Shown one piece after another: positions 1 to 64,000 of a stretch of 64,000 bases of DNA. A program made the position numbers and the translations under genes. The DNA is from an uncultured Dehalococcoidia bacterium (GTDB taxonomy: Bacteria; Chloroflexota; Dehalococcoidia; Lucifugimonadales; UBA1123): contig OY282441.1 in assembly GCA_958296105.1 (NCBI GenBank), positions 1,585,800-1,649,799 of the forward strand, given 5' to 3'. Positions within the stretch are counted from its first letter, which is position 1. Each line of letters starts with the position of its first letter. The notes under the pieces are model-generated. The model searched no databases, was not told the origin of the DNA, and saw only the letters and a list, made by a program, of their open reading frames with translations.

Positions 1-1
1 A

Positions 2-544
2 GACGTCCTCAAGCAGGCGCCCGCCATGTACGAATCCGATGTCGAGTACGCCGACAACTCCATCGCCAAGTCGCTCAAGGACGTGGCGCGAACGCACATG
101 GCCGGACTGGGAACGCGAATCTTCTACACCAGCCACGGAGGCTACGACCATCACGCCAACGAGCTGAAGTCGCATCCGCAGCTCATGAGGGAGCTGTCGG
201 GCGCGATCTCCGACTTCTTCGACGACCTGCGCGCCCATGACGCCGCCGAAGAGGTGACGATGCTGGTGTTCACCGAGTTCGGGCGGCGGATGCGCGACAA
301 CGGCAGCGGCACGGATCACGGCTCAGGCGGGGGCGCGTTCCTGATCGGAGAGCGCGTAAACGGCGGCCTGTACTCCGAATACCCGTCGCTGGATCCGGCG
401 CGCTGGCTGAACGGCGAAGACCTGGACTGGACATACGACTTCCGAGGCATCTACTCGACCGTGCTGGACCAGTGGCTAGGCCTAGACCCAGTTCCCATAG
501 TGGACGGGCAGTTCGAGCAGCTGAAGCCGTTCGCGCGCGGGTAA
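2..544 (+). CDS. DUF1501 family protein, C-terminal part (5' truncated by window edge)
   Basis: The reading frame is open from the first bases of the window and ends at TAA 542-544, so only about 180 C-terminal residues are seen. The sequence matches the end of DUF1501 proteins, which have an alkaline-phosphatase/sulfatase-like fold: a segment with YTSHGGYDHH, then VFTEFGRRMRDNGSGTDHG, where the His and Asp residues sit at the expected metal-site positions, and a closing stretch naming a final strand and helix. Family members are usually encoded beside DUF1800 proteins. Here the next gene is an NHL propeller, and two DUF1800 genes lie 16-24 kb downstream. The biochemical role of the family is unknown. 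The family call is firm; the upstream part cannot be seen. Confidence 0.85.
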   Translation, partial: DVLKQAPAMYESDVEYADNSIAKSLKDVARTHMAGLGTRIFYTSHGGYDHHANELKSHPQLMRELSGAISDFFDDLRAHDAAEEVTMLVFTEFGRRMRDNGSGTDHGSGGGAFLIGERVNGGLYSEYPSLDPARWLNGEDLDWTYDFRGIYSTVLDQWLGLDPVPIVDGQFEQLKPFARG

Positions 545-632
545 AACGAGCCAAGCGCGAAGCGCAAGCAGCGAATCCAGCATGTCCGAGCGTGTGTTGG
601 AGGCGAAGTCGGGTGAACGAGCCAAGCGCGAA
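545..632. repeat. 17-bp direct repeat pair
   Basis: AACGAGCCAAGCGCGAA occurs exactly at 545-561, immediately after the DUF1501 stop, and again at 616-632. The two copies lie 71 bp apart. No function is recognised. Confidence 0.7.
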
Positions 633-646
633 TTGCAGCCAATGAA

Positions 647-685
647 TCCCCTCTCCCTCGATGGGAGAGGGCTAGGGTGAGGGTG
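647..685 (-). repeat. Dispersed 39-bp hairpin repeat, copy 1
   Basis: A 39-bp element holds a perfect 9-bp stem (CCCTCTCCC 649-657, loop TCGAT, GGGAGAGGG 663-671) followed by a GGGTGA-type tail. Its reverse complement recurs with one difference at 37084-37122 and 37158-37196. Here it may act as a terminator for the DUF1501 gene, but the wide spacing of copies and the conserved flank suggest an interspersed repeat. Confidence 0.8.
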
Positions 686-833
686 ATTCTTGTTCTCGAC
701 CGATATACTTCGAGCATGGACGGCGCATCTGCCCAGACCATGTTCGCAGGCGACGAACAGCGCTTGCGAAGGTTTGCAGCAGGTACAGGAAGAACGGCAC
801 GCGACATAGTGAGAAAATGGCGAGGTGAATAAG

Positions 834-1859
834 ATGGGCAGACCATACGGACTTCTCAGAGCCGGCTATCCGTACCTGAAAACTCTGGGGATGCGCAGGA
901 TAACCAACTTCCCGCTCGACATCGCCATAGGTGACGAAGGGCGGCTGTACATCCTCTGTCGCAACGACGGCGCGGCGCTAATCCGAGTGTGGTCGATAGA
1001 CGACGCCGAGCGGCTGACTGACGACCTCGTGGGCATCGGCTCCTACGGCAGCGGAGAGGGTCAGTACACGTGGCCTGTCAACATCATCCGAGACGCGGAC
1101 GAGAACCTGTACGTGTCGGATGAGGCGCTGCACCGCATCGTGTCATTCAGCAGGGAGGGCGAGTACATCGGCAGCTGGGGCGAGGCGGGCGAGGCCGAAG
1201 GGCAGCTGAACGGGCCGGCGGGCATCGCCTTCGACGCGGATGAGAACATGCTGGTCGTGGATTCGCTCAACCACCGCGTTCAGAAGTTCAGCAGGGAGGG
1301 CGAGTTCATCGGCGGCTGGGGTTCGTTCGGGGACGGTCCCGGCGAGTTCGACATGCCATGGGGCGTCACGGTGGACGAGCTTGGCTATGTGTACGTGGTC
1401 GACTGGCGCAACGACCGAGTTCAGAAGTTCGACTCGGACGGTGAGTTCGTCTTCGAGATCGGATCCTCCGGCGACGGGCCTGGCGAGTTGAACAGGCCTG
1501 CCGGCGTGGCGGTGGACAGGTTCGGCGACATCTACGTTGCCGATACGGGCAACAACCGAGTCCAGCTGTTCAACGAACATGGAAGATACGTGCAGCGATT
1601 CATCGGCGACTCCACCCTGTCGAGGGTCGCGCGCGACTACATGCTGACCAATGCCTACCCCAACCGCCTGCGAGACATGGCAGACCTGGAGGGAGAGAAG
1701 CGGCTGCGCGCGCCCAAGAACGTGCGCGTAGACGACGACCTGATGTTCGTGCCGGACTATCGCTCGTACCGTGTGCAGGTGTACAAGAACGAAGCCATCC
1801 CGCTGGACGAGCATCAGATATCCGAGCCTCTGCGGGCGCCCACGCTGGCTACGGTGTAG
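834..1859 (+). CDS. NHL-repeat beta-propeller protein
   Basis: This 341-aa protein is almost entirely NHL repeats. Units of about 45 residues carry the pattern G-x-hydrophobic-D-x-x-G-x-hydrophobic-YV-D-x-x-N-x-R-V-Q-x-F, for example LVVDSLNHRVQKF, YVVDWRNDRVQKF and YVADTGNNRVQLF, which predicts a five- or six-bladed propeller. No signal peptide is visible. ATG 834 is preferred over GTG 825 because AGGTGA at 823-828 makes a well-spaced ribosome site for it. It follows a DUF1501 gene, and two paralogues lie beside a DUF1800 gene at 18779 and 19878, so a shared role with the DUF1501/DUF1800 pair is likely. The ligand is unknown. Confidence 0.9.
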   Translation: MGRPYGLLRAGYPYLKTLGMRRITNFPLDIAIGDEGRLYILCRNDGAALIRVWSIDDAERLTDDLVGIGSYGSGEGQYTWPVNIIRDADENLYVSDEALHRIVSFSREGEYIGSWGEAGEAEGQLNGPAGIAFDADENMLVVDSLNHRVQKFSREGEFIGGWGSFGDGPGEFDMPWGVTVDELGYVYVVDWRNDRVQKFDSDGEFVFEIGSSGDGPGELNRPAGVAVDRFGDIYVADTGNNRVQLFNEHGRYVQRFIGDSTLSRVARDYMLTNAYPNRLRDMADLEGEKRLRAPKNVRVDDDLMFVPDYRSYRVQVYKNEAIPLDEHQISEPLRAPTLATV

Positions 1860-1901
1860 AGAGGGCGGGCGGCTGGGTAGTGTAAACTATCTTGTATTCG
1901 A

Positions 1902-1967
1902 TTGACAGAGTAAACCTTGACAGGGTAAATTCAATTGATAGGGTAAACCTTGACAGGGTAAACAGAA
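1902..1967. promoter_or_regulatory. Iteron-like tandem repeats upstream of the defence block
   Basis: Two 33-bp tandem units (1902-1934 and 1935-1967) each contain two copies of TTGAYAGRGTAAA, giving four iterons at 1902, 1917, 1935 and 1950. A GTAAAC also lies at 1881. They end about 20 bp before the first gene of the restriction-modification block. The TTGACA cores could act as -35 boxes, and the arrangement could be an operator. Function is inferred from position only. Confidence 0.55.
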
Positions 1968-1986
1968 AGATCGAACGAGCATTGCC

Positions 1987-2406
1987 ATGCCGCGCCGCAG
2001 CTTCAACCCCAAGCGTAGAATAAGGCAAACCGCGCTCCCCCCCGAGGAGCTTACGAGTCTCGCAAAGCGCCTAAAGTACACTGGCAACCCTGCTCACAAG
2101 CGCAATCCCGGAGATTTCGGACTTACGCCGCCCTCGCAGCCGCGCCCGGACAAAACCTTGTGCGACCCAACGGGTATAACTACCGTTAAAGAGTCGTTGC
2201 GCCTACTCAGGCAAGGAGCAACCAAAGGGCTGATTAGCGAGCGGACAAGGGGAGAATTCCCGCAAAACATCTGGGCAGTTACCGAAGACGGGGTTCCACT
2301 CGAAGCGCAGATGGAGAACAGGGCGCAAGGCGCTTATCACGGATATCCCATGCCTTCGACCGACGACTTCCGAGACGAGGTTCTGAGACGCTGGAACGAA
2401 TGGTGA
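1987..2406 (+). CDS. Small conserved hypothetical protein, first gene of defence block
   Basis: This 139-aa basic protein starts with an Arg/Lys-rich stretch. It has a central NPAHKRNPGDFGL segment and a C-terminal part with WAVTEDGVPLEAQ and GAYHGYPMP. From memory, similar small proteins of unknown function occur beside ImmA/IrrE-type genes in many bacteria; I cannot name a domain. Its stop overlaps the start of the next gene (ATGGTGA at 2400-2406), so the two are translationally coupled and probably work together. The iteron cluster directly upstream may control it. Possible roles are an antitoxin-like partner, an adaptor or a DNA-binding accessory, none of which is shown by the sequence. 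Confidence 0.75.
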   Translation: MPRRSFNPKRRIRQTALPPEELTSLAKRLKYTGNPAHKRNPGDFGLTPPSQPRPDKTLCDPTGITTVKESLRLLRQGATKGLISERTRGEFPQNIWAVTEDGVPLEAQMENRAQGAYHGYPMPSTDDFRDEVLRRWNEW

Positions 2407-3725
2407 GCATGTTGTTCAGCATAAACTGCGAGTGGCTGCCCAGTGAGATCGGAGACTCGGATGAGCGCTCCACTTTCGCCGAGATAGAAATTGGCGTTAG
2501 AGGACACTGCGCCACGAAGGTCGAGGACACCTTCGCCAAGACCGTCCGCTCATACGCGCGTCTCTCGGCGCTCGAACTGGCTGAATGGCTTGCGTTCAAC
2601 TGGTGGAGGCTTCTGTGGGAGCCGGAGTCCAACGGCTACTCTTGGAAGGCGAGCCACAAGGTGGGCAACGCCGGCGGAGGCTATGTGTGGCCAGATCTGT
2701 CGTTCAGCAGCGACTGGCATTCCGTCCTAGTCAGCGCGCGCCCCACCACTCATTGGGACGCGGAGCCTATACGCTACTTGAATCGGCTCGATGAGCTGCC
2801 CGTGCCAATCGCCAATTTCGAGAGCGTGGCGAGCGATTTCATAGATCGAACCATCGCCAGACTGTCCATAATGGGAAACGCCCAATCCGAATTGAGCGCG
2901 CTCTGGGATGAAGTGACCTGCGAACGCCAGGATGTCGAGAGTGCCAACCGTCGAATACTCGAAGCGTGCATGGGGTACGACCCCGACGAAGCGCCCAGCG
3001 ACTTCATTGACTATCTGATAGAACAGACAAGTCCCTACGGCGAGGGCGCGATTCGAGAGATGGCGGCCGCGTACAAGGAGGAGGCCGTTTCTCATGCGCG
3101 GAGCATTCGGGAGAGCGCACTAAAAAGCGCGATGACCGCCCGCGTGCCGAATCGCGCGGATATACGCGGAAGGCTCGCTTCGCAGTCCGCCGCTTCGGAC
3201 ATTCCACCATGGGTGCGCGCAGAGAGCGCCGCCAGAATCGCCCGCGACAGCTGGGACGTATCCGTCCCAGTCTCGACGAACGCCATTTGCGACGTGCTAA
3301 GCGTCTCTCAAGATAGATTCTTGGACGTCCAAGACGCCGGGGAGACACCGTTGACGGCGGGCGTCCGCGAGGATGTGGACTCGAACGCCTTCCACGTCGC
3401 TTTGAGCGGCAGGCATCCTCATTCCCGCCGATTCAGATTGGCGCGCTTAGTGGCGGACCATATCGACGCCGACGATGGAGAGACACTGTTGCCGGCGACT
3501 AGCTCCAAAACCAGCCGTCAAAAGTTCCAGCGCGCGTTCGCCCAAGAACTCTTGTGTCCATTCGACCACCTGAGAGAATACCTAGGCGACGAGACGCCGA
3601 ACGACGACGCTATCCATGACGCGGCGGAGTATTACGACGTCTCACCGGTCACGGTTCTCGTCACACTTGTGAACAAAGGCGTTCTCGGACGCGACTCCCT
3701 CAACAATATGTGGGCGGCTGTTTAG
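2400..3725 (+). CDS. ImmA/IrrE-like protein lacking the HExxH zinc motif
   Basis: The protein is 441 aa. The last 120 residues align by eye with ImmA/IrrE metallopeptidases: RRFRLARLVADHI near residue 345 stands where the family has RFTLAHELGH, FQRAFAQELLCP stands for the EANxFAAELLMP helix, and the tail YDVSPVTVLVTLVNKGVL matches the family's C-terminal helix. The HExxH residues are replaced (His to Arg, Glu to Leu, last His to Asp), so zinc catalysis looks lost. The first 300 residues, with LAEWLAFNWWRLLWEP, are a separate conserved region I do not recognise. The start overlaps the previous gene by 7 bases. A sensor or regulatory role is more likely than proteolysis; this is inference. Confidence 0.7.
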   Translation: MVSMLFSINCEWLPSEIGDSDERSTFAEIEIGVRGHCATKVEDTFAKTVRSYARLSALELAEWLAFNWWRLLWEPESNGYSWKASHKVGNAGGGYVWPDLSFSSDWHSVLVSARPTTHWDAEPIRYLNRLDELPVPIANFESVASDFIDRTIARLSIMGNAQSELSALWDEVTCERQDVESANRRILEACMGYDPDEAPSDFIDYLIEQTSPYGEGAIREMAAAYKEEAVSHARSIRESALKSAMTARVPNRADIRGRLASQSAASDIPPWVRAESAARIARDSWDVSVPVSTNAICDVLSVSQDRFLDVQDAGETPLTAGVREDVDSNAFHVALSGRHPHSRRFRLARLVADHIDADDGETLLPATSSKTSRQKFQRAFAQELLCPFDHLREYLGDETPNDDAIHDAAEYYDVSPVTVLVTLVNKGVLGRDSLNNMWAAV

Positions 3726-3821
3726 ATTTCAGACTACTCTCTAGCGGTTCAGGCTTGGGCGATGGTGTAGCTGTCGTGGAAAAGCGCAGATGTCCGCACT
3801 CAGAGATGGAAACAGCCTAGC

Positions 3822-4853
3822 TTGTTCCAGAAGACCACATCCCACACTCATCACATCACGGTTGGAGAAACCGGCCTGAGCTACAGGGTTGACTGTGGGG
3901 ACAATCGCGACGTAATTCCTACAGTCGCCGAGAGTTCCATAGACTTGGTGGTCACATCTCCTCCGTACTTTCAGCAGCGCGAATACTCGTCGCCCGGTCT
4001 GGGCAATGAGGATACTGTCAGCGAATACTTGGACAACATCGTCGGAACGTTGCGCGAGATTGCGCGCGTCATGAAGCCTACGGGCAACATCGTGTACAAC
4101 ATGGGCGACAAGATAGCTGGCGGTGGACTTCAGCTTGTTCCATACAGATTCGCAATCAAAGCGCTGGACGAGCTGAACCTGAGGCTTGTCAACGAGATAA
4201 CATGGGTCAAACGCAACCCGACGCCTCACCAGTTCCCCCGTCGGCTGGTGAACAGCACCGAACCGTTCTTCCACTTCGCGCTCGGTGGGGAATACTATCA
4301 CGACCGTTCGGCGTTCCAGCCCGGGCAGAAAGTGAAGCGAGGCAAGCCAACGAAGAAACTCGGCAGTCGATACAGACATCTGATCGAGACGTCCGAATTG
4401 AGCGCCGAAGAACAGAAGGCAGCGCACAAAGCTCTGGATGAAGTCATCGGCGAAGTATGGGACGGCTCCATCCACAGCTTCAGGATGAAGATTCGGGGCA
4501 TTCACGCGCCCGCATACGGCGGACAGAACGGTGGGCGCAAAATGCACATCGAGAGAGACGGTTTCACGATCATCCGCATATCGGGAGAACCGATGAAGAA
4601 AGACGTGATAGAGAATCCGGTTGAAAGTCTTCCCGGCAACGGACATCCCGCAGTATTTCCCGTCGCCGTCATCAGGGAGATAGTCCGGCTTCTCTCACCG
4701 CCGGACGGTCAGGTTCTGGATCCATACATGGGCAGTGGATCCACGATGGTCGCCGCGCTCCGCGAAGGCAGGAGCTGCGTTGGAATAGACATTAGTCGGA
4801 AATACTGCGACATGGCGCTCGAACGCATATCATCGGAGTTTCCAAGTGGATGA
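3822..4853 (+). CDS. Site-specific DNA methyltransferase (beta class, N4-cytosine/N6-adenine)
   Basis: This 343-aa enzyme transfers a methyl group from S-adenosylmethionine to an exocyclic amino group in DNA. The catalytic motif IV, TSPPYF, lies at residues 45-50. The AdoMet motif I, DPYMGSGST, lies near residues 300-308 and is followed by CVGIDISRKYCDMALERI. This order (IV before I) defines the beta class. SPPY occurs in both N4-cytosine and some N6-adenine enzymes, so the base cannot be fixed. The start is a TTG, and there is no ATG before the catalytic motif. Its stop overlaps the start of the restriction enzyme gene by 8 bases, which gives a typical coupled type II pair. Confidence 0.93.
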   Translation: MFQKTTSHTHHITVGETGLSYRVDCGDNRDVIPTVAESSIDLVVTSPPYFQQREYSSPGLGNEDTVSEYLDNIVGTLREIARVMKPTGNIVYNMGDKIAGGGLQLVPYRFAIKALDELNLRLVNEITWVKRNPTPHQFPRRLVNSTEPFFHFALGGEYYHDRSAFQPGQKVKRGKPTKKLGSRYRHLIETSELSAEEQKAAHKALDEVIGEVWDGSIHSFRMKIRGIHAPAYGGQNGGRKMHIERDGFTIIRISGEPMKKDVIENPVESLPGNGHPAVFPVAVIREIVRLLSPPDGQVLDPYMGSGSTMVAALREGRSCVGIDISRKYCDMALERISSEFPSG

Positions 4854-5934
4854 GCGCGAATTGATGGAGCGTCTGTACGATGATGTTCTGAAAGCCTATG
4901 TTTCTGGAGAAGATGCGCCCGCGCTGGCGGCTGTAAGTTCGCAATGTAACGTTATCCTTCGACATCAGGAGCGCGCCAAGGGCGCGCTTGCCGTGCTGAT
5001 TACCCTGCTGGTCAAGAAAATCGCTTCGCCCGAACAGGACATCAGGATGCACCAAGCCGGAATGCCCGAAGGATTCAGCGGTAGAGGTCTGGACAGCAGG
5101 GTTGTCACGCCGTTCCTGAGAGAACAGAGTTTTCCTTACATGACAAGCGGAACGGGTTGGCTGACGCGCTCTCTCGAACAGCCTGCGCCTTACACACTCA
5201 ATTACCCAGGCAGGATACAACCCGCCGCCGTCAAGCGCGCGTTCCTGTCCATAATTGACGCGGTTCAGACCAAAGGCGCGTCGGCTGAACATACGTTGCG
5301 AAACATACTGTGGGGGCTAATCGAGTTCCGAGAACGCAACACCAACATAGCGTTGGCCCCCCCCGTCAACCTGTCCATAAGCCAAACCGTCGACAAGATC
5401 AGGCGTCATTACGGCCAACCGCTTCAGGGGGCGGCGCGGCTGCCTGTGTTGGCGATCCACGCCATCTTGAGCATAGCCGTCAAAGAGATGGAGAGATACG
5501 CGGGATGTGTCCTCCTGCCGCTCGAGCATCACACTGCCGCCGACGCTAGAACCGACCTGATTGGAGACGTACACATCCTAAACTCCGACGGCGTCTTGTT
5601 CGAGGGCTGCGAAGTCAAACACAACGTCCCCGTAACTTCCGATTTGATTGCGACATCTTTCGGAAAGTTCCGAACGACTCCGGTCGAAAGATTCTACATC
5701 CTGACCACATACGGCCACGACGACTATTCCGAATTCGCCCCCGATATTCAGCGGGTGGCGGACATTCACGGCTGCCAGCTGATAGTGAACGGCATTGATC
5801 GAACGCTGCTGTATTACCTGCGACTGATCAGACGAGCGCCCGAGTTCGTTCATCGGTACGTGTCCAACATCGAGGGCGACCCATCGGTGAGCTTCGAGCT
5901 GAAGACGGCGTGGAATCGGATAGTGGGGTCTTAG
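4846..5934 (+). CDS. Type II restriction endonuclease, SacI-like family
   Basis: This 362-aa protein is the partner of the overlapping methyltransferase. It contains a conserved GMPEGFSGRGLDSRVVTPFL segment at residues 72-91, typical of SacI-family enzymes as I recall them. A probable PD-(D/E)xK site follows, with D237/D241 in DLIGDVHI, then E256 and K258 in CEVKH. SacI itself cuts GAGCTC, but family members can differ, so the target here is not predicted. The GTG at 4846 overlaps the methyltransferase stop; ATG 4864 is an alternative. Length fits the family. Context makes a functional restriction-modification pair very likely. Confidence 0.8.
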   Translation: MDERELMERLYDDVLKAYVSGEDAPALAAVSSQCNVILRHQERAKGALAVLITLLVKKIASPEQDIRMHQAGMPEGFSGRGLDSRVVTPFLREQSFPYMTSGTGWLTRSLEQPAPYTLNYPGRIQPAAVKRAFLSIIDAVQTKGASAEHTLRNILWGLIEFRERNTNIALAPPVNLSISQTVDKIRRHYGQPLQGAARLPVLAIHAILSIAVKEMERYAGCVLLPLEHHTAADARTDLIGDVHILNSDGVLFEGCEVKHNVPVTSDLIATSFGKFRTTPVERFYILTTYGHDDYSEFAPDIQRVADIHGCQLIVNGIDRTLLYYLRLIRRAPEFVHRYVSNIEGDPSVSFELKTAWNRIVGS

Positions 5935-5953
5935 CCGGCTCCTCTCAAAGCCC

Positions 5954-7297
5954 TCAGCGCGAACGACCGTCTGCCTGCGCCATCGGCTGACGAGCGGGTG
6001 GCGCTTCTTCTCCCAAGAACTCCGTCTCCCAGTCTGGGATCAGCAGCCTGTCCGTGCGCTCCAGCAGCAGGATGCTGGCGGCTCCGGCGAGGCTGGCTAT
6101 GACCGAGATGATCAGCGCCAATTCGTAGCCGCCGGTGAGGTCGAAGATGATTCCGCCGAGCCAGCCTCCGAGCGCCATGCCAAGTCCCGCGCCCAGCATC
6201 TGCACGCCATGCGCCGAGCCGACGGGCGCGTAGCCGTAGTACCTGCGGTTCAGGATGGGAAAGCCGCCCGCCTCGCCGCCGTAGCCGATTCCGAACGCCA
6301 CCGCGAACAGGTAGAACAGCCAGGTGTCTTGCGTCCAAAACAGCATCACCACTGTTACGCCCTGAATCGCGTATGCGACGGTCATCACGGTCTTGGGTCC
6401 GATGTGGTCGGACAGAACGGGCGTTGCCAGCCGTGTCACTATGCTGACGCCGGACAGCACGGTGATCAGTCCGGCGGCGACCACCAAAGACAGGCCCTCG
6501 GCGACCGCAATCGGGATGATGTAGACGAGTATGATCGCGTGTCCCACGCAGCCGAGAAAGTGTATCGAGCTTAGGTTCCAGTAGGCTACGGTGTGGCGCA
6601 TGAACTTCGTGAACAGCTTCACCCGCTCGGCGGGAGGCCGATTCGAGGCTGTATCCGGGTCTCCGGGCAGCGCGCCGTAGGGTTCGAGTCCGCGATCCGA
6701 GGGGCGGTTGGAGTACATGAGGATGAGCGCAGCCATGATGGCGGACGACCCCATGGCAGTCAGCCAAAACGTATCCCGCCATCCGAGCTGATCGATCATC
6801 CAGCCAATCAGAGGCGCTGCCAGAGCTGGGCCGAGTCCCCACGCCGCCATGAGAACTCCCATGCCCAGCCCCAGATGCCGCCTGAACCACGTCATGGCGG
6901 ACGGGATCAAGGGCACCAAGAACACCGCCTGCGCCACTCCGAGCAGAACGCCGAACGTTAGGTAGAACTGCCAAACCTGAGTAACCAGCCCGATGAGCAG
7001 CATTCCGACGATGAACATGGCGCAGCCCACGACCATCGCCATGCGCGCGCCGAACCTGTCTCCGAAAGAGCCTGCCAGCGGGGAGACGAGCGCGGTAACG
7101 ACGCTCGACAGCGCATATGCCAGAGTAATCGTCCCCTGTCCCCAGCCGAACTGCTCGGACAGCGGATCTATGAACACGCCGAACGCCATGCGGATGGACG
7201 AGCCGACCATCTGCATCACCGCTATGATGGTCACGATTGCCCAAGCGTAATGCGGGTAGAAGACCCTGTGGCCGCGCGGCGGCGTAAGGCTGGTCAT
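5954..7297 (-). CDS. MFS transporter (monocarboxylate/organic-anion type)
   Basis: This 447-aa inner-membrane protein has twelve predicted hydrophobic segments and a central cytoplasmic loop near residues 205-230. The first half carries the MFS motif A region GSFGDRFGARMAMVVG after helix 2, and the second half has the matching SDHIGPKTVM. The overall pattern, with an opening HYAWAIVTIIAVMQMVGSSIR, resembles monocarboxylate/oxalate-formate porters of bacteria and archaea. The substrate is not predictable, but the neighbours (an aldolase, an OsmC-like protein and a monooxygenase) suggest organic acids. No strong ribosome site precedes the ATG, so the exact start is less certain than the family. 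Confidence 0.88.
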   Translation of the reverse strand: MTSLTPPRGHRVFYPHYAWAIVTIIAVMQMVGSSIRMAFGVFIDPLSEQFGWGQGTITLAYALSSVVTALVSPLAGSFGDRFGARMAMVVGCAMFIVGMLLIGLVTQVWQFYLTFGVLLGVAQAVFLVPLIPSAMTWFRRHLGLGMGVLMAAWGLGPALAAPLIGWMIDQLGWRDTFWLTAMGSSAIMAALILMYSNRPSDRGLEPYGALPGDPDTASNRPPAERVKLFTKFMRHTVAYWNLSSIHFLGCVGHAIILVYIIPIAVAEGLSLVVAAGLITVLSGVSIVTRLATPVLSDHIGPKTVMTVAYAIQGVTVVMLFWTQDTWLFYLFAVAFGIGYGGEAGGFPILNRRYYGYAPVGSAHGVQMLGAGLGMALGGWLGGIIFDLTGGYELALIISVIASLAGAASILLLERTDRLLIPDWETEFLGEEAPPARQPMAQADGRSR

Positions 7298-7347
7298 CGG
7301 CGTGGGCGAGGCTCCGCGCTGAACTCCGCCGTGACTGCCGTGCTAGG

Positions 7348-7363
7348 GGTTGCAACTGCAACC
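7348..7363. promoter_or_regulatory. Short inverted repeat between OsmC-like gene and MFS gene
   Basis: GGTTGCA and TGCAACC form perfect 7-bp arms around two bases. It sits between the OsmC-like stop and the MFS start on the minus strand and lacks a T-tract. It could be an operator for the MFS gene or a weak transcript end. Confidence 0.3.
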
Positions 7364-7377
7364 GAACCGTACAGCGG

Positions 7378-7737
7378 TCAACGGCGTTTCCAGATATCCA
7401 CCAAGCTGTCGCCGTCGCTGTCGGAGACTCCCCACATCTGGAGGTGTATCTTGATGTCGTCATAGACTGTTCGCTCACCCGGAGCGGCGTTCGGATCGCG
7501 GTACGCCTCGACGCCCACATCCATCCAGTCTAGCGGAATCTCCTCCTCGCCGGCGATTCGCTCGATCATGTTGACCGCGCACGCGGAGATGCCGGACAGG
7601 AACAGCTCGCCCGCGCCGATCTCGTCGCCGCCGGGGTCGTCCGCTATCCAGTGGTGATTGCGCGCGTTGTTGATCGCGCGTCCGAGTGTGCCGCTGCTGT
7701 AGCTCCGCACTGCGTATGCCAGTTCCAACTGTGCCAC
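7378..7737 (-). CDS. OsmC-like family protein
   Basis: This protein of about 119 aa resembles the C-terminal half of OsmC/Ohr proteins. The segment GAGELFLSGISACAVNMIERIA holds the conserved helix with the C-terminal peroxidatic-type Cys. A clear partner Cys is not evident, so peroxidase activity is uncertain. GTG 7737 is chosen because AGGAGGG lies at the right distance upstream; GTG 7758, which overlaps the aldolase stop (GTGA), is the alternative. It is translationally close to the upstream aldolase gene and probably in one operon with it. OsmC proteins of this size often handle organic peroxides or act on unknown thiols. Confidence 0.72.
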   Translation of the reverse strand: MAQLELAYAVRSYSSGTLGRAINNARNHHWIADDPGGDEIGAGELFLSGISACAVNMIERIAGEEEIPLDWMDVGVEAYRDPNAAPGERTVYDDIKIHLQMWGVSDSDGDSLVDIWKRR

Positions 7738-7754
7738 TTCGCCCTCCTGTTTGG

Positions 7755-8543
7755 TCACTCGCCGTTGATGGCGCGCCACAGGTCTTCGCCGTTGGACTTC
7801 CACCAGCCGTGCAGGATGGCGATGTCCGTGCCGATGGAGAAGTGGAGAACGCCCATGTCTAGGTACTTTCGCGCCTCGTCCGCGGACTGTATCTCAGCCC
7901 TCGCATGGACTCCGGCGGCGACTGCCGACTTGAAAACCCTGTCGTGCGCGGCGACGACCTCCGGGTCGCCGCGCTGCCCCGCCTTGCCGATGCTGACGGA
8001 GAAGTCCGAGCCGCCCCACTGCACCATGTCCAAGCCGGGAAGCTCCAATATCTCGTCCAGCTCGTCCACTGCGCCCTTCTTCTCGATCATCGCCGCCACT
8101 ACGGTGTCGCGCAGCGCCTCTACGTAAGTCTCAGAGCCGCCGTAGCCCATGTAGGTATGTCGGCGCGTGGCGACTCCGTACCAGCCCTTGTCTTCGGGCG
8201 TGTCGGGCTTGATGGTCAGTATCTGCTCGCGGATGTCGTCTGCGCATCGCGCATCCGTGAACAGCACGCTGCCGAAGCCGGAGCCGACGGCGCGCTGAGC
8301 GAGGTACGCCTGATGGCTCTGGTCGACCTTGATCATCATTCCCATGTCGAACAGCTCGGCGGCGCGAGCGAGGTTGTCCAGATCGTGCAGGTCCGAAGGG
8401 CCGTACTCCGCCACGAACTCCACGTAGTCGTATATACCCGTATGCCCGATTGCCTCGACCACGGAGGGCCAGGTGGAGTGGATGTGTGTGCTGACGGTCG
8501 GCTCGCCCGCTTCCAGCTTCTGTCTCAATACGTTCGGTTTCAT
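7755..8543 (-). CDS. HpcH/HpaI-type aldolase (2-oxo-3-deoxy acid aldolase family)
   Basis: This 262-aa class II aldolase belongs to the phosphoenolpyruvate/pyruvate superfamily, which cleaves or forms 2-keto-3-deoxy acids to release pyruvate. The order of elements fits: an N-terminal LEAGEPTVSTHIHSTWPSVVEAIG, the metal-site strand YDYVEFVAEYGP, a KVDQSHQAYLAQRAVGSGFGSVLF segment and the late LDMGVLHFSIGTDIAIL. The usual ETR metal-binding motif is not clear. GGAGG precedes ATG 8543. It is followed at once by the OsmC-like gene. Substrate is unknown. Four dehydratases of the enolase superfamily elsewhere in the window make 2-oxo-3-deoxy sugar acids a plausible supply. Confidence 0.82.
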   Translation of the reverse strand: MKPNVLRQKLEAGEPTVSTHIHSTWPSVVEAIGHTGIYDYVEFVAEYGPSDLHDLDNLARAAELFDMGMMIKVDQSHQAYLAQRAVGSGFGSVLFTDARCADDIREQILTIKPDTPEDKGWYGVATRRHTYMGYGGSETYVEALRDTVVAAMIEKKGAVDELDEILELPGLDMVQWGGSDFSVSIGKAGQRGDPEVVAAHDRVFKSAVAAGVHARAEIQSADEARKYLDMGVLHFSIGTDIAILHGWWKSNGEDLWRAINGE

Positions 8544-8618
8544 GGTCTCTGCCTCCGTTGTACGTCTGTACGTCTTTGGCATAGGATACCATGCCAATAG
8601 TGACAAGTGAGGGTTCGG

Positions 8619-9035
8619 ATGGCAGAGAACAAGACGCAAAAGACGGACGCCAGCGTTGCCGAGTTCATGGAAGGGGTCGCCAACAGGCGGCGCAGGGAGG
8701 ACGGATTCGCGCTGCTGGAGATGATGAGGGAAGTGACCGGCCTGGAGCCTGCGATGTGGGGGCCGAGCATCATCGGCTTCGGGCAGTACCACTACAAATA
8801 CGAATCGGGCAGGGAAGGCGACATGCCGATGACGGGCTTTTCTCCCAGAAGCCGAAGTCTGTCTCTCTATATCATGTCTGGGTTCGACGGGTACGATGAT
8901 CTGCTGGCGCGGCTGGGCAGGCACCGAACCGGCGTATCCTGCCTGTACATCAACAAGCTGGCGGACGTGGACTTGGAAGTTCTGCGCGAGCTGATCGGCA
9001 GGTCATACGAACACGTGAAGGCCGACGCGGGCTGA
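8619..9035 (+). CDS. DUF1801 domain protein
   Basis: This 138-aa protein has the hallmarks of the DUF1801 (YdhG-like) family: the opening ASVAEFMEGV, a helix rich in Arg/Glu, WGPSIIGFGQYHYKYESGREGDMP and the final LYINKLADVDLEVLRELIGRSY. The family is widespread and of unknown function; the fold is small and probably cytoplasmic. ATG 8619 is chosen over GTG 8607 because of the GAGGG upstream. It is a single gene between the aldolase gene, which is divergent, and the monooxygenase gene, which converges on it 9 bases beyond the stop. Confidence 0.85.
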   Translation: MAENKTQKTDASVAEFMEGVANRRRREDGFALLEMMREVTGLEPAMWGPSIIGFGQYHYKYESGREGDMPMTGFSPRSRSLSLYIMSGFDGYDDLLARLGRHRTGVSCLYINKLADVDLEVLRELIGRSYEHVKADAG

Positions 9036-9044
9036 GCCGACGCC

Positions 9045-10385
9045 TCACGGTCTCGCCAAGCCCAGATTGCCCCTGAGCGTCTCCGCGCCGTAGTCTTCGT
9101 GGCACACTCCGCGCCGCTGAAGATCGGGAACGACCATCCGCGCGAAGTCCTGATACGCTCCGGGCAGATACGGCGCGGCAACCATGAAGCCGTCGCACGC
9201 CTCTTGCGTAAACCAGTCCGCCATCTCGTCCGCCACCTGCGCCGCGCTTCCGACGAACACGGGCAGCTCCCAGATGGAGCCGCGCCTGCTCTGGCGGAGA
9301 AAGTCTCCGAACGTTGGGTACTCCTCGCCTGCCGCGCGCATCCGCTCCGCCATACCGCGCGATCCGGAGATCGCGTCCAGGTGCGCGTCTGTCATGCGCT
9401 CGTCGGCCGAGTGCTGCCCGAAGTCGTAGTTGAGCAGCTCGGACAGCAGAACCGGCGTATCGGACGGATGCGCCAGGCTCTCCACGTATGCCAGCTTCTC
9501 CCTAGCCATAGACTCCGTCTCGCCCACGATTGCGTAGGCGGCGGTCACGACCTTCACGTCGTTGGGGTCGCGCCCGTACTTGGCCGAGCGGTCTCTGATA
9601 TCTGCGCAGATTCTGCGCCCGGATTCGATGTCGCGGAACACCGCGAACACGACCTCCGCCCATCGCGCGGCGAACTCGCGCCCCCTGTCGCTCTGGCCCG
9701 CCTGCATCACTACGGGGTAGCCTTGCGGCGCGCGCGGGACGGTCAGGGGGCCGCGAGACCTGAGCCAGCGCCCTTCGTAGTCCAGCCTGCTGACCCTGTC
9801 GGGATCGGCGAACACGCCAGCGCCCTTGTCGAGAACGAGCGCGTCATCCGCCCAGCTGTCCCATAGGCCGGTGACTATCTCCATCGCCTCGTCAGCCTGA
9901 TCGTAGCGCGTGTCGTGACCCTCATGGCTGTCCACCCCGAAGTTCTGCGCCTCCGAGTCGTTGAGCGAAGTGACCACGTTCCACGCGGCGCGTCCGCCCG
10001 TGAGATGGTCCACCGTCGAGAACAGGCGCGCTATGTGAAACGGCGCGTGGTAAGTGGTCGAGTAGGTGGCGCTCACTCCCAGATACCGAGTCGCCAGCGA
10101 CATCGCCATGACAACGGGGATCAGATCGAGCTTGACGGCGCGGATGCCGTGGCGGATCGTATCTTCCACCGAGTCTCCGAAGCGGCTCGGCATTGCGAGC
10201 CTGTCATCTATGAAGCCGAAGTGGAACTTCCCCGCTTCCAGCGTCCTGGCGATCTCCTGATAGAAGCTCGCCGTCAGGAACGAAGGGTCGGACGCCGGAT
10301 GTCGCCACGAAGCCGCGTAGTTGGAACAGTTGGCAGCCTGCAAGAAGGCGCCCAGTATCATCTTTCCTTCAAGATCGCCGCGCAT
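9045..10385 (-). CDS. LLM-class flavin-dependent monooxygenase, NtaA/SnaA/DszA family
   Basis: This 446-aa two-component flavin monooxygenase would use FMNH2 from a separate reductase to oxidise organic substrates. Family signatures are the opening ILGAFLQAANCSNYAASWRHP, FHFGFIDDRLAM, HLTGGRAAWNVVTSLNDSEAQNFG and YPVVMQAGQSDRGREFAARWAEVVF. These place it with nitrilotriacetate, pristinamycin and dibenzothiophene-sulfone type enzymes. Expansion of such paralogues is a known feature of SAR202 genomes. No reductase gene is nearby. ATG 10361 is a possible alternative start. The C-terminus converges on the DUF1801 gene. Confidence 0.9.
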   Translation of the reverse strand: MRGDLEGKMILGAFLQAANCSNYAASWRHPASDPSFLTASFYQEIARTLEAGKFHFGFIDDRLAMPSRFGDSVEDTIRHGIRAVKLDLIPVVMAMSLATRYLGVSATYSTTYHAPFHIARLFSTVDHLTGGRAAWNVVTSLNDSEAQNFGVDSHEGHDTRYDQADEAMEIVTGLWDSWADDALVLDKGAGVFADPDRVSRLDYEGRWLRSRGPLTVPRAPQGYPVVMQAGQSDRGREFAARWAEVVFAVFRDIESGRRICADIRDRSAKYGRDPNDVKVVTAAYAIVGETESMAREKLAYVESLAHPSDTPVLLSELLNYDFGQHSADERMTDAHLDAISGSRGMAERMRAAGEEYPTFGDFLRQSRRGSIWELPVFVGSAAQVADEMADWFTQEACDGFMVAAPYLPGAYQDFARMVVPDLQRRGVCHEDYGAETLRGNLGLARP

Positions 10386-10434
10386 ACTCTCTTCCGTCGA
10401 TTGCAGAGTTTGGATATATGCTTACAGTGTAACC

Positions 10435-10544
10435 GACGCTCTCATCCAAACCCAAAGTGGCGGACGGCGGATGCCTTTTTCGTCTCTAGAGAGCTTAGCA
10501 CTCTCCAGACGCTCTCATCCAAACCCAAAGTGGCGGACGGCGGA
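10435..10544. repeat. 37-bp perfect direct repeats in an intergenic region
   Basis: A 37-bp sequence starting GACGCTCTCATCC is present identically at 10435-10471 and 10508-10544. The copies are separated by 36 unrelated bases. They lie in the 355-bp gap between the monooxygenase gene (divergent) and the SDR gene. No function is recognised; slippage or an operator pair are possible. Confidence 0.85.
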
Positions 10545-10578
10545 GCTATCGCGCAGGATTGCGCGCGCCAACGGTCAT

Positions 10579-10595
10579 TTCCGCGCAGGCGGGAA
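10579..10595. repeat. REP-like palindrome
   Basis: TTCCGCGCAGGCGGGAA has arms TTCCGC/GCGGGAA and matches the widely spread TTCCCGCGxAxGCGGGAA type of intergenic palindrome. A second small hairpin GCCCG/CGGGC follows near 10603-10620. The SDR promoter box TATAAT lies downstream at 10689-10694. Confidence 0.45.
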
Positions 10596-10740
10596 CGGGT
10601 CTGCCCGGACAAATTCGGGCGAAGTAGAGATTCGCAAGTTGAGCGGTGACTTTCGAGATTTCACGCGCAGACTGTTCGCTAGGCAGTCTATAATAGGGGC
10701 AGATGCGAAAGAGGCTGTCACACATCAGCGGGAGGCGATC

Positions 10741-11495
<755 letters not shown>

Positions 11496-11499
<4 letters not shown>

Positions 11500-12368
11500 A
11501 TCCTGTACAGCCTTTCGGTGTTTCGAGAGAACAGCGCCGCGCGCTCGTCCTGCGTGAAGTCGCTCGTGATCTGGTCGTACGCGCTCAGGATTGCGTCGTA
11601 GCTGCTCCACAGGCTGTCGACCGGCCAGTTGGTGGCGAACAGGCTGCGCTCGATTCCGAACGTCTCTATGCACTGCAAGACGTATGGCCTGATGCTGTCC
11701 ACAGTCCAGCTGTTGTCGCCCATGCCGAGACCGGATATCTTGCAGATGACGTTCTCCGCCTGAGCCGCGCTCTCCATGCCGCTGCGCCAGAGCGCGAAGT
11801 ACTCGGGCGTCCGCTGCGAGGGAAGCCCGGCGTGGTCGATCACGATGGGGACGTTCGGAAACATCGCCGCGAGGTCTCGCAGCTTCTGCATATCCTCGCG
11901 CCCCGCCGCGATGCTGGCGATCAGGCCGTACTTCTCCATCAGCGCGAAGCCTCTGTGAAAGTCGGGCGACGCGAGATAGTCGCCGTAAGAGAAGTCGCGT
12001 ATTCCGCGCATGTTCCGAAACTCGCAGTGCCTCTCGATCACAGCCTCCACGTTCGGGTCGCGCAGGTCGGCGTAGGCAGCGATGGCGTGCGGAAAGCCCG
12101 TCCTGTCCGCTGCATCCTGGAGCCATTCGGTCTCCTTGACAGGGTCTTTTGAGCCGATGGCTGCCTGTACGTGAACGACTTTCGTCACGTTGGCGGCGCG
12201 GGTCAGCGCGATGAAGTCTTCCGCAAGCCAGTTGCGCTCTGCCAGCTTTCGGGGCTGTGTACCGAGTGACGGATGAATCACGTCCGGCTGCCAGTGGGCG
12301 TAGAAAAGCTCCGGGTGCTGCATGTCGTAGAAGTGGACGTGCGCGTCCACGAACTCGGGTCTGTCCAT
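11496..12368 (-). CDS. Amidohydrolase family 2 protein (lactonase/decarboxylase type)
   Basis: This 290-aa TIM-barrel hydrolase has the N-terminal metal motif FVDAHVHFYD (His10, His12), a mid-sequence RGIRDFSYGDY, the strand PIVIDHAGLPSQ carrying a conserved His, and a late FATNWPVDS with the usual catalytic Asp position occupied within that strand region. It fits the L-fuconolactonase / 2-pyrone-4,6-dicarboxylate lactonase group, which opens sugar or aromatic lactones. ATG 12368 has AAGGAG seven bases upstream. It converges on the SDR gene, and the two could act in the same sugar-acid route, which is inference. Confidence 0.87.
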
Positions 12369-12492
12369 CTCACGGCTCCTTTCCCCTTCGTCTTGTCGAC
12401 GGGCGACAAAGCTCTCACTCCGTCCGTTGACGGTTGCGGTGACGCTGATCTGCCAGCCAAAGCCGATGAACGTGTCAGAGCCGACCAGCGAG

Positions 12493-12559
12493 TGGTCGTC
12501 AGCCGACGTCACATGAGACGAACCTGAATACTTGCAGCTTTCACCGTGGCTGACGACCA
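12493..12559. repeat. Perfect 12-bp inverted repeat with 43-base loop
   Basis: TGGTCGTCAGCC (12493-12504) and GGCTGACGACCA (12548-12559) are exact complements across 43 bases. The element lies upstream of the amidohydrolase gene and downstream of the large LRR gene. It may be a transcript stem or a small inverted-repeat remnant. Confidence 0.55.
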
Positions 12560-12609
12560 AGCCTACGCGACATATCCCCAAATCCGCAGCGGGCGCGGGC
12601 ATGGCGGTT

Positions 12610-15600
12610 TCAATTGCCGCAGAGCGGCAGGCCAAGCAGCGAGAAATAGATGTTCGGCACACGCCGCAATCCTGAAGGCACACATCCGCTCAACTGATTG
12701 TCACCGAGGTACAGCACCTCTAGGTTGGCGAGATTGCCCAGTTCCGACGGAATCTCGCCACTTAACTGATTACCGCTGAGGTCCAGCGACTCCAAGTTGG
12801 TAAGATTGCCCAGTTCCGACGGAATCTCGCCGCTCAACTGATTCTCGCTGAGGTCCAGCGACTCCACCAAGTTGGTAAGACTGCCCAGTTCTGGCGGAAT
12901 CTTGCCGCTCAACTGATTGTGGGAGAGGAGCATCCGCTCTAAGTTGGTGAGGCTGCCCAGTTCTGGCGGAATCTTGCCGCTCAACTGATTGCCGGAGAGG
13001 AGCATCTGCTCCAAGTTGGTAAGGCTGCCCAGTTCCGACGGAATCTCGCCACTCAACTGATTACCGCCGAGGTCCAGCACTCTCAGGTTGGCAAGATTGC
13101 CCAGTTCCGACGGAATCTCGCCACTCAACTGATTACCGCCGAGGTCCAGCACTCTCAGGTTGGCAAGATTGCCCAGTTCCGACGGAATCTTGCCGCTCAA
13201 CTGATTGCTGGGGAGCCACAGCTCTGTCAGGCTGGCGAGATTGCCCAGTTCCGACGGAATCTCGCCGCTCAACTGATTGTGGACGAGGTTCAGCACTATC
13301 AGATTGTCGAGGCTGTCCAGTTCCGACGGAATCTCACCGCTCAACCGATTGTCGCGGAGGTCCAGATCTGTCAGGTTGGCAAGATTACCCAGTTCCGACG
13401 GAATCTCACCGCTCAACCGATTTCTGTAGAGCCACAACACTCTCAGGTTGGCGAGGTTGCCCAGTTCCGACGGAATCTCGCCGCTCAACCGATTCTCACG
13501 GAGATTCAGCACTCTCAGGCTGGCGAGGTTGCCCAGTTCCGACGGAATCTCACCGCTCAACTCATTGCCGTAGAGCCACAGCACCTCCAAGTTAGTAAGA
13601 TTGCCCAGTTCCGACGGAATCTCGCCGCTCAACTGATTGTGGACGAGGTACAACACTCTCAGGTTGGCGAGGTTGCCCAGTTCCGACGGAATCTCGCCGC
13701 TCAACCGATTGACGGTGAGGTTCAGCTCTCTCAAGCTGACGAGATTGCCCAGTTCCGACGGAATCTCGCCGCTCAACCGATTGCTGTCTAGGTACAGTTT
13801 CGTGACGCGCCCGCTGCCGTCGGTGAAGACGCCGTACCATTCACCGATTGGCCTGTCGCTCAGCCAGTTTGTGCTGTTCGTCCAGCTGCGGCCGTTGGTG
13901 GCGTTGTAGAGCGCTGTCAAGGCGGCTCTGTCGACGAGCGTGAGCGTCTCATCGCAGAACAGCAGGCGAGGCTCGAAGAGATCGTTGTCTAGCACACGCC
14001 GCAAGCCTGAAGGCACACATCCGCTCAACCGATTGCCGTGAAGGTACAGCACTGTCAGCATATCGAGGCTGCCCAGTTCCGTCGGAATCTCGCCGCTCAA
14101 CTGATTGCCGCCGAGCTGCAACTCTCTCAGGTTGGCGAGGTTGCCCAGTTCCGTCGGAATCTCGCCGCTCAACTGATTGCCGCCGAGCTGCAACTCTCTC
14201 AGGTTGGCGAGGTTGCCCAGTTCCGTCGGAATCTCGCCGCTCAACTGATTGCCGCCGAGCTGCAACTCTCTCAGGTTGGCGAGATTGCCCAGTTCCGTCG
14301 GAATCTCGCCGCTCAACTGATTCTCGCCAAGGTACAGTAATCTCAGATTGTCAAGGCTGCCCAGCTTCGTCGGAATTTCGCCGCTCAACTGATTGCCGGA
14401 GAGGCCCAGCCACTCCAAGTTGGTAAGATTGCCCAGTTCCGTCGGAATCTCGCCGCTCAACTGATTCTCGCCGAGGTTCATCTCTCTCAGGTTGGCGAGG
14501 TTGCCCAGTTCCGTCGGAATCTCGCCGCTCAACTGATTCTCGCCGAGGTACAGCCTTGTCAGTTTGGTGAGGCTGCCCAACTCTGGCGGAATCTCGCCGC
14601 TCAACTGATTGCCGGGGAGGTACAGTTCTAGTTCTGTGACGCGCCCGATGCCGTAGGTGATGACGCCGTACCATTCACCGATTGGCCTGTCGCTCAGCCA
14701 GTTTGTGTTGTTCGTCCAGTTGCGGCCGTTGGTGGCGTTGTAGAACGCTGCCAAGGCGGCGGCTCTGTCTTCGGGCGTGAGCTCGCCGCAGAACGGCAGG
14801 ACAGGCCCCGGGAAATCGTTGTCCAGCACACGTCGCAAGTCTGCATGCGCACATCCGCTCAACTGATTGCCCCAGAGGTACAACTCTGTCAGGTTGGCGA
14901 GGTTGCCCAATTCAGGCGGAATCTCGCCACTCAACTGATTCTCGTAGAGGTGCAACTCTGTCAGGTTGGCGAGGTTGCCCAGTTCCGACGGAATCTCGCC
15001 GCCCAACTGATTGTGGTCGAGGTCCAGCACTCTCAGGCTGGCGAGGCTGCCCAGTTCCGACGGAATCTCGCCGCTCAACTGATTGCCGCCGAGATCCAGA
15101 TCCGTCAGGTTGGCGAGATTGCTCAGCTCAGGCGGAATCTCGCCGCTCAACTGATTGCCGCCGAGCTCCAGATCCGTCAGGTTGGCGAGATTGCTCAGCT
15201 CAGGCGGAATCTCGCCGCTCAACCGATTGGCGGCGAGCTCCAGATCTGTCAGATTGGTGAGATTGCCCAGTTCAGGCGGAATCTCGCCGCTCAACTGATT
15301 GATGTAGAGCCGCAATTCTCTCAGGTTGGTGAGACTGCCCAGCTCAGGCGGAATCTCGCCGCTCAACTGATTCTCGTAGAGCCACAACTCTCTCAGGCTG
15401 TCGAGTCTGCCCAGATCCGGCGGAATCTCGCCGCTCAACTGATTCTCGTAGAGCCGCAGAACTCTCAGGCTGGCGAGATTTCCCAGATCCGGCGGAATCT
15501 CGCCGCTCAACCGATTGATAGCCAGGTACAGCACTTTCAGCCTGTTGAGGCTGCCCAGTTCCGACGGAATCTCGCCACTCAACTGATTGACGCGGAGGTT

Positions 15601-16188
15601 CAGTTCTGTGACGCGCCCGTTGCCGTCGGTGGTGACGCCGTACCATTCACCGATTGGTCTGTCGCTCAGCCAGTTTGTACTGTTCGTCCAGCTGCGGCCG
15701 TTAGCGGCGTTGTAGAGCGCTGTCAAGGCGGCTCTGTCGGTCGAAACTCCGTCTGATGCTGTGGGCGTGGCGGCAGGTGGCGGCGTAGGAGTGGCGGTGG
15801 ACGCAGGCGTCGACGTGGGCGTGGCGGTAGGTGCCGGCGTAGGAGTGGCGATAGGCGCGGGCGTCGACGTGGGCGCGGCGGTAGGTGGCGGCATGGGCGT
15901 CGATGCGGGCGCGGCAATAGGCGCGGGCGTCGACGTGGGCGCGGCGGTAGGTGCCGGCGTAGGAGTGTCGGTAGGCGCAGGCGTGGATGTCGGCGCGGCG
16001 GTAGGTGCCGGCGCGGGCGTCGATATGGAAGTGGCGGTAGGTGCCGGCGTGGCGGCGGGCGCGGGCGTCGATATGGGCGGCGCAGATCGTGGTAACGGCT
16101 CAGGCGTCAGCTGCAATCCATCGGTACAGCCTGCGGCAAATATCAGCGCGACTGCAAGCGCTGCTGCCGTGACTGCCACTAGCTTCAT
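12610..16188 (-). CDS. Large leucine-rich-repeat lipoprotein
   Basis: This 1192-aa surface or periplasmic protein starts with a lipoprotein signal (MKLVAV..., lipobox FAAGC, Cys21). A Pro/Ala/Thr-rich linker of about 120 residues follows. Then come three blocks, each led by a cap DRAALTALYNATNGRSWTN...NWLSDRPIGEWYGV and ended by LSGCVPSGLRRV or a variant. The blocks hold about 10, 8 and 15 plant-type 24-residue LRRs with consensus LxxLxLxxNQLSGEIPxELGNL. Such arrays bind proteins in eukaryotes and are common in host-associated bacteria. GGGAG precedes ATG 16188. The neighbouring 227-aa gene is a short duplicate. Binding partner is unknown. Confidence 0.93.
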   Translation of the reverse strand: MKLVAVTAAALAVALIFAAGCTDGLQLTPEPLPRSAPPISTPAPAATPAPTATSISTPAPAPTAAPTSTPAPTDTPTPAPTAAPTSTPAPIAAPASTPMPPPTAAPTSTPAPIATPTPAPTATPTSTPASTATPTPPPAATPTASDGVSTDRAALTALYNAANGRSWTNSTNWLSDRPIGEWYGVTTDGNGRVTELNLRVNQLSGEIPSELGSLNRLKVLYLAINRLSGEIPPDLGNLASLRVLRLYENQLSGEIPPDLGRLDSLRELWLYENQLSGEIPPELGSLTNLRELRLYINQLSGEIPPELGNLTNLTDLELAANRLSGEIPPELSNLANLTDLELGGNQLSGEIPPELSNLANLTDLDLGGNQLSGEIPSELGSLASLRVLDLDHNQLGGEIPSELGNLANLTELHLYENQLSGEIPPELGNLANLTELYLWGNQLSGCAHADLRRVLDNDFPGPVLPFCGELTPEDRAAALAAFYNATNGRNWTNNTNWLSDRPIGEWYGVITYGIGRVTELELYLPGNQLSGEIPPELGSLTKLTRLYLGENQLSGEIPTELGNLANLREMNLGENQLSGEIPTELGNLTNLEWLGLSGNQLSGEIPTKLGSLDNLRLLYLGENQLSGEIPTELGNLANLRELQLGGNQLSGEIPTELGNLANLRELQLGGNQLSGEIPTELGNLANLRELQLGGNQLSGEIPTELGSLDMLTVLYLHGNRLSGCVPSGLRRVLDNDLFEPRLLFCDETLTLVDRAALTALYNATNGRSWTNSTNWLSDRPIGEWYGVFTDGSGRVTKLYLDSNRLSGEIPSELGNLVSLRELNLTVNRLSGEIPSELGNLANLRVLYLVHNQLSGEIPSELGNLTNLEVLWLYGNELSGEIPSELGNLASLRVLNLRENRLSGEIPSELGNLANLRVLWLYRNRLSGEIPSELGNLANLTDLDLRDNRLSGEIPSELDSLDNLIVLNLVHNQLSGEIPSELGNLASLTELWLPSNQLSGKIPSELGNLANLRVLDLGGNQLSGEIPSELGNLANLRVLDLGGNQLSGEIPSELGSLTNLEQMLLSGNQLSGKIPPELGSLTNLERMLLSHNQLSGKIPPELGSLTNLVESLDLSENQLSGEIPSELGNLTNLESLDLSGNQLSGEIPSELGNLANLEVLYLGDNQLSGCVPSGLRRVPNIYFSLLGLPLCGN
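13060..13203. repeat. 72-bp tandem repeats inside LRR gene (block 3)
   Basis: Two almost identical 72-bp units, encoding the LRR with NLRVLDLGG, are adjacent here. They are the DNA trace of recent repeat duplication inside the coding sequence and are likely hotspots for slippage and length variation. Confidence 0.7.
14101..14316. repeat. Three near-identical 72-bp tandem repeats inside LRR gene (block 2)
   Basis: Units start at 14101, 14173 and 14245 and differ by a single base in the third. Each encodes one 24-residue LRR containing NLRELQLGG. Conservation at silent positions shows very recent amplification. Confidence 0.9.
15755..16130. repeat. Minisatellite-like coding repeat (Pro/Ala/Thr linker)
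   Basis: GC-rich units built from GTAGGTGCCGGCGTAGG and GCGGGCGTCGACGTGGGC recur irregularly. They encode the PAPTATPTSTPAP-type linker between the lipid anchor and the first LRR block. Length variation is expected. Confidence 0.8.
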
Positions 16189-16298
16189 GCTGCGCTCCCA
16201 AACTACTAGGTATGGACCCGGCATGTCCCCAAAGTCAAGGCATTATACCCCAGCCGCTCCGTCCGATCTACGATGCCGCGCGCCGGTACTCCTCTCAC
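16189..16298 (-). promoter_or_regulatory. Duplicated 5' flank and promoter of the large LRR gene
   Basis: The 110 bases upstream of the large LRR gene match 17134-17245, upstream of the short LRR gene, including the ribosome site. On the minus strand a TATAAT box lies near 16240, about 50 bases before the ATG. The copy near 17186 reads TACAAT. No clear -35 box is seen. Confidence 0.6.
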
Positions 16299-16449
16299 GC
16301 CATCGAGAGCGGACCGCTTCAGCGCTCAGAGAACGTGACTCTATGGCACGTCCCCGCAGCTGACGCCACGACATGCCGAGGCTGACGGCTAGGCTCGCGC
16401 GACATATCCTTGGAATCCGCCAGCTGACGAGGGCGCGGGCGTGGAGGCC

Positions 16450-17133
16450 TCAATTGCCGCAGAACGGCAGGCCATGCCACGAGAAATCGTTATACGGCAC
16501 ACGCCGCAAGCCTGAAGGCACACATCCGCTCAACCGATTGCTGTAGTAGAGGTACAGCACCTCCAGGCTGGCGAGATTGCCGAGTTCCGGCGGAATCTCG
16601 CCAATCAACTGATTGCTGTTGAGGTGCAGCCACTCCAGACTGGCGAGATTGCCGAGTTCCGACGGAATCTCGCCGCTCAACTGATTGCCGTTGAGATACA
16701 GCACTCTCAGATTGGCGAGACTGCCCAGCTCCGGCGGAATCTCGCCACTCAACCCATTGCTGAAGAGTCCCAGATATGTCAGCCTAGCGAGGCTGCCCAG
16801 TTCAGGCGGAATCTCGCCGCTCAACTGATTGTTGCTAAGGTCCAGCTCCGTGACGCGCCCGCTGTCGTCGGTGGTGACTCCGTACCATTCACCGATTGGC
16901 CTGTCGCTCAGCCAGTTCGTGCTGTTCGTCCAGCTGCGGCCGTTGGCGGCGTTGTAGAGCGAGGTCAAGGCGGCTCTGTCGACGGGCGTAGATGTGGGCG
17001 CGACGGTAGCCGTTAGCGGCGCGGGTGTATCGAGTGGCAACGGCTCAGGCGTCGGCTGCAATCCACCGGTACAGCCTGCGGCAAATATCAGCGCGAGTGC
17101 AAGCGCTGCTGCCATGACTGCCACTAGCCTCAT
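16450..17133 (-). CDS. Short leucine-rich-repeat lipoprotein (paralogue of the large LRR gene)
   Basis: This 227-aa protein has the same plan in miniature: lipoprotein signal (MRLVAV..., lipobox FAAGC), a short Pro/Thr linker, one DRAALTSLYNAANGRSWTN cap, about five 24-residue LRRs and the terminal RLSGCVPSGLRRVPYNDF cap ending CGN. The lipid anchor would place it on the outer face of the membrane. Upstream and downstream flanks are shared with the large gene, so the two arose by tandem duplication, followed by repeat gain in one or loss in the other. GGGAG precedes ATG 17133. The partner is unknown. Confidence 0.92.
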   Translation of the reverse strand: MRLVAVMAAALALALIFAAGCTGGLQPTPEPLPLDTPAPLTATVAPTSTPVDRAALTSLYNAANGRSWTNSTNWLSDRPIGEWYGVTTDDSGRVTELDLSNNQLSGEIPPELGSLARLTYLGLFSNGLSGEIPPELGSLANLRVLYLNGNQLSGEIPSELGNLASLEWLHLNSNQLIGEIPPELGNLASLEVLYLYYSNRLSGCVPSGLRRVPYNDFSWHGLPFCGN

Positions 17134-17299
17134 GCTGCGCTCCCAAACTACTAGGTACGGACCGGGCATGTCCCCAAAGTCAAGGCATTGTACCCACAGC
17201 CGCCTCGCCCAATCTACGATGCCGCACGCCGGTACTCCTCTCACGCGCTGATAGCATACCGCTTCCCGCGCCGTGTCGCGCAGCCGCGCCCAATTCCGT

Positions 17300-17328
17300 T
17301 TGCCTGTCCAGTTGGGCAGTAATATAAT
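17300..17328 (+). promoter_or_regulatory. Predicted sigma70-type promoter of DUF1800 gene
   Basis: TTGCCT (17300-17305), a 17-base spacer and a perfect TATAAT (17323-17328) precede the DUF1800 start by 32 bases. It probably drives the DUF1800-NHL-NHL run. Confidence 0.55.
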
Positions 17329-17359
17329 CCATTGTAACCAGCGGGGAGGAGACAAGCAC

Positions 17360-18757
17360 ATGGGAAACGAAAATATCTCGCTCATGGCGCATCTCATGCG
17401 CAGGGCAGGCTTCGGGGCGAGCCGAGACGAGCTGGAGAGACGCGCGGCGGTCGGGTACGAAGCCACCGTGGAGGAGCTTCTGCGCCCCGAAGAGCGGCAG
17501 CCTGTGGACATCTACGAGTTTCTGCGCTACTACCACTTCCAGTGGAAGCCGGGAACTCTGGGCGGCATCGGACAGTCGGGGTGGGTGTGGCGCATGATCA
17601 ACACGCCCGCGCCGCTCCAAGAGAAGATGTGCCTGTTCTGGCACCAGATATTCGCCACCGGCGTGTCGAAGGTCGATCACTACGACGAGATAATCGACAT
17701 GATAGATCTGTTCCGCGAAAAGGGGCTTGGCAAGTACCGCGATCTGCTGCTGGCGGTGTCCAGAAACCCGGCGATGCTCTTCTGGCTGGACAATCAGGAG
17801 AACCACGCCAGCGCAGTCAACGAGAACTGGGGGCGCGAGCTTCTGGAGCTGTTCACCATGGGGGTGGGCAACTACACGGAAGAGGACGTGTACGAATGCT
17901 CCCGCGCCTTCACCGGCTGGACTATGACCCCCAAGCTGCCCAGGTTCCACATGGGGCGCTGGGACTGGTACTTCGAGTACAAGCCCGAAGACCATGACGA
18001 CGGGGAGAAGACGTTTCTAGGCCACACTGGGAGCTTCGACGGCGAGGACATAATAGACATCGTTCTGCGCCAGCCCGCCACCGCGAGGTTCATAGCGCGG
18101 CACCTGTACAGCTTCTTCGTCGCAGACGAGGTGCAGGTTCCGGCGTGGCAGGATACCCCTCCGAGAGATCCGGACGCCGTATCCGCCATAGCCAACGCGC
18201 TCACGGAGTCGGGCTTCGACATGCGCCACACGCTGCGCATTCTGTTCAACTCCGACTTCTTCAAGGAGGCGCGCTTCACGAAGGTCAAGAACCCCGCGGA
18301 GGTGGTGGTAGGAACGCTCAGAGTGGTCGGCGGCGGCGAGCTTCCAGGCCCCGATATATTCGAATACTCCAACCACATAACCTACATGGGGCAGGAGCTT
18401 CTCAACCCGCCGAGTGTAGAGGGCTGGCACTCGGGCGTAGAATGGATCAACAGCGGCTCGCTGATGAAGCGCGCCAACTTCGTGGCGGACATGATGGGCG
18501 AGACGCGCAGACCGGGCGTTCGCGCCATGATCGAGCGAGTCAAGGTGTCCGCAGCATCGCCGGATGACGTGGTGGACACCTGCCTAGACCTGCTCGGCCC
18601 CGTGGACGTGAACGCCGAAACGCGGGCGGAGCTGATAGACCACGCCGCCGCGCGCGGAGATCTGAGATGGGACGAGTCGAACGAGGCCGAATCCGCAAGG
18701 CGAGTGTCCGAGCTTCTCCAGCTAATAGTCGCCACCCGCGAGTACCAGCTCGCCTGA
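17360..18757 (+). CDS. DUF1800 family protein
   Basis: This 465-aa protein of unknown biochemical role has the DUF1800 hallmarks: HLMRRAGFGASRDEL at the N-terminus, LFWHQIFATGVSKV, NENWGRELLELFTMGVGNYTEEDV, the CSRAFTGWT segment, RHLYSFFVADE and the closing NPPSVEGWHSG. No signal peptide is visible, although many relatives are exported. ATG 17360 has GGGGAGGAGA upstream. It is followed 21 bases later by an NHL gene, so they form an operon. DUF1800 and DUF1501 proteins are normally encoded together; here the DUF1501 partner is only at the far left edge of the window. Confidence 0.93.
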   Translation: MGNENISLMAHLMRRAGFGASRDELERRAAVGYEATVEELLRPEERQPVDIYEFLRYYHFQWKPGTLGGIGQSGWVWRMINTPAPLQEKMCLFWHQIFATGVSKVDHYDEIIDMIDLFREKGLGKYRDLLLAVSRNPAMLFWLDNQENHASAVNENWGRELLELFTMGVGNYTEEDVYECSRAFTGWTMTPKLPRFHMGRWDWYFEYKPEDHDDGEKTFLGHTGSFDGEDIIDIVLRQPATARFIARHLYSFFVADEVQVPAWQDTPPRDPDAVSAIANALTESGFDMRHTLRILFNSDFFKEARFTKVKNPAEVVVGTLRVVGGGELPGPDIFEYSNHITYMGQELLNPPSVEGWHSGVEWINSGSLMKRANFVADMMGETRRPGVRAMIERVKVSAASPDDVVDTCLDLLGPVDVNAETRAELIDHAAARGDLRWDESNEAESARRVSELLQLIVATREYQLA

Positions 18758-18778
18758 ATCCAGCAGGAAAGAAGCGCC

Positions 18779-19783
18779 ATGCTCACCAAGATAGTCGGAG
18801 ACAGGGTTTACGATTTCAGCCACGTGGTGGGCGGTCGAGACCAAGTGATGGGGCCGCTCTCGCTGGCGTTCGGAGACGGAAACGAGGTGTTCGCCATCGT
18901 CTCGAACCTGGGAGGCGCGCGCGGGGTCACGAGGTTTACAGTTGGCCTGTACCCCGGCGAGGAGGAGGTCGTCAATCGCATCGGCGAACGAGGCGAGGAC
19001 GAGGGGCAGCTGACTTGGGCTTCCGGCATAGCGCTGGACAGCCACAGGAACATCTATGTAACCGACGCTTGGACTGACCGGGTTTCGGTGTTCACTCCGG
19101 ACGGGGAGTTCTCTAGGGCGTTCGGGACACACGGGAGCGGCGAATGCCAGTTCGGGAGGCCGTCCGGCATCGCCATCGACGCCAGCGACTGCGTTCTGGT
19201 GGTGGACACGCTGAATCACAGGGTTCAGAAGCTCAGCGCTGACGGCAGGTACATCTGCGAGTGGGGACGCTTCGGGCAAGGCGAGGGCCAGTTCGATTCC
19301 CCATGGGGCATCACGACGGACGCAGACGGCTTCGTCTACGTGGCAGACCACAAGAACCACCGCATCCAGAAATTCGATGGAGACGGCAGATTCGTCTTCG
19401 CGCTCGGCAGCCATGGGAGCGGAGACTACGAGTTCGACCACCCCTCGGACGTGGCGGTGGACCCAGCCGGCGACATCTACGTCTGCGACTGGGTGAACCA
19501 CAGGGTGCAGGCATACGACGCGGACGGGCGCTACATAACGACGTTCATCGGAGACGCGCAGGAGCTTTCCAAGTGGCAGCGGGAGTACGTGCGCTCGAAC
19601 CCGGACGTGTACAAAGCGCGCCGCCGTGTCTATACGCTGGAGCCGGAGTGGAGATTCGCGCTCCCCTCCGCCGTCGAATTCGACAGCCGCAACTCCAGGC
19701 TCATGGTGGCAGACACCCAGCGCTGGCGAATCCAGATATACAACAAGCTGCTCGATTACAGCGAGCCGCAGTTCAACATATGA
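18779..19783 (+). CDS. NHL-repeat beta-propeller protein
   Basis: This 334-aa protein of NHL repeats includes YVTDAWTDRVSVF, LVVDTLNHRVQKL, YVADHKNHRIQKF and YVCDWVNHRVQAY. It is closely related to the proteins at 834 and 19878 and shares the C-terminal extension with RRRVYTLEPEWRFALPSAVEF. No signal sequence is seen. It lies 21 bases after the DUF1800 gene and 94 bases before the next NHL gene, which suggests a common transcript. A propeller scaffold for protein or ligand binding is expected. Confidence 0.9.
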   Translation: MLTKIVGDRVYDFSHVVGGRDQVMGPLSLAFGDGNEVFAIVSNLGGARGVTRFTVGLYPGEEEVVNRIGERGEDEGQLTWASGIALDSHRNIYVTDAWTDRVSVFTPDGEFSRAFGTHGSGECQFGRPSGIAIDASDCVLVVDTLNHRVQKLSADGRYICEWGRFGQGEGQFDSPWGITTDADGFVYVADHKNHRIQKFDGDGRFVFALGSHGSGDYEFDHPSDVAVDPAGDIYVCDWVNHRVQAYDADGRYITTFIGDAQELSKWQREYVRSNPDVYKARRRVYTLEPEWRFALPSAVEFDSRNSRLMVADTQRWRIQIYNKLLDYSEPQFNI

Positions 19784-19877
19784 GCCGATGCGCAGACAGG
19801 CAGGGATGTACGGCAAAGACCAACCCCAGCATCCCGCGCATCTGCGCGAACGGCCCACTCGACATAGGAAACTCTAA

Positions 19878-20879
19878 ATGAGATACCTGAAGACGATCGG
19901 CTTCAATTCCAACCAGCCCATCGGACGCGGATTCAACTACCCATACGACACCGCGTTCAGCGCGGACGGACGCATCTTCGTGCTGAACCGGATGGGCGGT
20001 CTGAACGCGCGCGGAATCCGCATCCAGATATGCACGTTCGATGAAGGCTGGCTCGGCGAGTTCAGCACAGGCCCCGGCGACGGCGAAGACCAGCTCCGCG
20101 TTCCCGTGTGCATGGCATTCGACGCCGATGACAACCTGTACGTCACCGACGAAGCTCTGAACGAGGTCAAGGTCTTCGACAGTCAAGGGGCTTTCATCAG
20201 GAAGTGGGGAAGCGATGTAGACGAAATCGGAACGCTGCAAGGCCCCGCGGGCATCGCGCACGGCGGCGACGGCTCTGTGTACGTAGTCGAGCAGTACGCG
20301 AACCGCGTTCACAAGCTGACGCCGGAGGGCGAATCCATCCTTAGCTGGGGAAGCGGCGGCAGCGGGGAAGGAAGATTCGATCTGCCCTGGGGCGCGGCCG
20401 TCGATTCCGAGGGGAGCGTGTACGTCGCCGACTGGAGAAACGACCGCGTGCAGAAGTTCACGCCAGACGGCGAATTCATGGCGGCGTATGGCGAACCGGG
20501 CGACGCAGAGGGCCAATTCCACAGACCAAGCTCGGTTGCCGTGACCGGAGACGGCTTGATCTGCGTGGCGGACTGGGGCAACGAGCGCGTGCAGATTCTC
20601 GGCCCGGATGGAGAGTTTCGCCAGATGCTCACGGGCGAGGCGACGCTGTCGAAGTGGGCAGAGGAGTGGCTCGAAGTGAACCAAGACGAGTACGCCGCGC
20701 GCCGCGCCTCCGACCTGCACGTCAAGGACCTGCCCGCGCATCTGCGAACCCCGTTCCACACCGCTTCTCAGACGGAGCCGGTCTTCTGGGGGCCGGTATC
20801 CGTCTCGCTGGACTCCGAAGACCGCCTGTACGTCACCGAACACAGCCGCCATCGAATACAGATATACGAGCAGGAGTGA
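19878..20879 (+). CDS. NHL-repeat beta-propeller protein
   Basis: This 333-aa NHL propeller contains YVTDEALNEVKVF, YVVEQYANRVHKL, YVADWRNDRVQKF and CVADWGNERVQIL. The tail EPVFWGPVSVSLDSEDRLYV is repeated as a decayed fragment at 21974-22030. AGGA lies nine bases before ATG 19878. It is probably cotranscribed with the preceding NHL gene. No export signal is apparent. As with its paralogues, a ligand or partner cannot be named; the DUF1800 neighbourhood suggests a joint function. Confidence 0.9.
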   Translation: MRYLKTIGFNSNQPIGRGFNYPYDTAFSADGRIFVLNRMGGLNARGIRIQICTFDEGWLGEFSTGPGDGEDQLRVPVCMAFDADDNLYVTDEALNEVKVFDSQGAFIRKWGSDVDEIGTLQGPAGIAHGGDGSVYVVEQYANRVHKLTPEGESILSWGSGGSGEGRFDLPWGAAVDSEGSVYVADWRNDRVQKFTPDGEFMAAYGEPGDAEGQFHRPSSVAVTGDGLICVADWGNERVQILGPDGEFRQMLTGEATLSKWAEEWLEVNQDEYAARRASDLHVKDLPAHLRTPFHTASQTEPVFWGPVSVSLDSEDRLYVTEHSRHRIQIYEQE

Positions 20880-20935
20880 CAAGCCCACGGCGCGCTTTTC
20901 GTGTACCATATTGGCATCCTTCAGCAGGAGAGGGG

Positions 20936-21880
20936 ATGATGAGCGGGGAAATAATCGTAGAGCTCGTCGCGCTTGCGGCGGTTCTCGTGACTGTCATCAC
21001 GCTCATGCTGCGGATGACGAACAGAATCGAAAACAGAATAGACAGCAGAGTAGACAGGCTCGAAGCTAGGATCGAGTCTGTACGCGCTGAACTCATCGAG
21101 AAGATCGAGTCTGTGCGCGCCGAACTCAGCGAGAGAATCGAGTCTGTACGCACTGAACTCAGCGAGAAGATCGAGTCCACCCGCACTGAACTCAAAGCGG
21201 ATACTCAAGCGCTCGACGCGAAGGTCGAGGCAATGCGCGCTGAACTCAGCGAGAAGATCGAGTCTGTACGCACAGAACTCAAAGCGGACACTCAAGCACT
21301 CGACGCGAAGATCGAGTCTATACGCACAGAACTCAGCGAGAGGATCGAGGCAATGCGCGCTGAACTCAGCGAGAAGATCGAGTCTGTACGCACAGAACTC
21401 AAAGCGGACACTCAAGCGATCAATGCGAAGGTCGAGTCTGTACGCACAGAACTCAAAGCGGACATTCAAGCGCTCGACGCGAAAGTCGGGTCGATGCGCG
21501 CTGAACTCAGCGAGAAGATCGAGTCCACCCGCACTGAACTCGGCGCGGATACTCAAGCGCTCGATGCGAAGGTCGAGTCTGTACGCACAGAACCCAAAGC
21601 GGACATTCAAGCGCTCGACGCGAAGGTTGGGTCGATGCGCGCTGAACTCAGCGAGAAGATCGAGTCCACCCGCGCTGAACTCGGCGCGGATACTCAAGCG
21701 CTCGATGCGAAGGTCGAGTCTGTACGCGCTGAACTTGGCGATAAGATAGAGTCTGTACGCGCCGAACTCGGCGATAAGATAGACGATACTCGAGCCAATG
21801 TTCAGTGGCTAAAGGGATTCATGGAAGGACGGCAAGCTGAATCCGAGGCGGCCGAGCGTGAACGGGTAGGCGCAGTCTGA
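20936..21880 (+). CDS. Membrane-anchored coiled-coil repeat protein
   Basis: This 314-aa protein begins with one hydrophobic helix (about residues 5-25, EIIVELVALAAVLVTVITLML). About 250 residues follow of almost perfect 11- and 22-residue repeats such as IESVRAELSEK and KADTQALDAKV, which predict a long uninterrupted coiled coil. The end, DTRANVQWLKGFMEGRQ, leaves the register. Charge pattern and length suggest a rod projecting from the membrane, perhaps as an oligomer. The repeats are also close at DNA level, so the length may vary. AGGAG precedes tandem ATGs at 20936 and 20939. Function is unknown. Confidence 0.85.
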   Translation: MMSGEIIVELVALAAVLVTVITLMLRMTNRIENRIDSRVDRLEARIESVRAELIEKIESVRAELSERIESVRTELSEKIESTRTELKADTQALDAKVEAMRAELSEKIESVRTELKADTQALDAKIESIRTELSERIEAMRAELSEKIESVRTELKADTQAINAKVESVRTELKADIQALDAKVGSMRAELSEKIESTRTELGADTQALDAKVESVRTEPKADIQALDAKVGSMRAELSEKIESTRAELGADTQALDAKVESVRAELGDKIESVRAELGDKIDDTRANVQWLKGFMEGRQAESEAAERERVGAV

Positions 21881-21973
21881 CGCTCTGCCCGGACAGCGCG
21901 TCTGAGCGAACGGGCGGCGCTCCGCGAGCGGGCGTGAATCACGCTTGAAATTTTGTGAGGAGAATAGCGAATG

Positions 21974-22030
21974 CGGCCGGTCTTCTGGGGGCCGGTTCCG
22001 TCACCGAGCGCAGCCGCCATCGAATACAGG
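21974..22030 (+). pseudogene. Decayed fragment of NHL gene 3' end
   Basis: A 21-base stretch starting GCCGGTCTTCTGGG and the later CAGCCGCCATCGAATACAG match 20777-20797 and 20843-20861 of the upstream NHL gene, with about 35 bases missing between. A 33-codon frame starting ATG 21971 with AGGAGA upstream reads RPVFWGPV in the parental frame and then shifts. It is a remnant of a duplicated NHL gene. Confidence 0.75.
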
Positions 22031-22091
22031 CTTACGCGCAGTGGCGATGCGCTCCGCCAACGATACTACTGACAGGGCGAGGGGATTTCTC

Positions 22092-22937
22092 ATGAGGTGC
22101 AGATACTGCAATAAGGATGCAGGCTTTCTCCGAAGGCAACACAGCCAGTGCAGACACGCTCACGACGAGGGCTGGGGTCGTATGATTGGTCTGGCTACGG
22201 ACACAGCCATCGGAACGCGGGCGGCGGCGGGACTGATGAGCGACCTCGATGAGATAGCGGCCGTCAGCTACGTACCTGCCGAGAATGTTCGCGCCGCGCT
22301 GGTGGAGGGGTTGATGTCCGCCACTGAGGTTGCGCTGGATGATCACCTGCTTTCCGAAGATGAGGAAGCCGCGCTGCACGGATTCGTAGATGAGTTCGAC
22401 ATCGGGCTGGACGATCTCGAAATGGTCAAAGGCAGCGCGGAAGCTCTGTCGAGACTCAGCGAAGCTCGTGTAATCCGAGAGCTGCAAGACGGCAAATTTC
22501 CCGACTCCAGCCAGTTCGACGGATTGGGACTGCCCTTCAACTTTATGAAATCCGAGCGTTTGGTCTGGGTGTTCCCCGACGTCAGGTACCTCGAAGACAG
22601 GGTGCGGCGCGAGCGGGTGGGCGGCTCGACGGGCGGCTCATTCCGAGTCGCGCGCGGCGTGTACATCCGCAGCTCGCAGTTCAGAAGCCGCACTGTGGAG
22701 AGGGAAGTAACAGAACACGTCGACACCGGAACGCTCGCGATGACCACGAAGCACATGTACTTCTCTGGGGAGCGCAAGAAGTTCCGTGTCCGCTTCGACA
22801 GGATCGTAGCGTTCGACGCATTCTCGGACGGCATCGGAATTACGCGGGACGTACAGAATGCGCGGGCGCAAAAATTCATAGTCGGAGACGGCTGGTTCGT
22901 CTGCAACCTCGCAACGCTGCTGGCGGAGCGAGTGTAG
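22092..22937 (+). CDS. Zinc-ribbon protein with PH-like C-terminal domain
   Basis: This 281-aa protein opens with a likely zinc-binding CRYCNKDAGFLRRQHSQC (Cys3, Cys6, Cys20 and nearby His). A helical, acidic middle region (about 45-150) follows. The C-terminal beta-rich part has GTLAMTTKHMYFSGERKKFRVRFDRIVAFDAFSDGI, the pattern of a GRAM/PH-like barrel found after zinc ribbons in several bacterial proteins of unknown role. AGGGG seven bases upstream supports ATG 22092; the earlier ATG at 21945 would read through the NHL relic and is less likely. Membrane or lipid association is possible but not shown. Confidence 0.7.
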   Translation: MRCRYCNKDAGFLRRQHSQCRHAHDEGWGRMIGLATDTAIGTRAAAGLMSDLDEIAAVSYVPAENVRAALVEGLMSATEVALDDHLLSEDEEAALHGFVDEFDIGLDDLEMVKGSAEALSRLSEARVIRELQDGKFPDSSQFDGLGLPFNFMKSERLVWVFPDVRYLEDRVRRERVGGSTGGSFRVARGVYIRSSQFRSRTVEREVTEHVDTGTLAMTTKHMYFSGERKKFRVRFDRIVAFDAFSDGIGITRDVQNARAQKFIVGDGWFVCNLATLLAERV

Positions 22938-22976
22938 AGATCTACTTCTGTAAACATCGGACGAGGTGAACACACA

Positions 22977-24383
22977 ATGACATCGGACAGCCGCAATCTC
23001 ATCGCCCACCTCGCGCGCCGCGCAGGATTCGGCGCGACGCCCGACGAGCTCGACCGCTACGAGCAGATCGGCTACGGGGCGCTCGTCGACCAGCTTCTCG
23101 ATCCGAATGACGCCGGAAACATCCCGGACGACATCATATTCAGGCGGCACGTGGACATTCACGCCATGCAGGGTCACAACGCCGCTTACTGGGCTTATCG
23201 ACTCATCTCCAGCGGCTGCCCGCTCGAAGAGAAGATCGCTCTGTTCTGGCACGGCGTGTTCGCCACTGGTGAGAACAAGCTCAACAACCTCGGCTCGCTC
23301 ACCAACCAGATAAGCACCTTCCGCAGGCACGGACTGGGCAGATTCGACGACCTGCTGATCGAGCTGTCCAGAGACCCAGCCATGACCATCTGGCTGGACA
23401 ACCACACCAACCACAAAGACTCTATCAACGAAAACTACGGGCGCGAGATACTCGAGCTGTTCTCGATGGGCGTGGGCAACTACACCGAGGACGATATAAA
23501 AGAGTGCGCGCGCGCCTTCACAGGGTGGTCGGTCAAGAACGGCGAGTACATGGCGATGATGGCGATGAAGGACTCGATCTGGCCCTATGGGCGCATCTTC
23601 TGGCATCACGAATACCGCGAGGACGACCACGACCGCGGCGAGAAGCGCTTCCTTGACGAGACCGGCCCATTCGACGGCGGGGACGTGGTGGAGATCATCT
23701 GCCGCCAGCCTGCCACCGCTCGGTTCGTCTCCAGGCACCTGTACAGCTTCTTCGTGGCGGACGAAGTCCCTGTGCCTCAGTGGTCGGACACCCCGCCGCG
23801 CGACCCCGAAGCCATAGACGCGCTCGCCCAAGCCTACTTCGAGCATGATCACCACATCGGAGCCGTCCTGCGCGTCCTGTTCGATTCCGATTTCTTCAAA
23901 GAGGCCGCATTCCAGCGCGTCAAGAGCCCCGCGGAGGTCATAATCGGCACGCTGCGAAAGACCGGCGAGTTTCAGACGCCGGACGGAGGAGACCCCGGCA
24001 TATTCACCGTCATGGAGGAGTGCGGATTCATGGGTCAGAAGCTGCTCGATCCGCCCTCGGTCGAGGGCTGGCACACGGGCGAGGAGTGGATAACCAGCGG
24101 CTCGCTCGTGGATCGCGTGAACTTCGCCGCTCAGCGTATGAGCGATGCGTCCCTTCCCGGCGTCATGGACATGGTGGCCCGCGTGACCGAATCGACATCC
24201 TCAGACCCCGTCGAGCTGGTGTCCGCCTGTCTCGACGTGCTTGGTCCGATGGACGTGACCGAAGACACGCGCAGCCTACTCGTCGAGCTGGCGTCCGCCG
24301 GCGCGCGCGATGGGGTCACACAGGAGCTGATACTGGATCTGTTCAAGATCATAGCATCGAGCAGGGAGTATCAGCTGTGCTGA
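22977..24383 (+). CDS. DUF1800 family protein
   Basis: This 468-aa paralogue of the protein at 17360 has the same ordered motifs: HLARRAGFGATPDEL, LFWHGVFATGENKL, NENYGREILELFSMGVGNYTEDDI, CARAFTGWS, RHLYSFFVADE and PPSVEGWHTGEEW. GAGGTGAA precedes ATG 22977. No DUF1501 gene follows; instead a short hairpin ends the unit and a minus-strand gene converges on it. The two copies flank the NHL, coiled-coil and zinc-ribbon genes, which suggests that the segment grew by duplication of a DUF1800-NHL unit. No export signal is visible. Confidence 0.93.
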   Translation: MTSDSRNLIAHLARRAGFGATPDELDRYEQIGYGALVDQLLDPNDAGNIPDDIIFRRHVDIHAMQGHNAAYWAYRLISSGCPLEEKIALFWHGVFATGENKLNNLGSLTNQISTFRRHGLGRFDDLLIELSRDPAMTIWLDNHTNHKDSINENYGREILELFSMGVGNYTEDDIKECARAFTGWSVKNGEYMAMMAMKDSIWPYGRIFWHHEYREDDHDRGEKRFLDETGPFDGGDVVEIICRQPATARFVSRHLYSFFVADEVPVPQWSDTPPRDPEAIDALAQAYFEHDHHIGAVLRVLFDSDFFKEAAFQRVKSPAEVIIGTLRKTGEFQTPDGGDPGIFTVMEECGFMGQKLLDPPSVEGWHTGEEWITSGSLVDRVNFAAQRMSDASLPGVMDMVARVTESTSSDPVELVSACLDVLGPMDVTEDTRSLLVELASAGARDGVTQELILDLFKIIASSREYQLC

Positions 24384-24460
24384 CAGCGCTACGCCGATCA
24401 TACGCGCACAGCGCGGCAAATCGCCTCTCTCGGCGGTGCGCCGGGGCGGGGTGGTCATAG

Positions 24461-24474
24461 ACCCTCTTGAGGGT
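24461..24474. terminator. Short hairpin between convergent genes
   Basis: ACCCTC-TT-GAGGGT lies between the DUF1800 stop and the convergent oxidoreductase stop. The loop is only two bases and no T-run follows, so it is a weak terminator call. Confidence 0.35.
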
Positions 24475-24485
24475 GGGTGTGAAAT

Positions 24486-25490
24486 TCAGCCATCGCCCCC
24501 CGGCGCCAGCGCCTCGACGACCTGGACGTAGGAGTCCATGTCCGGTTCGTTGAGGACTAGGCGAATCTCGTCCACTCCGGCGTCGAAGAAGTATTGCATC
24601 TGGTCTTTGCACTCTTCGGGGTTGCCGATGATAGTCGTGGCGTCCACCATCTCGTCCGAGACCAGCGCCGCCGCCCGGTCTCGCTCGCGGTTCAGGTACG
24701 CCTCCCGTATGCGGTCGGCCTCCTCGCCGAATCCGATGCGGCGCATGTACTGGTGGTAGAACACGCCCATGCCGCCTATGTAGAAGGCGATGTGTGGACG
24801 CTCGCGCTCGCGCGCGGCTGCCACGTCGTCCGTGACGTAGACCGAGACCTGCGGCGAAACCGTGATGTCTTCGAGAGAGCGCCCAGCCGCCGCAGCGCCC
24901 GCCTTCAGATCCGCAACCGCCGCGTCCATTCTGGACGGCGCAAGGAAGATCGGCAGCCAGCCGTCCGCCAGCTCGCCGGTGAGTCTCAGGCTGGCGGGGC
25001 TGAGCGAGGCGATGTAGATTGGCAGACAGCGGCGGTACGGCTCGAAGCGCAGCCTGAATCGCCGCGTGTGGAAGAACTCGCCATCGTGGTCTATGCGCTC
25101 GCCTGCCATCGCCTTGCGTATTATGTCTATGTACTCGCGCATTCGCGTCAGCGGCTTGCGGAACTCTTCTCCGTGGAAGTCTTCGATCACGAGCTGCCCG
25201 CTCGCGCCGAGTCCGAGGAAGAAGCGTCCCTCGGACATCAGATCCATGTTGCCCGCCGTCATCGCTATGTTGGAAGGCGAGCGCGCGAAGATCGGCACGA
25301 TGCTGGTGCCTATGCGTATGCGAGAGGTGAGCGCGGCGATCTGCGCCAGCGAAGTGAAGGCGTCCTCGCCCCAGGCCTCTCCCGTCGTTATGCAGCTGTA
25401 GCCCAGCGCGTCCACGCGAGCGGCAAGCTCCAGCGTATCCCGCCACGTGGCCCCCGGAGGCCGCAGACCCATGATTCCAACGTCGCCCAT
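24486..25490 (-). CDS. LLM-class flavin-dependent oxidoreductase
   Basis: This 334-aa bacterial-luciferase-like TIM barrel is of the F420/FMN methylenetetrahydromethanopterin-reductase-like type. Signatures are LAARVDALGYSCITTGEAWGEDAFTSLAQIAALTSRIRIGTSI, MSEGRFFLGLGASGQLVIEDFHG and the later GNPEECKDQMQYFFDAGVDEIRLV. Cofactor choice (FMN or F420) cannot be read from the sequence. GAGGAG precedes ATG 25490. It is divergent from the alpha/beta hydrolase gene, with which it may share control through the 174-base region between them. Confidence 0.9.
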   Translation of the reverse strand: MGDVGIMGLRPPGATWRDTLELAARVDALGYSCITTGEAWGEDAFTSLAQIAALTSRIRIGTSIVPIFARSPSNIAMTAGNMDLMSEGRFFLGLGASGQLVIEDFHGEEFRKPLTRMREYIDIIRKAMAGERIDHDGEFFHTRRFRLRFEPYRRCLPIYIASLSPASLRLTGELADGWLPIFLAPSRMDAAVADLKAGAAAAGRSLEDITVSPQVSVYVTDDVAAARERERPHIAFYIGGMGVFYHQYMRRIGFGEEADRIREAYLNRERDRAAALVSDEMVDATTIIGNPEECKDQMQYFFDAGVDEIRLVLNEPDMDSYVQVVEALAPGGDG

Positions 25491-25531
25491 GTCGAACTCT
25501 CCTCTGATGTGTAGTTGCGCCTTTAGTGTAA

Positions 25532-25537
25532 TATAAT
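25532..25537 (+). promoter_or_regulatory. Possible -10 box for alpha/beta hydrolase
   Basis: A perfect TATAAT lies in the divergent region 25491-25664 between the oxidoreductase and hydrolase genes. No good -35 box is found at 16-18 bases. Confidence 0.35.
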
Positions 25538-25664
25538 GCGGCGGGCGGCGGTTTGCACAGCCGCAGGCTGCCCCGCGAGATCGGAGTCGGAGTCTTGGCT
25601 GTATGAGACGTCCACGCAGATTACCCCGATCGTATGCGATGCACATATCACAGAGGAGCGGACA

Positions 25665-26477
25665 TTGACAACGGCCACGCAGACATGGACAGAGCGCATG
25701 GCGGAAGCCGCAGGATCCACCGTGCAGGTGGTGAGCGGAGGGACGGGCGCACCCCTGCTCATCCTCCACGAGGAGATGGGGCATCCCGGCTGGATGAGAT
25801 ACCACGAGGCGCTTGCCCAGAGCTTCGAGATCACCATTCCGTCCCATCCGGGATTCGGAGACTCGCCCTTCATAGACTGGATAATGAACATGCGCGACCT
25901 CGCCGGCTGGTACCTCGCCGCCCTAGACGACATGGGCATAGAGAAGACCAGCCTGCTCGGGTTCTCGTTCGGCGGCTGGCTGGCGGCGGAGATCGCCACC
26001 ATGGAGCCGGACAGGTTCGACAAGCTCGTTCTCGTGAACCCCATGGGCATCAAGCCGCCTGTGGGCGAGATATTCGACATGTTCCTGGTGGTGGCGAAGG
26101 AGTTCATCACCGAGAGCTTCCTCGACCCGGCGAGCGCGGCCGAGTTCGAGAATGTCTGCCCCGATGAGCCGACGCCGGAGCAGGCGGAGCGCTGGGAAGT
26201 GGCGCGAGAGCAGGCGTGCCGTCTTGGGTGGCGTCCGTACATGTACTACGCCGCGCTGCCTCACCTGTTGAGACGGCTGAAGAAGCTGCCCACGAGGATC
26301 ATCTGGGGCAGGGAGAACCCGATCGTTCCGCTGAGCGCGGGGCAGGTGTATCACGAGTCGATCCCGGGATCGGACTTCGCCATCATCGACAGCTGCGGCC
26401 ACCGCCCCGAGATCGAGCGCCCCGATGAGTTCGTCAGCCTCGTCCGGGGGTTTCTGGCGAACCAAGCCAATGCCTGA
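25665..26477 (+). CDS. Alpha/beta hydrolase
   Basis: This 270-aa protein has the alpha/beta-hydrolase fold: an oxyanion-hole strand PLLILHEEMGHPGWMRYH, the nucleophile elbow GFSFGG (Ser101 from the chosen start), the strand TRIIWGRENPIVPLS with the acid position, and His246 in SCGHRPEIERPDEF. It probably cleaves an ester, lactone or C-C bond. TTG 25665 is taken as start because AGAGGAG stands six bases before it; ATG 25698 in the same frame is an alternative. It lies 45 bases before another luciferase-like gene, and the two likely form an operon for stepwise oxidation and hydrolysis of one substrate. Confidence 0.85.
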   Translation: MTTATQTWTERMAEAAGSTVQVVSGGTGAPLLILHEEMGHPGWMRYHEALAQSFEITIPSHPGFGDSPFIDWIMNMRDLAGWYLAALDDMGIEKTSLLGFSFGGWLAAEIATMEPDRFDKLVLVNPMGIKPPVGEIFDMFLVVAKEFITESFLDPASAAEFENVCPDEPTPEQAERWEVAREQACRLGWRPYMYYAALPHLLRRLKKLPTRIIWGRENPIVPLSAGQVYHESIPGSDFAIIDSCGHRPEIERPDEFVSLVRGFLANQANA

Positions 26478-26522
26478 TAGACTGGGCTTCAATCAAAATA
26501 CCGTCGACCACAGGAGGCTCCG

Positions 26523-27788
26523 ATGTTCATAGGTCATTTCACCGAGAGGCCGTACCAGGACCCGAAATCCGGCTACTTCGGCGCTACGGGCCTGCCGATC
26601 AAGGACCTCACTCTAAGCAACGAGATATACGATGCCGAAGTCGGCGCCGATCTGTACAACCGCTACCTCGACGAGCGCGTGTACGCGGAGGAGATGGGCT
26701 TCGACGGCATCATGCTGAACGAGCATCACAGCACGCCTTTCTGCATGGGCGGCGCGATGAACGTGGAGGCGTCCATTCTTGCCAAGATAACCAAGCGCGC
26801 CAAGATCGTGCTGCTGGGCAACATCATCCCGATCTGGGACGATCCGCTATGGCTGGTCGAGCAGCTTGCGATGATCGACATGATCTCGCGCGGCAGGCTG
26901 GTCTCCGGCTGGGTGCGCGGCACCGGACGCGAGAGCGTGGCGCACAACTCGCCGCCTCCGTACAACTGGGAGCGATTCCAAGAGGCGCACGACTTCATCG
27001 TCAAGGCGTGGACTACTCCCGGCCCGTTCCGCTGGGAGGGCAAGCACTACAACTACCGCTACGTCAACCCGTGGGTCGCCCCGTACCAGAAGCCGCACCC
27101 CCCGATCTGGCTGCCGGGCGTGGTAAGCCGCGACTCGCTCGTGTGGGCGGCGACCAACCGCATCCCCTACATCATGCTGGCGACGAAGCTGGGGCCGACT
27201 CAAGAGGCGTTCCAGATATACCACGACACCGCCGCCGAGCTTGGGTACGAATCAGGCCCGCAGAACATCGGCTACCTGTGGAAAGTCCACGTGGACGAGA
27301 CCGAAGAGCTTGCCGATGAAGTTGGGCGCAAGTTCGTGCAGGGGCCGAGCAACCCGTTCCTGGCGGGCAACGAGGGCACCGCCAACCCCGCGCTGCTAAA
27401 CCTGCCGGGGCTGACTTCGCGCAGGCGCGTTCTTCCGACCCGCGACGCCGCCACCGCCAACCGCGGCGGCGTCCTCAGCACGTCCTACGAGGAGCAGGTG
27501 GAGAACTACACCGTAGTATCCGGCACTCCGGATACGGTGATCCCCAAGATAAAGCACGTCTTGGAGACGCTCAGGCCCGGAAGCGTGTTCTTCTGGGACG
27601 GGGACGGCGCAATGACTCACGAAGACCAGATGCGAAGCCTGCGTCTGATGGGCGAGTACGTCCTGCCAGCGGTGCGAGAGATCGCCAACGATCTGGAGCT
27701 GGACAGCCCGTTCGACGTCAACCCCGCCACCGGCCAGCGCTTCGAGGACGAGACCGCTGAGAAGACTGCTCAGGCCGTCGCGGACTGA
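26523..27788 (+). CDS. LLM-class flavin-dependent oxidoreductase (long form)
   Basis: This 421-aa luciferase-like monooxygenase has YAEEMGFDGIMLNEHHSTPFCMGGAMNVEASILAKIT near the N-terminus, followed by LAMIDMISRGRLVSGWVRGTGRES. The middle WRYVNP-type region reads PYQKPHPPIWLPGVVSRDSLVWAA, and the end has MRSLRLMGEYVLPAVREI. These match FMN-dependent members acting with a partner reductase. GGAGG precedes ATG 26523. The operon partner upstream is the alpha/beta hydrolase. A strong hairpin at 27822-27852 closes the transcript. Substrate is unknown. Confidence 0.92.
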   Translation: MFIGHFTERPYQDPKSGYFGATGLPIKDLTLSNEIYDAEVGADLYNRYLDERVYAEEMGFDGIMLNEHHSTPFCMGGAMNVEASILAKITKRAKIVLLGNIIPIWDDPLWLVEQLAMIDMISRGRLVSGWVRGTGRESVAHNSPPPYNWERFQEAHDFIVKAWTTPGPFRWEGKHYNYRYVNPWVAPYQKPHPPIWLPGVVSRDSLVWAATNRIPYIMLATKLGPTQEAFQIYHDTAAELGYESGPQNIGYLWKVHVDETEELADEVGRKFVQGPSNPFLAGNEGTANPALLNLPGLTSRRRVLPTRDAATANRGGVLSTSYEEQVENYTVVSGTPDTVIPKIKHVLETLRPGSVFFWDGDGAMTHEDQMRSLRLMGEYVLPAVREIANDLELDSPFDVNPATGQRFEDETAEKTAQAVAD

Positions 27789-27821
27789 GGGGGCGGCCCA
27801 CTCGACCAATCCGACCCTAAT

Positions 27822-27852
27822 GGCCCAGCGGGATACCAACATCCGCTGGGCC
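27822..27852 (+). terminator. Strong hairpin after the luciferase-like gene
   Basis: Arms GGCCCAGCGGGAT (27822-27834) and ATCCGCTGGGCC (27841-27852) pair almost fully, with one bulged G, over a six-base loop. There is no clear T-run, so termination may be Rho-aided or merely stabilising. Confidence 0.6.
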
Positions 27853-27870
27853 GTTCACTTCTCACACGTA

Positions 27871-27926
27871 GACGCCCCATGAACCTCACCTCACCTAGCG
27901 ACGCGAGCGGTACAGAGCAATCCTCG
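27871..27926 (+). repeat. Left direct repeat flanking the Druantia-like island (relic of OAD 5' end)
   Basis: This stretch matches 34794-34844, the ribosome site and first codons of the oxaloacetate-decarboxylase-like gene, at 48 of 51 positions. It carries a 5-base insertion that repeats TCACC. The insertion shifts the frame so that the relic stops at TAG 27932-27934. It ends just before the stop of the DruA-like gene. It marks one edge of the inserted segment. Confidence 0.85.
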
Positions 27927-27931
27927 GTGGG

Positions 27932-29185
27932 TTAGTGATCGAGAGTGAGTTTGTCGCGGAGTTCATCCCGATCGAACTCGCAGTATTCCGGTCTTCGTTC
28001 GCTCCTAGGTACTACCCAGCGGTCTCTTGCCAATTTGGAAATCTCCTCGACTGTTCGGTGGTTGAACACCAGCTCATCATCTCTATCCATGAGAAATTCG
28101 CGGGAGTTCCTCGCTATTGGCATCGCGTAAACCTCGCGTTTGATCCCGTGTCTTAGAATTGCGTCAGAATCCAGCCCAAGCGTTCTCAGCCCTTCCCTCG
28201 CAACCCTGATGCGCCAGTTGGGTCCACTGCCGAATTGGTGTCCGTTCGCATATCGGTGTCCGTCTTCATGGAGAATCTGCCGCAACTCTGAGAAAATATC
28301 GTTGGTTATCTGGAAATGCCCGTATCCTATGGTCGTGCCGAGCCTTTGCAGGTGAACTACCACCGTTTTATCCGAGTCAGTGAGCTTCAGTCTGTTGTAC
28401 AGCGACGACCGTCCAAGCGCGGAGGTAACTGTGACCAGAGCCAGTTGCGCCGCCTTCCGCTTCCTGCTGATGATGCCGGGCTTGTTCCCGTAACGTTCCT
28501 CGAACTTGTGCGCAACCTCTTTAGACGCGATGAGTGAAGCGACCAACTTCCCGCCCAGCAGGTTGGAGTAGGGGGGCACCGCGCCAACCACGTAGGCGTC
28601 CATCACGTTGACCAACTTCTCCCTGCGGTCGGACTGATCCCAGCCTATCCAGGTATCTCGATCTCTCAGGTTGAACACCGGATCGCCCAGCGCGAACAGC
28701 CCTATCAGCTTGCCGTTCGACTGGTCCACGACCAGATAGCGCAGTCTGCGACCGTATCCTTGTGATACGGGTATCGACCACAGGAGAGTGGCAAACCTGA
28801 AGAGGTCTCCGGTTCGAGTCCCAGATTTGACTTCGATCAGTTCGGGGCGAATCTTCTCGGGATCGACCTCGTCGCCGTTTGCGATTTCCTCTATGAACAG
28901 CTCCAGCTTGTTCCCCAACGCCCGGCGGATGCGCTTGTGGGCCGCCTCTCTGTGAAGATGGTGAATATGTCGAATGGCGTCTTTAGTAAGCGCGCCGCTC
29001 GACCGTGACCCATTCAAGCCAATCGCTGAAAGATGGGCGTGAATGTCTTTACGCAGATTATCTCTATCCACACATTCGATGCCATCTTCTATCTCATCGG
29101 GTGACGCGCCGTTCCGGTGAGCGCTCGGCTTGAGATCGGATAGCTCGACCTCCGTGTTAGTGTCGGCTGTCTGCGGGGACACCAT
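27932..29185 (-). CDS. druA: DruA-like protein (DUF4338), Druantia-type defence
   Basis: This 417-aa protein carries a DUF4338 domain in about residues 125-300. Its signature runs FRFATLLWSIPVSQGYGRRLRYLVVD, LIGLFALGDPVFNLRDRDTWIGWD, RREKLVNVMDAYVVGAVPPYSNLLGGKLVASL and a later SSLYNRLKL. In type I Druantia, DUF4338 is DruA, encoded with DruB-E. Here it is alone with DruE, 18 bases downstream on the same strand. The first 120 residues are charged and helical and not recognised. Molecular action of DruA is not established; a nucleic-acid role is likely. The domain call is good, while assignment to a working defence system is inferred from the pairing. Confidence 0.8.
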   Translation of the reverse strand: MVSPQTADTNTEVELSDLKPSAHRNGASPDEIEDGIECVDRDNLRKDIHAHLSAIGLNGSRSSGALTKDAIRHIHHLHREAAHKRIRRALGNKLELFIEEIANGDEVDPEKIRPELIEVKSGTRTGDLFRFATLLWSIPVSQGYGRRLRYLVVDQSNGKLIGLFALGDPVFNLRDRDTWIGWDQSDRREKLVNVMDAYVVGAVPPYSNLLGGKLVASLIASKEVAHKFEERYGNKPGIISRKRKAAQLALVTVTSALGRSSLYNRLKLTDSDKTVVVHLQRLGTTIGYGHFQITNDIFSELRQILHEDGHRYANGHQFGSGPNWRIRVAREGLRTLGLDSDAILRHGIKREVYAMPIARNSREFLMDRDDELVFNHRTVEEISKLARDRWVVPRSERRPEYCEFDRDELRDKLTLDH

Positions 29186-29203
29186 CGAGCCGGACTCCGT
29201 TCA

Positions 29204-32200
29204 TCAAAGACTGCGAGAGTTGGACAGATCGTTCGCCACCCAGAAAGGTCTGCGAAGCAGATCGAAGCTGGTATAGACCCTTGGACGAATGCCAGTGTCC
29301 TCATGTAGTCGTCTCAGCTCATAGGCTGACGGCCTCGCGGATAGAGGATGGATTGACACTATTCCGATACGCTTGCCCTTCCCCCGCTCGAACACCGCGC
29401 TGAACTGCTCGGGCCGCTCGCTTGCATCAACGACGTTCCAACCGGAGCGCATGTATTCACTCAATCCCGCAACCATGCCCTCCATTTGCCTTCGGGGCAG
29501 GAGTGGGCGCTCATCATTCAGCTTCAGCGCGTATTCCAGAACGGCGGCGCCAAGGCTGCGGTCGAGGAGATTGTGCATCCTCTGGTTCCTGTATCCCATT
29601 AGGCAGTGGTAGCAGGCGGCGGCGCAATCGGGATTGGGGCATTTTCTCCCCATGTCCAGCGCGAGGCGCGCGACCTCTTCCAAGTTCTCCTGAATGGCGC
29701 GCGCGTAACCCGCTCCACCGGGAACGTCGTCGTATATGAATACCTCGCCCTGTATGCGCCCGAACTTGTCCCGCATTGGGCGAACGCCGACTTGAATCTC
29801 GTCAGGGTTGATCTGCAATACCCGCGCCGCCGCCTCGGACATCAGCGTTCCGAATGAATACCAAACCGCACGACCGGACGGCTCTGTGAACGGCGCGTCC
29901 AGAAATTCGGGCATGTCCAGCGCCAGCAGTATCACTTCGGAGTTGAATCGGTGTCCAAGCGCGACCTTGTTGTCGAAGTCCGTCCTGTTCGGACATCGCC
30001 AGCCAGCTCTCGGCCCTTGTCTGTATCTCCCATGCGGCGGCACGTCTGCCGGGTAGGTATGCTCTCCGAGGTTGTCAGGATCCAGAAGTCGCCCACATGC
30101 GGGGCATAACAGGAACCCAGGGTTCGCGCGATCCGGCCCCATGTTTCGCATGAAGAGATCCCCGAGGTGTACGGAGGAGTACAGACTTGGAGCGAACGGA
30201 GCGTTATCCTGTCCGCTGGTGACCGCGTTCGCGCCTACCAGCAGCTGGGGGGACGGCGCATATCCGGCGCGCTCCCACCCGCCGGACCTGTACTTCTCCC
30301 TGCCGCCGTTAGGCAGCGCCGCGTCCACGGTGAAGCCGGGAGGTCTAAGGTACGGCATGTTCAGAACGTCAGCGCCGCCGCACTCCCTACACTTCGATTC
30401 GGGCGCGCTCAGAGAGGTCAGAGTCACGGCGCGGCACTGCCTGCACTCGTTCAGACGCTCGTTTGGCGAGTAGTCAGGAAACGGCGCCGATGGATCATAG
30501 ACCGCCGCCACCCTGTATATATATGTTTCGGGGAACTTTCCTTGCAGCACTTCGGCTCCGGGAGCGTACTCCGAGAGCGCAATTTTCAGGTCGCGTTGGA
30601 TACCTGAGTAGAAATCTTGGGACTCGTAACTGTCCTCTGGTTCTTCATCCTGTGGAATCGCCAAGCTCACCACGTCTACGGGGAAGGCGTACTTGGGCAG
30701 CAAGCCGCGCCTTAGCAGAACGTCCAGCATGTCGTCGCTCCCATCCGCCCTGCGCGCTGCGCCTTCTATCTCGTCTGGCAGTGCAGACAGCCACTCTCCA
30801 ATACTGTCTTTCAGAGATTCGTCGACTACGGCAGCGGCGCGTTCGAGGAGAGCGGCGCGATTCCGCCTGATGTGCGTCTCTAGGCCTGCCGGTCCGCCAT
30901 CCGAGATGAATTTTCCCACCGTTCCCCAAGCCCCGAACAGCCCCACAGACGTTCCTCTATGCCTAGACAGCCATCGGGAGAAGAAATCCCCAAGCACAAG
31001 CGAGCGAGCGTGTCGCCGCGCAATGACATCGTTCCCCAAATACAGAACGGGAACACGCGGAAGGTCAGATACGATCTGCTTGGGGCGGTGAAAATAGTAC
31101 TGGTCATGGCTGCGGTTCAGTGCATATGTCACCACGGTTGCAACCGCGCTGCCCCTGCGACCGGCCCTGCCCGCGCGCTGCTGGTAGTTCGCCACCGTGG
31201 GCGCGACGTTGCGAAGACCCACGCTCAGCAGGCTGCCGATATCTATGCCCATCTCCATCGTCGTTGTCACGGAGAGAATGGCTATCCGTTTGTCCGCAGG
31301 CTGCTCGGACGAATGAAACAGGTCTTGGAACCACCTCTCTATGTTCCGCGCCTCCTGCCGTTCTGTCATGCCCGTGTGAGCCGCCGACTGAAGAGGGTAG
31401 GGGTCTGGATACCCGCTCCCCGGCCTAGCGAACAGCGCCTCCCGACGGAAGAAGTTTCTAATGGACACCGCTTCCACTCGCTCGGCGTCCTGTCCGCACC
31501 TGTAACAGACCCCAAGCAGCGCTTCTCCCATGACGAACCCGCACGCGCCACACCTGAACACCTTGTCTCCGATGGGATGAAGCTCGAACGAATCTACACG
31601 GATTCCGTGAGGCACTTGCTTGTTGACACGTTTGTCTACCGGAACCAGAATCTCGAAATACTTCAGCGCGTCCCATAGCGGCCGGCGCAGGTACTCCAAC
31701 CACTTCCCAACGTCTTCTAGGCGGCCTTCATTAGCCAGAGAGCGCGCCACAGCATGGACGTACCTACCCAGCTTCCGAGTCGGCTGTAAGTTGTAGGGGA
31801 CGTTGTTGCCCTCCATCCGTCTAGACTGGATTATCCTCCGCTTCTCGTATCGCTGCATCCGATCATCGAATGGCCACTCCCAGGGCTTCAGCGGTTCCGG
31901 AGGCAGCAGTATATTTTCGGTGGCGAGAATTCGGGCGGCGGTGCGCAAGAGAGCTTGTGTCTCTTCCTCAGTCAAAGGCTCGAACTCTCCTGTCTTTTCG
32001 GGCAGTCGCACAGACCACACCGCGAGTCCAAGCGGTTCCAATCCGAATTCGTCCTGAGCAATCTCCCGCCTGGCTGATATGTCGAATGACACCTGCGCTT
32101 CGTGATAGATACTACTGTGATCGTCGTTCATCTTATCGAAGGCGTCCGGCACATGTCCGTAGGTCGGGTTTATCTCCCTGTCCACCTCTAGGTCTATGAC

Positions 32201-34630
32201 GCGGCGGCGCAGCTCCGCGTATCTCAGCGCGGATGGACTCGGCTCGAATCCGTCCCCCGCGCAGGAGTCGCACCGCGTCTCCGTGACAGTCTGAGGCTGG
32301 CCTATCACGTATGCGCCTTCCTCCCTGACGACGCCGGAGCCGCCGCACTTCGCGCAAGTGTGCAGGACTCGATACAGCAGCTGGCGAAACAGGTCGTTCT
32401 GGTGATCAATTCTCAGGTCGCCGGCTAGCTGATTCGCATTCTGCCGAGAGTCCGAAAATGCCAGCGCCTTGCGCCCGCTCGAACCGTCCGGCTGTACGCG
32501 CAAGGTATCCGCCATCACCACCGATATGGAGCGGGGCCCCCGAGTCCTCAGAGGTTCGATTATCTCGCGCTCTCCGTTTGGAGAGCGGTAGTTCCGGCAT
32601 CGCGGACACTGACTGGGAAATGGGCTAACCTCGATACCGTTCTGACTTGCTGGATTGACTCCGAACGACGGACGCGCGTACTCGTCTCGTGGAGCGCAGG
32701 GAAGAGTCGTCCTGATAGAACGATGCTGGCCATGATGATCGTCGTTCGGCCTCTCGACCCCGAATATCCGATAGGCACTGAAATCGCTGAAGTCTCTGTT
32801 CTCCCCGCTGAAGTCATCGCTCCAAGGCCACAGGCTTCCCGATCCACTGTCCGGTATCCCACTTGCGAACAGCAGCCCGCACTTGCGGCATGAGAACAGT
32901 TCCAGCACTCGCGCCCCGCAGCTCTCTGTACACCACAGACGAGGATCGGTATACACCCTGCCCACAGGCCGATCCCCGCGATACGCTTGCGGGATCTCCG
33001 GGCAGCTCGGATTCAGACACGCCCACAGCCCCGGCACCCCTCGAAAGAACGCATGTATTCGCATGGAGAGTATCGGAGGCGTGTCCGGCAGCGGCACCTC
33101 TCGCGCGTAGCTGCCAGCCGCCAGAAGTCCGGCGGTCGCGCGCTCCCTGTCCGCTTGCTCCGCTTCCATTGGCCAGCACTCCCGCGCAAGCTCCGACAGC
33201 AGCGTCGCGTTCCTGGCAGTCCTGGCTCTGATCCACTGCAAATCTAGGTTATCCGACAGCATCTGATACAGAGCCACTTGCGGGTCTTGGTTCTCGTCCG
33301 GCTCGGCAAGCTCCAGCGATTGCGCCAATATCCGAATTCCGGGCCACGGGTCGCTCTGAGTAAACGCGTCGTGGAACTTGCCGAACGCCGCGAACGAGCG
33401 AGCGTCCGCTTTTCGCGCACTTGGCTTCTCGTCCGCGATTCCTACGTGTACAGGAGTGAAGCTGTCCGGCGGCTCGCCGAACAGGTCCGATGTGAACTTC
33501 ACCAAGTCCGACTCTTCGGAGCCGCTACCGAGCGGAATAGACGCGCTGGTGGCGATGGCGCGCAGTTTACCCGAACCCGGTTCTATACCAAGACGCTCCT
33601 TGAGACGACGTACAAGGTGAGCGACTTCCGTACCTTTGGCGCCGGTGTAGGTGTGGGCTTCGTCCAAGACGAGCGTGACGACTCGATCATCCGACCCTTC
33701 GAGCCACCTTCGCGTCGCTTCGAATATCGGACTCTCGATCTGGCGAACGAGCATGTACTCCAGCATGGAGTAGTTCGTCACCAGAATATCCGGCGGCGCG
33801 GCCTGCATATCCCACCGACACAGCATCTCAGGGCCGCGGAGAGCGGGCCAGCTGCCCGTGCTTCTCAGCTTATCGCTAAGACTCTCCCACTCCTCCGCCA
33901 ACTGCTCCATGTAAGTGTTTAACTGCTCGCGCTTGTACTCGCTTTCAGGCCCCCTCGTCGGAGGCGTCTGACTGGTGTACATCCCGAAGTGAATGAGATT
34001 CCCGTTCATATGCCGCCGCTGCCAATCCGGCGATCTGTTCAGCGCCAGTATCCGCCGCAGCCTGGACATCTGGTCGTTCACCAGCGCGTTCATCGGGTAC
34101 AGGATGATCGCGCGAATCGCCGCTTCCCGGGTTTCGTCTCGCCGTGAGTGACGCCATACGCTCGCGCCCACATCGTAGAACCCGTCGCTCAGAGGAGCCG
34201 ATGGCGGCGACCAAGTAAGGGCTTCCTTCAGTATCCGCGCCAGTATGGGCAGGACAAACGCCTCTGTCTTTCCGGAGCCTGTGCCTGTAGCAATCAGCAG
34301 GTTTCCGGCATCGCCAAAGCCTGAGAGAAGGGCTTTCTCCTGATGCGTGTACAGCGGAAATCGCTCTAGTGGAACGCCGTGTTCCACCAGGTCAGACAGA
34401 CCCGCCGGAATGATATCGGGATGCTGACGCTCCACCTCTCGCAGGAATTTCCCCGCCGCAAATGCGGGAGTCGCTTCGATGAACGGATCCTGCGCTACCA
34501 CACCGCGACGTCGCAGAAGTTCGGACATCTCCGCGAACACGAGCGGGTGCGAAATCCGGTATCTCGACTCAATATAGCTCGCAAGCGACTCTTTGAGATG
34601 CGCGGCGGCTTCGCTTGGTGTAAACTGCAT
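29204..34630 (-). CDS. druE: DruE-like giant helicase with DUF1998
   Basis: This 1808-aa protein has a superfamily 2 helicase core followed by zinc clusters and DUF1998, the architecture of DruE. Seen are a Q-type motif YTHQEKAL (about 94), Walker A ATGTGSGKT (114-122), LVLDEAHTYTGAKG (about 320-333), TSAS (about 357) and motif VI QQRAGRAGRRGSA (about 1150). Cys pairs fall near 767 (CAKCGGSG...CDSCAGDG), 1035, 1400 and 1510. DUF1998 near 1630-1700 includes DVPGGAGYA and CAAACYHCLMGYRNQRMHNLLDR. No frameshift is visible. ATG 34630 is chosen because homology begins there, though its ribosome site is poor. DruA-like follows 18 bases later. DISARM-type proteins split these domains, so DruE fits better. 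Confidence 0.88.
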   Translation of the reverse strand: MQFTPSEAAAHLKESLASYIESRYRISHPLVFAEMSELLRRRGVVAQDPFIEATPAFAAGKFLREVERQHPDIIPAGLSDLVEHGVPLERFPLYTHQEKALLSGFGDAGNLLIATGTGSGKTEAFVLPILARILKEALTWSPPSAPLSDGFYDVGASVWRHSRRDETREAAIRAIILYPMNALVNDQMSRLRRILALNRSPDWQRRHMNGNLIHFGMYTSQTPPTRGPESEYKREQLNTYMEQLAEEWESLSDKLRSTGSWPALRGPEMLCRWDMQAAPPDILVTNYSMLEYMLVRQIESPIFEATRRWLEGSDDRVVTLVLDEAHTYTGAKGTEVAHLVRRLKERLGIEPGSGKLRAIATSASIPLGSGSEESDLVKFTSDLFGEPPDSFTPVHVGIADEKPSARKADARSFAAFGKFHDAFTQSDPWPGIRILAQSLELAEPDENQDPQVALYQMLSDNLDLQWIRARTARNATLLSELARECWPMEAEQADRERATAGLLAAGSYAREVPLPDTPPILSMRIHAFFRGVPGLWACLNPSCPEIPQAYRGDRPVGRVYTDPRLWCTESCGARVLELFSCRKCGLLFASGIPDSGSGSLWPWSDDFSGENRDFSDFSAYRIFGVERPNDDHHGQHRSIRTTLPCAPRDEYARPSFGVNPASQNGIEVSPFPSQCPRCRNYRSPNGEREIIEPLRTRGPRSISVVMADTLRVQPDGSSGRKALAFSDSRQNANQLAGDLRIDHQNDLFRQLLYRVLHTCAKCGGSGVVREEGAYVIGQPQTVTETRCDSCAGDGFEPSPSALRYAELRRRVIDLEVDREINPTYGHVPDAFDKMNDDHSSIYHEAQVSFDISARREIAQDEFGLEPLGLAVWSVRLPEKTGEFEPLTEEETQALLRTAARILATENILLPPEPLKPWEWPFDDRMQRYEKRRIIQSRRMEGNNVPYNLQPTRKLGRYVHAVARSLANEGRLEDVGKWLEYLRRPLWDALKYFEILVPVDKRVNKQVPHGIRVDSFELHPIGDKVFRCGACGFVMGEALLGVCYRCGQDAERVEAVSIRNFFRREALFARPGSGYPDPYPLQSAAHTGMTERQEARNIERWFQDLFHSSEQPADKRIAILSVTTTMEMGIDIGSLLSVGLRNVAPTVANYQQRAGRAGRRGSAVATVVTYALNRSHDQYYFHRPKQIVSDLPRVPVLYLGNDVIARRHARSLVLGDFFSRWLSRHRGTSVGLFGAWGTVGKFISDGGPAGLETHIRRNRAALLERAAAVVDESLKDSIGEWLSALPDEIEGAARRADGSDDMLDVLLRRGLLPKYAFPVDVVSLAIPQDEEPEDSYESQDFYSGIQRDLKIALSEYAPGAEVLQGKFPETYIYRVAAVYDPSAPFPDYSPNERLNECRQCRAVTLTSLSAPESKCRECGGADVLNMPYLRPPGFTVDAALPNGGREKYRSGGWERAGYAPSPQLLVGANAVTSGQDNAPFAPSLYSSVHLGDLFMRNMGPDRANPGFLLCPACGRLLDPDNLGEHTYPADVPPHGRYRQGPRAGWRCPNRTDFDNKVALGHRFNSEVILLALDMPEFLDAPFTEPSGRAVWYSFGTLMSEAAARVLQINPDEIQVGVRPMRDKFGRIQGEVFIYDDVPGGAGYARAIQENLEEVARLALDMGRKCPNPDCAAACYHCLMGYRNQRMHNLLDRSLGAAVLEYALKLNDERPLLPRRQMEGMVAGLSEYMRSGWNVVDASERPEQFSAVFERGKGKRIGIVSIHPLSARPSAYELRRLHEDTGIRPRVYTSFDLLRRPFWVANDLSNSRSL

Positions 34631-34683
34631 CGCTCCATATCTCTCCGAGTTTCGAGTAGAATGCGCCGCATGAAATTCGCTCG

Positions 34684-34758
34684 ATCCTGCGAGCAGCCAA
34701 CTCGCAGGATGCGAGAAACACATAAACACCGTAGATTCTATCACCCCCATTCGTGATA
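34684..34758. promoter_or_regulatory. Two inverted repeats in the divergent region of the Druantia-like operon
   Basis: ATCCTGCGAG (34684-34693) and CTCGCAGGAT (34701-34710) form perfect 10-bp arms. TATCAC (34739-34744) and GTGATA (34753-34758) form perfect 6-bp arms. They sit 55-130 bases upstream of the DruE start, between it and the oxaloacetate-decarboxylase-like gene, and may be operators or an attenuating leader. Confidence 0.45.
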
Positions 34759-34793
34759 ACCTAGTTTGGTCTTGGAACCACAGCATGTTGGGA

Positions 34794-34844
34794 GACGCCC
34801 CATGAATCTCACCAAGCGACGCGAGCAGTACAGAGCAATCCTCG
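34794..34844 (+). repeat. Right direct repeat flanking the Druantia-like island
   Basis: This is the intact copy of the repeat at 27871-27926. It covers GACGCCCC upstream of ATG 34802 and the first fourteen codons of the oxaloacetate-decarboxylase-like gene. With the left copy it brackets about 6.9 kb holding the DruE and DruA-like genes. Confidence 0.85.
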
Positions 34845-35662
34845 AAGGTGGGGAGTGCGTTCATCCGGCGTCGGTGTACGATCCGATCTCGGCTCGGATC
34901 GCCGAAGACCTGGGCTTCGAGGTGATGATGTTCGCGGGGTCCATCGCGTCGGCGACCGTGCTGGGCGCGCCGGACTACATCGTGCTGACGCTGACGGAGC
35001 TCGCGCAGCAGATTCATCGCATCTGCCGCGCCGGAACGCTGCCGCTCATGGTGGACGCCGATCACGGCTACGGCAACGCGCTGAACGCGCGCCGCACGGT
35101 GGAAGAGCTGGAGACGGCAGGGGTCGCCGCGCTGACGATCGAAGACACGCTGCTTCCCCGCCCGTTCGGTCAGGCGGCGCAGAGCCTGATTCCGCTCGAA
35201 GAGGGCGTGGGCAAGATGAAGGCTGCGCTGGCAGGTCGGCAGGATCCGGCGCTGGTCGTGGCGGGCAGGTCCAGCGCCATCGCCATCGAGGGGCTGGACG
35301 AAGGCATCAGGCGCGCGAAGGCATACGAAGCAGTTGGCGTGGATGCGGTCTTTATGACAGGCATCGCCACGACAGAACAGCTGGAAGCGCTGAACGCGGA
35401 GCTGGATATCCCCATCCTGCTGGGCGGTGTGGCGGGCGACCTGACGGACCGCGACTATCTGGCCTCTCAAGGCGTTCGCGTCGCCCTACAGGGCCACTTG
35501 CCGTTCATGGCGGCGGTCAAGGCAGCCTACGACACGCTGAAGTCTCTGCGAGAAGGCGCGTCGCCCTCCGATCTGGGCGAGCGCACAGCGTCCGCCGATC
35601 TGATGGCGCAGGTCACGCGCCTAGACGAATACGACGCTTCGATACGCGAATTTCTGGACTAG
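34802..35662 (+). CDS. Oxaloacetate decarboxylase-like enzyme (isocitrate lyase/PEP mutase superfamily)
   Basis: This 286-aa TIM-barrel enzyme aligns closely by eye with the Mg-dependent oxaloacetate decarboxylase of Pseudomonas (PA4872 type). Shared features are CVHPASVYDPISARIAEDLGFE, the metal site VDADHGYGNALNARRTVEELE, AALTIEDTLLPRPFG, the EEGVGKM stretch and QGHLPFMAAVKAAYDTL. It probably cleaves a 2-oxo acid to release CO2 or an aldehyde. The gene starts within the right repeat of the Druantia-like island, so its promoter may have been replaced by island DNA. A 15-base gap separates it from a downstream enolase-superfamily gene, so they probably form an operon. Confidence 0.88.
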   Translation: MNLTKRREQYRAILEGGECVHPASVYDPISARIAEDLGFEVMMFAGSIASATVLGAPDYIVLTLTELAQQIHRICRAGTLPLMVDADHGYGNALNARRTVEELETAGVAALTIEDTLLPRPFGQAAQSLIPLEEGVGKMKAALAGRQDPALVVAGRSSAIAIEGLDEGIRRAKAYEAVGVDAVFMTGIATTEQLEALNAELDIPILLGGVAGDLTDRDYLASQGVRVALQGHLPFMAAVKAAYDTLKSLREGASPSDLGERTASADLMAQVTRLDEYDASIREFLD

Positions 35663-35677
35663 CGAGGAGACGCTCCA

Positions 35678-36823
35678 ATGCCCAAGCCAACGAAGATAGA
35701 GAAGGTCGAAACGTTCCTGTGGGACCGCTGGCTGCTGCTGAAGATACACTGCGAGGACGGAACCGCAGGCATCGGAGAGGGCGGCGTACACGGCTGGCAG
35801 CGTCCGACGAAGACGATGATCGAGACGATGGAGCCGTACCTGCTGGGCAAAGACCCGCACAAGATCGAGCATCACTACCAGTGGCTCTATCGAAGCTCGC
35901 ACTTCATGGGGTCTGTGGTGCAGGGCGCGCTTTCGGCAATCGACATCGCGCTGTGGGACATCAAGGGCAAGCGTCTGGACGTTCCCATATACGATCTGAT
36001 GGGCGGCAAGACGCGCGACCGCGTGCGCTGCTACATGCACGTTGGCGCGCCCGAAGGCAACGACACCGCCGAGGGGCTTGCGCAAGACGCGCTCAGGGCG
36101 GCAGGAGAGGGCTTCACCGCCGTTCGATTCTCTCCGTTTCCGAAGGACTACTACCTGCACAGGTCTTACAGCGGATGGGCTGACGAGGCGGTAACGCGCG
36201 TGGGCGCGGTGCGCGAGGCGGTGGGGCCGGACGTGGATCTGTGCGTGGAGATACATCGCCAGATGTCGCCCGCCGAAAGCGTCTGGCTCGGACGCCGCCT
36301 AGAGCAGTTCAGCCCGTTCTTCTACGAAGACCCGATGCTGCCGGACAGCCCCGCGATCATGGGGGACGTTGCCGAGCAGTGCGGCATCCCAATAGCGACG
36401 GGCGAGCGATTCACGACCATATTCGAGTATCAGCAGCTGCTCGAAGCCAAAGCCGCGTCCTACGTCAGACCAGACCTGTGCCTGTGCGGTGGGCTGTCAG
36501 GATGCAAGAAGGTAGCGGCAATGGCGGAGGCGCACCACGTCAAGGTGATCCCGCACAACCCGCTGTCGCCAGTCAGCACCGCAGCCTGCGTTCAGCTGGA
36601 CGCCTGCATCCCCAACTTCGCGCTCCAAGAGTACACAGGCGAATCGGAGCCGCCCAAGAGCGACCTGCTGGTCGAGCCGCTGGAGCTGGTCGAAGGCTAT
36701 CTGACCGTACCCGACGGCCCCGGGCTGGGCATCGAGCTGAACGAGGCGGCGCTGGCTCAGCCGGAGAACCCGAAGGCGCTGAACACGCCAATAGGCTTCG
36801 ACGGCTCGGTTCAGGACAGGTGA
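35678..36823 (+). CDS. Enolase-superfamily dehydratase (mandelate racemase / D-galactonate dehydratase-like)
   Basis: This 381-aa member of the mandelate-racemase subgroup abstracts a proton alpha to a carboxylate, usually to dehydrate a sugar acid. Metal ligands appear as Glu in LCVEIHRQM (Glu where Asp is usual), Glu in FFYEDPML and Glu in ATGERFTT. The general base His is in VIPHNPLSPVSTAA, the signature of galactonate/mannonate dehydratases. An N-terminal capping domain with GIGEGGVHGW is complete. It follows the oxaloacetate decarboxylase-like gene by 15 bases. Product would be a 2-oxo-3-deoxy acid; the real substrate is unknown. Confidence 0.9.
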   Translation: MPKPTKIEKVETFLWDRWLLLKIHCEDGTAGIGEGGVHGWQRPTKTMIETMEPYLLGKDPHKIEHHYQWLYRSSHFMGSVVQGALSAIDIALWDIKGKRLDVPIYDLMGGKTRDRVRCYMHVGAPEGNDTAEGLAQDALRAAGEGFTAVRFSPFPKDYYLHRSYSGWADEAVTRVGAVREAVGPDVDLCVEIHRQMSPAESVWLGRRLEQFSPFFYEDPMLPDSPAIMGDVAEQCGIPIATGERFTTIFEYQQLLEAKAASYVRPDLCLCGGLSGCKKVAAMAEAHHVKVIPHNPLSPVSTAACVQLDACIPNFALQEYTGESEPPKSDLLVEPLELVEGYLTVPDGPGLGIELNEAALAQPENPKALNTPIGFDGSVQDR

Positions 36824-36854
36824 GAGCTGGGAATCGAGAGCGAGGGAGGCGTCA

Positions 36855-37097
36855 ATGGCTGCGGGACATGCGCTGAGCGACTATATCGCGCAGGCTATGG
36901 AACATGCCGAATACGACAAGCTGGAAGACGGCACGTTCGGCGGAAGCATACCACCATGCGCGGGAGTCCTAGCTTTCGGAAGAACTTTGGGGGAGTGTGA
37001 CTGGGAGCTGCGGTCGACTCTGGAAGACTGGATACTGCTCGGTCTCGAACTGGGGCATCCGCTGCCGGTTTGGGATAGGACGTCACCCTCACCCTAG
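36855..37097 (+). CDS. HicB-like antitoxin-type protein, orphan
   Basis: This 80-aa protein has the HicB pattern: LSDYIAQAMEHAEYDKLEDGTFGGSIPPCAGVLAFGRTLGECDWELRSTLEDWILLGLELGHPLPV. HicB normally neutralises the mRNA-cleaving toxin HicA encoded beside it. No HicA follows; the next 130 bases are repeats and the next gene is on the other strand. The last five codons and the stop lie inside the dispersed 39-bp repeat, so the C-terminus seems to have been rebuilt by repeat insertion. GGGAGG precedes ATG 36855. It may be a retained antitoxin or belong to the HicB-like group without toxins. Confidence 0.75.
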   Translation: MAAGHALSDYIAQAMEHAEYDKLEDGTFGGSIPPCAGVLAFGRTLGECDWELRSTLEDWILLGLELGHPLPVWDRTSPSP

Positions 37098-37212
37098 CCC
37101 TCTCCCGTCGAGGGAGAGGGGAACTTCCGTACACCCGACCGAACTGGGATAGGGCGTCACCCTCACCCTAGCCCTCTCCCGTCGAGGGAGAGGGGAATTT
37201 CCGTACACCCGA
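37071..37212. repeat. Tandem 74-bp repeat with dispersed hairpin element, copies 2 and 3
   Basis: Two units of about 70 bp with a 74-bp period start at 37071 and 37145. Each holds the 39-bp hairpin element (37084-37122 and 37158-37196) found in reverse at 647-685. The first unit encodes the end of the HicB-like gene. The hairpins may also terminate the convergent transcripts. Confidence 0.85.
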
Positions 37213-37229
37213 TAGCTGAGTTTTCGTTA

Positions 37230-38399
37230 TCACGCGCCCTCCCACGCATACCGCCGCGCTGCGCTCTCGTCCAAGTCGCAGCCCCAGCCGGGGGCGGTTG
37301 GGATGGTCATGTGGCCGTTCTCGATCTCCGGTGTGGTCGTGGTTAGCTCGTCTCGCCATGGGGCGGAATCTACGTCGCTCTCCATGATGCGGACGTTGGA
37401 AACGGCGGCGGTCAGGTTGAGGCTCTGGAAGCTGGACAGGTGGGAGTTGTAGTTGTGCGGCGCGATGTTCAGCTCGTACACCTCGGCTAGGTCGGCTACC
37501 TTCTTGGCTTGTGAGAAGCCCTGCCACTGCACATCCACCTTCACCGTGTCCATCGCGTGCTTTCTGAAGTATGGCTGGTACTGGCGCAGCCCCAAGAGCT
37601 GCTCGCCGGAGCATATGGGCGCGCGCTGCTGGGCTTTCAGCTGAGCCAGAGCGTCAGGGTCTTGGTTGTCTATCTCCAGCCAGAAGAGATCGAACGGCTC
37701 CAGCGCGCGCCCAATGGCGATTGCGCCCTCTGTCTTGAAGTTGTAGTTGATGTCCAAGCAGATGTCGATGTCCGGACCCACTGCCTCGCGCATCGCCCCG
37801 ATCTGCTCGACTGTATGCCGCACCAAGTCGGTCGGCGCGTTCTGGTCGTTCGATCCAGCGAACATGTTGCCGATGACGGACGGGCTGTCGCCGGGGAATA
37901 CGATGTTGGTCTTGAACGCGGTGTAGCCAGCGTCCACCGCCTCGCGCGCGCAGTCTGCCACGTCCTCCATCGTCGCCAGCTTCGGCACGCCCCACTGCTC
38001 CGCCATCATTGCCCTGTACGTGGCGAGGTGCGACCAGTAGACGCGCTGCCTCTCTCTGAACGGGCCGCCAACGAGCCTGTACACAGGCACGCCGTGATAC
38101 TTGCCCTTGATGTCCCACAGCGCAAGCTCGATGCCGGCGATAGCCATGGCGGTCGCGCCGCCGGAAGACGAGCGCGTGTTTCGGTACATGTCCATCCACA
38201 GCTTATCGACCGGGAGCGGGTCTTTTCCGATCAGCGTTTCGCCGATATCCTCTACCAGCGCGGGCAGCCCCCGCGCGAACGTCCCCATGCCGTACTCGGA
38301 GTAGCCGGTGATGCCCGAGTCCGTGCGTATGGCGCAGTAGAGCCAGGGGTTTCGTCCCAAGCCGCGCACGGCGAAGTTCTCTATGGCTGTGATCTTCAT
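37230..38399 (-). CDS. Enolase-superfamily enzyme (mandelate racemase/muconate lactonizing type)
   Basis: This 389-aa protein shows the three metal ligands in CLDINYNFKT (Asp), FWLEIDN (Glu) and CSGEQLLG (Glu). The Lys position is in FKTNIVFPGD, and a C-terminal His sits in IAPHNYNSHL. It is closely similar along its length to the next upstream gene (38407-39573), including VYWSHLATYR and ENGHMTIPTAPGWGCDL. The pair are recent paralogues separated by seven bases in one operon, so they may act on related stereoisomers. The exact reaction cannot be read from the residues. Confidence 0.9.
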   Translation of the reverse strand: MKITAIENFAVRGLGRNPWLYCAIRTDSGITGYSEYGMGTFARGLPALVEDIGETLIGKDPLPVDKLWMDMYRNTRSSSGGATAMAIAGIELALWDIKGKYHGVPVYRLVGGPFRERQRVYWSHLATYRAMMAEQWGVPKLATMEDVADCAREAVDAGYTAFKTNIVFPGDSPSVIGNMFAGSNDQNAPTDLVRHTVEQIGAMREAVGPDIDICLDINYNFKTEGAIAIGRALEPFDLFWLEIDNQDPDALAQLKAQQRAPICSGEQLLGLRQYQPYFRKHAMDTVKVDVQWQGFSQAKKVADLAEVYELNIAPHNYNSHLSSFQSLNLTAAVSNVRIMESDVDSAPWRDELTTTTPEIENGHMTIPTAPGWGCDLDESAARRYAWEGA

Positions 38400-38406
38400 G
38401 TTCGCC

Positions 38407-39573
38407 TCACTCGTTCCATGCGTACTTTCGCGCGGCTTCTTCGACCAGATCGCAGCCCCAGCCGGGCGCGGTCGGCACTGTCATATAGCTGTCTGTGACC
38501 TCGGGCCTCTCCGTGAACAGATCGAAGCGCCAGGGGACGCCTTCGGGGTCGCTCTCCATTATGCGCACGTTGGACACGGACGCGCACAGGTGGACGGACT
38601 GGAAGCTGGCAAGCTCCGAAGCCGGGTTGTGCGGCGCTATGTTGAGCTCGTATGTCTCCGCTACGTCTGCCACCTTCTTCGATGGAGCAAAGCCCTGCCA
38701 CTGCACATCCACCTTCACCGTGTCCATGGCGCGCAGCTCGAAGTACGGCAGATACTCGCGGACGCTGAAATGCTGCTCGCCGGAGCAGAGCAGGGTTGTC
38801 GTCGAAGCCTTGAGCTGCGCCAGCGCCTCCGGGTCCTCGTTGTCATGCTCGATCCAGAACAGGTTGTAGGGTTCGAGCGCCCGGGCTATGCGGATAGCGC
38901 CCTCGGTCTTGAAGTTGTAGTTGATATCCAAGAGGATATCTACAGACGGGCCGACCGCCTCGCGCATGACGGCCATCTGCTTCTCCGCGTTACGGACGAT
39001 CTCGGTGTCGGCGCGCTGGTCGTGGCTCAGCCCGTCTCGACTCTGGGAGATCGAGCGGGGAGGGTCTCCGGGCCACAGGATGTTGGTCTTGAATGCGTCG
39101 TAGCCGCGCTCCGGAGCCTCCATCGCAGCGGCGGCGACTGCTGGCCAGTCCCTGAGCGGCCTGTCGGGCGCAAGCGATGGGTCTCCGGCGCGCGCGCTGG
39201 CGAGGTGAGACCAGTAGACGCGCTGGCTATCGCGGTAAGGGCCGCCCACGAGGCTGTTGACCGGCACGCCCAGGGCTTTGCCCTTGATGTCCCAGCACGC
39301 CAGCTCGATGCCGGCAATGCCCATCTGCGAGATGCCGCCCGGCATGGCGCGCAGGTGGCGGTATAGATCGAAGTAGAGCCTCTCGACAGCCTCGGGGTCT
39401 TTGCCGATGACCAGCGGCTTCAGGTCTTCGATCAGCCCGACTAGGGCATGAGCCGCCACCCCAGAGCCGAACTCGCCGTAGCCGGTAATCCCCTCGTCCG
39501 TCCGAACAGCGGAGAACAGCCACGGCCTCCGCCCTCCATCCACGACGAATATCTCGATGTCGGTGATTTTCAT
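38407..39573 (-). CDS. Enolase-superfamily enzyme (paralogue of downstream gene)
   Basis: This 388-aa protein has metal ligands in LLDINYNFKT, FWIEHDN and CSGEQHFS, the KTNILWPGD Lys region and the IAPHNPASEL His. An N-terminal capping domain with GITGYGEFGSG is complete. AGAGGG lies upstream of ATG 39573. It is the first gene of a two-gene operon with the paralogue at 37230. The insertion around SARAGDPSLAPDRPLRD differs between them, in a loop that could alter substrate choice. Confidence 0.9.
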   Translation of the reverse strand: MKITDIEIFVVDGGRRPWLFSAVRTDEGITGYGEFGSGVAAHALVGLIEDLKPLVIGKDPEAVERLYFDLYRHLRAMPGGISQMGIAGIELACWDIKGKALGVPVNSLVGGPYRDSQRVYWSHLASARAGDPSLAPDRPLRDWPAVAAAAMEAPERGYDAFKTNILWPGDPPRSISQSRDGLSHDQRADTEIVRNAEKQMAVMREAVGPSVDILLDINYNFKTEGAIRIARALEPYNLFWIEHDNEDPEALAQLKASTTTLLCSGEQHFSVREYLPYFELRAMDTVKVDVQWQGFAPSKKVADVAETYELNIAPHNPASELASFQSVHLCASVSNVRIMESDPEGVPWRFDLFTERPEVTDSYMTVPTAPGWGCDLVEEAARKYAWNE

Positions 39574-39674
39574 GGAGTGGAACCCTCTTTCTACCAAATC
39601 TGGGACAGCCTCGCTGTCACCTTCGGCTGGGCAAGACCTAATTCATCTTGCGGCGGAGCGTCTGCGGCATCTGG

Positions 39675-40577
39675 CTACTGCGGAAGTCTCCGCAGCTGGT
39701 CCACGATGTCCAAGCCGACACGTTCGCTCCACGCCGCCAGCAGCTGGTTGGCGACGGGGCCGGGGGCTTCGTCTCCGATCTGCCGGTTGTCGATCATGCC
39801 GACGGGCAGGATGCAGTACGGGGTGCTGCAAAAGAACGCCTCGTCCGCAGTGTAGAGGTCGTAGGGCTGAAGATCGTCCTCCGCCGACGGTATTCCGAGC
39901 GTGTCGGCGATCTCCATGACGGTCATGCGCGACACGCCCTGAAGCGTACTCTGGTCTCTGGGAGTCCGGAGCGTCCCATCCGTGACTACGAAGAAGTTGG
40001 CCCCCGTCCCCTCGCTGACGCTGCCGTTCACGTCCAGCATGATGGGCAGCGCGTGCGGGTCGACGTCTGCGGCCTCCATCTCGGCAAGCACGAAGTTCAG
40101 ACGGCTGTAGTGCTTGACCTTGGGGTCTAGGCTTTCGGACGGGTAGGCGCGCGTCTTGGGTATGACGGCGTGCATACCGCCGTCGTAGGCGGGCGCCCAT
40201 CTGGGCGATCCGAGCGGGTCTATCCAGATGGACACGCTCGGGGCGGAGTCGCCGCGCCGTCCAGTCCCGCCAGTGACGATCTGGGTAATCATGTAGTCGT
40301 CGGCGCGCTGGCGGCGCAGATCCTCGTTGCGGGCGACCACGTCGAGCGTAAGCCGCTCCATCTGTTCGAGCGACATGCCGGGGTCTATGCGCACGTACTT
40401 GAGCGACCTGTACAGCCGCGTGAGGTGGTCTCGCAGCCTGAACACGCGCCCGTCGAACGTCCGAGACGTGTCGAACACCACGTCACCGAGTCGGAAGCCT
40501 CGATCGGTCATGGGGATGCGCGCCCTGTCGCGCTCGACGTACTCGCCATCGAGCCAGATTTGGTATTCCACTGTCAT
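39675..40577 (-). CDS. Class IV aminotransferase (BCAT/D-amino-acid transaminase fold)
   Basis: This 300-aa PLP enzyme carries the likely Schiff-base Lys155 in DPKVKHYSRLNFVLAE. It also has the phosphate-binding STLQGVSRMTVMEIAD, a GSVSEGTGANFFVV strand and DLYTADEAFFCSTPYCILPV. The order and length fit branched-chain or D-amino-acid aminotransferases and aminodeoxychorismate-lyase-like enzymes; substrate is not fixed by these motifs. A near-ideal TTGACA lies upstream (promoter entry). A related enzyme is encoded at 50294. No operon partner is evident. Confidence 0.88.
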   Translation of the reverse strand: MTVEYQIWLDGEYVERDRARIPMTDRGFRLGDVVFDTSRTFDGRVFRLRDHLTRLYRSLKYVRIDPGMSLEQMERLTLDVVARNEDLRRQRADDYMITQIVTGGTGRRGDSAPSVSIWIDPLGSPRWAPAYDGGMHAVIPKTRAYPSESLDPKVKHYSRLNFVLAEMEAADVDPHALPIMLDVNGSVSEGTGANFFVVTDGTLRTPRDQSTLQGVSRMTVMEIADTLGIPSAEDDLQPYDLYTADEAFFCSTPYCILPVGMIDNRQIGDEAPGPVANQLLAAWSERVGLDIVDQLRRLPQ

Positions 40578-40606
40578 CGCTCCTTGTGGGTCGGTCTCAG
40601 GTCAGT

Positions 40607-40633
40607 CGTATATTATTGCTCGCAGCTTGTCAA
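40607..40633 (-). promoter_or_regulatory. Possible promoter of class IV aminotransferase gene
   Basis: On the minus strand TTGACA (40628-40633), a 15-base spacer and TATACG (40607-40612) precede the start by about 30 bases. The -35 box is perfect, but the spacer is short. Confidence 0.4.
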
Positions 40634-40658
40634 CCTCTGTTCGGGCTGGGGAGGCTGT

Positions 40659-42260
40659 CTACGGTCTCACCGCTCGCTTCGGTCTCTGCGCCAGCTTGTG
40701 GAGCATGGGCTGGGCGAGCTTCACGAACCTGCACGCCAGAGAGCGCGTCTCGCGCGGGTCGATCAGGTCCACCACGTCTCCCTTGTAGGCGGCGCGGAAC
40801 GGGGAGCGCAGGCGCAGCAGTCTGTTCTCGATCATCTCCCTGTGCGCGTCGGGGTCGGGCGCATTCTCGATTTCGCGGCGATAGGCAGCCGCCACGCCGC
40901 CCTCTATCGGGATGCCGCCCCACTCTCCGGCGGGCCAGCCGAAGCGCAGATTCAGCCCGTTCGGATGTCCGAGGCTGTGGGGAGCGTCCGCCGCTACGCC
41001 GTATGCCTTGCGCACGTTGAACTCGATCTTGGGCACCTCGGCCTCGGCGCTGGCGATCAGCGCGCGCACTCCGCGCCGCATCGTAGCCTTGCGCTCGGCG
41101 TGGGAGCCGAGCATGAAACCGGGCATGTCCAAGAAGATCACCACCGGCAGGTTGAAAGCGTCGCACAGATCCACGAAGTGGGCGTACTTCTCGGCTGCCC
41201 AGCCGTCCATCGCGCCAGCCAGCGAGCGCGGGTCGCTGCCGATGACGCCCACGCTGTAGCCGTCCAGACGAGCGAAGGCGGTTATCACCGCGCCTCCCCA
41301 GTGGCGGCGCATCTCGAAGAACTCGCCGTTGTCCACCACCAGACTGATCAGCTTGCGCGGGTCGTAGCTGCGCTTGCGGTTGGTGGGGATGATGTTCAGC
41401 AGCTGCTCGGGCCTGCGGTCTGGCGGGTCTCCGGTCTCGACTCGCGCCGCCACGTCCGCGGTGGTGTCCGGCAGGTAGGAGACGAACGTCTTGAGCTGCT
41501 CGAAGGCGTCCTCCTCGTTCTTCGCCACGTTGTCCACCTGTCCGCTGTCGTGGACGTGCATTCGGTATCCGCCAAGCTCCTCTTTGTCCAGCATTTCGCC
41601 GATGGCGCGGCGCACGACGGGGGGGCCGGAAGGGAATATCTGCGACTGGCCCTCGATCATCACGGTGAAGTGGGACATGAGCGCAAAGGCGGCGGGCGCG
41701 CCCGCGACCGACCCCATGATGCCCGCTGCGACTGGCACGCGGCGCAGCAGCTCCACGTTGCGCCACCACAGATCGCCTCCGGGCAGCCCCATATGGCCGG
41801 ATGCCTCGTCTGACTTGGAGCTGTGGCCGACTCCCTCGACCAGCTGGATGTATGGGATGCCGTACTGGATGGCGAGCGGCTGGGTGAACTGGCGCGCGCC
41901 CTTGCGCACGTTGTGCGGGCTGCCGCCCGAGATGGTGAAGTCGTCCCCGCCGATGGCAACGGGCCTGCCGTCGATTTCGGCAAGCCCCATGACGTAGGCG
42001 CCGGGCGTGAACTCGATGATGTTGCCGTCTGCGTCGAACTCGGCGCCGCCGACCATCGGCCCCGCCTCCATGAAGCTGCCGGGATCGACCATCTTCTCTA
42101 TGCGCTCGCGCACGGTGTAGCGTCCGCCGTCGTGCTGTCGCTTGACGCGCTCTGGGCCGCCAAGCTCCTTCGCCAGCTTGCGGACGTAGTGGATGTCCTC
42201 TATCGCCTTCTCCCAGCTGTCGCCGGGCTTCCATGATTTTCGGTTCGGATCTACGGGCAT
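40659..42260 (-). CDS. Acyl-CoA carboxylase, carboxyltransferase subunit
   Basis: This 533-aa beta subunit moves CO2 from biotin to an acyl-CoA such as propionyl- or methylcrotonyl-CoA. Both crotonase-like halves are present: the N-half with VGGDDFTISGGSPHNVRKG and SVAGAPAAFALMSHFTVM, and the C-half with VVIFLDMPGFMLGSHAERK and FAFGWPAGEWGGIPIEGG-type sequence (LRFGWPAGEWGGI). Length is typical. No biotin carboxylase or biotin carrier gene lies in the window, so its partner must be elsewhere. The nearby genes are unrelated aminotransferase and enolase-type enzymes. Confidence 0.92.
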   Translation of the reverse strand: MPVDPNRKSWKPGDSWEKAIEDIHYVRKLAKELGGPERVKRQHDGGRYTVRERIEKMVDPGSFMEAGPMVGGAEFDADGNIIEFTPGAYVMGLAEIDGRPVAIGGDDFTISGGSPHNVRKGARQFTQPLAIQYGIPYIQLVEGVGHSSKSDEASGHMGLPGGDLWWRNVELLRRVPVAAGIMGSVAGAPAAFALMSHFTVMIEGQSQIFPSGPPVVRRAIGEMLDKEELGGYRMHVHDSGQVDNVAKNEEDAFEQLKTFVSYLPDTTADVAARVETGDPPDRRPEQLLNIIPTNRKRSYDPRKLISLVVDNGEFFEMRRHWGGAVITAFARLDGYSVGVIGSDPRSLAGAMDGWAAEKYAHFVDLCDAFNLPVVIFLDMPGFMLGSHAERKATMRRGVRALIASAEAEVPKIEFNVRKAYGVAADAPHSLGHPNGLNLRFGWPAGEWGGIPIEGGVAAAYRREIENAPDPDAHREMIENRLLRLRSPFRAAYKGDVVDLIDPRETRSLACRFVKLAQPMLHKLAQRPKRAVRP

Positions 42261-42364
42261 GTTCGATTTCCTTCACTTGGAGCCGACGCGGATGGGCAGG
42301 CTGTACGGGATTTTGACGGAATTCTGCAAGTCTATGTCTATGTTGCGAATGAGACGGCTTCCCG

Positions 42365-43507
42365 TCACTCCACTTCTATGCGCTTGACTACGGACTCGTC
42401 CAGCGCTATGCCCAGTCCGGGGCCTGTGGGCGGGGTGATGAAGCCGTTCTCGAAGACGAGCGGCTCCTCGAAGATGACGTGGTGGAGTGGCCCCTGATTC
42501 GCCTCCTGTATCAGGAAGTTGGGGGAGCAAGTGTCCACCTGAATGGCGGCGGCGGCGGCGATGGGGCCGCAAGCCATGTGCGGGGCTATCATGGCATAGT
42601 GCGCCTCGGCGATGGCGGCTATCTTCTTCGCCTCCATGATGCCGCCGCACTGTCCCACGTCCAGCTGGATGATCTGCGCCGCCTGCTTCTCCAGCACGTT
42701 CGAGAATTCGTACTTCGTAACGAGGCGCTCGCCGGTGGCTATGGGGATGCTGGTATGCGCCGCGACGCGCGCCATCTCCTCTACGTTCTCCAACGGCACC
42801 GGCTCCTCGAACCAGAAGGGATGATAAGGCTCCAGATAGTCGGCTACGCGGATCGCGCTGTACGTGGTCAGCTGGCCGTGCGTGCCGATGCCGACCTCCA
42901 GCCTGTTGCCCACGGCGTCTCGTATGCTCTCGAATATCTTCGCCGCGTGTTCGATCTCCCACAGGGGTATGTCGCGCGGTATTGGGAAGAGTGGGTGGAA
43001 CGGGTCGAACTTGCAGGCTGTGTTGCCCTCTTCGAGCAGCTGTCGGGCTATGTCGCCGGCTTTGGACGGGTCTTCTCGGAAGCCGCCTTCGGGCATGTAT
43101 GCGTAGGCGCGCAGCTTCTCGTGATACTTGCCGCCGAGCAGGTTGTAGATGGGCTGGTTGGCAGCCTTGCCCACGATGTCCCACAGCGCCATCTCGATTG
43201 CGCTGAGAACGGGGGTGAGCTGTAGGCTGGGGTGTCGGAAGTCGTGGCGCGAGGCGTACATCTTATCCCAGATCAGCTCGATGTTGAACGGGTTTTCGCC
43301 GATGACGTGCATCCGCGCCATCTCGTCTATGAGGCTGATCTGAGACTTGAGATCGCCCAGCCTGTCGGAGTAGGTGTTGCCCGTAATGCGCTCGCCGAGT
43401 CCGCTGATGCCCTCGTCCGTGTGGACTTCGAGAAACAGAAGGTACCTGCCCCCTCGATACGGGGGCAGATTCTCTATGACCATAGTCTTGACTTCGGTTA
43501 CTTTCAA
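42365..43507 (-). CDS. Enolase-superfamily enzyme with altered first metal ligand
   Basis: This 380-aa protein has clear Glu ligands two and three in FWFEEPVPLENVEEMAR and IATGERLVTKYE, and a late His in MIAPHMACGPIAAAA. Where relatives have Asp in a DFHGR-type motif, it reads VGIGTHGQLT, so the first acidic ligand appears replaced by Gly or Thr. I recall the THGQ form in other dehydratase-like members, so it may be a real subgroup with a shifted ligand. The capping domain is intact. Four genes of this superfamily lie within 8 kb. The reaction is unknown. Confidence 0.88.
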   Translation of the reverse strand: MKVTEVKTMVIENLPPYRGGRYLLFLEVHTDEGISGLGERITGNTYSDRLGDLKSQISLIDEMARMHVIGENPFNIELIWDKMYASRHDFRHPSLQLTPVLSAIEMALWDIVGKAANQPIYNLLGGKYHEKLRAYAYMPEGGFREDPSKAGDIARQLLEEGNTACKFDPFHPLFPIPRDIPLWEIEHAAKIFESIRDAVGNRLEVGIGTHGQLTTYSAIRVADYLEPYHPFWFEEPVPLENVEEMARVAAHTSIPIATGERLVTKYEFSNVLEKQAAQIIQLDVGQCGGIMEAKKIAAIAEAHYAMIAPHMACGPIAAAAAIQVDTCSPNFLIQEANQGPLHHVIFEEPLVFENGFITPPTGPGLGIALDESVVKRIEVE

Positions 43508-44133
43508 TTGGTGTCTCCTCTAGTTGTGTCAGCTTGCCTTTGCCCTTAGGCCTATTCTCAGCTTGGCGTTCAGGCGCTGTACGAATTCGGATTCGCTGGG
43601 CATGTGAGGGTTTTCGCATCGGTGTTCCGAATCAGTCGTTTCCAAGTCGCGCGGATTTCGGTTTCGGACAGGTCGCTTTGGAGTATCCAGCCGAGCGCGG
43701 AGGCGCATTGGCGGCAGAACGTTTCGCTGTCGCTCGTGACGATGGCGGCGGGCGGCTGCCAGCGCGCGGGCGCGGGCGCGGCGGCGGCGGGAGCGAGTAT
43801 CAGTACGCTGTCGTGCTTTATCGAGTTCAGGTTTCGTATGTGGACCGATATGGGGTGTTCGGAATAGACGGCGTAGGCGGCGGAGTATCTCATCCATAGC
43901 CATCTGGCGAGCTTCTCCGATGACGTGATCGGGCGCGGAATCCACCCTGTCAGCCAGTCGATAGCCTGCCATTGCTTCGATCAGTCTCCAATCGCGCTGC
44001 CTGTCGTGCGGTCGTCCGTGTATTCTACTAGGAATCCCAGCCGATTTGTCGCGCCAATATCGCCAAGCTGTGACTCCGCGCGCGCCGCTGCGGTAGAATA
44101 TGGCTCGAAAATACCGAGAACGGGGAGACGCCA
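43508..44133. other. 626-base region without a confident gene
   Basis: This gap between the divergent enolase-type gene and the luciferase-like gene has no reading frame with a good start. On the minus strand, 43570-43893 encodes 107 residues with protein-like composition (SETFCRQCASALGWILQSDLSE). The frame is open upstream to a TGA near 43984 without an ATG, reading WLTGWIPRP and EKLARWLW. It looks like a small or decayed gene of unknown kind. TAGAAT at 44094-44099 may be the -10 of the downstream gene. Confidence 0.4.
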
Positions 44134-45222
44134 ATGAAACTCGGACTGTTCCTGATGCCGCTGCACTATCCAGACAGGCCGCACGCAGACACGTATCAGG
44201 AAGACCTGGAGCTGGTCGAGTACGCGGACGGACTCGGCTACGCCGAGACATGGGTGGGCGAGCATTTTAATCTGCCCTGGGAGAACATGCCATCGCCGGA
44301 GCTGTTCATCGCCAGGGCGCTCGGCGTCACGCGGCAGATGCGATTCGGCACGGGCGTTTCGCTGCTCGGTTTCCATCATCCGGCTCACGTGGCGCTGCGC
44401 ATGGCGCAGCTGGATCACATGTCGCGCGGCAGGGTGTATCTGGGCATAGGCGCGGGCGGGGGCGGCGCGGACGCGGACATGTTCGACGTGGATATGGATA
44501 TGGGCAGTCCGAGGGAGCGCATGGCAGAGTCCATCGAGGTCATCCTGAAGATATGGGAGGGGAAGCCCTTCGAACACGCGGGGCGGTTCTACAAGTCGGC
44601 GCTGGTGGAGCCGCAGCCCGAACACAGGCGCGGCTTCCACATGAAGCCGTACCAAGACCCGCATCCGCCCATCGCCGTAGCCGGAAGCAGTCCGTACTCC
44701 AGCACGCTGGAGATGGTGGGAGAGAAGGGCTGGATTCCGATGAGCAGCGCGTTCTTGCACGAAGAGTTCCTGCCGAGCCACCGCGAGGTGTTCGAGCGCG
44801 GCGCGCGGCGAGGCGGCAGGCCGATTCCATCGGACGAGTGGAGGATCGCGCGCGAGGTGTTCGTGGCGGAGGACGGCCAGAAGGCGCGCGACGAGGCGCT
44901 CAACGGGCCGCTGGGACGGTTCTTCGTGGATTACTGGATTCCGCTGTTCGGATATGGCTCCAGGGGGCTGGAGGGGCTGAAGCGCGATCAGAGCCTGCCG
45001 GACGAGGCGATCACGCCGGAGTTCATGCTGGAAAACCTGTGGATAGTGGGCGACCCGGAGGAGTGCGCGCATCGTATAAAGCGGATGCGAGACGACGTCG
45101 GCGGATTCGGAACGCTGCTGCTGATGTGCCACGACTGGAACGGCGACCGCCCCAAGTGGTTCCGCTGCCTGGATCTGATGGCGAAAGAGGTCTTGCCGCT
45201 GGTGAACGGGGCGGGCGGCTGA
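44134..45222 (+). CDS. LLM-class flavin-dependent oxidoreductase
   Basis: This 362-aa luciferase-like monooxygenase has the N-terminal MKLGLFLMPLHYPDRPHADTYQEDLELVEYADGLGYAETWVGEHF. The segment RMAQLDHMSRGRVYLGIGAGGGGADADMFDVD follows, with the later DPHPPIAVAGSSPYSSTLEMVGEKGW and WIVGDPEECAHRIKRM. It resembles long-chain alkane or limonene monooxygenase-like members of the class. Needs reduced FMN from another protein. It is a single-gene unit converging on the ABC permease gene nine bases beyond its stop. Confidence 0.92.
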   Translation: MKLGLFLMPLHYPDRPHADTYQEDLELVEYADGLGYAETWVGEHFNLPWENMPSPELFIARALGVTRQMRFGTGVSLLGFHHPAHVALRMAQLDHMSRGRVYLGIGAGGGGADADMFDVDMDMGSPRERMAESIEVILKIWEGKPFEHAGRFYKSALVEPQPEHRRGFHMKPYQDPHPPIAVAGSSPYSSTLEMVGEKGWIPMSSAFLHEEFLPSHREVFERGARRGGRPIPSDEWRIAREVFVAEDGQKARDEALNGPLGRFFVDYWIPLFGYGSRGLEGLKRDQSLPDEAITPEFMLENLWIVGDPEECAHRIKRMRDDVGGFGTLLLMCHDWNGDRPKWFRCLDLMAKEVLPLVNGAGG

Positions 45223-45231
45223 CCAACGCGC

Positions 45232-46128
45232 CTATATGCGGTGCGCCAGCTTGGGGTCGAGTATGTCTCTGAGACCGTCTCCGGCGAGGTTGATCGAGGT
45301 GACGGTGATGGCAAGCACGAGGCCGGGGAAGAAGATTACCCACATTGCCTTGTGGATGAAGCCGCGCCCCTCTGCCATGATGTTCCCCCAGCTGGGGTTG
45401 TCTACGGCGGGTATTCCCGCGCCCAGGAAGCTCAGGTAGGCTTCGGTGAGCATCGCGCTCGCCGCCACGTAGGTTCCCATGACGATGAGCGGAGCCATGA
45501 GGTTGGGGATGACGTGGCGCAGCAGGATTCTGCCATTGCCCGCGCCCAGCGCGCGCGCCGCGTCCACGAATGGCTGTTCGCGCAGGCTCAGCACAGACGC
45601 GCGCGCGACTCGCGTCATGCGCGGCGTGTCTACTATCACGATTGCGATGATGACGTTCTGGAGGCTGGCGCCCAAGATGACCATGAGCGCTATAGCCAGC
45701 AGCACGGTTGGAATGGCCATGAGGCCGTCCATGACGCGCATCAGCACGGCGTCGACTTTACGGAAGTAGCCCGACAGCGCGCCGAAGGTGGCGCCGAACG
45801 CCATCGCCAAGACCGCCACGGAGGCGGCTACGAGCAGGGAGATGCGCCCGCCGCTCATCGTGCGGCTGAACACGTCGCGCCCGAAGGCGTCCGTGCCGAA
45901 CCAGTAGCTGGCGGATGGGCCTTCCAGCCGAGCGTCCATGTTGATCTTGGTCGGCTCGTTGGGGACGACGAACGGCGCGACGAGGCTGACGGTTACGAGC
46001 GCGAACAGCACCAGCAGGCCTGCGGTCATCGTAGGCTCGCGTCCCGCCAGATCGAGCGAGGACTTCATCACCCTCGCCGCTATCGACAGTCTCTCTTGTG
46101 CCAGCGTTTCGCCTGCTGCCTGAGCCAT
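45232..46128 (-). CDS. Peptide-type ABC transporter permease (DppC/OppC family)
   Basis: This 298-aa inner-membrane subunit has the N-terminal transmembrane helix, the DppC-type extracytoplasmic domain with GTDAFGRDVFSRTMSGGRIS and five further helices. The ATPase-contact EAA loop reads FVDAARALGAGNGRILLRHVIPN. It begins one base inside the stop of the DppB-type gene (TAATG), so translation is coupled. Together with that permease and the lipoprotein at 47233 it forms an importer of peptides, opines or other solutes. ATPase genes are not in the window. Confidence 0.93.
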   Translation of the reverse strand: MAQAAGETLAQERLSIAARVMKSSLDLAGREPTMTAGLLVLFALVTVSLVAPFVVPNEPTKINMDARLEGPSASYWFGTDAFGRDVFSRTMSGGRISLLVAASVAVLAMAFGATFGALSGYFRKVDAVLMRVMDGLMAIPTVLLAIALMVILGASLQNVIIAIVIVDTPRMTRVARASVLSLREQPFVDAARALGAGNGRILLRHVIPNLMAPLIVMGTYVAASAMLTEAYLSFLGAGIPAVDNPSWGNIMAEGRGFIHKAMWVIFFPGLVLAITVTSINLAGDGLRDILDPKLAHRI

Positions 46129-47084
46129 TAGTACCTGATCCTAGGGTCGAGAAATGCGTAGAGTATGTCCACCGCCAGATTGATGAACACGTAGAAGCCG
46201 CCAATCAAGATTATCATGGCTTGGATGATCGGGTAGTCTCGGGTGGCGATCGCCTCCACGGCGAGCCTGCCGAGCCCGGGAATTGCGAACACGCTCTCGG
46301 TGACGACCGCGCCTGAGAGCAAGCCCGCGAGCGACAAGCCCACAACGGTAAGTATGGGGAGCGACGCGTTTCTGAGCGCGTGCCTTATCAGGATCGCGGG
46401 TTCGGCTATGCCCTTGGCGCGAGCGGTGCGGACGTAGTCCTCCTTCAGGACTTCCAAGACGCTCGCGCGCGTCATTCTGGCGATGAGCGCGATTACCACG
46501 AGGCCCAGGCTGAACGCGGGAAGTATCAGGTGGCGCACGTACTCCCACAGGTCATCGCCTATCTTGACGTAGCCCGCCACTGGCAGGATGGGATTGTCGA
46601 GACCGAACGCCCACAGCCCGAACACCCATATCATTATGAAGCCGAGCCAGAAGATCGGCACCGAAAACCCCACAGCCGCGAACACCATGACAGAGCGGTC
46701 TATGAGCGAGTTGGCTTTCCACGCCGCCAGCACGCCCAGCGGGATGGCGACCAGCACGGCGACCAGCTCGGTGGCGATGGTGAGGGATACGGACGGACCG
46801 ATGCGCCCGCGCACGAGATCGAATACGGGCTTGCCCGATCTGATCGAAGTTCCGAAGTCTCCCTGAACGATGCGCCCCGCCCACTTGCCGAGCTGCACGT
46901 ACAGCGGCGCGTCCAAGCCGAGCCGCTCGCGTATCTCGAGGTACTCCTCGTGAGTGGCTTCGTTGCCCGCTATGACCGCCGCCGGGTCTCCGGGGGTGAG
47001 GCGCAGGAGAAAGAAGGTGAACAAGCCAACGACCACGAGAACGGGGATCGTGGTCAGCAGCCTGCGGATGATGTACGCAAGCAC
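46128..47084 (-). CDS. Peptide-type ABC transporter permease (DppB/OppB family)
   Basis: This 318-aa inner-membrane subunit has the DppB opening LAYIIRRLLTTIPVLVVVGLFTFFLLRLTPGDPAAV, the region GDFGTSIRSGKPVFDLV, and the EAA loop YVRTARAKGIAEPAILIRHALRN, which docks with the ATPase. It ends with FYVFINLAVDILYAFLDPRIRY. It lies between the substrate-binding lipoprotein gene (148 bases upstream) and the coupled DppC-type gene. The hairpin upstream may lower its expression relative to the binding protein. Confidence 0.93.
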   Translation of the reverse strand: MLAYIIRRLLTTIPVLVVVGLFTFFLLRLTPGDPAAVIAGNEATHEEYLEIRERLGLDAPLYVQLGKWAGRIVQGDFGTSIRSGKPVFDLVRGRIGPSVSLTIATELVAVLVAIPLGVLAAWKANSLIDRSVMVFAAVGFSVPIFWLGFIMIWVFGLWAFGLDNPILPVAGYVKIGDDLWEYVRHLILPAFSLGLVVIALIARMTRASVLEVLKEDYVRTARAKGIAEPAILIRHALRNASLPILTVVGLSLAGLLSGAVVTESVFAIPGLGRLAVEAIATRDYPIIQAMIILIGGFYVFINLAVDILYAFLDPRIRY

Positions 47085-47181
47085 TTAGCGCCCGCGCGGT
47101 CTGGAGACGGCTTTTGTATTCGGCATAGAGTTTGCCCTTTCCGCTCCGCCGCTGCGGAGGAGTTTGGGGAAGGCTGGATAT

Positions 47182-47208
47182 GGGGGCGTCCCGCTATGGA
47201 ATGCCCCC
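47182..47208 (-). terminator. Hairpin between binding-protein and permease genes
   Basis: GGGGGC (47182-47187) and GCCCCC (47203-47208) can pair over a 15-base loop in the gap between the lipoprotein stop and the permease start. Such stems often set a high binding-protein to permease ratio. Weak as a terminator. Confidence 0.35.
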
Positions 47209-47232
47209 GTGTCGAAGTCGAACCGTTTGCAG

Positions 47233-49074
47233 TTAGCGCGGGTCGTCCGCTCTGCGCTCGCTGTCTCCCCACCAGACGTTCAGGAACAGGGGCGAGCCAA
47301 CCGGCGCGCCGCGGATATCCACGTCCTGCAGGTCCCTGTCGTATATCCTAAGCTGGAAGAACTGGCCGAAGGTGATTCTGCGCGGGTCTGCCCATGCCGC
47401 GTCCGCCATCTTTCGCGTGACCGCGAACTGCTCCTCCAGCGTCGCCGCCGCCGCGAACTCGTCGCGCAGCATGGTCATCGTCTGTCCGGTGGCCGAGTCC
47501 TCCGTGTAGGTGGTCTCGCCCACGCGGTAGTGTGTGGCGACCAGCGGGTGATACAGGTTGCTGCTGTTCCAGTTGGTGAAGATGTGCCAGCTTTCCGGCG
47601 AGCGCAGCGCAGCAAGCTGCCCTGCCCAGTCGGTCGCCTTGATCTGCGCGTTTATTCCAACTGCGGACAGCTGTCCCTGAAGCACAGGCGCTATCGGGTG
47701 GATGGTCGGGAAGTCGGTCGGGTCGAGTATGATTATCGGCTCGTCATTGTAGCCGGATTCGGCGAGCAGCTGCTTGGCCTTCTCCGGGTCGTTCTGGTTG
47801 TACAGCGCCTCGTTGTCGGTATGCTCCGCCCAGGGAGTGCCGCACATTTGGAGCGAGGGGCAGAGCTGCCACAGGCGCGAGTCGCCGTAGCCCTTCATTA
47901 TGTCCTCGGCGTTGACGGCTGCCTGTATGGCTTGGCGCAGCTTCTTGCCGCTGTCGCTGAAGCCCAGAAGCGGTACCTGAGTGTTGAAGGCTATGTCCGG
48001 CTGAGCGCCGGGGATGCCGATGTGGACGGACACTTGGTCGACGTTATTGAGCGCCTCTTCGTAGAAGTCGGACGAAACCACGTCGAGGAAATCGACCGTG
48101 CCGGTCAGGACGGCGGCGATGCGCGTCTCCTGATCGGGGATCTCCTTCATGTGCAGTCTGTCGAAGTACGCGAGCTTGGCGCCTGCGCGGTAGCTCGGCT
48201 CCTCTCGCCTCGGCACGTAGTCTTCGAAGCGGTCGAGGATTATCTCGTTGCCCGGGTCCCAGCTTACGAACTCATACGGACCGGAGGCTACGAAGTCCTG
48301 AATCAGCTCGCCCGTCGGGTACTTGTTCGCGGTCTCCATCGGCATGATGTTCGGCTGAGTTCCGCCTACGTAGCCGAGCGCGGTCATCAGCAGCGCGGAA
48401 GGCTCGCTCAGAGTGATCTTGAACGTCTTGTCGTCCACGCTCTCGAAGCCCTGCCATATCTTGTTCAGGATCGGGCTGAAAGATTTGTCCTGCTGGCGGA
48501 AGCGGTCGATGGACGCCCCTATGTCTTCGGGCAATACCTGCGTGCCGTCGTGCCAGATCAGATCGTCGCGCAGGGTGAAGGTGTACGTGCCGCCGTCCAC
48601 CTCCCACGAATCCGCCATGTCCGGGTTGATGAAGCCCTGGGCGTCCCACTGCGCCAGCGACTCCCAGAAGTGCCAAGACACGCCGCGCCCGATTGCGGAG
48701 CCGGACGTCATCGAGTCGAGGTTTCCTACGCTGCCCTGCGGCACCCAGATCAGGGTTCCGCCGAACCTGTCTTCTGAGAAGATGTTGGTGTCGGCGTCAG
48801 AGGCGGGCACCATGCGGGCGACCGGTATGATCGGCTCTGCCACAGTCTGAGCGGGAGCGGGCGCCATCTCCGCCGGGGCCGCGGGTCTGGCTGGAGCGGG
48901 CTGAGCGGGAGCCATGGGCTGCTGAGGCTGCTGCGCGGGCGCTGCCACTGGCTCGGGCTGCTGCGCGGGCGCGGGCTGCGCGGGCTGGGCTGCCGTTTCG
49001 CTGCTGGAACATGCGACTGCCAGCAGCCCTATGACTATGCCCACAACGGGCGCTAATATCTTCAAGGGTCTCAT
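47233..49074 (-). CDS. ABC transporter substrate-binding lipoprotein (family 5)
   Basis: This 613-aa lipoprotein has the signal MRPLKILAPVVGIVIGLLAVAC with lipobox LAVAC (Cys22). A Pro/Ala/Gln linker to about residue 80 follows, then an SBP_bac_5 domain. Family features are GGTLIWVPQGSVGNLDSM, DSWEVDGGTYTFTLRDDLIWHDGT and GPYEFVSWDPGNEIILDRFEDY, followed by SGKKLRQAIQAAVNAEDIM. It would be anchored on the outer side of the membrane and deliver peptides or similar solutes to the permeases encoded downstream. A promoter with an inverted repeat in its spacer lies upstream. Confidence 0.92.
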   Translation of the reverse strand: MRPLKILAPVVGIVIGLLAVACSSSETAAQPAQPAPAQQPEPVAAPAQQPQQPMAPAQPAPARPAAPAEMAPAPAQTVAEPIIPVARMVPASDADTNIFSEDRFGGTLIWVPQGSVGNLDSMTSGSAIGRGVSWHFWESLAQWDAQGFINPDMADSWEVDGGTYTFTLRDDLIWHDGTQVLPEDIGASIDRFRQQDKSFSPILNKIWQGFESVDDKTFKITLSEPSALLMTALGYVGGTQPNIMPMETANKYPTGELIQDFVASGPYEFVSWDPGNEIILDRFEDYVPRREEPSYRAGAKLAYFDRLHMKEIPDQETRIAAVLTGTVDFLDVVSSDFYEEALNNVDQVSVHIGIPGAQPDIAFNTQVPLLGFSDSGKKLRQAIQAAVNAEDIMKGYGDSRLWQLCPSLQMCGTPWAEHTDNEALYNQNDPEKAKQLLAESGYNDEPIIILDPTDFPTIHPIAPVLQGQLSAVGINAQIKATDWAGQLAALRSPESWHIFTNWNSSNLYHPLVATHYRVGETTYTEDSATGQTMTMLRDEFAAAATLEEQFAVTRKMADAAWADPRRITFGQFFQLRIYDRDLQDVDIRGAPVGSPLFLNVWWGDSERRADDPR

Positions 49075-49132
49075 TCACTCCTCCCAAAGGGGTATGTTCT
49101 AAATCGAGCGGCGCTTGCCACTGCAACGCTGA

Positions 49133-49161
49133 AAGTTTAGTAACAGCGGGGCTGTTAGTCA
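49133..49161 (-). promoter_or_regulatory. Promoter with operator-like palindrome for binding-protein gene
   Basis: On the minus strand TTGACT (49156-49161), a 17-base spacer and TAAACT (49133-49138) form a sigma70-type promoter. The spacer contains AACAGC-GGG-GCTGTT (49141-49155), a perfect inverted repeat placed where a repressor or MerR-like activator would bind. It lies about 60 bases before the start. Confidence 0.55.
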
Positions 49162-49259
49162 AACGTCAACGACAGTCTCGGAGGCGCAATCTTTGGATGC
49201 CCCCGGCTCGGACGCTGCGGGAGACGCGCGCAGCGCGGCATCGAGCGCAGGCGGCAGTA

Positions 49260-50297
49260 TCATACGAATGTCAAGACTCGCTTGGGGTTGTCCACCATTA
49301 TCTGGCGCTGCATCTCCTCATCCACCCCAAGCGCTGCCAGATATGGGAGAAATATCTCCTGAATATAGGTGTATCCACTGCCGCCGTAGCGTTTGAGGTG
49401 TGATTTCCAGCACACGTCTTGAGAGAGCAGTACGCGCGCGGCGTATCCCGCTTCGATGAGCTGCGGAATGGCGACTGCGACCAGATGATCGCGGCTCGGC
49501 TCGGCGCTTGCGCGCACGACTCCGAGCGTGTCGAACTCGATGTAGACGCCGCGCCCCAGCAGATCCAGCATGAACGGCACGTCGTCCGCCATTCCGCAGG
49601 AGTGACCCATGATAACGCGGCTTGGGTCTGCGCCCTCTCGCTCCGCTATGTCCAGCATGGCGAGCTTTTCGGCTTTGATCTGCGGGGAGTGGAACGAGAC
49701 AGCCGTCCCTGTGTGGATGCTCGCGCGCGCCGCCGCGCGGATGTTCTTTGCCTCGTTGTCGGTTATCGGGTCGCCATTCACCCCGATCTCTCCGATGATG
49801 CCCGAGCGTATGCCGCTGTCGCCCACTCCGATGGTCACGTCCTCGACGATCTCTTGGGTCAGGTCATCCACGCTGCGAGTATCCATGTCGGCTGGGAGGA
49901 ACACCTTCTGGTACCAGCCCGACCCCATCACGATGTTCAAGCCGGTCGCGGCGGCGGCGCGCGCGAGGGCGGCAGGGTCGCGGCCAAGCCCTCTGCTGGT
50001 CACGTCGACTATCGCGCCGCCGCCGAGCGCGCGGAATTGGGACACCTCGCCAATGGCGTCGCGCTCGCTGGACAGCAGATAGTTGTCCTGAAGAGGCAGC
50101 GCGCGGCGCGCCACGTGGAGGTTGGACAGGTCGAGCTTGGCTTCCCACACGTCCATCTCGGACGTGGGCGCGTCTGCATCCGGCAGGTGATTCTTGCGCA
50201 GATCCAGGTACAGATGCTCGTGCATGAGCGTGAAGCCCAGCTCGTCCGGGTCGACCTGCCCCAGTACGGTCTGCGCCCTGCCTGCCACGTCGCTCAC
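49260..50297 (-). CDS. Phosphotriesterase-like amidohydrolase (PHP/PTE family)
   Basis: This 345-aa binuclear metal hydrolase has the N-terminal metal motif LMHEHLYLDL (His26, His28). IIGEIGVNGDP follows, where Glu replaces the carbamylated Lys of classical phosphotriesterase, as in the E. coli Php group. Then come AVSFHSPQ, RVIMGHSCGMADD and the last-strand LLSQDVCWK with the catalytic Asp. The likely chemistry is lactone or ester hydrolysis and not pesticide turnover. GTG 50297 overlaps the upstream aminotransferase stop (GTGA) and has GGAG upstream; GTG 50288 is an alternative. The two genes are translationally coupled. Confidence 0.88.
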   Translation of the reverse strand: MSDVAGRAQTVLGQVDPDELGFTLMHEHLYLDLRKNHLPDADAPTSEMDVWEAKLDLSNLHVARRALPLQDNYLLSSERDAIGEVSQFRALGGGAIVDVTSRGLGRDPAALARAAAATGLNIVMGSGWYQKVFLPADMDTRSVDDLTQEIVEDVTIGVGDSGIRSGIIGEIGVNGDPITDNEAKNIRAAARASIHTGTAVSFHSPQIKAEKLAMLDIAEREGADPSRVIMGHSCGMADDVPFMLDLLGRGVYIEFDTLGVVRASAEPSRDHLVAVAIPQLIEAGYAARVLLSQDVCWKSHLKRYGGSGYTYIQEIFLPYLAALGVDEEMQRQIMVDNPKRVLTFV

Positions 50298-51217
50298 TTG
50301 GATGCGACTCCTCCGTAGTGGAGAGCCTGGCCCACGATGTCCACGTCCACCATCTCGCTGTGGGCTGCCAGAAGCTGCTTCGTCACCGGGCCGGGGATCG
50401 AGTCGCCCACGGGGCGCTTGTCCACCATGCTTACGGGGACGATGCGAGGGCTGGTCCTCGAAAAGAACACCTCGTCCGCGGTGTAGAGGTCGTATGGCTG
50501 AAGGTCTTCCTCCAGCACGGGGATGTCGAGCCGGTCGGCGACGTCGAATATGACGCTGCGCGAGATGCCCTGAAGGATGCTGCGGTCGGTGGGCGTCTTG
50601 AGCGCGCCATCTTTGACCAAGAAGACGTTGTAGCCGATTCCCTCGGTTAGGTTGCCGTCCTGATCGAGCAGGATGGGGGATGCGCCGGGGTCGACGTCCG
50701 ACGCCTCCAGCTCTGCGAGGACGAAGTTGGCGCGGCTGTGGTGCTTGACCTTGGGGTCCATCGTGTCGCTGGAGTAGCTTCGAGTCCTGGCGATGACGCC
50801 GTGAGCGCCCTCGACGTAGAAGCGCGCGAAGCTCTCGAATGCCACCGGCTTGACCGAGACGCACACGGTGGCAGAGCCTACGTCTCCGATGCCGTGTCCG
50901 ACGCCGCGCGTGATGAACGGGTGAATGGTGAAGTCGCCCGCTTCACCCAAGCGCGACATGTTCAGATCGACCGCCTCCTCGCAGATGGCAGTCATCTGAT
51001 CCGGCGTAAGATCGGGGTCGATGCGCATGTACTTGAGCGACCTGTAGAGCCGGTCTATGTGGCGGTCCAGCACGAAAGGCGCGCCGCCGAAGGTGCGCGC
51101 GATGTCGAAGACCACGTCCGCTACTACGAATCCTCTATCGTCCGGAGAGATGCTCACGTCTCCGTAGGGCATCCACTCGCCATTGAAATATGCGGTGTAA
51201 GAGCTGCTGTCGGGCAT
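50294..51217 (-). CDS. Class IV aminotransferase (BCAT/D-amino-acid transaminase fold)
   Basis: This 307-aa PLP enzyme has probable Schiff-base Lys158 in MDPKVKHHSRANFVLAELEA, GNLTEGIGYNVFLV, the phosphate cup SILQGISRSVIFDVAD and DLYTADEVFFSRTSPRIVPV. It is clearly paralogous to the enzyme at 39675. Its stop overlaps the start of the phosphotriesterase-like gene, so the two products probably serve one pathway, such as processing an amino-acid lactone or ester. It lies between two ABC importer sets, which may supply the substrate. Confidence 0.9.
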   Translation of the reverse strand: MPDSSSYTAYFNGEWMPYGDVSISPDDRGFVVADVVFDIARTFGGAPFVLDRHIDRLYRSLKYMRIDPDLTPDQMTAICEEAVDLNMSRLGEAGDFTIHPFITRGVGHGIGDVGSATVCVSVKPVAFESFARFYVEGAHGVIARTRSYSSDTMDPKVKHHSRANFVLAELEASDVDPGASPILLDQDGNLTEGIGYNVFLVKDGALKTPTDRSILQGISRSVIFDVADRLDIPVLEEDLQPYDLYTADEVFFSRTSPRIVPVSMVDKRPVGDSIPGPVTKQLLAAHSEMVDVDIVGQALHYGGVASK

Positions 51218-51326
51218 GTATCATCTCCGTCGGGGTGTGGCGTTGGGCTGTGGCTCGATGCGATTGTGCAGGCGGGGGCGGTCGTCCAAATCGTCCAAGT
51301 GGAATTATACTCCAATTCGGGCAGAT

Positions 51327-51360
51327 AGAAAGCCCTGTCCGCTTGGGCGCAGGGCTTTCT
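51327..51360. terminator. Strong bidirectional terminator-like hairpin
   Basis: AGAAAGCCCTG (51327-51337) and CAGGGCTTTCT (51350-51360) are perfect 11-bp arms over a 12-base loop. On the minus strand the stem ends in GGGCTTTCT, a short T-rich run. It lies 30 bases after the permease stop. Confidence 0.75.
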
Positions 51361-51389
51361 CGCGCGCTGTCTGCTTTGGATTCGGGCCG

Positions 51390-52283
51390 CTAGGTTCCTC
51401 TCAGGCGCGGGTCCAAGACGTCGCGAATGGCGTCTCCGAACAGGTTGAAGCCATAGACTGCGAGAGACAGGGCGAGTCCGGGCCAAATTGCCATCCAAGG
51501 GTTTCGCACGAAGTCGGTGCGGCCGGGGCCTGCCAGCATTCCGCCCCACGAGGGTTCGGGCTGCGGCACGCCGAGCCCAATGAAGCTGAGTGACGCTTCA
51601 GTGAGAATAGCTATTCCCAGCGCGCTGGTAGCGATGATCAGCCACGGAGCCACACACTGCGGCGCGATATGCTGTCCCATGATGCGGACGTTGACGGCGC
51701 CGATGGAGCGCGCCGCGTCCACGTACTGCGACTCTTTCACAGCCAGCACCTGCGAGCGGACGACTCGGTTGGCGCGCGGCACCTGCACTATGCCTATGGC
51801 GATGATGATGTTCAGGAGATTGGTTCCGAGCGCGGCGGTGATTGCCATTGCGAGGATGAGGGTCGGGATGGACATGAGGGCGTCCATCAGGCGCTGGATG
51901 GCGTTATCCACCTTGCCGCCGTACCAGCCGCTTACGACGCCGATGACGCCGCCGGAGCCGGAGCCGAACGCCACGGACAGGAAGCCGACCATCAGCGATA
52001 TGCGAGCGCCGGACATCATCCGGCTCCACAGGTCGCGGCCCTTGTCGTCTGTTCCCAGCCAGTGTTCGCCGGATGGGCCCTCCAGCTTGTCGGCAAGCGT
52101 CCACTCCAACGGATCCCAGTCGGTGGACAGCGGGCCGACAACCGCCATGACTACCATGATAATGATGATCAGCGCGCCCGCCGCGCCGAGCGGCTTGCGA
52201 GATATGAAGCCGGAGACCACCTTGAGCGCCCCCTCTGTTCGGGGGCGTCCCAGTGTCAGCGCGTCGCTCTGTTGTGTTGTCAT
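51390..52283 (-). CDS. Peptide-type ABC transporter permease (DppC/OppC family)
   Basis: This 297-aa inner-membrane subunit has the DppC-type GTDDKGRDLWSRMMSGARIS, several transmembrane helices and the EAA loop YVDAARSIGAVNVRIMGQHIAPQ. The end is GFNLFGDAIRDVLDPRLRGT. ATG 52283 with GAGAG upstream is preferred over the in-frame GTG 52295. It is the last gene of a three-gene importer cluster (lipoprotein 53417, DppB-type 52347) and is followed by a strong hairpin. No ATPase gene is present. Confidence 0.92.
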   Translation of the reverse strand: MTTQQSDALTLGRPRTEGALKVVSGFISRKPLGAAGALIIIIMVVMAVVGPLSTDWDPLEWTLADKLEGPSGEHWLGTDDKGRDLWSRMMSGARISLMVGFLSVAFGSGSGGVIGVVSGWYGGKVDNAIQRLMDALMSIPTLILAMAITAALGTNLLNIIIAIGIVQVPRANRVVRSQVLAVKESQYVDAARSIGAVNVRIMGQHIAPQCVAPWLIIATSALGIAILTEASLSFIGLGVPQPEPSWGGMLAGPGRTDFVRNPWMAIWPGLALSLAVYGFNLFGDAIRDVLDPRLRGT

Positions 52284-52346
52284 TGCTACTCTCACGGATG
52301 CTGCCGTGTTTTCACTGGCAGGCTGACGGGTGACGGGAAGAAGTCT

Positions 52347-53312
52347 CTACTGGTAGCGCACTCGCGGGTCGAGCCAGCCGTAGGACAGGTCTACGACGAT
52401 GTTGACTACGATCACCGCAGACGCGAACACCAGCACCATGGACTGCACTACGGGGTAGTCGCGCTGGAGCATACCGTCGAGTATGTACCTGCCGATACCG
52501 GGCAGCTCGAAGACGCGCTCGATGACTACCGAGCCGCCGAGCGAGAGCGCCATTGTGATGCCGATTACGGTGACTACGGGAATGAGCGCGTTCTTGAGCG
52601 CGTGGCGGGCGGTGACTACATATTCGCGCAGTCCTTTGGCGTGGGCGGTTCGGATGTAGTCTTGCCGAAGCACTTCCAGCATGGTGGAGCGCATCATCCG
52701 CGCCTTCGTCGCCGCGCTTATGTACCCGACCATTATGGCGGGCCAGATGAACTGCTTCACGTTTATTACGGGGTCTTCCCAGAGGGGGACGTAGCCGAGC
52801 GGCGGACTCCAGCGCAGGAGGTATGCGCCGAAGACCAGAAGCAGAGTCGCGCTCAAAAATGACGGGATGGAGAGGCCCGCGAGCGACAGGACTCTGACGA
52901 TATAGTCTACTTTGGAATCCTGCCTCAGCGCCATCAAGACGCCTGCGGGAATTCCGAGCGCGATGGCTATGATCTCCGATGCCACCACGATCTCTACGGT
53001 GACCGCTATCTTCTTCTTGAATTCGTCGAAGACCGGGCGCTTGGTGAACAGGGAATCTCCCCAGTCGCCGGTCACGAACCCGCTCATCCAAGTCCAATAC
53101 TGTATGTGCAGGGGTCTATCTAGCCCCAGCGCAACTCGGATGCGCTCCAGGTCTTCCTCGCTAACGGTGCCTTCCTCGCCTCCTGCCTGCTGCGCGGCGA
53201 CCGACTGGGCTACATCGCCCGGCGCTATTCGCATGAGCGCGAACACTAGGAGAGATACGAGAACGGCAGTCAGAACTCCGAAGATGAGCCTTCTCGCCAA
53301 GTATCGTTGCAT
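52347..53312 (-). CDS. Peptide-type ABC transporter permease (DppB/OppB family)
   Basis: This 321-aa inner-membrane subunit opens with MQRYLARRLIFGVLTAVLVSLLVFALMRIAPGDVAQ. It then has TGDWGDSLFTKRPVFDEF, the EAA loop YIRTAHAKGLREYVVTARHALKN and the terminal VNIVVDLSYGWLDPRVRYQ. A loop after residue 40 carries a short acidic insertion (GGEEGTVSEED). It lies 104 bases downstream of the binding-protein gene, across a very stable hairpin, and 63 bases before the DppC-type gene. Transports the solute presented by the lipoprotein. Confidence 0.93.
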   Translation of the reverse strand: MQRYLARRLIFGVLTAVLVSLLVFALMRIAPGDVAQSVAAQQAGGEEGTVSEEDLERIRVALGLDRPLHIQYWTWMSGFVTGDWGDSLFTKRPVFDEFKKKIAVTVEIVVASEIIAIALGIPAGVLMALRQDSKVDYIVRVLSLAGLSIPSFLSATLLLVFGAYLLRWSPPLGYVPLWEDPVINVKQFIWPAIMVGYISAATKARMMRSTMLEVLRQDYIRTAHAKGLREYVVTARHALKNALIPVVTVIGITMALSLGGSVVIERVFELPGIGRYILDGMLQRDYPVVQSMVLVFASAVIVVNIVVDLSYGWLDPRVRYQ

Positions 53313-53350
53313 TCGTCAGCCTCTGCGTTGTGATTGGGGCTTTACCTGTT

Positions 53351-53394
53351 GGGGCGCGCCCTGTCGCCGTCGCAACGGCGACAGGGCGCGCCCC
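53351..53394. repeat. Perfect 20-bp-arm hairpin between binding-protein and permease genes
   Basis: Twenty bases from 53351 to 53370, beginning GGGGCGCGCC, are exactly complementary to 53375-53394 around the four-base loop CGCA. Arms are GC-rich and very stable. Placed just after the binding-protein stop on the minus strand, it could protect that part of the mRNA or end most transcripts before the permeases. It could also be a mobile REP-like unit. Confidence 0.85.
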
Positions 53395-53416
53395 TTTGTG
53401 GACTGAAGGGACGGGC

Positions 53417-55471
53417 TTAGCGCGCCAGCCAAGCGCGTTCCCAGCCGGACCACTTGATCTGGGACGGATGGTTGAACATCCGCCAGCCGCGCACGTCGCT
53501 GTGCCAAGCGGGCCAGATGATAGACCAAGGCATGGGGACCATGTAGGCGGCCTGAATGACTTCGCGCTCGATATTGTGGACGATCTCACGCCGCTTCACG
53601 GGGTCTAGCTCGACTGCCTGCGCGTTTGCCATGTCCAAGAGGCGCTGAGCGCGCTCGGGGTCGGCCTGGAACCTGCCCGTGCCTCGGTGGTACCAGCTCT
53701 CGAACTCGGGAACCAGGAAGATGTTGTAGAAGTCGGACGGGTCGGCTACGTCAGTGCGCGCCTTGGATCCGTAGTGGACGTCGTAATCGGGCGGCTCGCC
53801 GTGCCCGGTCTGGCCGCGCTCGCGCTGGACGGACTCTTCCACCACGTCAACGGACAGCTCGATGTTCAGGTTCTTCTTGAGCTGGTCTTTGAACCACTCG
53901 CAGCCGTCTATGAATATCTGGGCGGGGGTGGTCATGCAGGCGGCGGTGAAGCGCGGGCTGCCGGTGAAACCGACTTCGTCCAGAATGCGGTTGGCTTCGG
54001 CGATGTCATCTACCTTGCCCTGCCCCACGCGGAAGCCTGGAGTTTCCCAAAGCTCGTCGTCTGGAATCGCCCAGACGGTCCCCGGGGGCATCCAGTTGGT
54101 GGGCCTGATCACGCCGACCTGATCTTTGATTCTGTTGAACTCGGTCCAGTCGTCGCGGTCTATGCCGAGATGAATGGCGTAGCGCACGCGCTCATCGTTG
54201 AACGGCTCGCGGTGCATGTTGAACTGGAGACCCTTGCCCCACAGGTGCAGCACGGGTTCGAGGTGAATCTCGTCCGCGAAGGAGTCCAGCACCTGCTCTA
54301 CCTGTCCGGGCAGAAGCGATGCGCTGCCCTCGCCGTAGTAGTCTGTCTGGCCAGTTATCAATGCGGTGAAGCGGGTGGTGGCGTCTTCGATCTCGATGTG
54401 GTCGACGCCTTCCAGGAAGGGCAGCCCCTCTCGCCAGTAGTCGGGGTTGGCGCGGATCTTGGTTCCAACGTCCTGAACCCTGTCCACTGGGATGAACGCG
54501 CCGGTGCCGGTGCCGTAGAGGTAGGTTTCGTCGGTCGTCTGGTCGAAGCAGTCAGGGCATTCGGCTGCCCACCACTCGATGAGGTCTTTGTCGAGGTTGT
54601 TGGGCATTCCGGTATTGCCGGCGAACTTGTTTACGGTGCCAGCGCGGGTCTCCCTGAACTCGGCGCGAAGGGTGTAGCCCATCGGTCCGTCCGGGCAGGT
54701 TGCGCCGTTCTCGACGAGGTGTCCCAGACCGAGGCGCGGGCCTGCGTGCGTCACGCCCACGTCTTTGAGGGACTGCGGCGGGTATATGGCGAAGTTGAGG
54801 CTTGCGGCGGCGTCTTCGCAGGTGAATTCGTCGCCGGCGACCTTTGCCTTCACCTCTGCCGGAAGCGTGCTGTGGGGGTTGTCCTGGAACCTGATCCCCT
54901 CTCTCAGGGTGAACGTGACGACCTTGCCGTCGTCGCTCAATTCCCAAGTGGTTGCCAGATCGGGAAGTATCGGACCTGTGAGGCCCTGCCACGGGTCATA
55001 CTTGATCAGCGAGTTGTAGGTAGGCAGGAACTGCGGGCCTTCGTAGGTGTGGCCGTAGTTCGGGTCATGTCCGTTCAGCTTCAGGTTCGCGCCGTAGCGG
55101 AGGATTCCGCCGTAGACGGGCTGGCCCCACTCGGGCTTGTACCCGTCGCTCGCCAGATACTCGGCGACCCAGTCAGAGACTGCCATCGGCACGGGCGTAG
55201 GCACGGGCGTGGGCGGCGTCATCGCGGGCGCGGGCGCAACGGGAACGGCGGTTATGGCAGGCGCGGCGGCGGCGGCGGGCGCGGCTTCCTGCGGAGCCTG
55301 CGGGGCCGCGCCCGTCATCATGCTCCCGGCAGGAGCCGCCTGAGCGGGGGCGGCAGGCGCGGGGGCCTGCGGCTGCTGAGGCGCGTCTGCTTCCTGCGCG
55401 GAGCAGGCCATTGCCAACAGTACGAGAAGCGACATCGCCGTTACGATGCCAAGCGCTCTGATAGTCTTCAT
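53417..55471 (-). CDS. ABC transporter substrate-binding lipoprotein (family 5)
   Basis: This 684-aa lipoprotein has the signal MKTIRALGIVTAMSLLVLLAMAC (lipobox LAMAC, Cys23) and an Ala/Pro/Gln linker to about residue 105. A long SBP_bac_5 domain follows, with YGGILRYGANLKLNGHDPNYGH, TWELSDDGKVVTFTLREGIRFQD, IRANPDYWREGLPFLEGVDHIE and FNDERVRYAIHLGIDRDDW. Cys residues in CPDCFDQ may pair. GGGGGAAC precedes ATG 55471, and a promoter lies at 55543-55571. It serves the two downstream permeases as an importer of peptides or other solutes. Longer than most family members. Confidence 0.92.
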   Translation of the reverse strand: MKTIRALGIVTAMSLLVLLAMACSAQEADAPQQPQAPAPAAPAQAAPAGSMMTGAAPQAPQEAAPAAAAAPAITAVPVAPAPAMTPPTPVPTPVPMAVSDWVAEYLASDGYKPEWGQPVYGGILRYGANLKLNGHDPNYGHTYEGPQFLPTYNSLIKYDPWQGLTGPILPDLATTWELSDDGKVVTFTLREGIRFQDNPHSTLPAEVKAKVAGDEFTCEDAAASLNFAIYPPQSLKDVGVTHAGPRLGLGHLVENGATCPDGPMGYTLRAEFRETRAGTVNKFAGNTGMPNNLDKDLIEWWAAECPDCFDQTTDETYLYGTGTGAFIPVDRVQDVGTKIRANPDYWREGLPFLEGVDHIEIEDATTRFTALITGQTDYYGEGSASLLPGQVEQVLDSFADEIHLEPVLHLWGKGLQFNMHREPFNDERVRYAIHLGIDRDDWTEFNRIKDQVGVIRPTNWMPPGTVWAIPDDELWETPGFRVGQGKVDDIAEANRILDEVGFTGSPRFTAACMTTPAQIFIDGCEWFKDQLKKNLNIELSVDVVEESVQRERGQTGHGEPPDYDVHYGSKARTDVADPSDFYNIFLVPEFESWYHRGTGRFQADPERAQRLLDMANAQAVELDPVKRREIVHNIEREVIQAAYMVPMPWSIIWPAWHSDVRGWRMFNHPSQIKWSGWERAWLAR

Positions 55472-55542
55472 GGTTCCCCCTTCGAGCAATAGACTATTCT
55501 GTTTTCTGATTGACGGCATATAATCCGGTAATAGGTGTGAAA

Positions 55543-55571
55543 TAGATACCACATGCAACGCAGGCGGTCAA
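55543..55571 (-). promoter_or_regulatory. Predicted sigma70-type promoter of binding-protein gene
   Basis: On the minus strand TTGACC (55566-55571), a 17-base spacer and TATCTA (55543-55548) precede the lipoprotein start by about 70 bases. Confidence 0.5.
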
Positions 55572-55590
55572 GTCCAAACAGAAGATTACA

Positions 55591-55603
55591 GGCGGATTCC
55601 GCC
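55591..55603. terminator. Small palindrome after glycosyltransferase gene
   Basis: GGCGGA-T-TCCGCC is a perfect 13-base palindrome six bases after the minus-strand glycosyltransferase stop. There is no strong T-run. It may end that transcript or bind a regulator of the binding-protein gene. Confidence 0.35.
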
Positions 55604-55608
55604 CCTTT

Positions 55609-57672
55609 CTACCTCTTCACCACCTGAAGCAGCCGCATCTCGCCGCGCTCCGGCAAGCCCGCGATTCTCGACACGTCCCGCGTGTTGGAGCGCAGGCGGG
55701 CGTACAGCTCCCAGTCCATCCGCAGCATGTGGCTCGCCATGAGGACGAAGCGCACGTCTCCATCCTCCAAGAGCTCCAGAAGCGTGGGCGTATCCACTAT
55801 GCGCTCCATCATGTACTCCGAGTACAGCGGCAAGACCGGCTCGCCGGTTGCGAACGTCACTCTGGACGCGGTGTTGTAAGTGTCGGCGGCGAGCAGGTAT
55901 CGGCTGTCTCCGCGCCGCTGGCGAACGTAATCCAGCGCGGCGTCGAGATGTTCGGGGTCAGTCCTGACGATGGCGGTTATCAGCGATCCCTGAAGACGCG
56001 CGCGCTCCTCGCGCAGACTGGCGGGCGGCGGCTGCGGAGGGCCGGGCAGATCTACCATGTCGAAGCCGATTCTGCCGAGCGTATCATCTCGGGGGCTGGC
56101 GAGGTTGTGGACGCTCACCACGACTGTCAGCAGTGCAGCGGCAGCGCACGCGCCGACCGCCGTCCACGCAGGCAGCCTTCCCCCGAAGGCGCGCCACTCG
56201 AAATACATGACGGCGGACGCCAGCGCGACCGCCAGCGCCAGCGCCCAGCAGACGAGCGCCGCCTGACGGAAGTAGCCCGCCACGTGTCCCACACTGTCGT
56301 AGACTGCGGCGCAGTAGATCGAGCCTGCCGCCGCCACGCCCACGAGCGCCCAAGCCAGCGCGTCCCGCCGCGCCACGTACCCTGCCAGCGTGGCTATTCC
56401 GATGCCGGACATCGCCGCGATTGCCGGCGCTGCCGCCGTCCAGTACGTCGCCAGCCTGACGGACGTTCCGCCAAAGCCAATCACCGCGACCAGCATCCAC
56501 ACGAGCCACAGCAAGCCCACGCTGGAGCCGGGGCGAGATTCCAGAAGCGCGTCCGAAGAGCGGCGTATGAAGGACGACCTGCGCGGTCTCAGACGCTCCG
56601 GAGCGGGGACGCTTGGGAAGCGCTCTCCGAGATCGCAGAGCAGCCGATACGCCTCTTCATGCGCCCGATGCCATATCTCCTTCGTCAGGACGATCGCGCC
56701 GATGGCGGCGGCGGGAAACAGTGAGATGCCCAAGAACAGGCTCATCGGCCCGGTGACGAACCAGAGCATATCGCGCCTGTGGTTCGCGCCGTACTGGAGA
56801 TCGCCGAATCGCTGAGTCAGGTTCCAGCCGAAGATCATGTCCCAAACGCTGTCTGCGTGCATCACGCCATCGTAGGCGCTGGACGTGAGCCACACGAGGG
56901 TGGGCCACCAGAGCGCGGCGGCCAGGAACACGGCGGCGGAGACGGCGGCTATGCGGACGAGTCGCGCCCAGGAAGTCCAGCGGCAGGTCAGCGCGAGCGC
57001 GGCGAAGGCGGGCGCGGGAAGAAGCCCCTGCCACAGCTTGACCATGAACGCCGCGCCGAGCATCGCGGCGGCGGCGTAGAAGAAGCCCTCGCGCCTGTCC
57101 TGCACGGCGCGAACGACGAAGTAGGTCGCTCCCATCATGGCGACGACGGTCACCGGCTCGATGAACGTGGAGCGCGAGTAGTTCACGTCCAGCGGCATGA
57201 TCGCCAGCGCGAACGCGGCGAGGAGGGCGGGCGCGGCGCCGTGGCAGCGTCTCACTATGAGATACAGCAGGAGTACGGACGCTATCCCCGCCAGCGCAGT
57301 CGGCAGCCTGGCTGCCAAGTTGGTGGGGCCGAGCAGGGCGAAGAACATGCCCTGTATCCAGAAGAACAGCGGCGGCTTGTCCGCCAGTATGGAGCCGTCC
57401 GCCAACATGCTGGGGTACAGCCAGCCGTGGAAAGAGCGTGTGACGTTGCTGGAAATAGAGGTGTATATGCCCAGCCCGGGATGTCCCTGACCCAGCTCGT
57501 AGAGCCTCAGCGCGGACGCGACTGCCAGCGCCGCGCCGAATCCAGCCGCGTGAAGGCGTCCGCCCCGCGTCTGGGGCAGGAGACTGCATACGCGGCGCAA
57601 GCTCTCTTCCAAGTGGCTCTCCTCACGGGTTGGGCTTGTGCGGATGATAAATCCGCCTGCCGCGAGCGTCAA
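55609..57672 (-). CDS. Membrane glycosyltransferase, ArnT/PMT-like (GT-C fold)
   Basis: This integral membrane protein of about 687 aa has some ten or more hydrophobic helices and a C-terminal soluble region of about 130 residues. The N-terminal loop WLYPSMLADGSILADKPPLFFWIQG and RLPTALAGIASVLLLYLIVRR are typical of the PMT/ArnT group, which moves sugars from lipid carriers to proteins or lipids outside the membrane. LDVNYSRSTFIEPVTVVAMMG supplies the characteristic loop after helix four. The start is uncertain: ATG 57672 is the first and lacks a clear ribosome site. It is divergent from the PQQ-propeller gene. Confidence 0.85.
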   Translation of the reverse strand: MTLAAGGFIIRTSPTREESHLEESLRRVCSLLPQTRGGRLHAAGFGAALAVASALRLYELGQGHPGLGIYTSISSNVTRSFHGWLYPSMLADGSILADKPPLFFWIQGMFFALLGPTNLAARLPTALAGIASVLLLYLIVRRCHGAAPALLAAFALAIMPLDVNYSRSTFIEPVTVVAMMGATYFVVRAVQDRREGFFYAAAAMLGAAFMVKLWQGLLPAPAFAALALTCRWTSWARLVRIAAVSAAVFLAAALWWPTLVWLTSSAYDGVMHADSVWDMIFGWNLTQRFGDLQYGANHRRDMLWFVTGPMSLFLGISLFPAAAIGAIVLTKEIWHRAHEEAYRLLCDLGERFPSVPAPERLRPRRSSFIRRSSDALLESRPGSSVGLLWLVWMLVAVIGFGGTSVRLATYWTAAAPAIAAMSGIGIATLAGYVARRDALAWALVGVAAAGSIYCAAVYDSVGHVAGYFRQAALVCWALALAVALASAVMYFEWRAFGGRLPAWTAVGACAAAALLTVVVSVHNLASPRDDTLGRIGFDMVDLPGPPQPPPASLREERARLQGSLITAIVRTDPEHLDAALDYVRQRRGDSRYLLAADTYNTASRVTFATGEPVLPLYSEYMMERIVDTPTLLELLEDGDVRFVLMASHMLRMDWELYARLRSNTRDVSRIAGLPERGEMRLLQVVKR

Positions 57673-57814
57673 CGCGCCGAAAGCCGAAGAGAGCCGTCAA
57701 GAGAGCCGCAGAGCGTGAGAACCGCAGCGCGTGGCTGGCGAGAACGCGGGGGCGGCTCTCACCGCTCGAATACGGTTAGCGCTGCCGCGTTCTGTTGATG
57801 TAATATCTTGGTTC

Positions 57815-59209
57815 ATGGAAACCGTCGTAATATGCTCGACATGCGCGCACGGCAACGACCCGGACGCGCTCTACTGCGAGGGCTGCCGCGCTCGGCTGGA
57901 GCGCGCGAGTCGCGTCAGCGCGTCGGAGGCGGAGCGGATTCAGCGCGAGAGAAGGGCAGCCGCTCTGCGCCGCAGGATCGTTAGCTGGGGAGCGGCGGCG
58001 CTCGCTGCGCTGTGCCTCGCAAGCTGGCTGGCGTATCAGGCGTTCGCGCCGCCGAGCTGGACGGCTCCGCAGTCCAGCATCTCATCGGCTCCCGCCAACG
58101 GAGACTGGCCGATGTTCCAGCGAGACCCGTCCCGCGCGGCTTTCTCGCCCGACGCGGGCGGCCTGCCTGCGGGCGAGGTCGTCTGGCGATTCGAGACGGA
58201 TGCGCCCATATTCTCCTCTCCCGCAGTATCGGGGGGGCGGGTGTTCCTCAGCTCGGGCGACAGGCGCATCGTGGCGCTCGAAGCGGGGAGCGGGGAGACA
58301 GTCTGGGAACACGAAGTCACCGGGCCTGTGGACTCCTCGCCCGCAGTCGCCGGCGATCTGGTATTCGCTGGGCTGAGAGACGGCAGGCTGATCGCGCTGG
58401 ACAGGGCGGACGGCTCGCTCAGGTGGGAGTACACGACGGGCGAGCCTGTCCACGCATCGCCAACCGTGCATCGCGGAGTGGTGTACATCGGATCGGGCGA
58501 CCGCAGGCTGCACGCGCTGGACGCGGTCAGCGGGAAGGCGCGCTGGACATACGAGACGGAGGGAAGGGTGCTGCGAGGCGCGGCGGTGGGGGACGAGGTG
58601 GCTGCGCTGAACTCTCAGGACAGGCTCGTCCATCTGCTGGATATCGAGACGGGCCGTTACCGCCTTGCCGTACCTGCGAGGGACACCAACGGCTCGCCGG
58701 CGATGGACGGGGATCACGTCTACATCGCCGAGACCACAGGGGCGCTGCTCGCGGTGGACTGGAAGCAGCGCCACCTTCCGCTGGAGAGGTTCGCAAGATG
58801 GGCGCGCACGACGCTGTTCATCTGGGGGCTGGTCGATACCCTCCCCCCTCCCAAGGGGTTCGTGTGGCGGTTCGTGAAACGCGGCGAGGCGTTCGAGGGC
58901 GTTCCGGCGATCGGTCCGAACGCGGTGTACATCGGCTCGCGCACCGGCAGGGTGTTCGCCGTAAACCGCGCGAACGGAGAACAGGTGTGGGCGTTCCAGT
59001 CAGACGCGGAGATAACCACCTCGCCTTCCGTGGTCGGACAGACTCTCTACGTGGGCGACAAGGACGGCGCGCTGCACGGCATAGACACGCAGAGCGGCGA
59101 ACCGCGCTGGCGTATCCAGCTGGACGGGGAGGTGGCATCGACAGTGGTCTACGCGAACGGAACGATCTTCGCCACCACCAAGAGCGGCACGCTGTACGCG
59201 GTTCGCTAA
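57815..59209 (+). CDS. Zinc-ribbon, membrane-anchored PQQ-like beta-propeller protein
   Basis: This 464-aa protein combines a cytoplasmic zinc ribbon (Cys7, Cys10, Cys21, Cys24), one transmembrane helix (about 55-74) and an external propeller. The propeller has PQQ/YVTN-type blades such as GRVFLSSGDRRIVALEAGSGETVWEHEV, LVFAGLRDGRLIALDRADGSLRWEY and TLYVGDKDGALHGIDTQSGEPRWRI. It resembles outer-membrane assembly protein BamB-like propellers but lacks PQQ-ligand residues of dehydrogenases, so a scaffold role is more likely. A loop near 330-350 interrupts the blades. Its stop overlaps that of the convergent aminotransferase gene. Confidence 0.88.
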   Translation: METVVICSTCAHGNDPDALYCEGCRARLERASRVSASEAERIQRERRAAALRRRIVSWGAAALAALCLASWLAYQAFAPPSWTAPQSSISSAPANGDWPMFQRDPSRAAFSPDAGGLPAGEVVWRFETDAPIFSSPAVSGGRVFLSSGDRRIVALEAGSGETVWEHEVTGPVDSSPAVAGDLVFAGLRDGRLIALDRADGSLRWEYTTGEPVHASPTVHRGVVYIGSGDRRLHALDAVSGKARWTYETEGRVLRGAAVGDEVAALNSQDRLVHLLDIETGRYRLAVPARDTNGSPAMDGDHVYIAETTGALLAVDWKQRHLPLERFARWARTTLFIWGLVDTLPPPKGFVWRFVKRGEAFEGVPAIGPNAVYIGSRTGRVFAVNRANGEQVWAFQSDAEITTSPSVVGQTLYVGDKDGALHGIDTQSGEPRWRIQLDGEVASTVVYANGTIFATTKSGTLYAVR

Positions 59210-60381
59210 CCGACGAACGCAGCCCTGAAACCCGGTATCGAACCCGCCAGCGTCTCGTCCGTCACGCAGAACGAGATTCTGAAGTGGCCGGGCATCCCGA
59301 ACCCCATACCCGGCACGACCAGCACGTTACGCTCCTGAAGTCTGGCGGCGAACTCCACGTCGTCCGAGATGGGCGACTTCGGGAACATGTAGAACGCGCC
59401 CTGCGGCTTGACGACGTCGTAGCCGATCTCGGTCAGGCTCTCGTACATGAAATCGCGCTTGGCTTGGTACTGGCGTATGTCCACGGTCACCGCCTGCATC
59501 TTGCTGACGATGCGCTGCATCAGCGCCGGAGCGTTGACGAAGCCGAGCGTGCGGTTGCAGAACACCAGCCCATCCATAAGCTCCACGCGGTCTTCGTATT
59601 CGGGGTGAATCGCCACGTACCCGATGCGCTCGCCGGGCAGCGCCAAGTCTTTGGAGTGCGAGGTCGCCACCAGCGATCTGGCGTGGTGATGGAAGACATG
59701 CGGATACTCCAGCCCGTCGAACAGCAGCTTGCGGTACGGCTCGTCGCTGACCAGAAAGATTTCGCGTCCAAGCTCGCGCTCGCGGCGGCGTATGACCTCC
59801 GCTAGGCGCGCGAGCGTCCGCTCGGTGTAGAGCGCGCCGGACGGGTTGTTGGGCGAGTTCACGAGGACTACGCGGGTTCGCGCGCCTATGGCGTCCTCGA
59901 ATGCCGCCATGTCTGGCAGGAAGCCTTCCGTGGGCGGCACGACTTTGCACGCGCCGCCGTGGTTGTCGGCGTAGAAGAAGTATTCTACGAAGTAGGGCGC
60001 GAAGATCACCACCTCGTCTCCGGGATCCAGCAGTGTCTTGAGAGCCACGTTCAGCGCGCCGCCCGCGCCGCATGTCATTATCACGTCTTCTGCGCCGAAG
60101 TCTAGGCCGGTCTCTTCGCCGAGCTGCGCCGCAACCGCCGCGCGCGTCTGCGCGTATCCGGCGTTGGGCATGTACCTGTGCATACCGGGGGCTCGGTCGG
60201 CGGCGATGCGGCTCAGCTCGTCGAAGAACTCGGCGGGCGGATCCAAGATCGGGTTGCCGAGCGACAGATCGAACACGGCGTCCTCGCCGAACTTCTGCTT
60301 CAGCGCGATTCCCTCTTCGAACATCCTGCGTATCCAGGAGCCTTGCGCCATCATCTCGCGGATCTTGGACGAAACTGCCAC
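59206..60381 (-). CDS. Class I/II PLP-dependent aminotransferase
   Basis: This 391-aa aspartate-aminotransferase-fold enzyme has the opening FDLSLGNPILDPP, GMHRYMPNAGYAQTRAAVAA, TCGAGGALNVALKTLLDPGDEVV and NSPNNPSGALY. The Schiff-base Lys is in ATSHSKDLALPGERIGYVA, and the C-terminal substrate Arg is in GHFRISFCV. Substrate may be aspartate, alanine or a related amino acid. It lies 12 bases downstream of the threonine synthase-like gene in an apparent operon that also holds the Gfo/Idh/MocA gene, which suggests a common amino-acid or amino-sugar pathway. Confidence 0.92.
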   Translation of the reverse strand: MAVSSKIREMMAQGSWIRRMFEEGIALKQKFGEDAVFDLSLGNPILDPPAEFFDELSRIAADRAPGMHRYMPNAGYAQTRAAVAAQLGEETGLDFGAEDVIMTCGAGGALNVALKTLLDPGDEVVIFAPYFVEYFFYADNHGGACKVVPPTEGFLPDMAAFEDAIGARTRVVLVNSPNNPSGALYTERTLARLAEVIRRRERELGREIFLVSDEPYRKLLFDGLEYPHVFHHHARSLVATSHSKDLALPGERIGYVAIHPEYEDRVELMDGLVFCNRTLGFVNAPALMQRIVSKMQAVTVDIRQYQAKRDFMYESLTEIGYDVVKPQGAFYMFPKSPISDDVEFAARLQERNVLVVPGMGFGMPGHFRISFCVTDETLAGSIPGFRAAFVG

Positions 60382-60393
60382 GTGGATCTCCTC

Positions 60394-61503
60394 TTAGAAC
60401 TGAGCGTCTTTCAGGCCGGAGCCGGTCACTGGCACGAGTACGGTATCGCTCGCTCGGACGTGGCCGCGTTTCGCCAGAAGCTCCAAGCCTGCGAACGCGG
60501 CGGCGGACGTAGGCTCTGCGAAGATGCCCTCGGACGCAGCCAGCAGGTTTTGCCACCACAGTATTCGCTCGTCCGAGACTGCCAGCGCGCGGCCGCCCGA
60601 CTGCCTGACGGCGCGCGCGACCTGCGCCTTTCTCGGCGGCGCGCCTACGGATATGCCGCCCGCTATGGTGGTAGAGCCGTCCGCTCGCCACTCCACGCCC
60701 TCGAACTCCGCCACGATGGGGCGCGCCGCCTCGGACTGAATGGCGTGCAGGCGGGGGACGCTCTGCGCCGCGCCGCCAGCCACCAGCTCGCAGTATCCCT
60801 TCCACGCGCCGATCAGCAGGCTGCCGTTCCCAACGGGAATGACTGTGTGATCCGCGGGGCAGGGCATCTGCGTATGGATTTCGTATGCGAAGGTCTTGGT
60901 TCCCTCGATGAAGTACGGGCTGAGGTTGTGGGATGCGTACACCAGCCCGCGAGCGCGCCGATACGCTTCCGCCGCGCGCGCGCTCTGCTCGCGCGCGCCC
61001 GGCACGGCGTGGGCGCTGGCGCCGTAGACGCGAATCTGACCCATCTTCGCGCGGGGAGCGGTATCGGGCGCGAAGACGTGGGCGCGGATGCCCGCTCTCG
61101 CGGCGTAGGCGGCGACGGACGCGCCCGCGTTGCCGGATGAGTCCTCTACTATCTCCGAGACGCCGCGCTCCATCGCCACGGACAGCATCATGGCGACGCC
61201 CCGATCCTTGAACGAGCCTGTGGGGCTGACCATCTCCAGCTTGCCCCAGACGCTGCCGACGCCCACGGCTTCGGAGACGGCGGGGAGCGGAACTATGGGC
61301 GTGTTTCCCTCGCGCATGGTTACGCCCAGCGCGTCCGCGTGGATGGGCGCGGGCATCGGCAGCCCGCTCACCGTCATCGCGTGAGACTCCGGAGAGTCGT
61401 AGGCTACGTCCAGCGGCGAGCCGCATTCGCGGCAGCCCAAAGTGAGCATATCCGCATTGTGGGCTGCCTGACACTCCGTACAGACCAGATGAATGTGGGA
61501 CAT
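60394..61503 (-). CDS. Threonine synthase-like PLP lyase
   Basis: This 369-aa fold-type II PLP enzyme has the N-terminal zinc-type ribbon VCTECQAAHNADMLTLGCRECGSPL, the MREGNTPIVPLP loop, the Schiff-base Lys in SPTGSFKDRGVAMM, EDSSGNAGASVAAYAARAG and the late VPVTGSGLKD. This is the form of thermophile-type threonine synthases and related beta-replacing lyases. A true thrC role is plausible, but no thrA/thrB genes are near. It starts one base before the end of the Gfo/Idh/MocA gene region and precedes the aminotransferase gene by 12 bases, so the three form an operon. Confidence 0.88.
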   Translation of the reverse strand: MSHIHLVCTECQAAHNADMLTLGCRECGSPLDVAYDSPESHAMTVSGLPMPAPIHADALGVTMREGNTPIVPLPAVSEAVGVGSVWGKLEMVSPTGSFKDRGVAMMLSVAMERGVSEIVEDSSGNAGASVAAYAARAGIRAHVFAPDTAPRAKMGQIRVYGASAHAVPGAREQSARAAEAYRRARGLVYASHNLSPYFIEGTKTFAYEIHTQMPCPADHTVIPVGNGSLLIGAWKGYCELVAGGAAQSVPRLHAIQSEAARPIVAEFEGVEWRADGSTTIAGGISVGAPPRKAQVARAVRQSGGRALAVSDERILWWQNLLAASEGIFAEPTSAAAFAGLELLAKRGHVRASDTVLVPVTGSGLKDAQF

Positions 61504-61504
61504 A

Positions 61505-62566
61505 TCAGCTCAGACCGTCCGGCTCCACCCATGCGCCAGTGTCGGAAGATTCGTACATGGCGAGCAGCGTTCTCAGCACGTGTTCGGAGAATTCGGCGTC
61601 CATCATGGGCTGGCGACCTTCGATTATGCCGTCCACGAAGTCATTTGCCGCGCCGTCGAAGCCTTCCATCCAGTCCATAGGAAGCTGATACGAGACGGAT
61701 TCGCTCCCTCGATGCAGAATCACGGGGGGCATGTCCAGCATCTCGCCGGTGCAGCGCGTGACCCATAGAACGCCGCTGTCGCCGATGATCTCCATGAACT
61801 CGTCAGCGGGGTAGTAGCGCGATCTCAGCGTCATGGCGGCGGCGCTGGCGTACTCGATTACGGCGAGGCTGTCGCGGCCTGCGTACTTCATGGTGGCGAC
61901 GCTCGGGGTCTCTACGATGAAGTTGTCCGTCTTGGTGATGAGCGCGCTGACCTTCTCGACGTTTCCGCCCCACCATATGGCGGTGGCGGCTTTGTGCCAG
62001 CCGTCGTCGTACATCAGCCCGCCCGCGTTGCGCGATGGATCCTGTCTCCATACGTATGCGCCTTCGGCAACCGGAATGGCAGCCTTGCCGAAGCCGGCGC
62101 GCAGGGTTCGGATGCGAACCATGGATATCTCGCCGAGCGCGCCATCGTCTATCAGCTCCCGCGCCTTGACGATGGGCGGGTAGTACAGAAAATTCTCGGT
62201 GGTGCGGTAGAAGGTGTCCGCGCTGCGAACGGCGTTCGCTATCGCGCTCATCTCCTCCACCGTGCCGGCGGCGGGCTTCTGGCAGGAGACGTGCTTTCCT
62301 GCCGCCAGCCCGTCCACTATCTGCTGAGGATGCAGGAACGTCGGCGTCAGCAGCTCCACGGCGTCCACGTTCGGGTCGTTCAAGACATCGTCATAGCTGA
62401 CGTGTACGCGCGGGTCTATGCCCCACTCGCGCGCCCGCGCCCGCGCGCGCTCAGCCACCGGGTCGCACAGCGCGACCACCTCGCAGCGCTCATGCGCCAG
62501 ATAGCCGGGCGCGTTCAGCTGGGATATGGTGCCGCACCCGACTATCGCCAGTCGTACCTCGTCCAT
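61505..62566 (-). CDS. Gfo/Idh/MocA family oxidoreductase
   Basis: This 353-aa NAD(P)-dependent dehydrogenase of sugar- or inositol-like substrates has an N-terminal Rossmann domain with AIVGCGTISQLNAPGYLAH and the acidic CDPVAERARAR after strand two. The catalytic-region motif reads KHVSCQKPAAGT; the usual EKP is QKP here. The C-terminal sheet has GGLMYDDGWHKAATAIWWGG, carrying the conserved His. It is the first gene of the three-gene operon with the threonine synthase-like and aminotransferase genes. Upstream, 62567-62797 has no gene. Confidence 0.9.
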   Translation of the reverse strand: MDEVRLAIVGCGTISQLNAPGYLAHERCEVVALCDPVAERARARAREWGIDPRVHVSYDDVLNDPNVDAVELLTPTFLHPQQIVDGLAAGKHVSCQKPAAGTVEEMSAIANAVRSADTFYRTTENFLYYPPIVKARELIDDGALGEISMVRIRTLRAGFGKAAIPVAEGAYVWRQDPSRNAGGLMYDDGWHKAATAIWWGGNVEKVSALITKTDNFIVETPSVATMKYAGRDSLAVIEYASAAAMTLRSRYYPADEFMEIIGDSGVLWVTRCTGEMLDMPPVILHRGSESVSYQLPMDWMEGFDGAANDFVDGIIEGRQPMMDAEFSEHVLRTLLAMYESSDTGAWVEPDGLS

Positions 62567-62766
62567 GCCGCCGCCTCCTATATGGGACTGGTGAACAGTC
62601 TAACACGATAGGATTTCACGGGCGCAATCTTCTCGCATACGAGCGGGCGGACAGGCAGACGCCCATCGCGCGATTCAGCGAGAACGAGCCGGGCGCGCCG
62701 CCTCCGGTTCATCCGAAGATTCCACTTTACAGCGCTCGGCAGGCTGTGTTAGTCTATCGTCATACA

Positions 62767-62776
62767 AACATATGTT
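62767..62776. promoter_or_regulatory. AT-rich palindrome upstream of terminase genes
   Basis: AACATATGTT is a perfect 10-base palindrome 22 bases before the small terminase start. With the next base it is one mismatch from GAAC-N4-GTTC, the LexA box of Gram-positive bacteria. Operator role is inferred from position. The rest of 62567-62797 shows nothing recognisable. Confidence 0.35.
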
Positions 62777-62797
62777 CTTATTCTGAAAGGGCAGTCA

Positions 62798-63121
62798 GTG
62801 GCGGATTCACGCGGATTCCATTCGAGCGGCGGCGATGGCAGGGCGCAGACTCTGGCAGGCCTCATACTCAGCCAGACCGATGGCGGCAAGGACATCGTGG
62901 AGCGGATGGTGGATTTCATGTACGGCAGGGCGGAAGGGTGCAGGGTGTCCGACTCGCTGTCGGCGGCGAAGGAGCTTATGGATCGCGCTTGGGGCCGCCC
63001 GTCCGCCGCGTCGCCAGTGGCGGCGGAGGATGCGTCGGAGGGCGCGGAGGATGCCGCAGACACGCTCAGGCAGATGATAATAGCCGCGCTGTCGGCAGAG
63101 ACGGAGAGGGGCGAGCCGTGA
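62798..63121 (+). CDS. Terminase small-subunit-like protein
   Basis: This 107-aa helical protein is followed with GTGA overlap by the large terminase gene, the usual place of a small subunit. The segment VSDSLSAAKELMDRAWGRPSAA resembles the KEILDR-x-x-GKP stretch that closes many phage small terminases and DUF5681-type proteins. The usual N-terminal helix-turn-helix is not evident. The start is GTG 62798, with AAAGG upstream. It probably recognises DNA ends for packaging, together with the large subunit. The family call is moderate; context does most of the work. Confidence 0.6.
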   Translation: MADSRGFHSSGGDGRAQTLAGLILSQTDGGKDIVERMVDFMYGRAEGCRVSDSLSAAKELMDRAWGRPSAASPVAAEDASEGAEDAADTLRQMIIAALSAETERGEP

Positions 63122-64000
63122 CTTCCACAGGCGTACTGAACGCGAACGACAGCCGCGAGGGTTCGGAGGACGGCGGCGAGGCGCTGGCGCTGCTTCCGTT
63201 CTCGGCTCGACGCAGGATCTTGGCAGCGCTCATGGGCGCGAAGGGGCGAGTCGCCGAGCGCGCGCTGTACCAGTGGCCGCTGTGGGCGCGGGACAATCAG
63301 CTGCCTCCGCGCGGAAGCTGGGCTGTGTGGCTGCTGATGGCGGGGCGCGGGTTCGGCAAGACGCGCACAGGGGCGGAGTGGGTGCGCGCTCGGGTGGAGT
63401 CGGGGCGCGCTCGCAGAATCGCGCTGGTGGCGCGCACGCCAGCAGACGTCCGAGACGTGATGATAGAGGGGGATTCGGGTCTGCTGAGCGTATGCCCGCA
63501 CTGGAACCGCCCAAAGTACGAGACGAGCAAGCGCAGGCTGACTTGGCCCAACGGCGCGTTCGCGCTCGCCTTCTCCAGCCACGAGCCTGACCAGCTTCGC
63601 GGGCCGCAGTTCGATTCGGCGTGGTGCGACGAGCTGGCGTCTTGGGAGTATCCGCGCCAGACGTGGGACAACCTCGCGTTCGGTCTGCGGCTGGGAAGCG
63701 AGCCGCAGTGCGTGGTTACGACTACGCCGAAGCCCATCGAGCTGCTCAGGGAGCTTCTGGAGCGCGAGGACGCGCGCGTGACCCGCGGCTCCACATACGA
63801 CAACCGCGCGTTTCTGGCGGAGGGCTTCCTGCGGCAGATCGAGCGACGCTACGAAGGCTCGCGCACCGGAAGGCAGGAGATATTCGCCGAGATTCTGGAC
63901 GAGGCGGAGGGCGCGCTGTGGCGCAGAGACTGGATCGAAGACGCGCGGACGGCGCACGCTCCCGACCTAGTCAGAGCGCTGGTCTCCATAGACCCGGCGG
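63118..64000 (+). CDS. Phage/GTA-type terminase large subunit (3' truncated by window edge)
   Basis: The first 294 residues are seen, starting at GTG 63118, which overlaps the small-subunit stop, and the frame is open to the window end. Motor motifs are the Walker A-like AGRGFGKT (75-82), Walker B DSAWCDELAS with the catalytic Glu, and the coupling motif VVTTTPKP. The nuclease domain begins at the very end with VSIDPA, which carries its first Asp. This drives DNA into a capsid with ATP and cuts concatemers. The sequence style (LLMAGRGFGKTRTGAEWVRA) resembles those of gene-transfer-agent and related siphophage packaging genes. Portal and capsid genes would be expected beyond the window. Confidence 0.92.
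   Translation, partial: MTSTGVLNANDSREGSEDGGEALALLPFSARRRILAALMGAKGRVAERALYQWPLWARDNQLPPRGSWAVWLLMAGRGFGKTRTGAEWVRARVESGRARRIALVARTPADVRDVMIEGDSGLLSVCPHWNRPKYETSKRRLTWPNGAFALAFSSHEPDQLRGPQFDSAWCDELASWEYPRQTWDNLAFGLRLGSEPQCVVTTTPKPIELLRELLEREDARVTRGSTYDNRAFLAEGFLRQIERRYEGSRTGRQEIFAEILDEAEGALWRRDWIEDARTAHAPDLVRALVSIDPA

What the first reader, a model, noticed from the sequence alone, without database searches (positions are those of the whole stretch)
27932..34630. Compact two-gene Druantia-like system: DruE helicase plus DruA-like DUF4338 only
A 1808-aa helicase with zinc clusters and DUF1998 is followed 18 bases later on the same strand by a DUF4338 protein. In published Druantia types, DUF4338 (DruA) comes with DruB, DruC, DruD and DruE, and DruE also pairs with DruH (type III) or DruM/F/G (type II). 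Here no other partner is present on either side, so this would be a reduced architecture, perhaps a distinct subtype. Both genes look intact.
Basis: partly seen in the sequence, partly recalled or inferred. Interest (0 to 1): 0.9.

Follow-up and report, generated by a model that had tools for sequence, protein, structure and literature searches.

The report
Two-gene Druantia variant: helicase plus acetyltransferase-fold protein
A Chloroflexota bacterium carries a compact candidate virus-defence unit of just two genes, a large DNA helicase and a protein with an acetyltransferase fold; it belongs to its own branch of the known Druantia family rather than being a trimmed version of the five-gene type, and so offers a simple way to find out what the acetyltransferase-like protein does.

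Summary
In detail: druE (29204-34630, 1808 aa) and druA (27932-29185, 417 aa) lie 18 bp apart on the minus strand, intact, under purifying selection, with only metabolic genes beside them. An empty site in a congener shows that they arrived as an insertion.

The pair recurs (three further close loci, plus a reversed A-E pair), but it is not a reduced type I. Its DruE forms a distinct clade that groups with type II/IV-like DruEs and is rejected from the DruD-bearing (type I-like) group. DruA is co-inherited with it. About half of the clade also carries DruK, a PD-(D/E)XK nuclease gene beside or between the two; the window's genome lacks it.

Mechanism (inferred): DruE is a YprA-type helicase whose C-terminal Vsr-like domain lacks catalytic acids. 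DruA is predicted to be a GNAT-fold acyltransferase. With no nuclease in the unit, DruE probably engages phage replication intermediates and DruA gives the chemical output, or host nucleases finish.

Unexpectedly, Chloroflexota DruA most often heads a different operon, DruA-NurA-HerA, so DruA looks like a module shared between motor-nuclease systems. Verdict: new variant of a known kind.

The parts
29204..34630 (-). druE: 1808-aa YprA-type SF2 helicase (RecA1, zinc-binding insertions, RecA2, DUF1998/MZB, C-terminal Vsr-like domain without catalytic acids)
   Evidence: structure model of residues 1520-1808 and fold match; tree
27932..29185 (-). druA: 417-aa DUF4338/DruA protein, predicted GNAT (acyl-CoA acyltransferase) fold
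   Evidence: model pLDDT 83.8 and fold match; DUF4338 called GNAT in PMC10853773
27870..27931 (+). Left copy of an imperfect ~60-bp direct repeat, ending at the druA stop codon
   Evidence: Alignment score 79 against a best of 35 in 200 random pairs; only two copies in the genome
34793..34852 (+). Right copy of the direct repeat = first bases of the PEP-mutase gene (ATG at 34802)
34631..34744 (.). Upstream region of druE, up to where similarity to the empty site resumes (about 34745); presumed promoter of the druE-druA operon
   Evidence: Comparison with G001; promoter role inferred

Best explanation
The pair is a minimal Druantia-like anti-phage unit of a separate DruE lineage (DruE + DruA, with an optional DruK nuclease that this genome lacks). 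DruE, a YprA/MrfA-type 3'-loading helicase, engages ssDNA-containing phage replication or recombination intermediates. Its C-terminal nuclease-like domain has no catalytic acids, so it does not cut. DruA, an acyl-CoA-dependent GNAT-fold enzyme, gives the chemical output, either by modifying DNA or by acylating a protein at the DNA that DruE has engaged. Together they block phage replication, and where DruK is present DNA cleavage is added. Shown here: gene content, fold class, lineage, co-inheritance, absence of catalytic acids, purifying selection, defence-island context of relatives. Inferred: defence function, DNA loading, that DruA is catalytically active, and its substrate.
For: Family matches. 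Distinct DruE clade and matching DruA clade. Pair retained at 65-76% identity with dN/dS about 0.1-0.16, dS saturated. Relatives lie in defence islands: PLD-helicase + Eco57I methylase in L034/L041 and the helicase again in L040; PglZ + SNF2 genes upstream in L037/L049. DruA model is a GNAT fold, best solved match phage Mu Mom Z 10.3 with many other GNATs at Z 9-9.7; 45 invariant residues in 30 DruAs, many polar. DruE C-terminus = MrfA DUF1998 (Z 12.6) + Vsr/PD-(D/E)XK-like fold (Z 8.3 to 3hrl) with no conserved acidic pair. No dedicated DruK or DruD in the genome. DruA also travels with another motor + nuclease pair, HerA + NurA. Published: Druantia III DruE prefers 3'-tailed DNA and defends late (PMC13192584); types I and II DruE carry inactivated Vsr domains (PMC12458937).
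Against: No activity data. Catalysis by DruA is inferred from fold and conservation only; a DruA profile does not match a Mom profile by sequence, so the Mom resemblance is fold-level. The published DruE mechanism is from type III, whose DruE has an active PLD nuclease. Half of the clade keeps a nuclease gene, which suggests that cleavage matters in those systems. The two genes here lie among metabolic genes, not in a defence island.
Confidence: 0.45

Rival explanations
1. DruE-DruA recruits a host nuclease (AddAB/RecBCD-like or other) to destroy phage DNA; DruA is a non-catalytic or regulatory adaptor, and DruK is a dedicated version of the nuclease in other members.
For: DruK beside DruE/DruA in L036, L037, L041, L187. 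Weak DruK-profile matches inside large 915-1155-aa proteins of G000/G016 could be AddB/RecB-like. Druantia III is sensitive to loss of RecD (PMC13192584 abstract). DruA elsewhere sits with NurA + HerA.
Against: DruA polar residues are strongly conserved, unlike a dead adaptor; no evidence ties the pair to a particular nuclease.
Confidence: 0.25
2. The pair is a decayed remnant that has lost an essential partner (DruK or others) and is no longer functional.
For: Sister subclade carries DruK; flanking direct repeats and no mobility genes suggest an old, pared-down insertion.
Against: Both genes are intact with helicase and zinc motifs; the same two-gene content is kept in four lineages 65-76% identical with dN/dS about 0.1-0.16; a more distant member, L053, also has only A + E.
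Confidence: 0.12
3. The pair works in DNA repair or stress rather than defence (MrfA/YprA-like repair helicase with a GNAT partner).
For: YprA/MrfA relatives outside the defence branch are repair helicases (PMC12458937); DUF1998 of the model matches MrfA best.
Against: DruE profiles score up to 917 bits, other helicase profiles 80 or less; patchy presence, absent from congeners, one of which shows an empty site; relatives in defence islands.
Confidence: 0.12
4. DruA places a protective acyl mark on host DNA and DruE restricts unmarked DNA, a restriction-modification-like logic.
For: Best solved match of the DruA model is Mom, a DNA adenine modification enzyme.
Against: Mom is tied with other GNATs within 1 Z; no sequence link; DruE has no recognisable active nuclease.
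Confidence: 0.06

Closest known systems
Druantia type I (DruA-DruB-DruC-DruD-DruE)
   Same: Has DruA and a DruE helicase with a Vsr-like C-terminal region predicted inactive
   Different: No DruB, DruC or DruD; DruE lies outside the DruD-bearing clade; C-terminal motif HPLxARP...TSFDLLRRPFWV is not that of type I
Druantia type II (DruM-DruF-DruG-DruE) and type IV (DruE-DruF-DruL)
   Same: DruE tree neighbour (SH-aLRT 99) with a similar C-terminal HPL...F.L.RRP motif
   Different: Partner genes absent; DruA present instead
Druantia type III (DruH-DruE)
   Same: Two-component unit with one large YprA-type helicase
   Different: DruA instead of DruH; no C-terminal PLD nuclease
DruE-DruK-DruA loci (Meiothermus taiwanensis plasmid pMtWR-220, Ktedonobacteraceae, Chloroflexi HGW-10)
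   Same: Same DruE and DruA clades
   Different: Carry an additional PD-(D/E)XK nuclease gene (DruK-like)
DruA-NurA-HerA operon of Chloroflexota (seen here)
   Same: DruA-family GNAT-fold protein with a DNA motor
   Different: HerA ATPase and NurA nuclease instead of DruE

Membership tests
Druantia (DruE helicase family) | DruE-type YprA helicase with DUF1998/MZB | tested here: met
   PADLOC DruE1 917 bits, MZB, tree with other DruEs rooted on ARMADA
Druantia type I | DruA (DUF4338) present | tested here: met
   Pfam 288 bits, PADLOC DruA1 464 bits
Druantia type I | DruB, DruC, DruD present in the locus | tested here: not met
   No credible match in the 64-kb window with profiles of B, C, D (one weak C-profile match, E 0.002, to a coiled-coil repeat ORF at 20654-21880, is taken as chance); DruD absent from whole genome, positive control G028 rings
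Druantia type I | DruE falls with type I DruEs | tested here: not met
   Grouping the window clade with all DruD-bearing systems rejected, AU p = 0.0007; long branches in the tree are a caveat
Druantia type II / IV | DruM, DruF, DruG or DruL beside DruE | tested here: not met
   Ten flanking proteins match no Druantia PADLOC profile
Druantia type III | DruH partner and C-terminal PLD nuclease in DruE | tested here: not met
   No DruH in flanks; the last ~100 residues match Vsr/PD-(D/E)XK-like folds and the protein ends there, with no room for PLD domains
[quoted passage not shown]
   Flanks are metabolic genes; DruE separates from the ARMADA II outgroup
GNAT superfamily (DruA) | GNAT fold | tested here: met
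   AlphaFold2 model pLDDT 83.8; second-look matches are GNATs, Z up to 10.3; Foldseek itself gave no E below 0.001, though its top rows are GNATs
GNAT superfamily (DruA) | Acyl-CoA binding and catalysis | not testable with these tools
   Only conservation of candidate loop residues could be seen
Mom DNA modification family | Sequence-profile relationship to Mom | tested here: inconclusive
   hhalign probability 0.1-0.3% with one and six Mom sequences; the Mom profile is thin
Anti-phage defence | Protection against phage | not testable with these tools
   Needs a plaque assay in a laboratory strain

The most novel reading that the evidence does not exclude
A nuclease-free defence unit in which a helicase delivers a GNAT acyltransferase that chemically modifies invading DNA or its replication proteins, and which is one member of a wider, undescribed class where a DruA-type GNAT works with interchangeable motor-nuclease modules (DruE, DruE+DruK, HerA+NurA).
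Probability: 0.25. Interest if true: 0.85.

Novelty: new variant of a known kind. Interest (0 to 1): 0.52.

Why it matters
The role of DruA in Druantia is unknown, and the type I system needs five genes. A natural two-gene unit with one helicase and one GNAT-fold protein makes the role of DruA directly testable. The finding that DruA also heads NurA-HerA operons, and that related loci add a DruK nuclease, suggests a general GNAT + motor + nuclease logic shared by several DNA-targeting systems. The distinct DruE clade with DruA or DruK-DruA is a candidate new Druantia type.

Tried and rejected
Reduced type I: rejected by the DruE tree and AU test. The narrower AU test against canonical type I alone was not finished. 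DruK hidden elsewhere in the genome: only weak matches inside large proteins. Mom homology of DruA: sequence profiles do not support it. PHROGs gave only a DruA match of unknown function. Viral contigs: no relative of this DruE; phage records only distant ones. L034 was first counted as a member of the same pair, but its DruA is a different lineage (32% identity; tree), so it is counted apart. L043 has a broken DruE and L049 is cut by a contig end; neither is used as evidence for pair content. Integration mechanism: the left repeat is not preceded by the native upstream sequence of the PEP-mutase gene, so simple site-specific integration at the repeat is not shown.

Full report
Observation. 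The window (G000, a single 3.18-Mb contig; a genome of the same order, G016, matches a record titled Dehalococcoidia, so Chloroflexota) carries druE at 34630-29204 and druA at 29185-27932 on the minus strand, 18 bp apart. Pfam finds DruA (PF14236, 288 bits), MZB/DUF1998, DEAD and Helicase_C. PADLOC finds DruE1 (917 bits; DruE2 849, DruE4 831, DruE3 518) and DruA1 (464 bits). Walker A, DEAH, TSAS, motif VI and ten CxxC motifs are intact. The pair is flanked by a Bac_luciferase gene and a PEP-mutase gene, then other metabolic genes. Ten flanking proteins match no Druantia profile.

How it got there. In congener G001 the luciferase and PEP-mutase genes are adjacent, 306 bp apart, and the window's flanks align to that interval up to about 27855 on the left and from about 34745 on the right. 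DruA is absent from the three congeners searched. An imperfect direct repeat of about 60 bp flanks the pair (27870-27931 and 34793-34852; score 79 against at most 35 in 200 random pairs). It occurs only twice in the genome, and its right copy is the start of the PEP-mutase gene. The pair is therefore an inserted module; no mobility gene was seen in it and the mechanism is open.

Relatives and lineage. A scan of genome contigs with the DruE alignment gave 80 loci. In a DruE tree (the latter rooted on an ARMADA II helicase) the window falls in a clade with MAGs or genomes of Dehalococcoidia, Caldilineaceae, other Chloroflexota, Ktedonobacteraceae, Meiothermus and one Chitinophagales. This clade is apart from canonical type I (A-B-C-D-E), from a large group with DruA, a ~960-aa protein and DruD, from a BrxHII-DruD-UvrD-DruE-DruK group, and from type III. 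It groups with the type II representative L118 and cyanobacterial L115 (SH-aLRT 99). Forcing it to group with all DruD-bearing systems is rejected (AU p = 0.0007). Long branches (L115, L118, outgroup) are a caveat. The C-terminal motif HPLxARP...TSFDLLRRPFWV is shared with L118/L115 and not with type I.

Gene content of the clade. DruE followed at once by DruA: window, L035, L038 (= G016), L040. DruA then DruE: L053; L034 has a DruA of another lineage. With a third gene, a PD-(D/E)XK nuclease matching PADLOC DruK and Pfam PDDEXK_1: DruE-DruK-DruA in L036/L114 and L037, DruA-DruE-DruK in L041/L188 and L187. The DruAs of this clade form a matching clade of eight (SH-aLRT 93), so the two genes are co-inherited. 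In the bare-pair subclade proteins are 65-76% identical with dN 0.16-0.26 and saturated dS. DruD is absent from G000 and G016, and DruK gives only weak matches inside large proteins, while positive controls ring (also 75). In 400 Chloroflexota genomes DruA occurs in 30, and adjacent DruA-DruE only in G000, G380 and G510. L037 is adjacent to PglZ and SNF2 genes; L034 and L041 have a PLD-helicase beside a methylase (Eco57I-type in L034), and L040 carries a homologue of that helicase. This is the usual setting of defence genes.

What the proteins are. DruA: an AlphaFold2 model from 30 sequences (pLDDT 83.8) has a GNAT fold. The best solved match is phage Mu Mom (Z 10.3, 186 residues), with many GNATs at Z 9-9.7, so Mom is tied with them. 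Plain Foldseek gave no E below 0.001. Profile comparison with Mom fails. DUF4338 is described as a GNAT domain fused to DndF in PMC10853773. Forty-five residues are invariant in the 30 DruAs, among them PPY....GGK in the expected CoA loop and GxSSxYN. DruE: the model of residues 1520-1808 (pLDDT 83.4) matches the DUF1998 region of MrfA (Z 12.6) and then a Vsr/PD-(D/E)XK-like endonuclease fold (3hrl, Z 8.3). No conserved acidic pair is seen there, in line with the published view that types I and II DruE carry inactivated Vsr domains (PMC12458937).

Mechanism. Best supported: DruE loads on ssDNA-containing phage intermediates, as shown for type III (PMC13192584), and DruA supplies an acyl-CoA-dependent output; DruK, where present, adds cleavage. 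Steps after fold and lineage are inference. The main rival is recruitment of a host nuclease.

Unexpected. Chloroflexota DruA most often heads another operon, DruA-NurA-HerA: 11 of 20 loci clear, one more in fragments, with NurA and HerA domains by Pfam. PADLOC has no model matching this NurA, and the paper searches found no description. DruA is thus a module shared by at least two kinds of motor-nuclease system.

Known or new. Druantia types I to IV are published (type IV = DruE+DruF+DruL, PMC8565338). The PADLOC paper describes relaxed 'other' classes needing only two co-localised genes, so a detector could flag this pair without naming it. No paper found describes DruE+DruA, with or without DruK, as a unit; the library is partial. 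I rate it a new variant of a known kind.

Noticed in passing
L189-L193, L196-L201 (Chloroflexota genomes), L009: Conserved three-gene operon DruA - NurA-like nuclease - HerA-like ATPase, genes overlapping or nearly so; apparently undescribed. DruA in Chloroflexota is more often here than with DruE.
   Followed up: partly
L204, L205: DruA next to a more distant HerA-like protein, followed by a 410-aa protein with a sub-threshold NurA match in L205; gene order DruA-HerA-NurA.
   Followed up: no
window 27870-27931 and 34793-34852: Imperfect 60-bp direct repeat flanking the inserted pair, a copy of the start of the PEP-mutase gene, only two copies in the genome.
   Followed up: partly
L058, L068, L074, L077, L082, L109 and others: A separate pair of a large DruA (about 670 aa) and a GHKL ATPase (distant MzaB match) lies next to many DruD-type Druantia loci, on the opposite strand.
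   Followed up: no
L044, L045, L047, L050, L084: DruE group with BrxHII-like helicase, DruD-like protein, UvrD/GajB-like helicase and DruK; looks like another unnamed Druantia-like architecture.
   Followed up: no
L102 5963-8923 and 34 other loci: About 960-aa protein upstream of DruD and DruE with no PADLOC or Pfam match, in place of DruB/DruC.
   Followed up: no
window 20654-21880: ORF with a strongly repetitive coiled-coil-like sequence (ESVRTELKADTQALDAKVE repeats); not examined.
   Followed up: no
PDB 9wae and six related entries: A solved 1970-aa 'Helicase' is the nearest solved relative of this DruE (353 bits), closer than the 2108-aa 'DEAD/DEAH box helicase' of 9tu7; its system was not identified here.
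   Followed up: no
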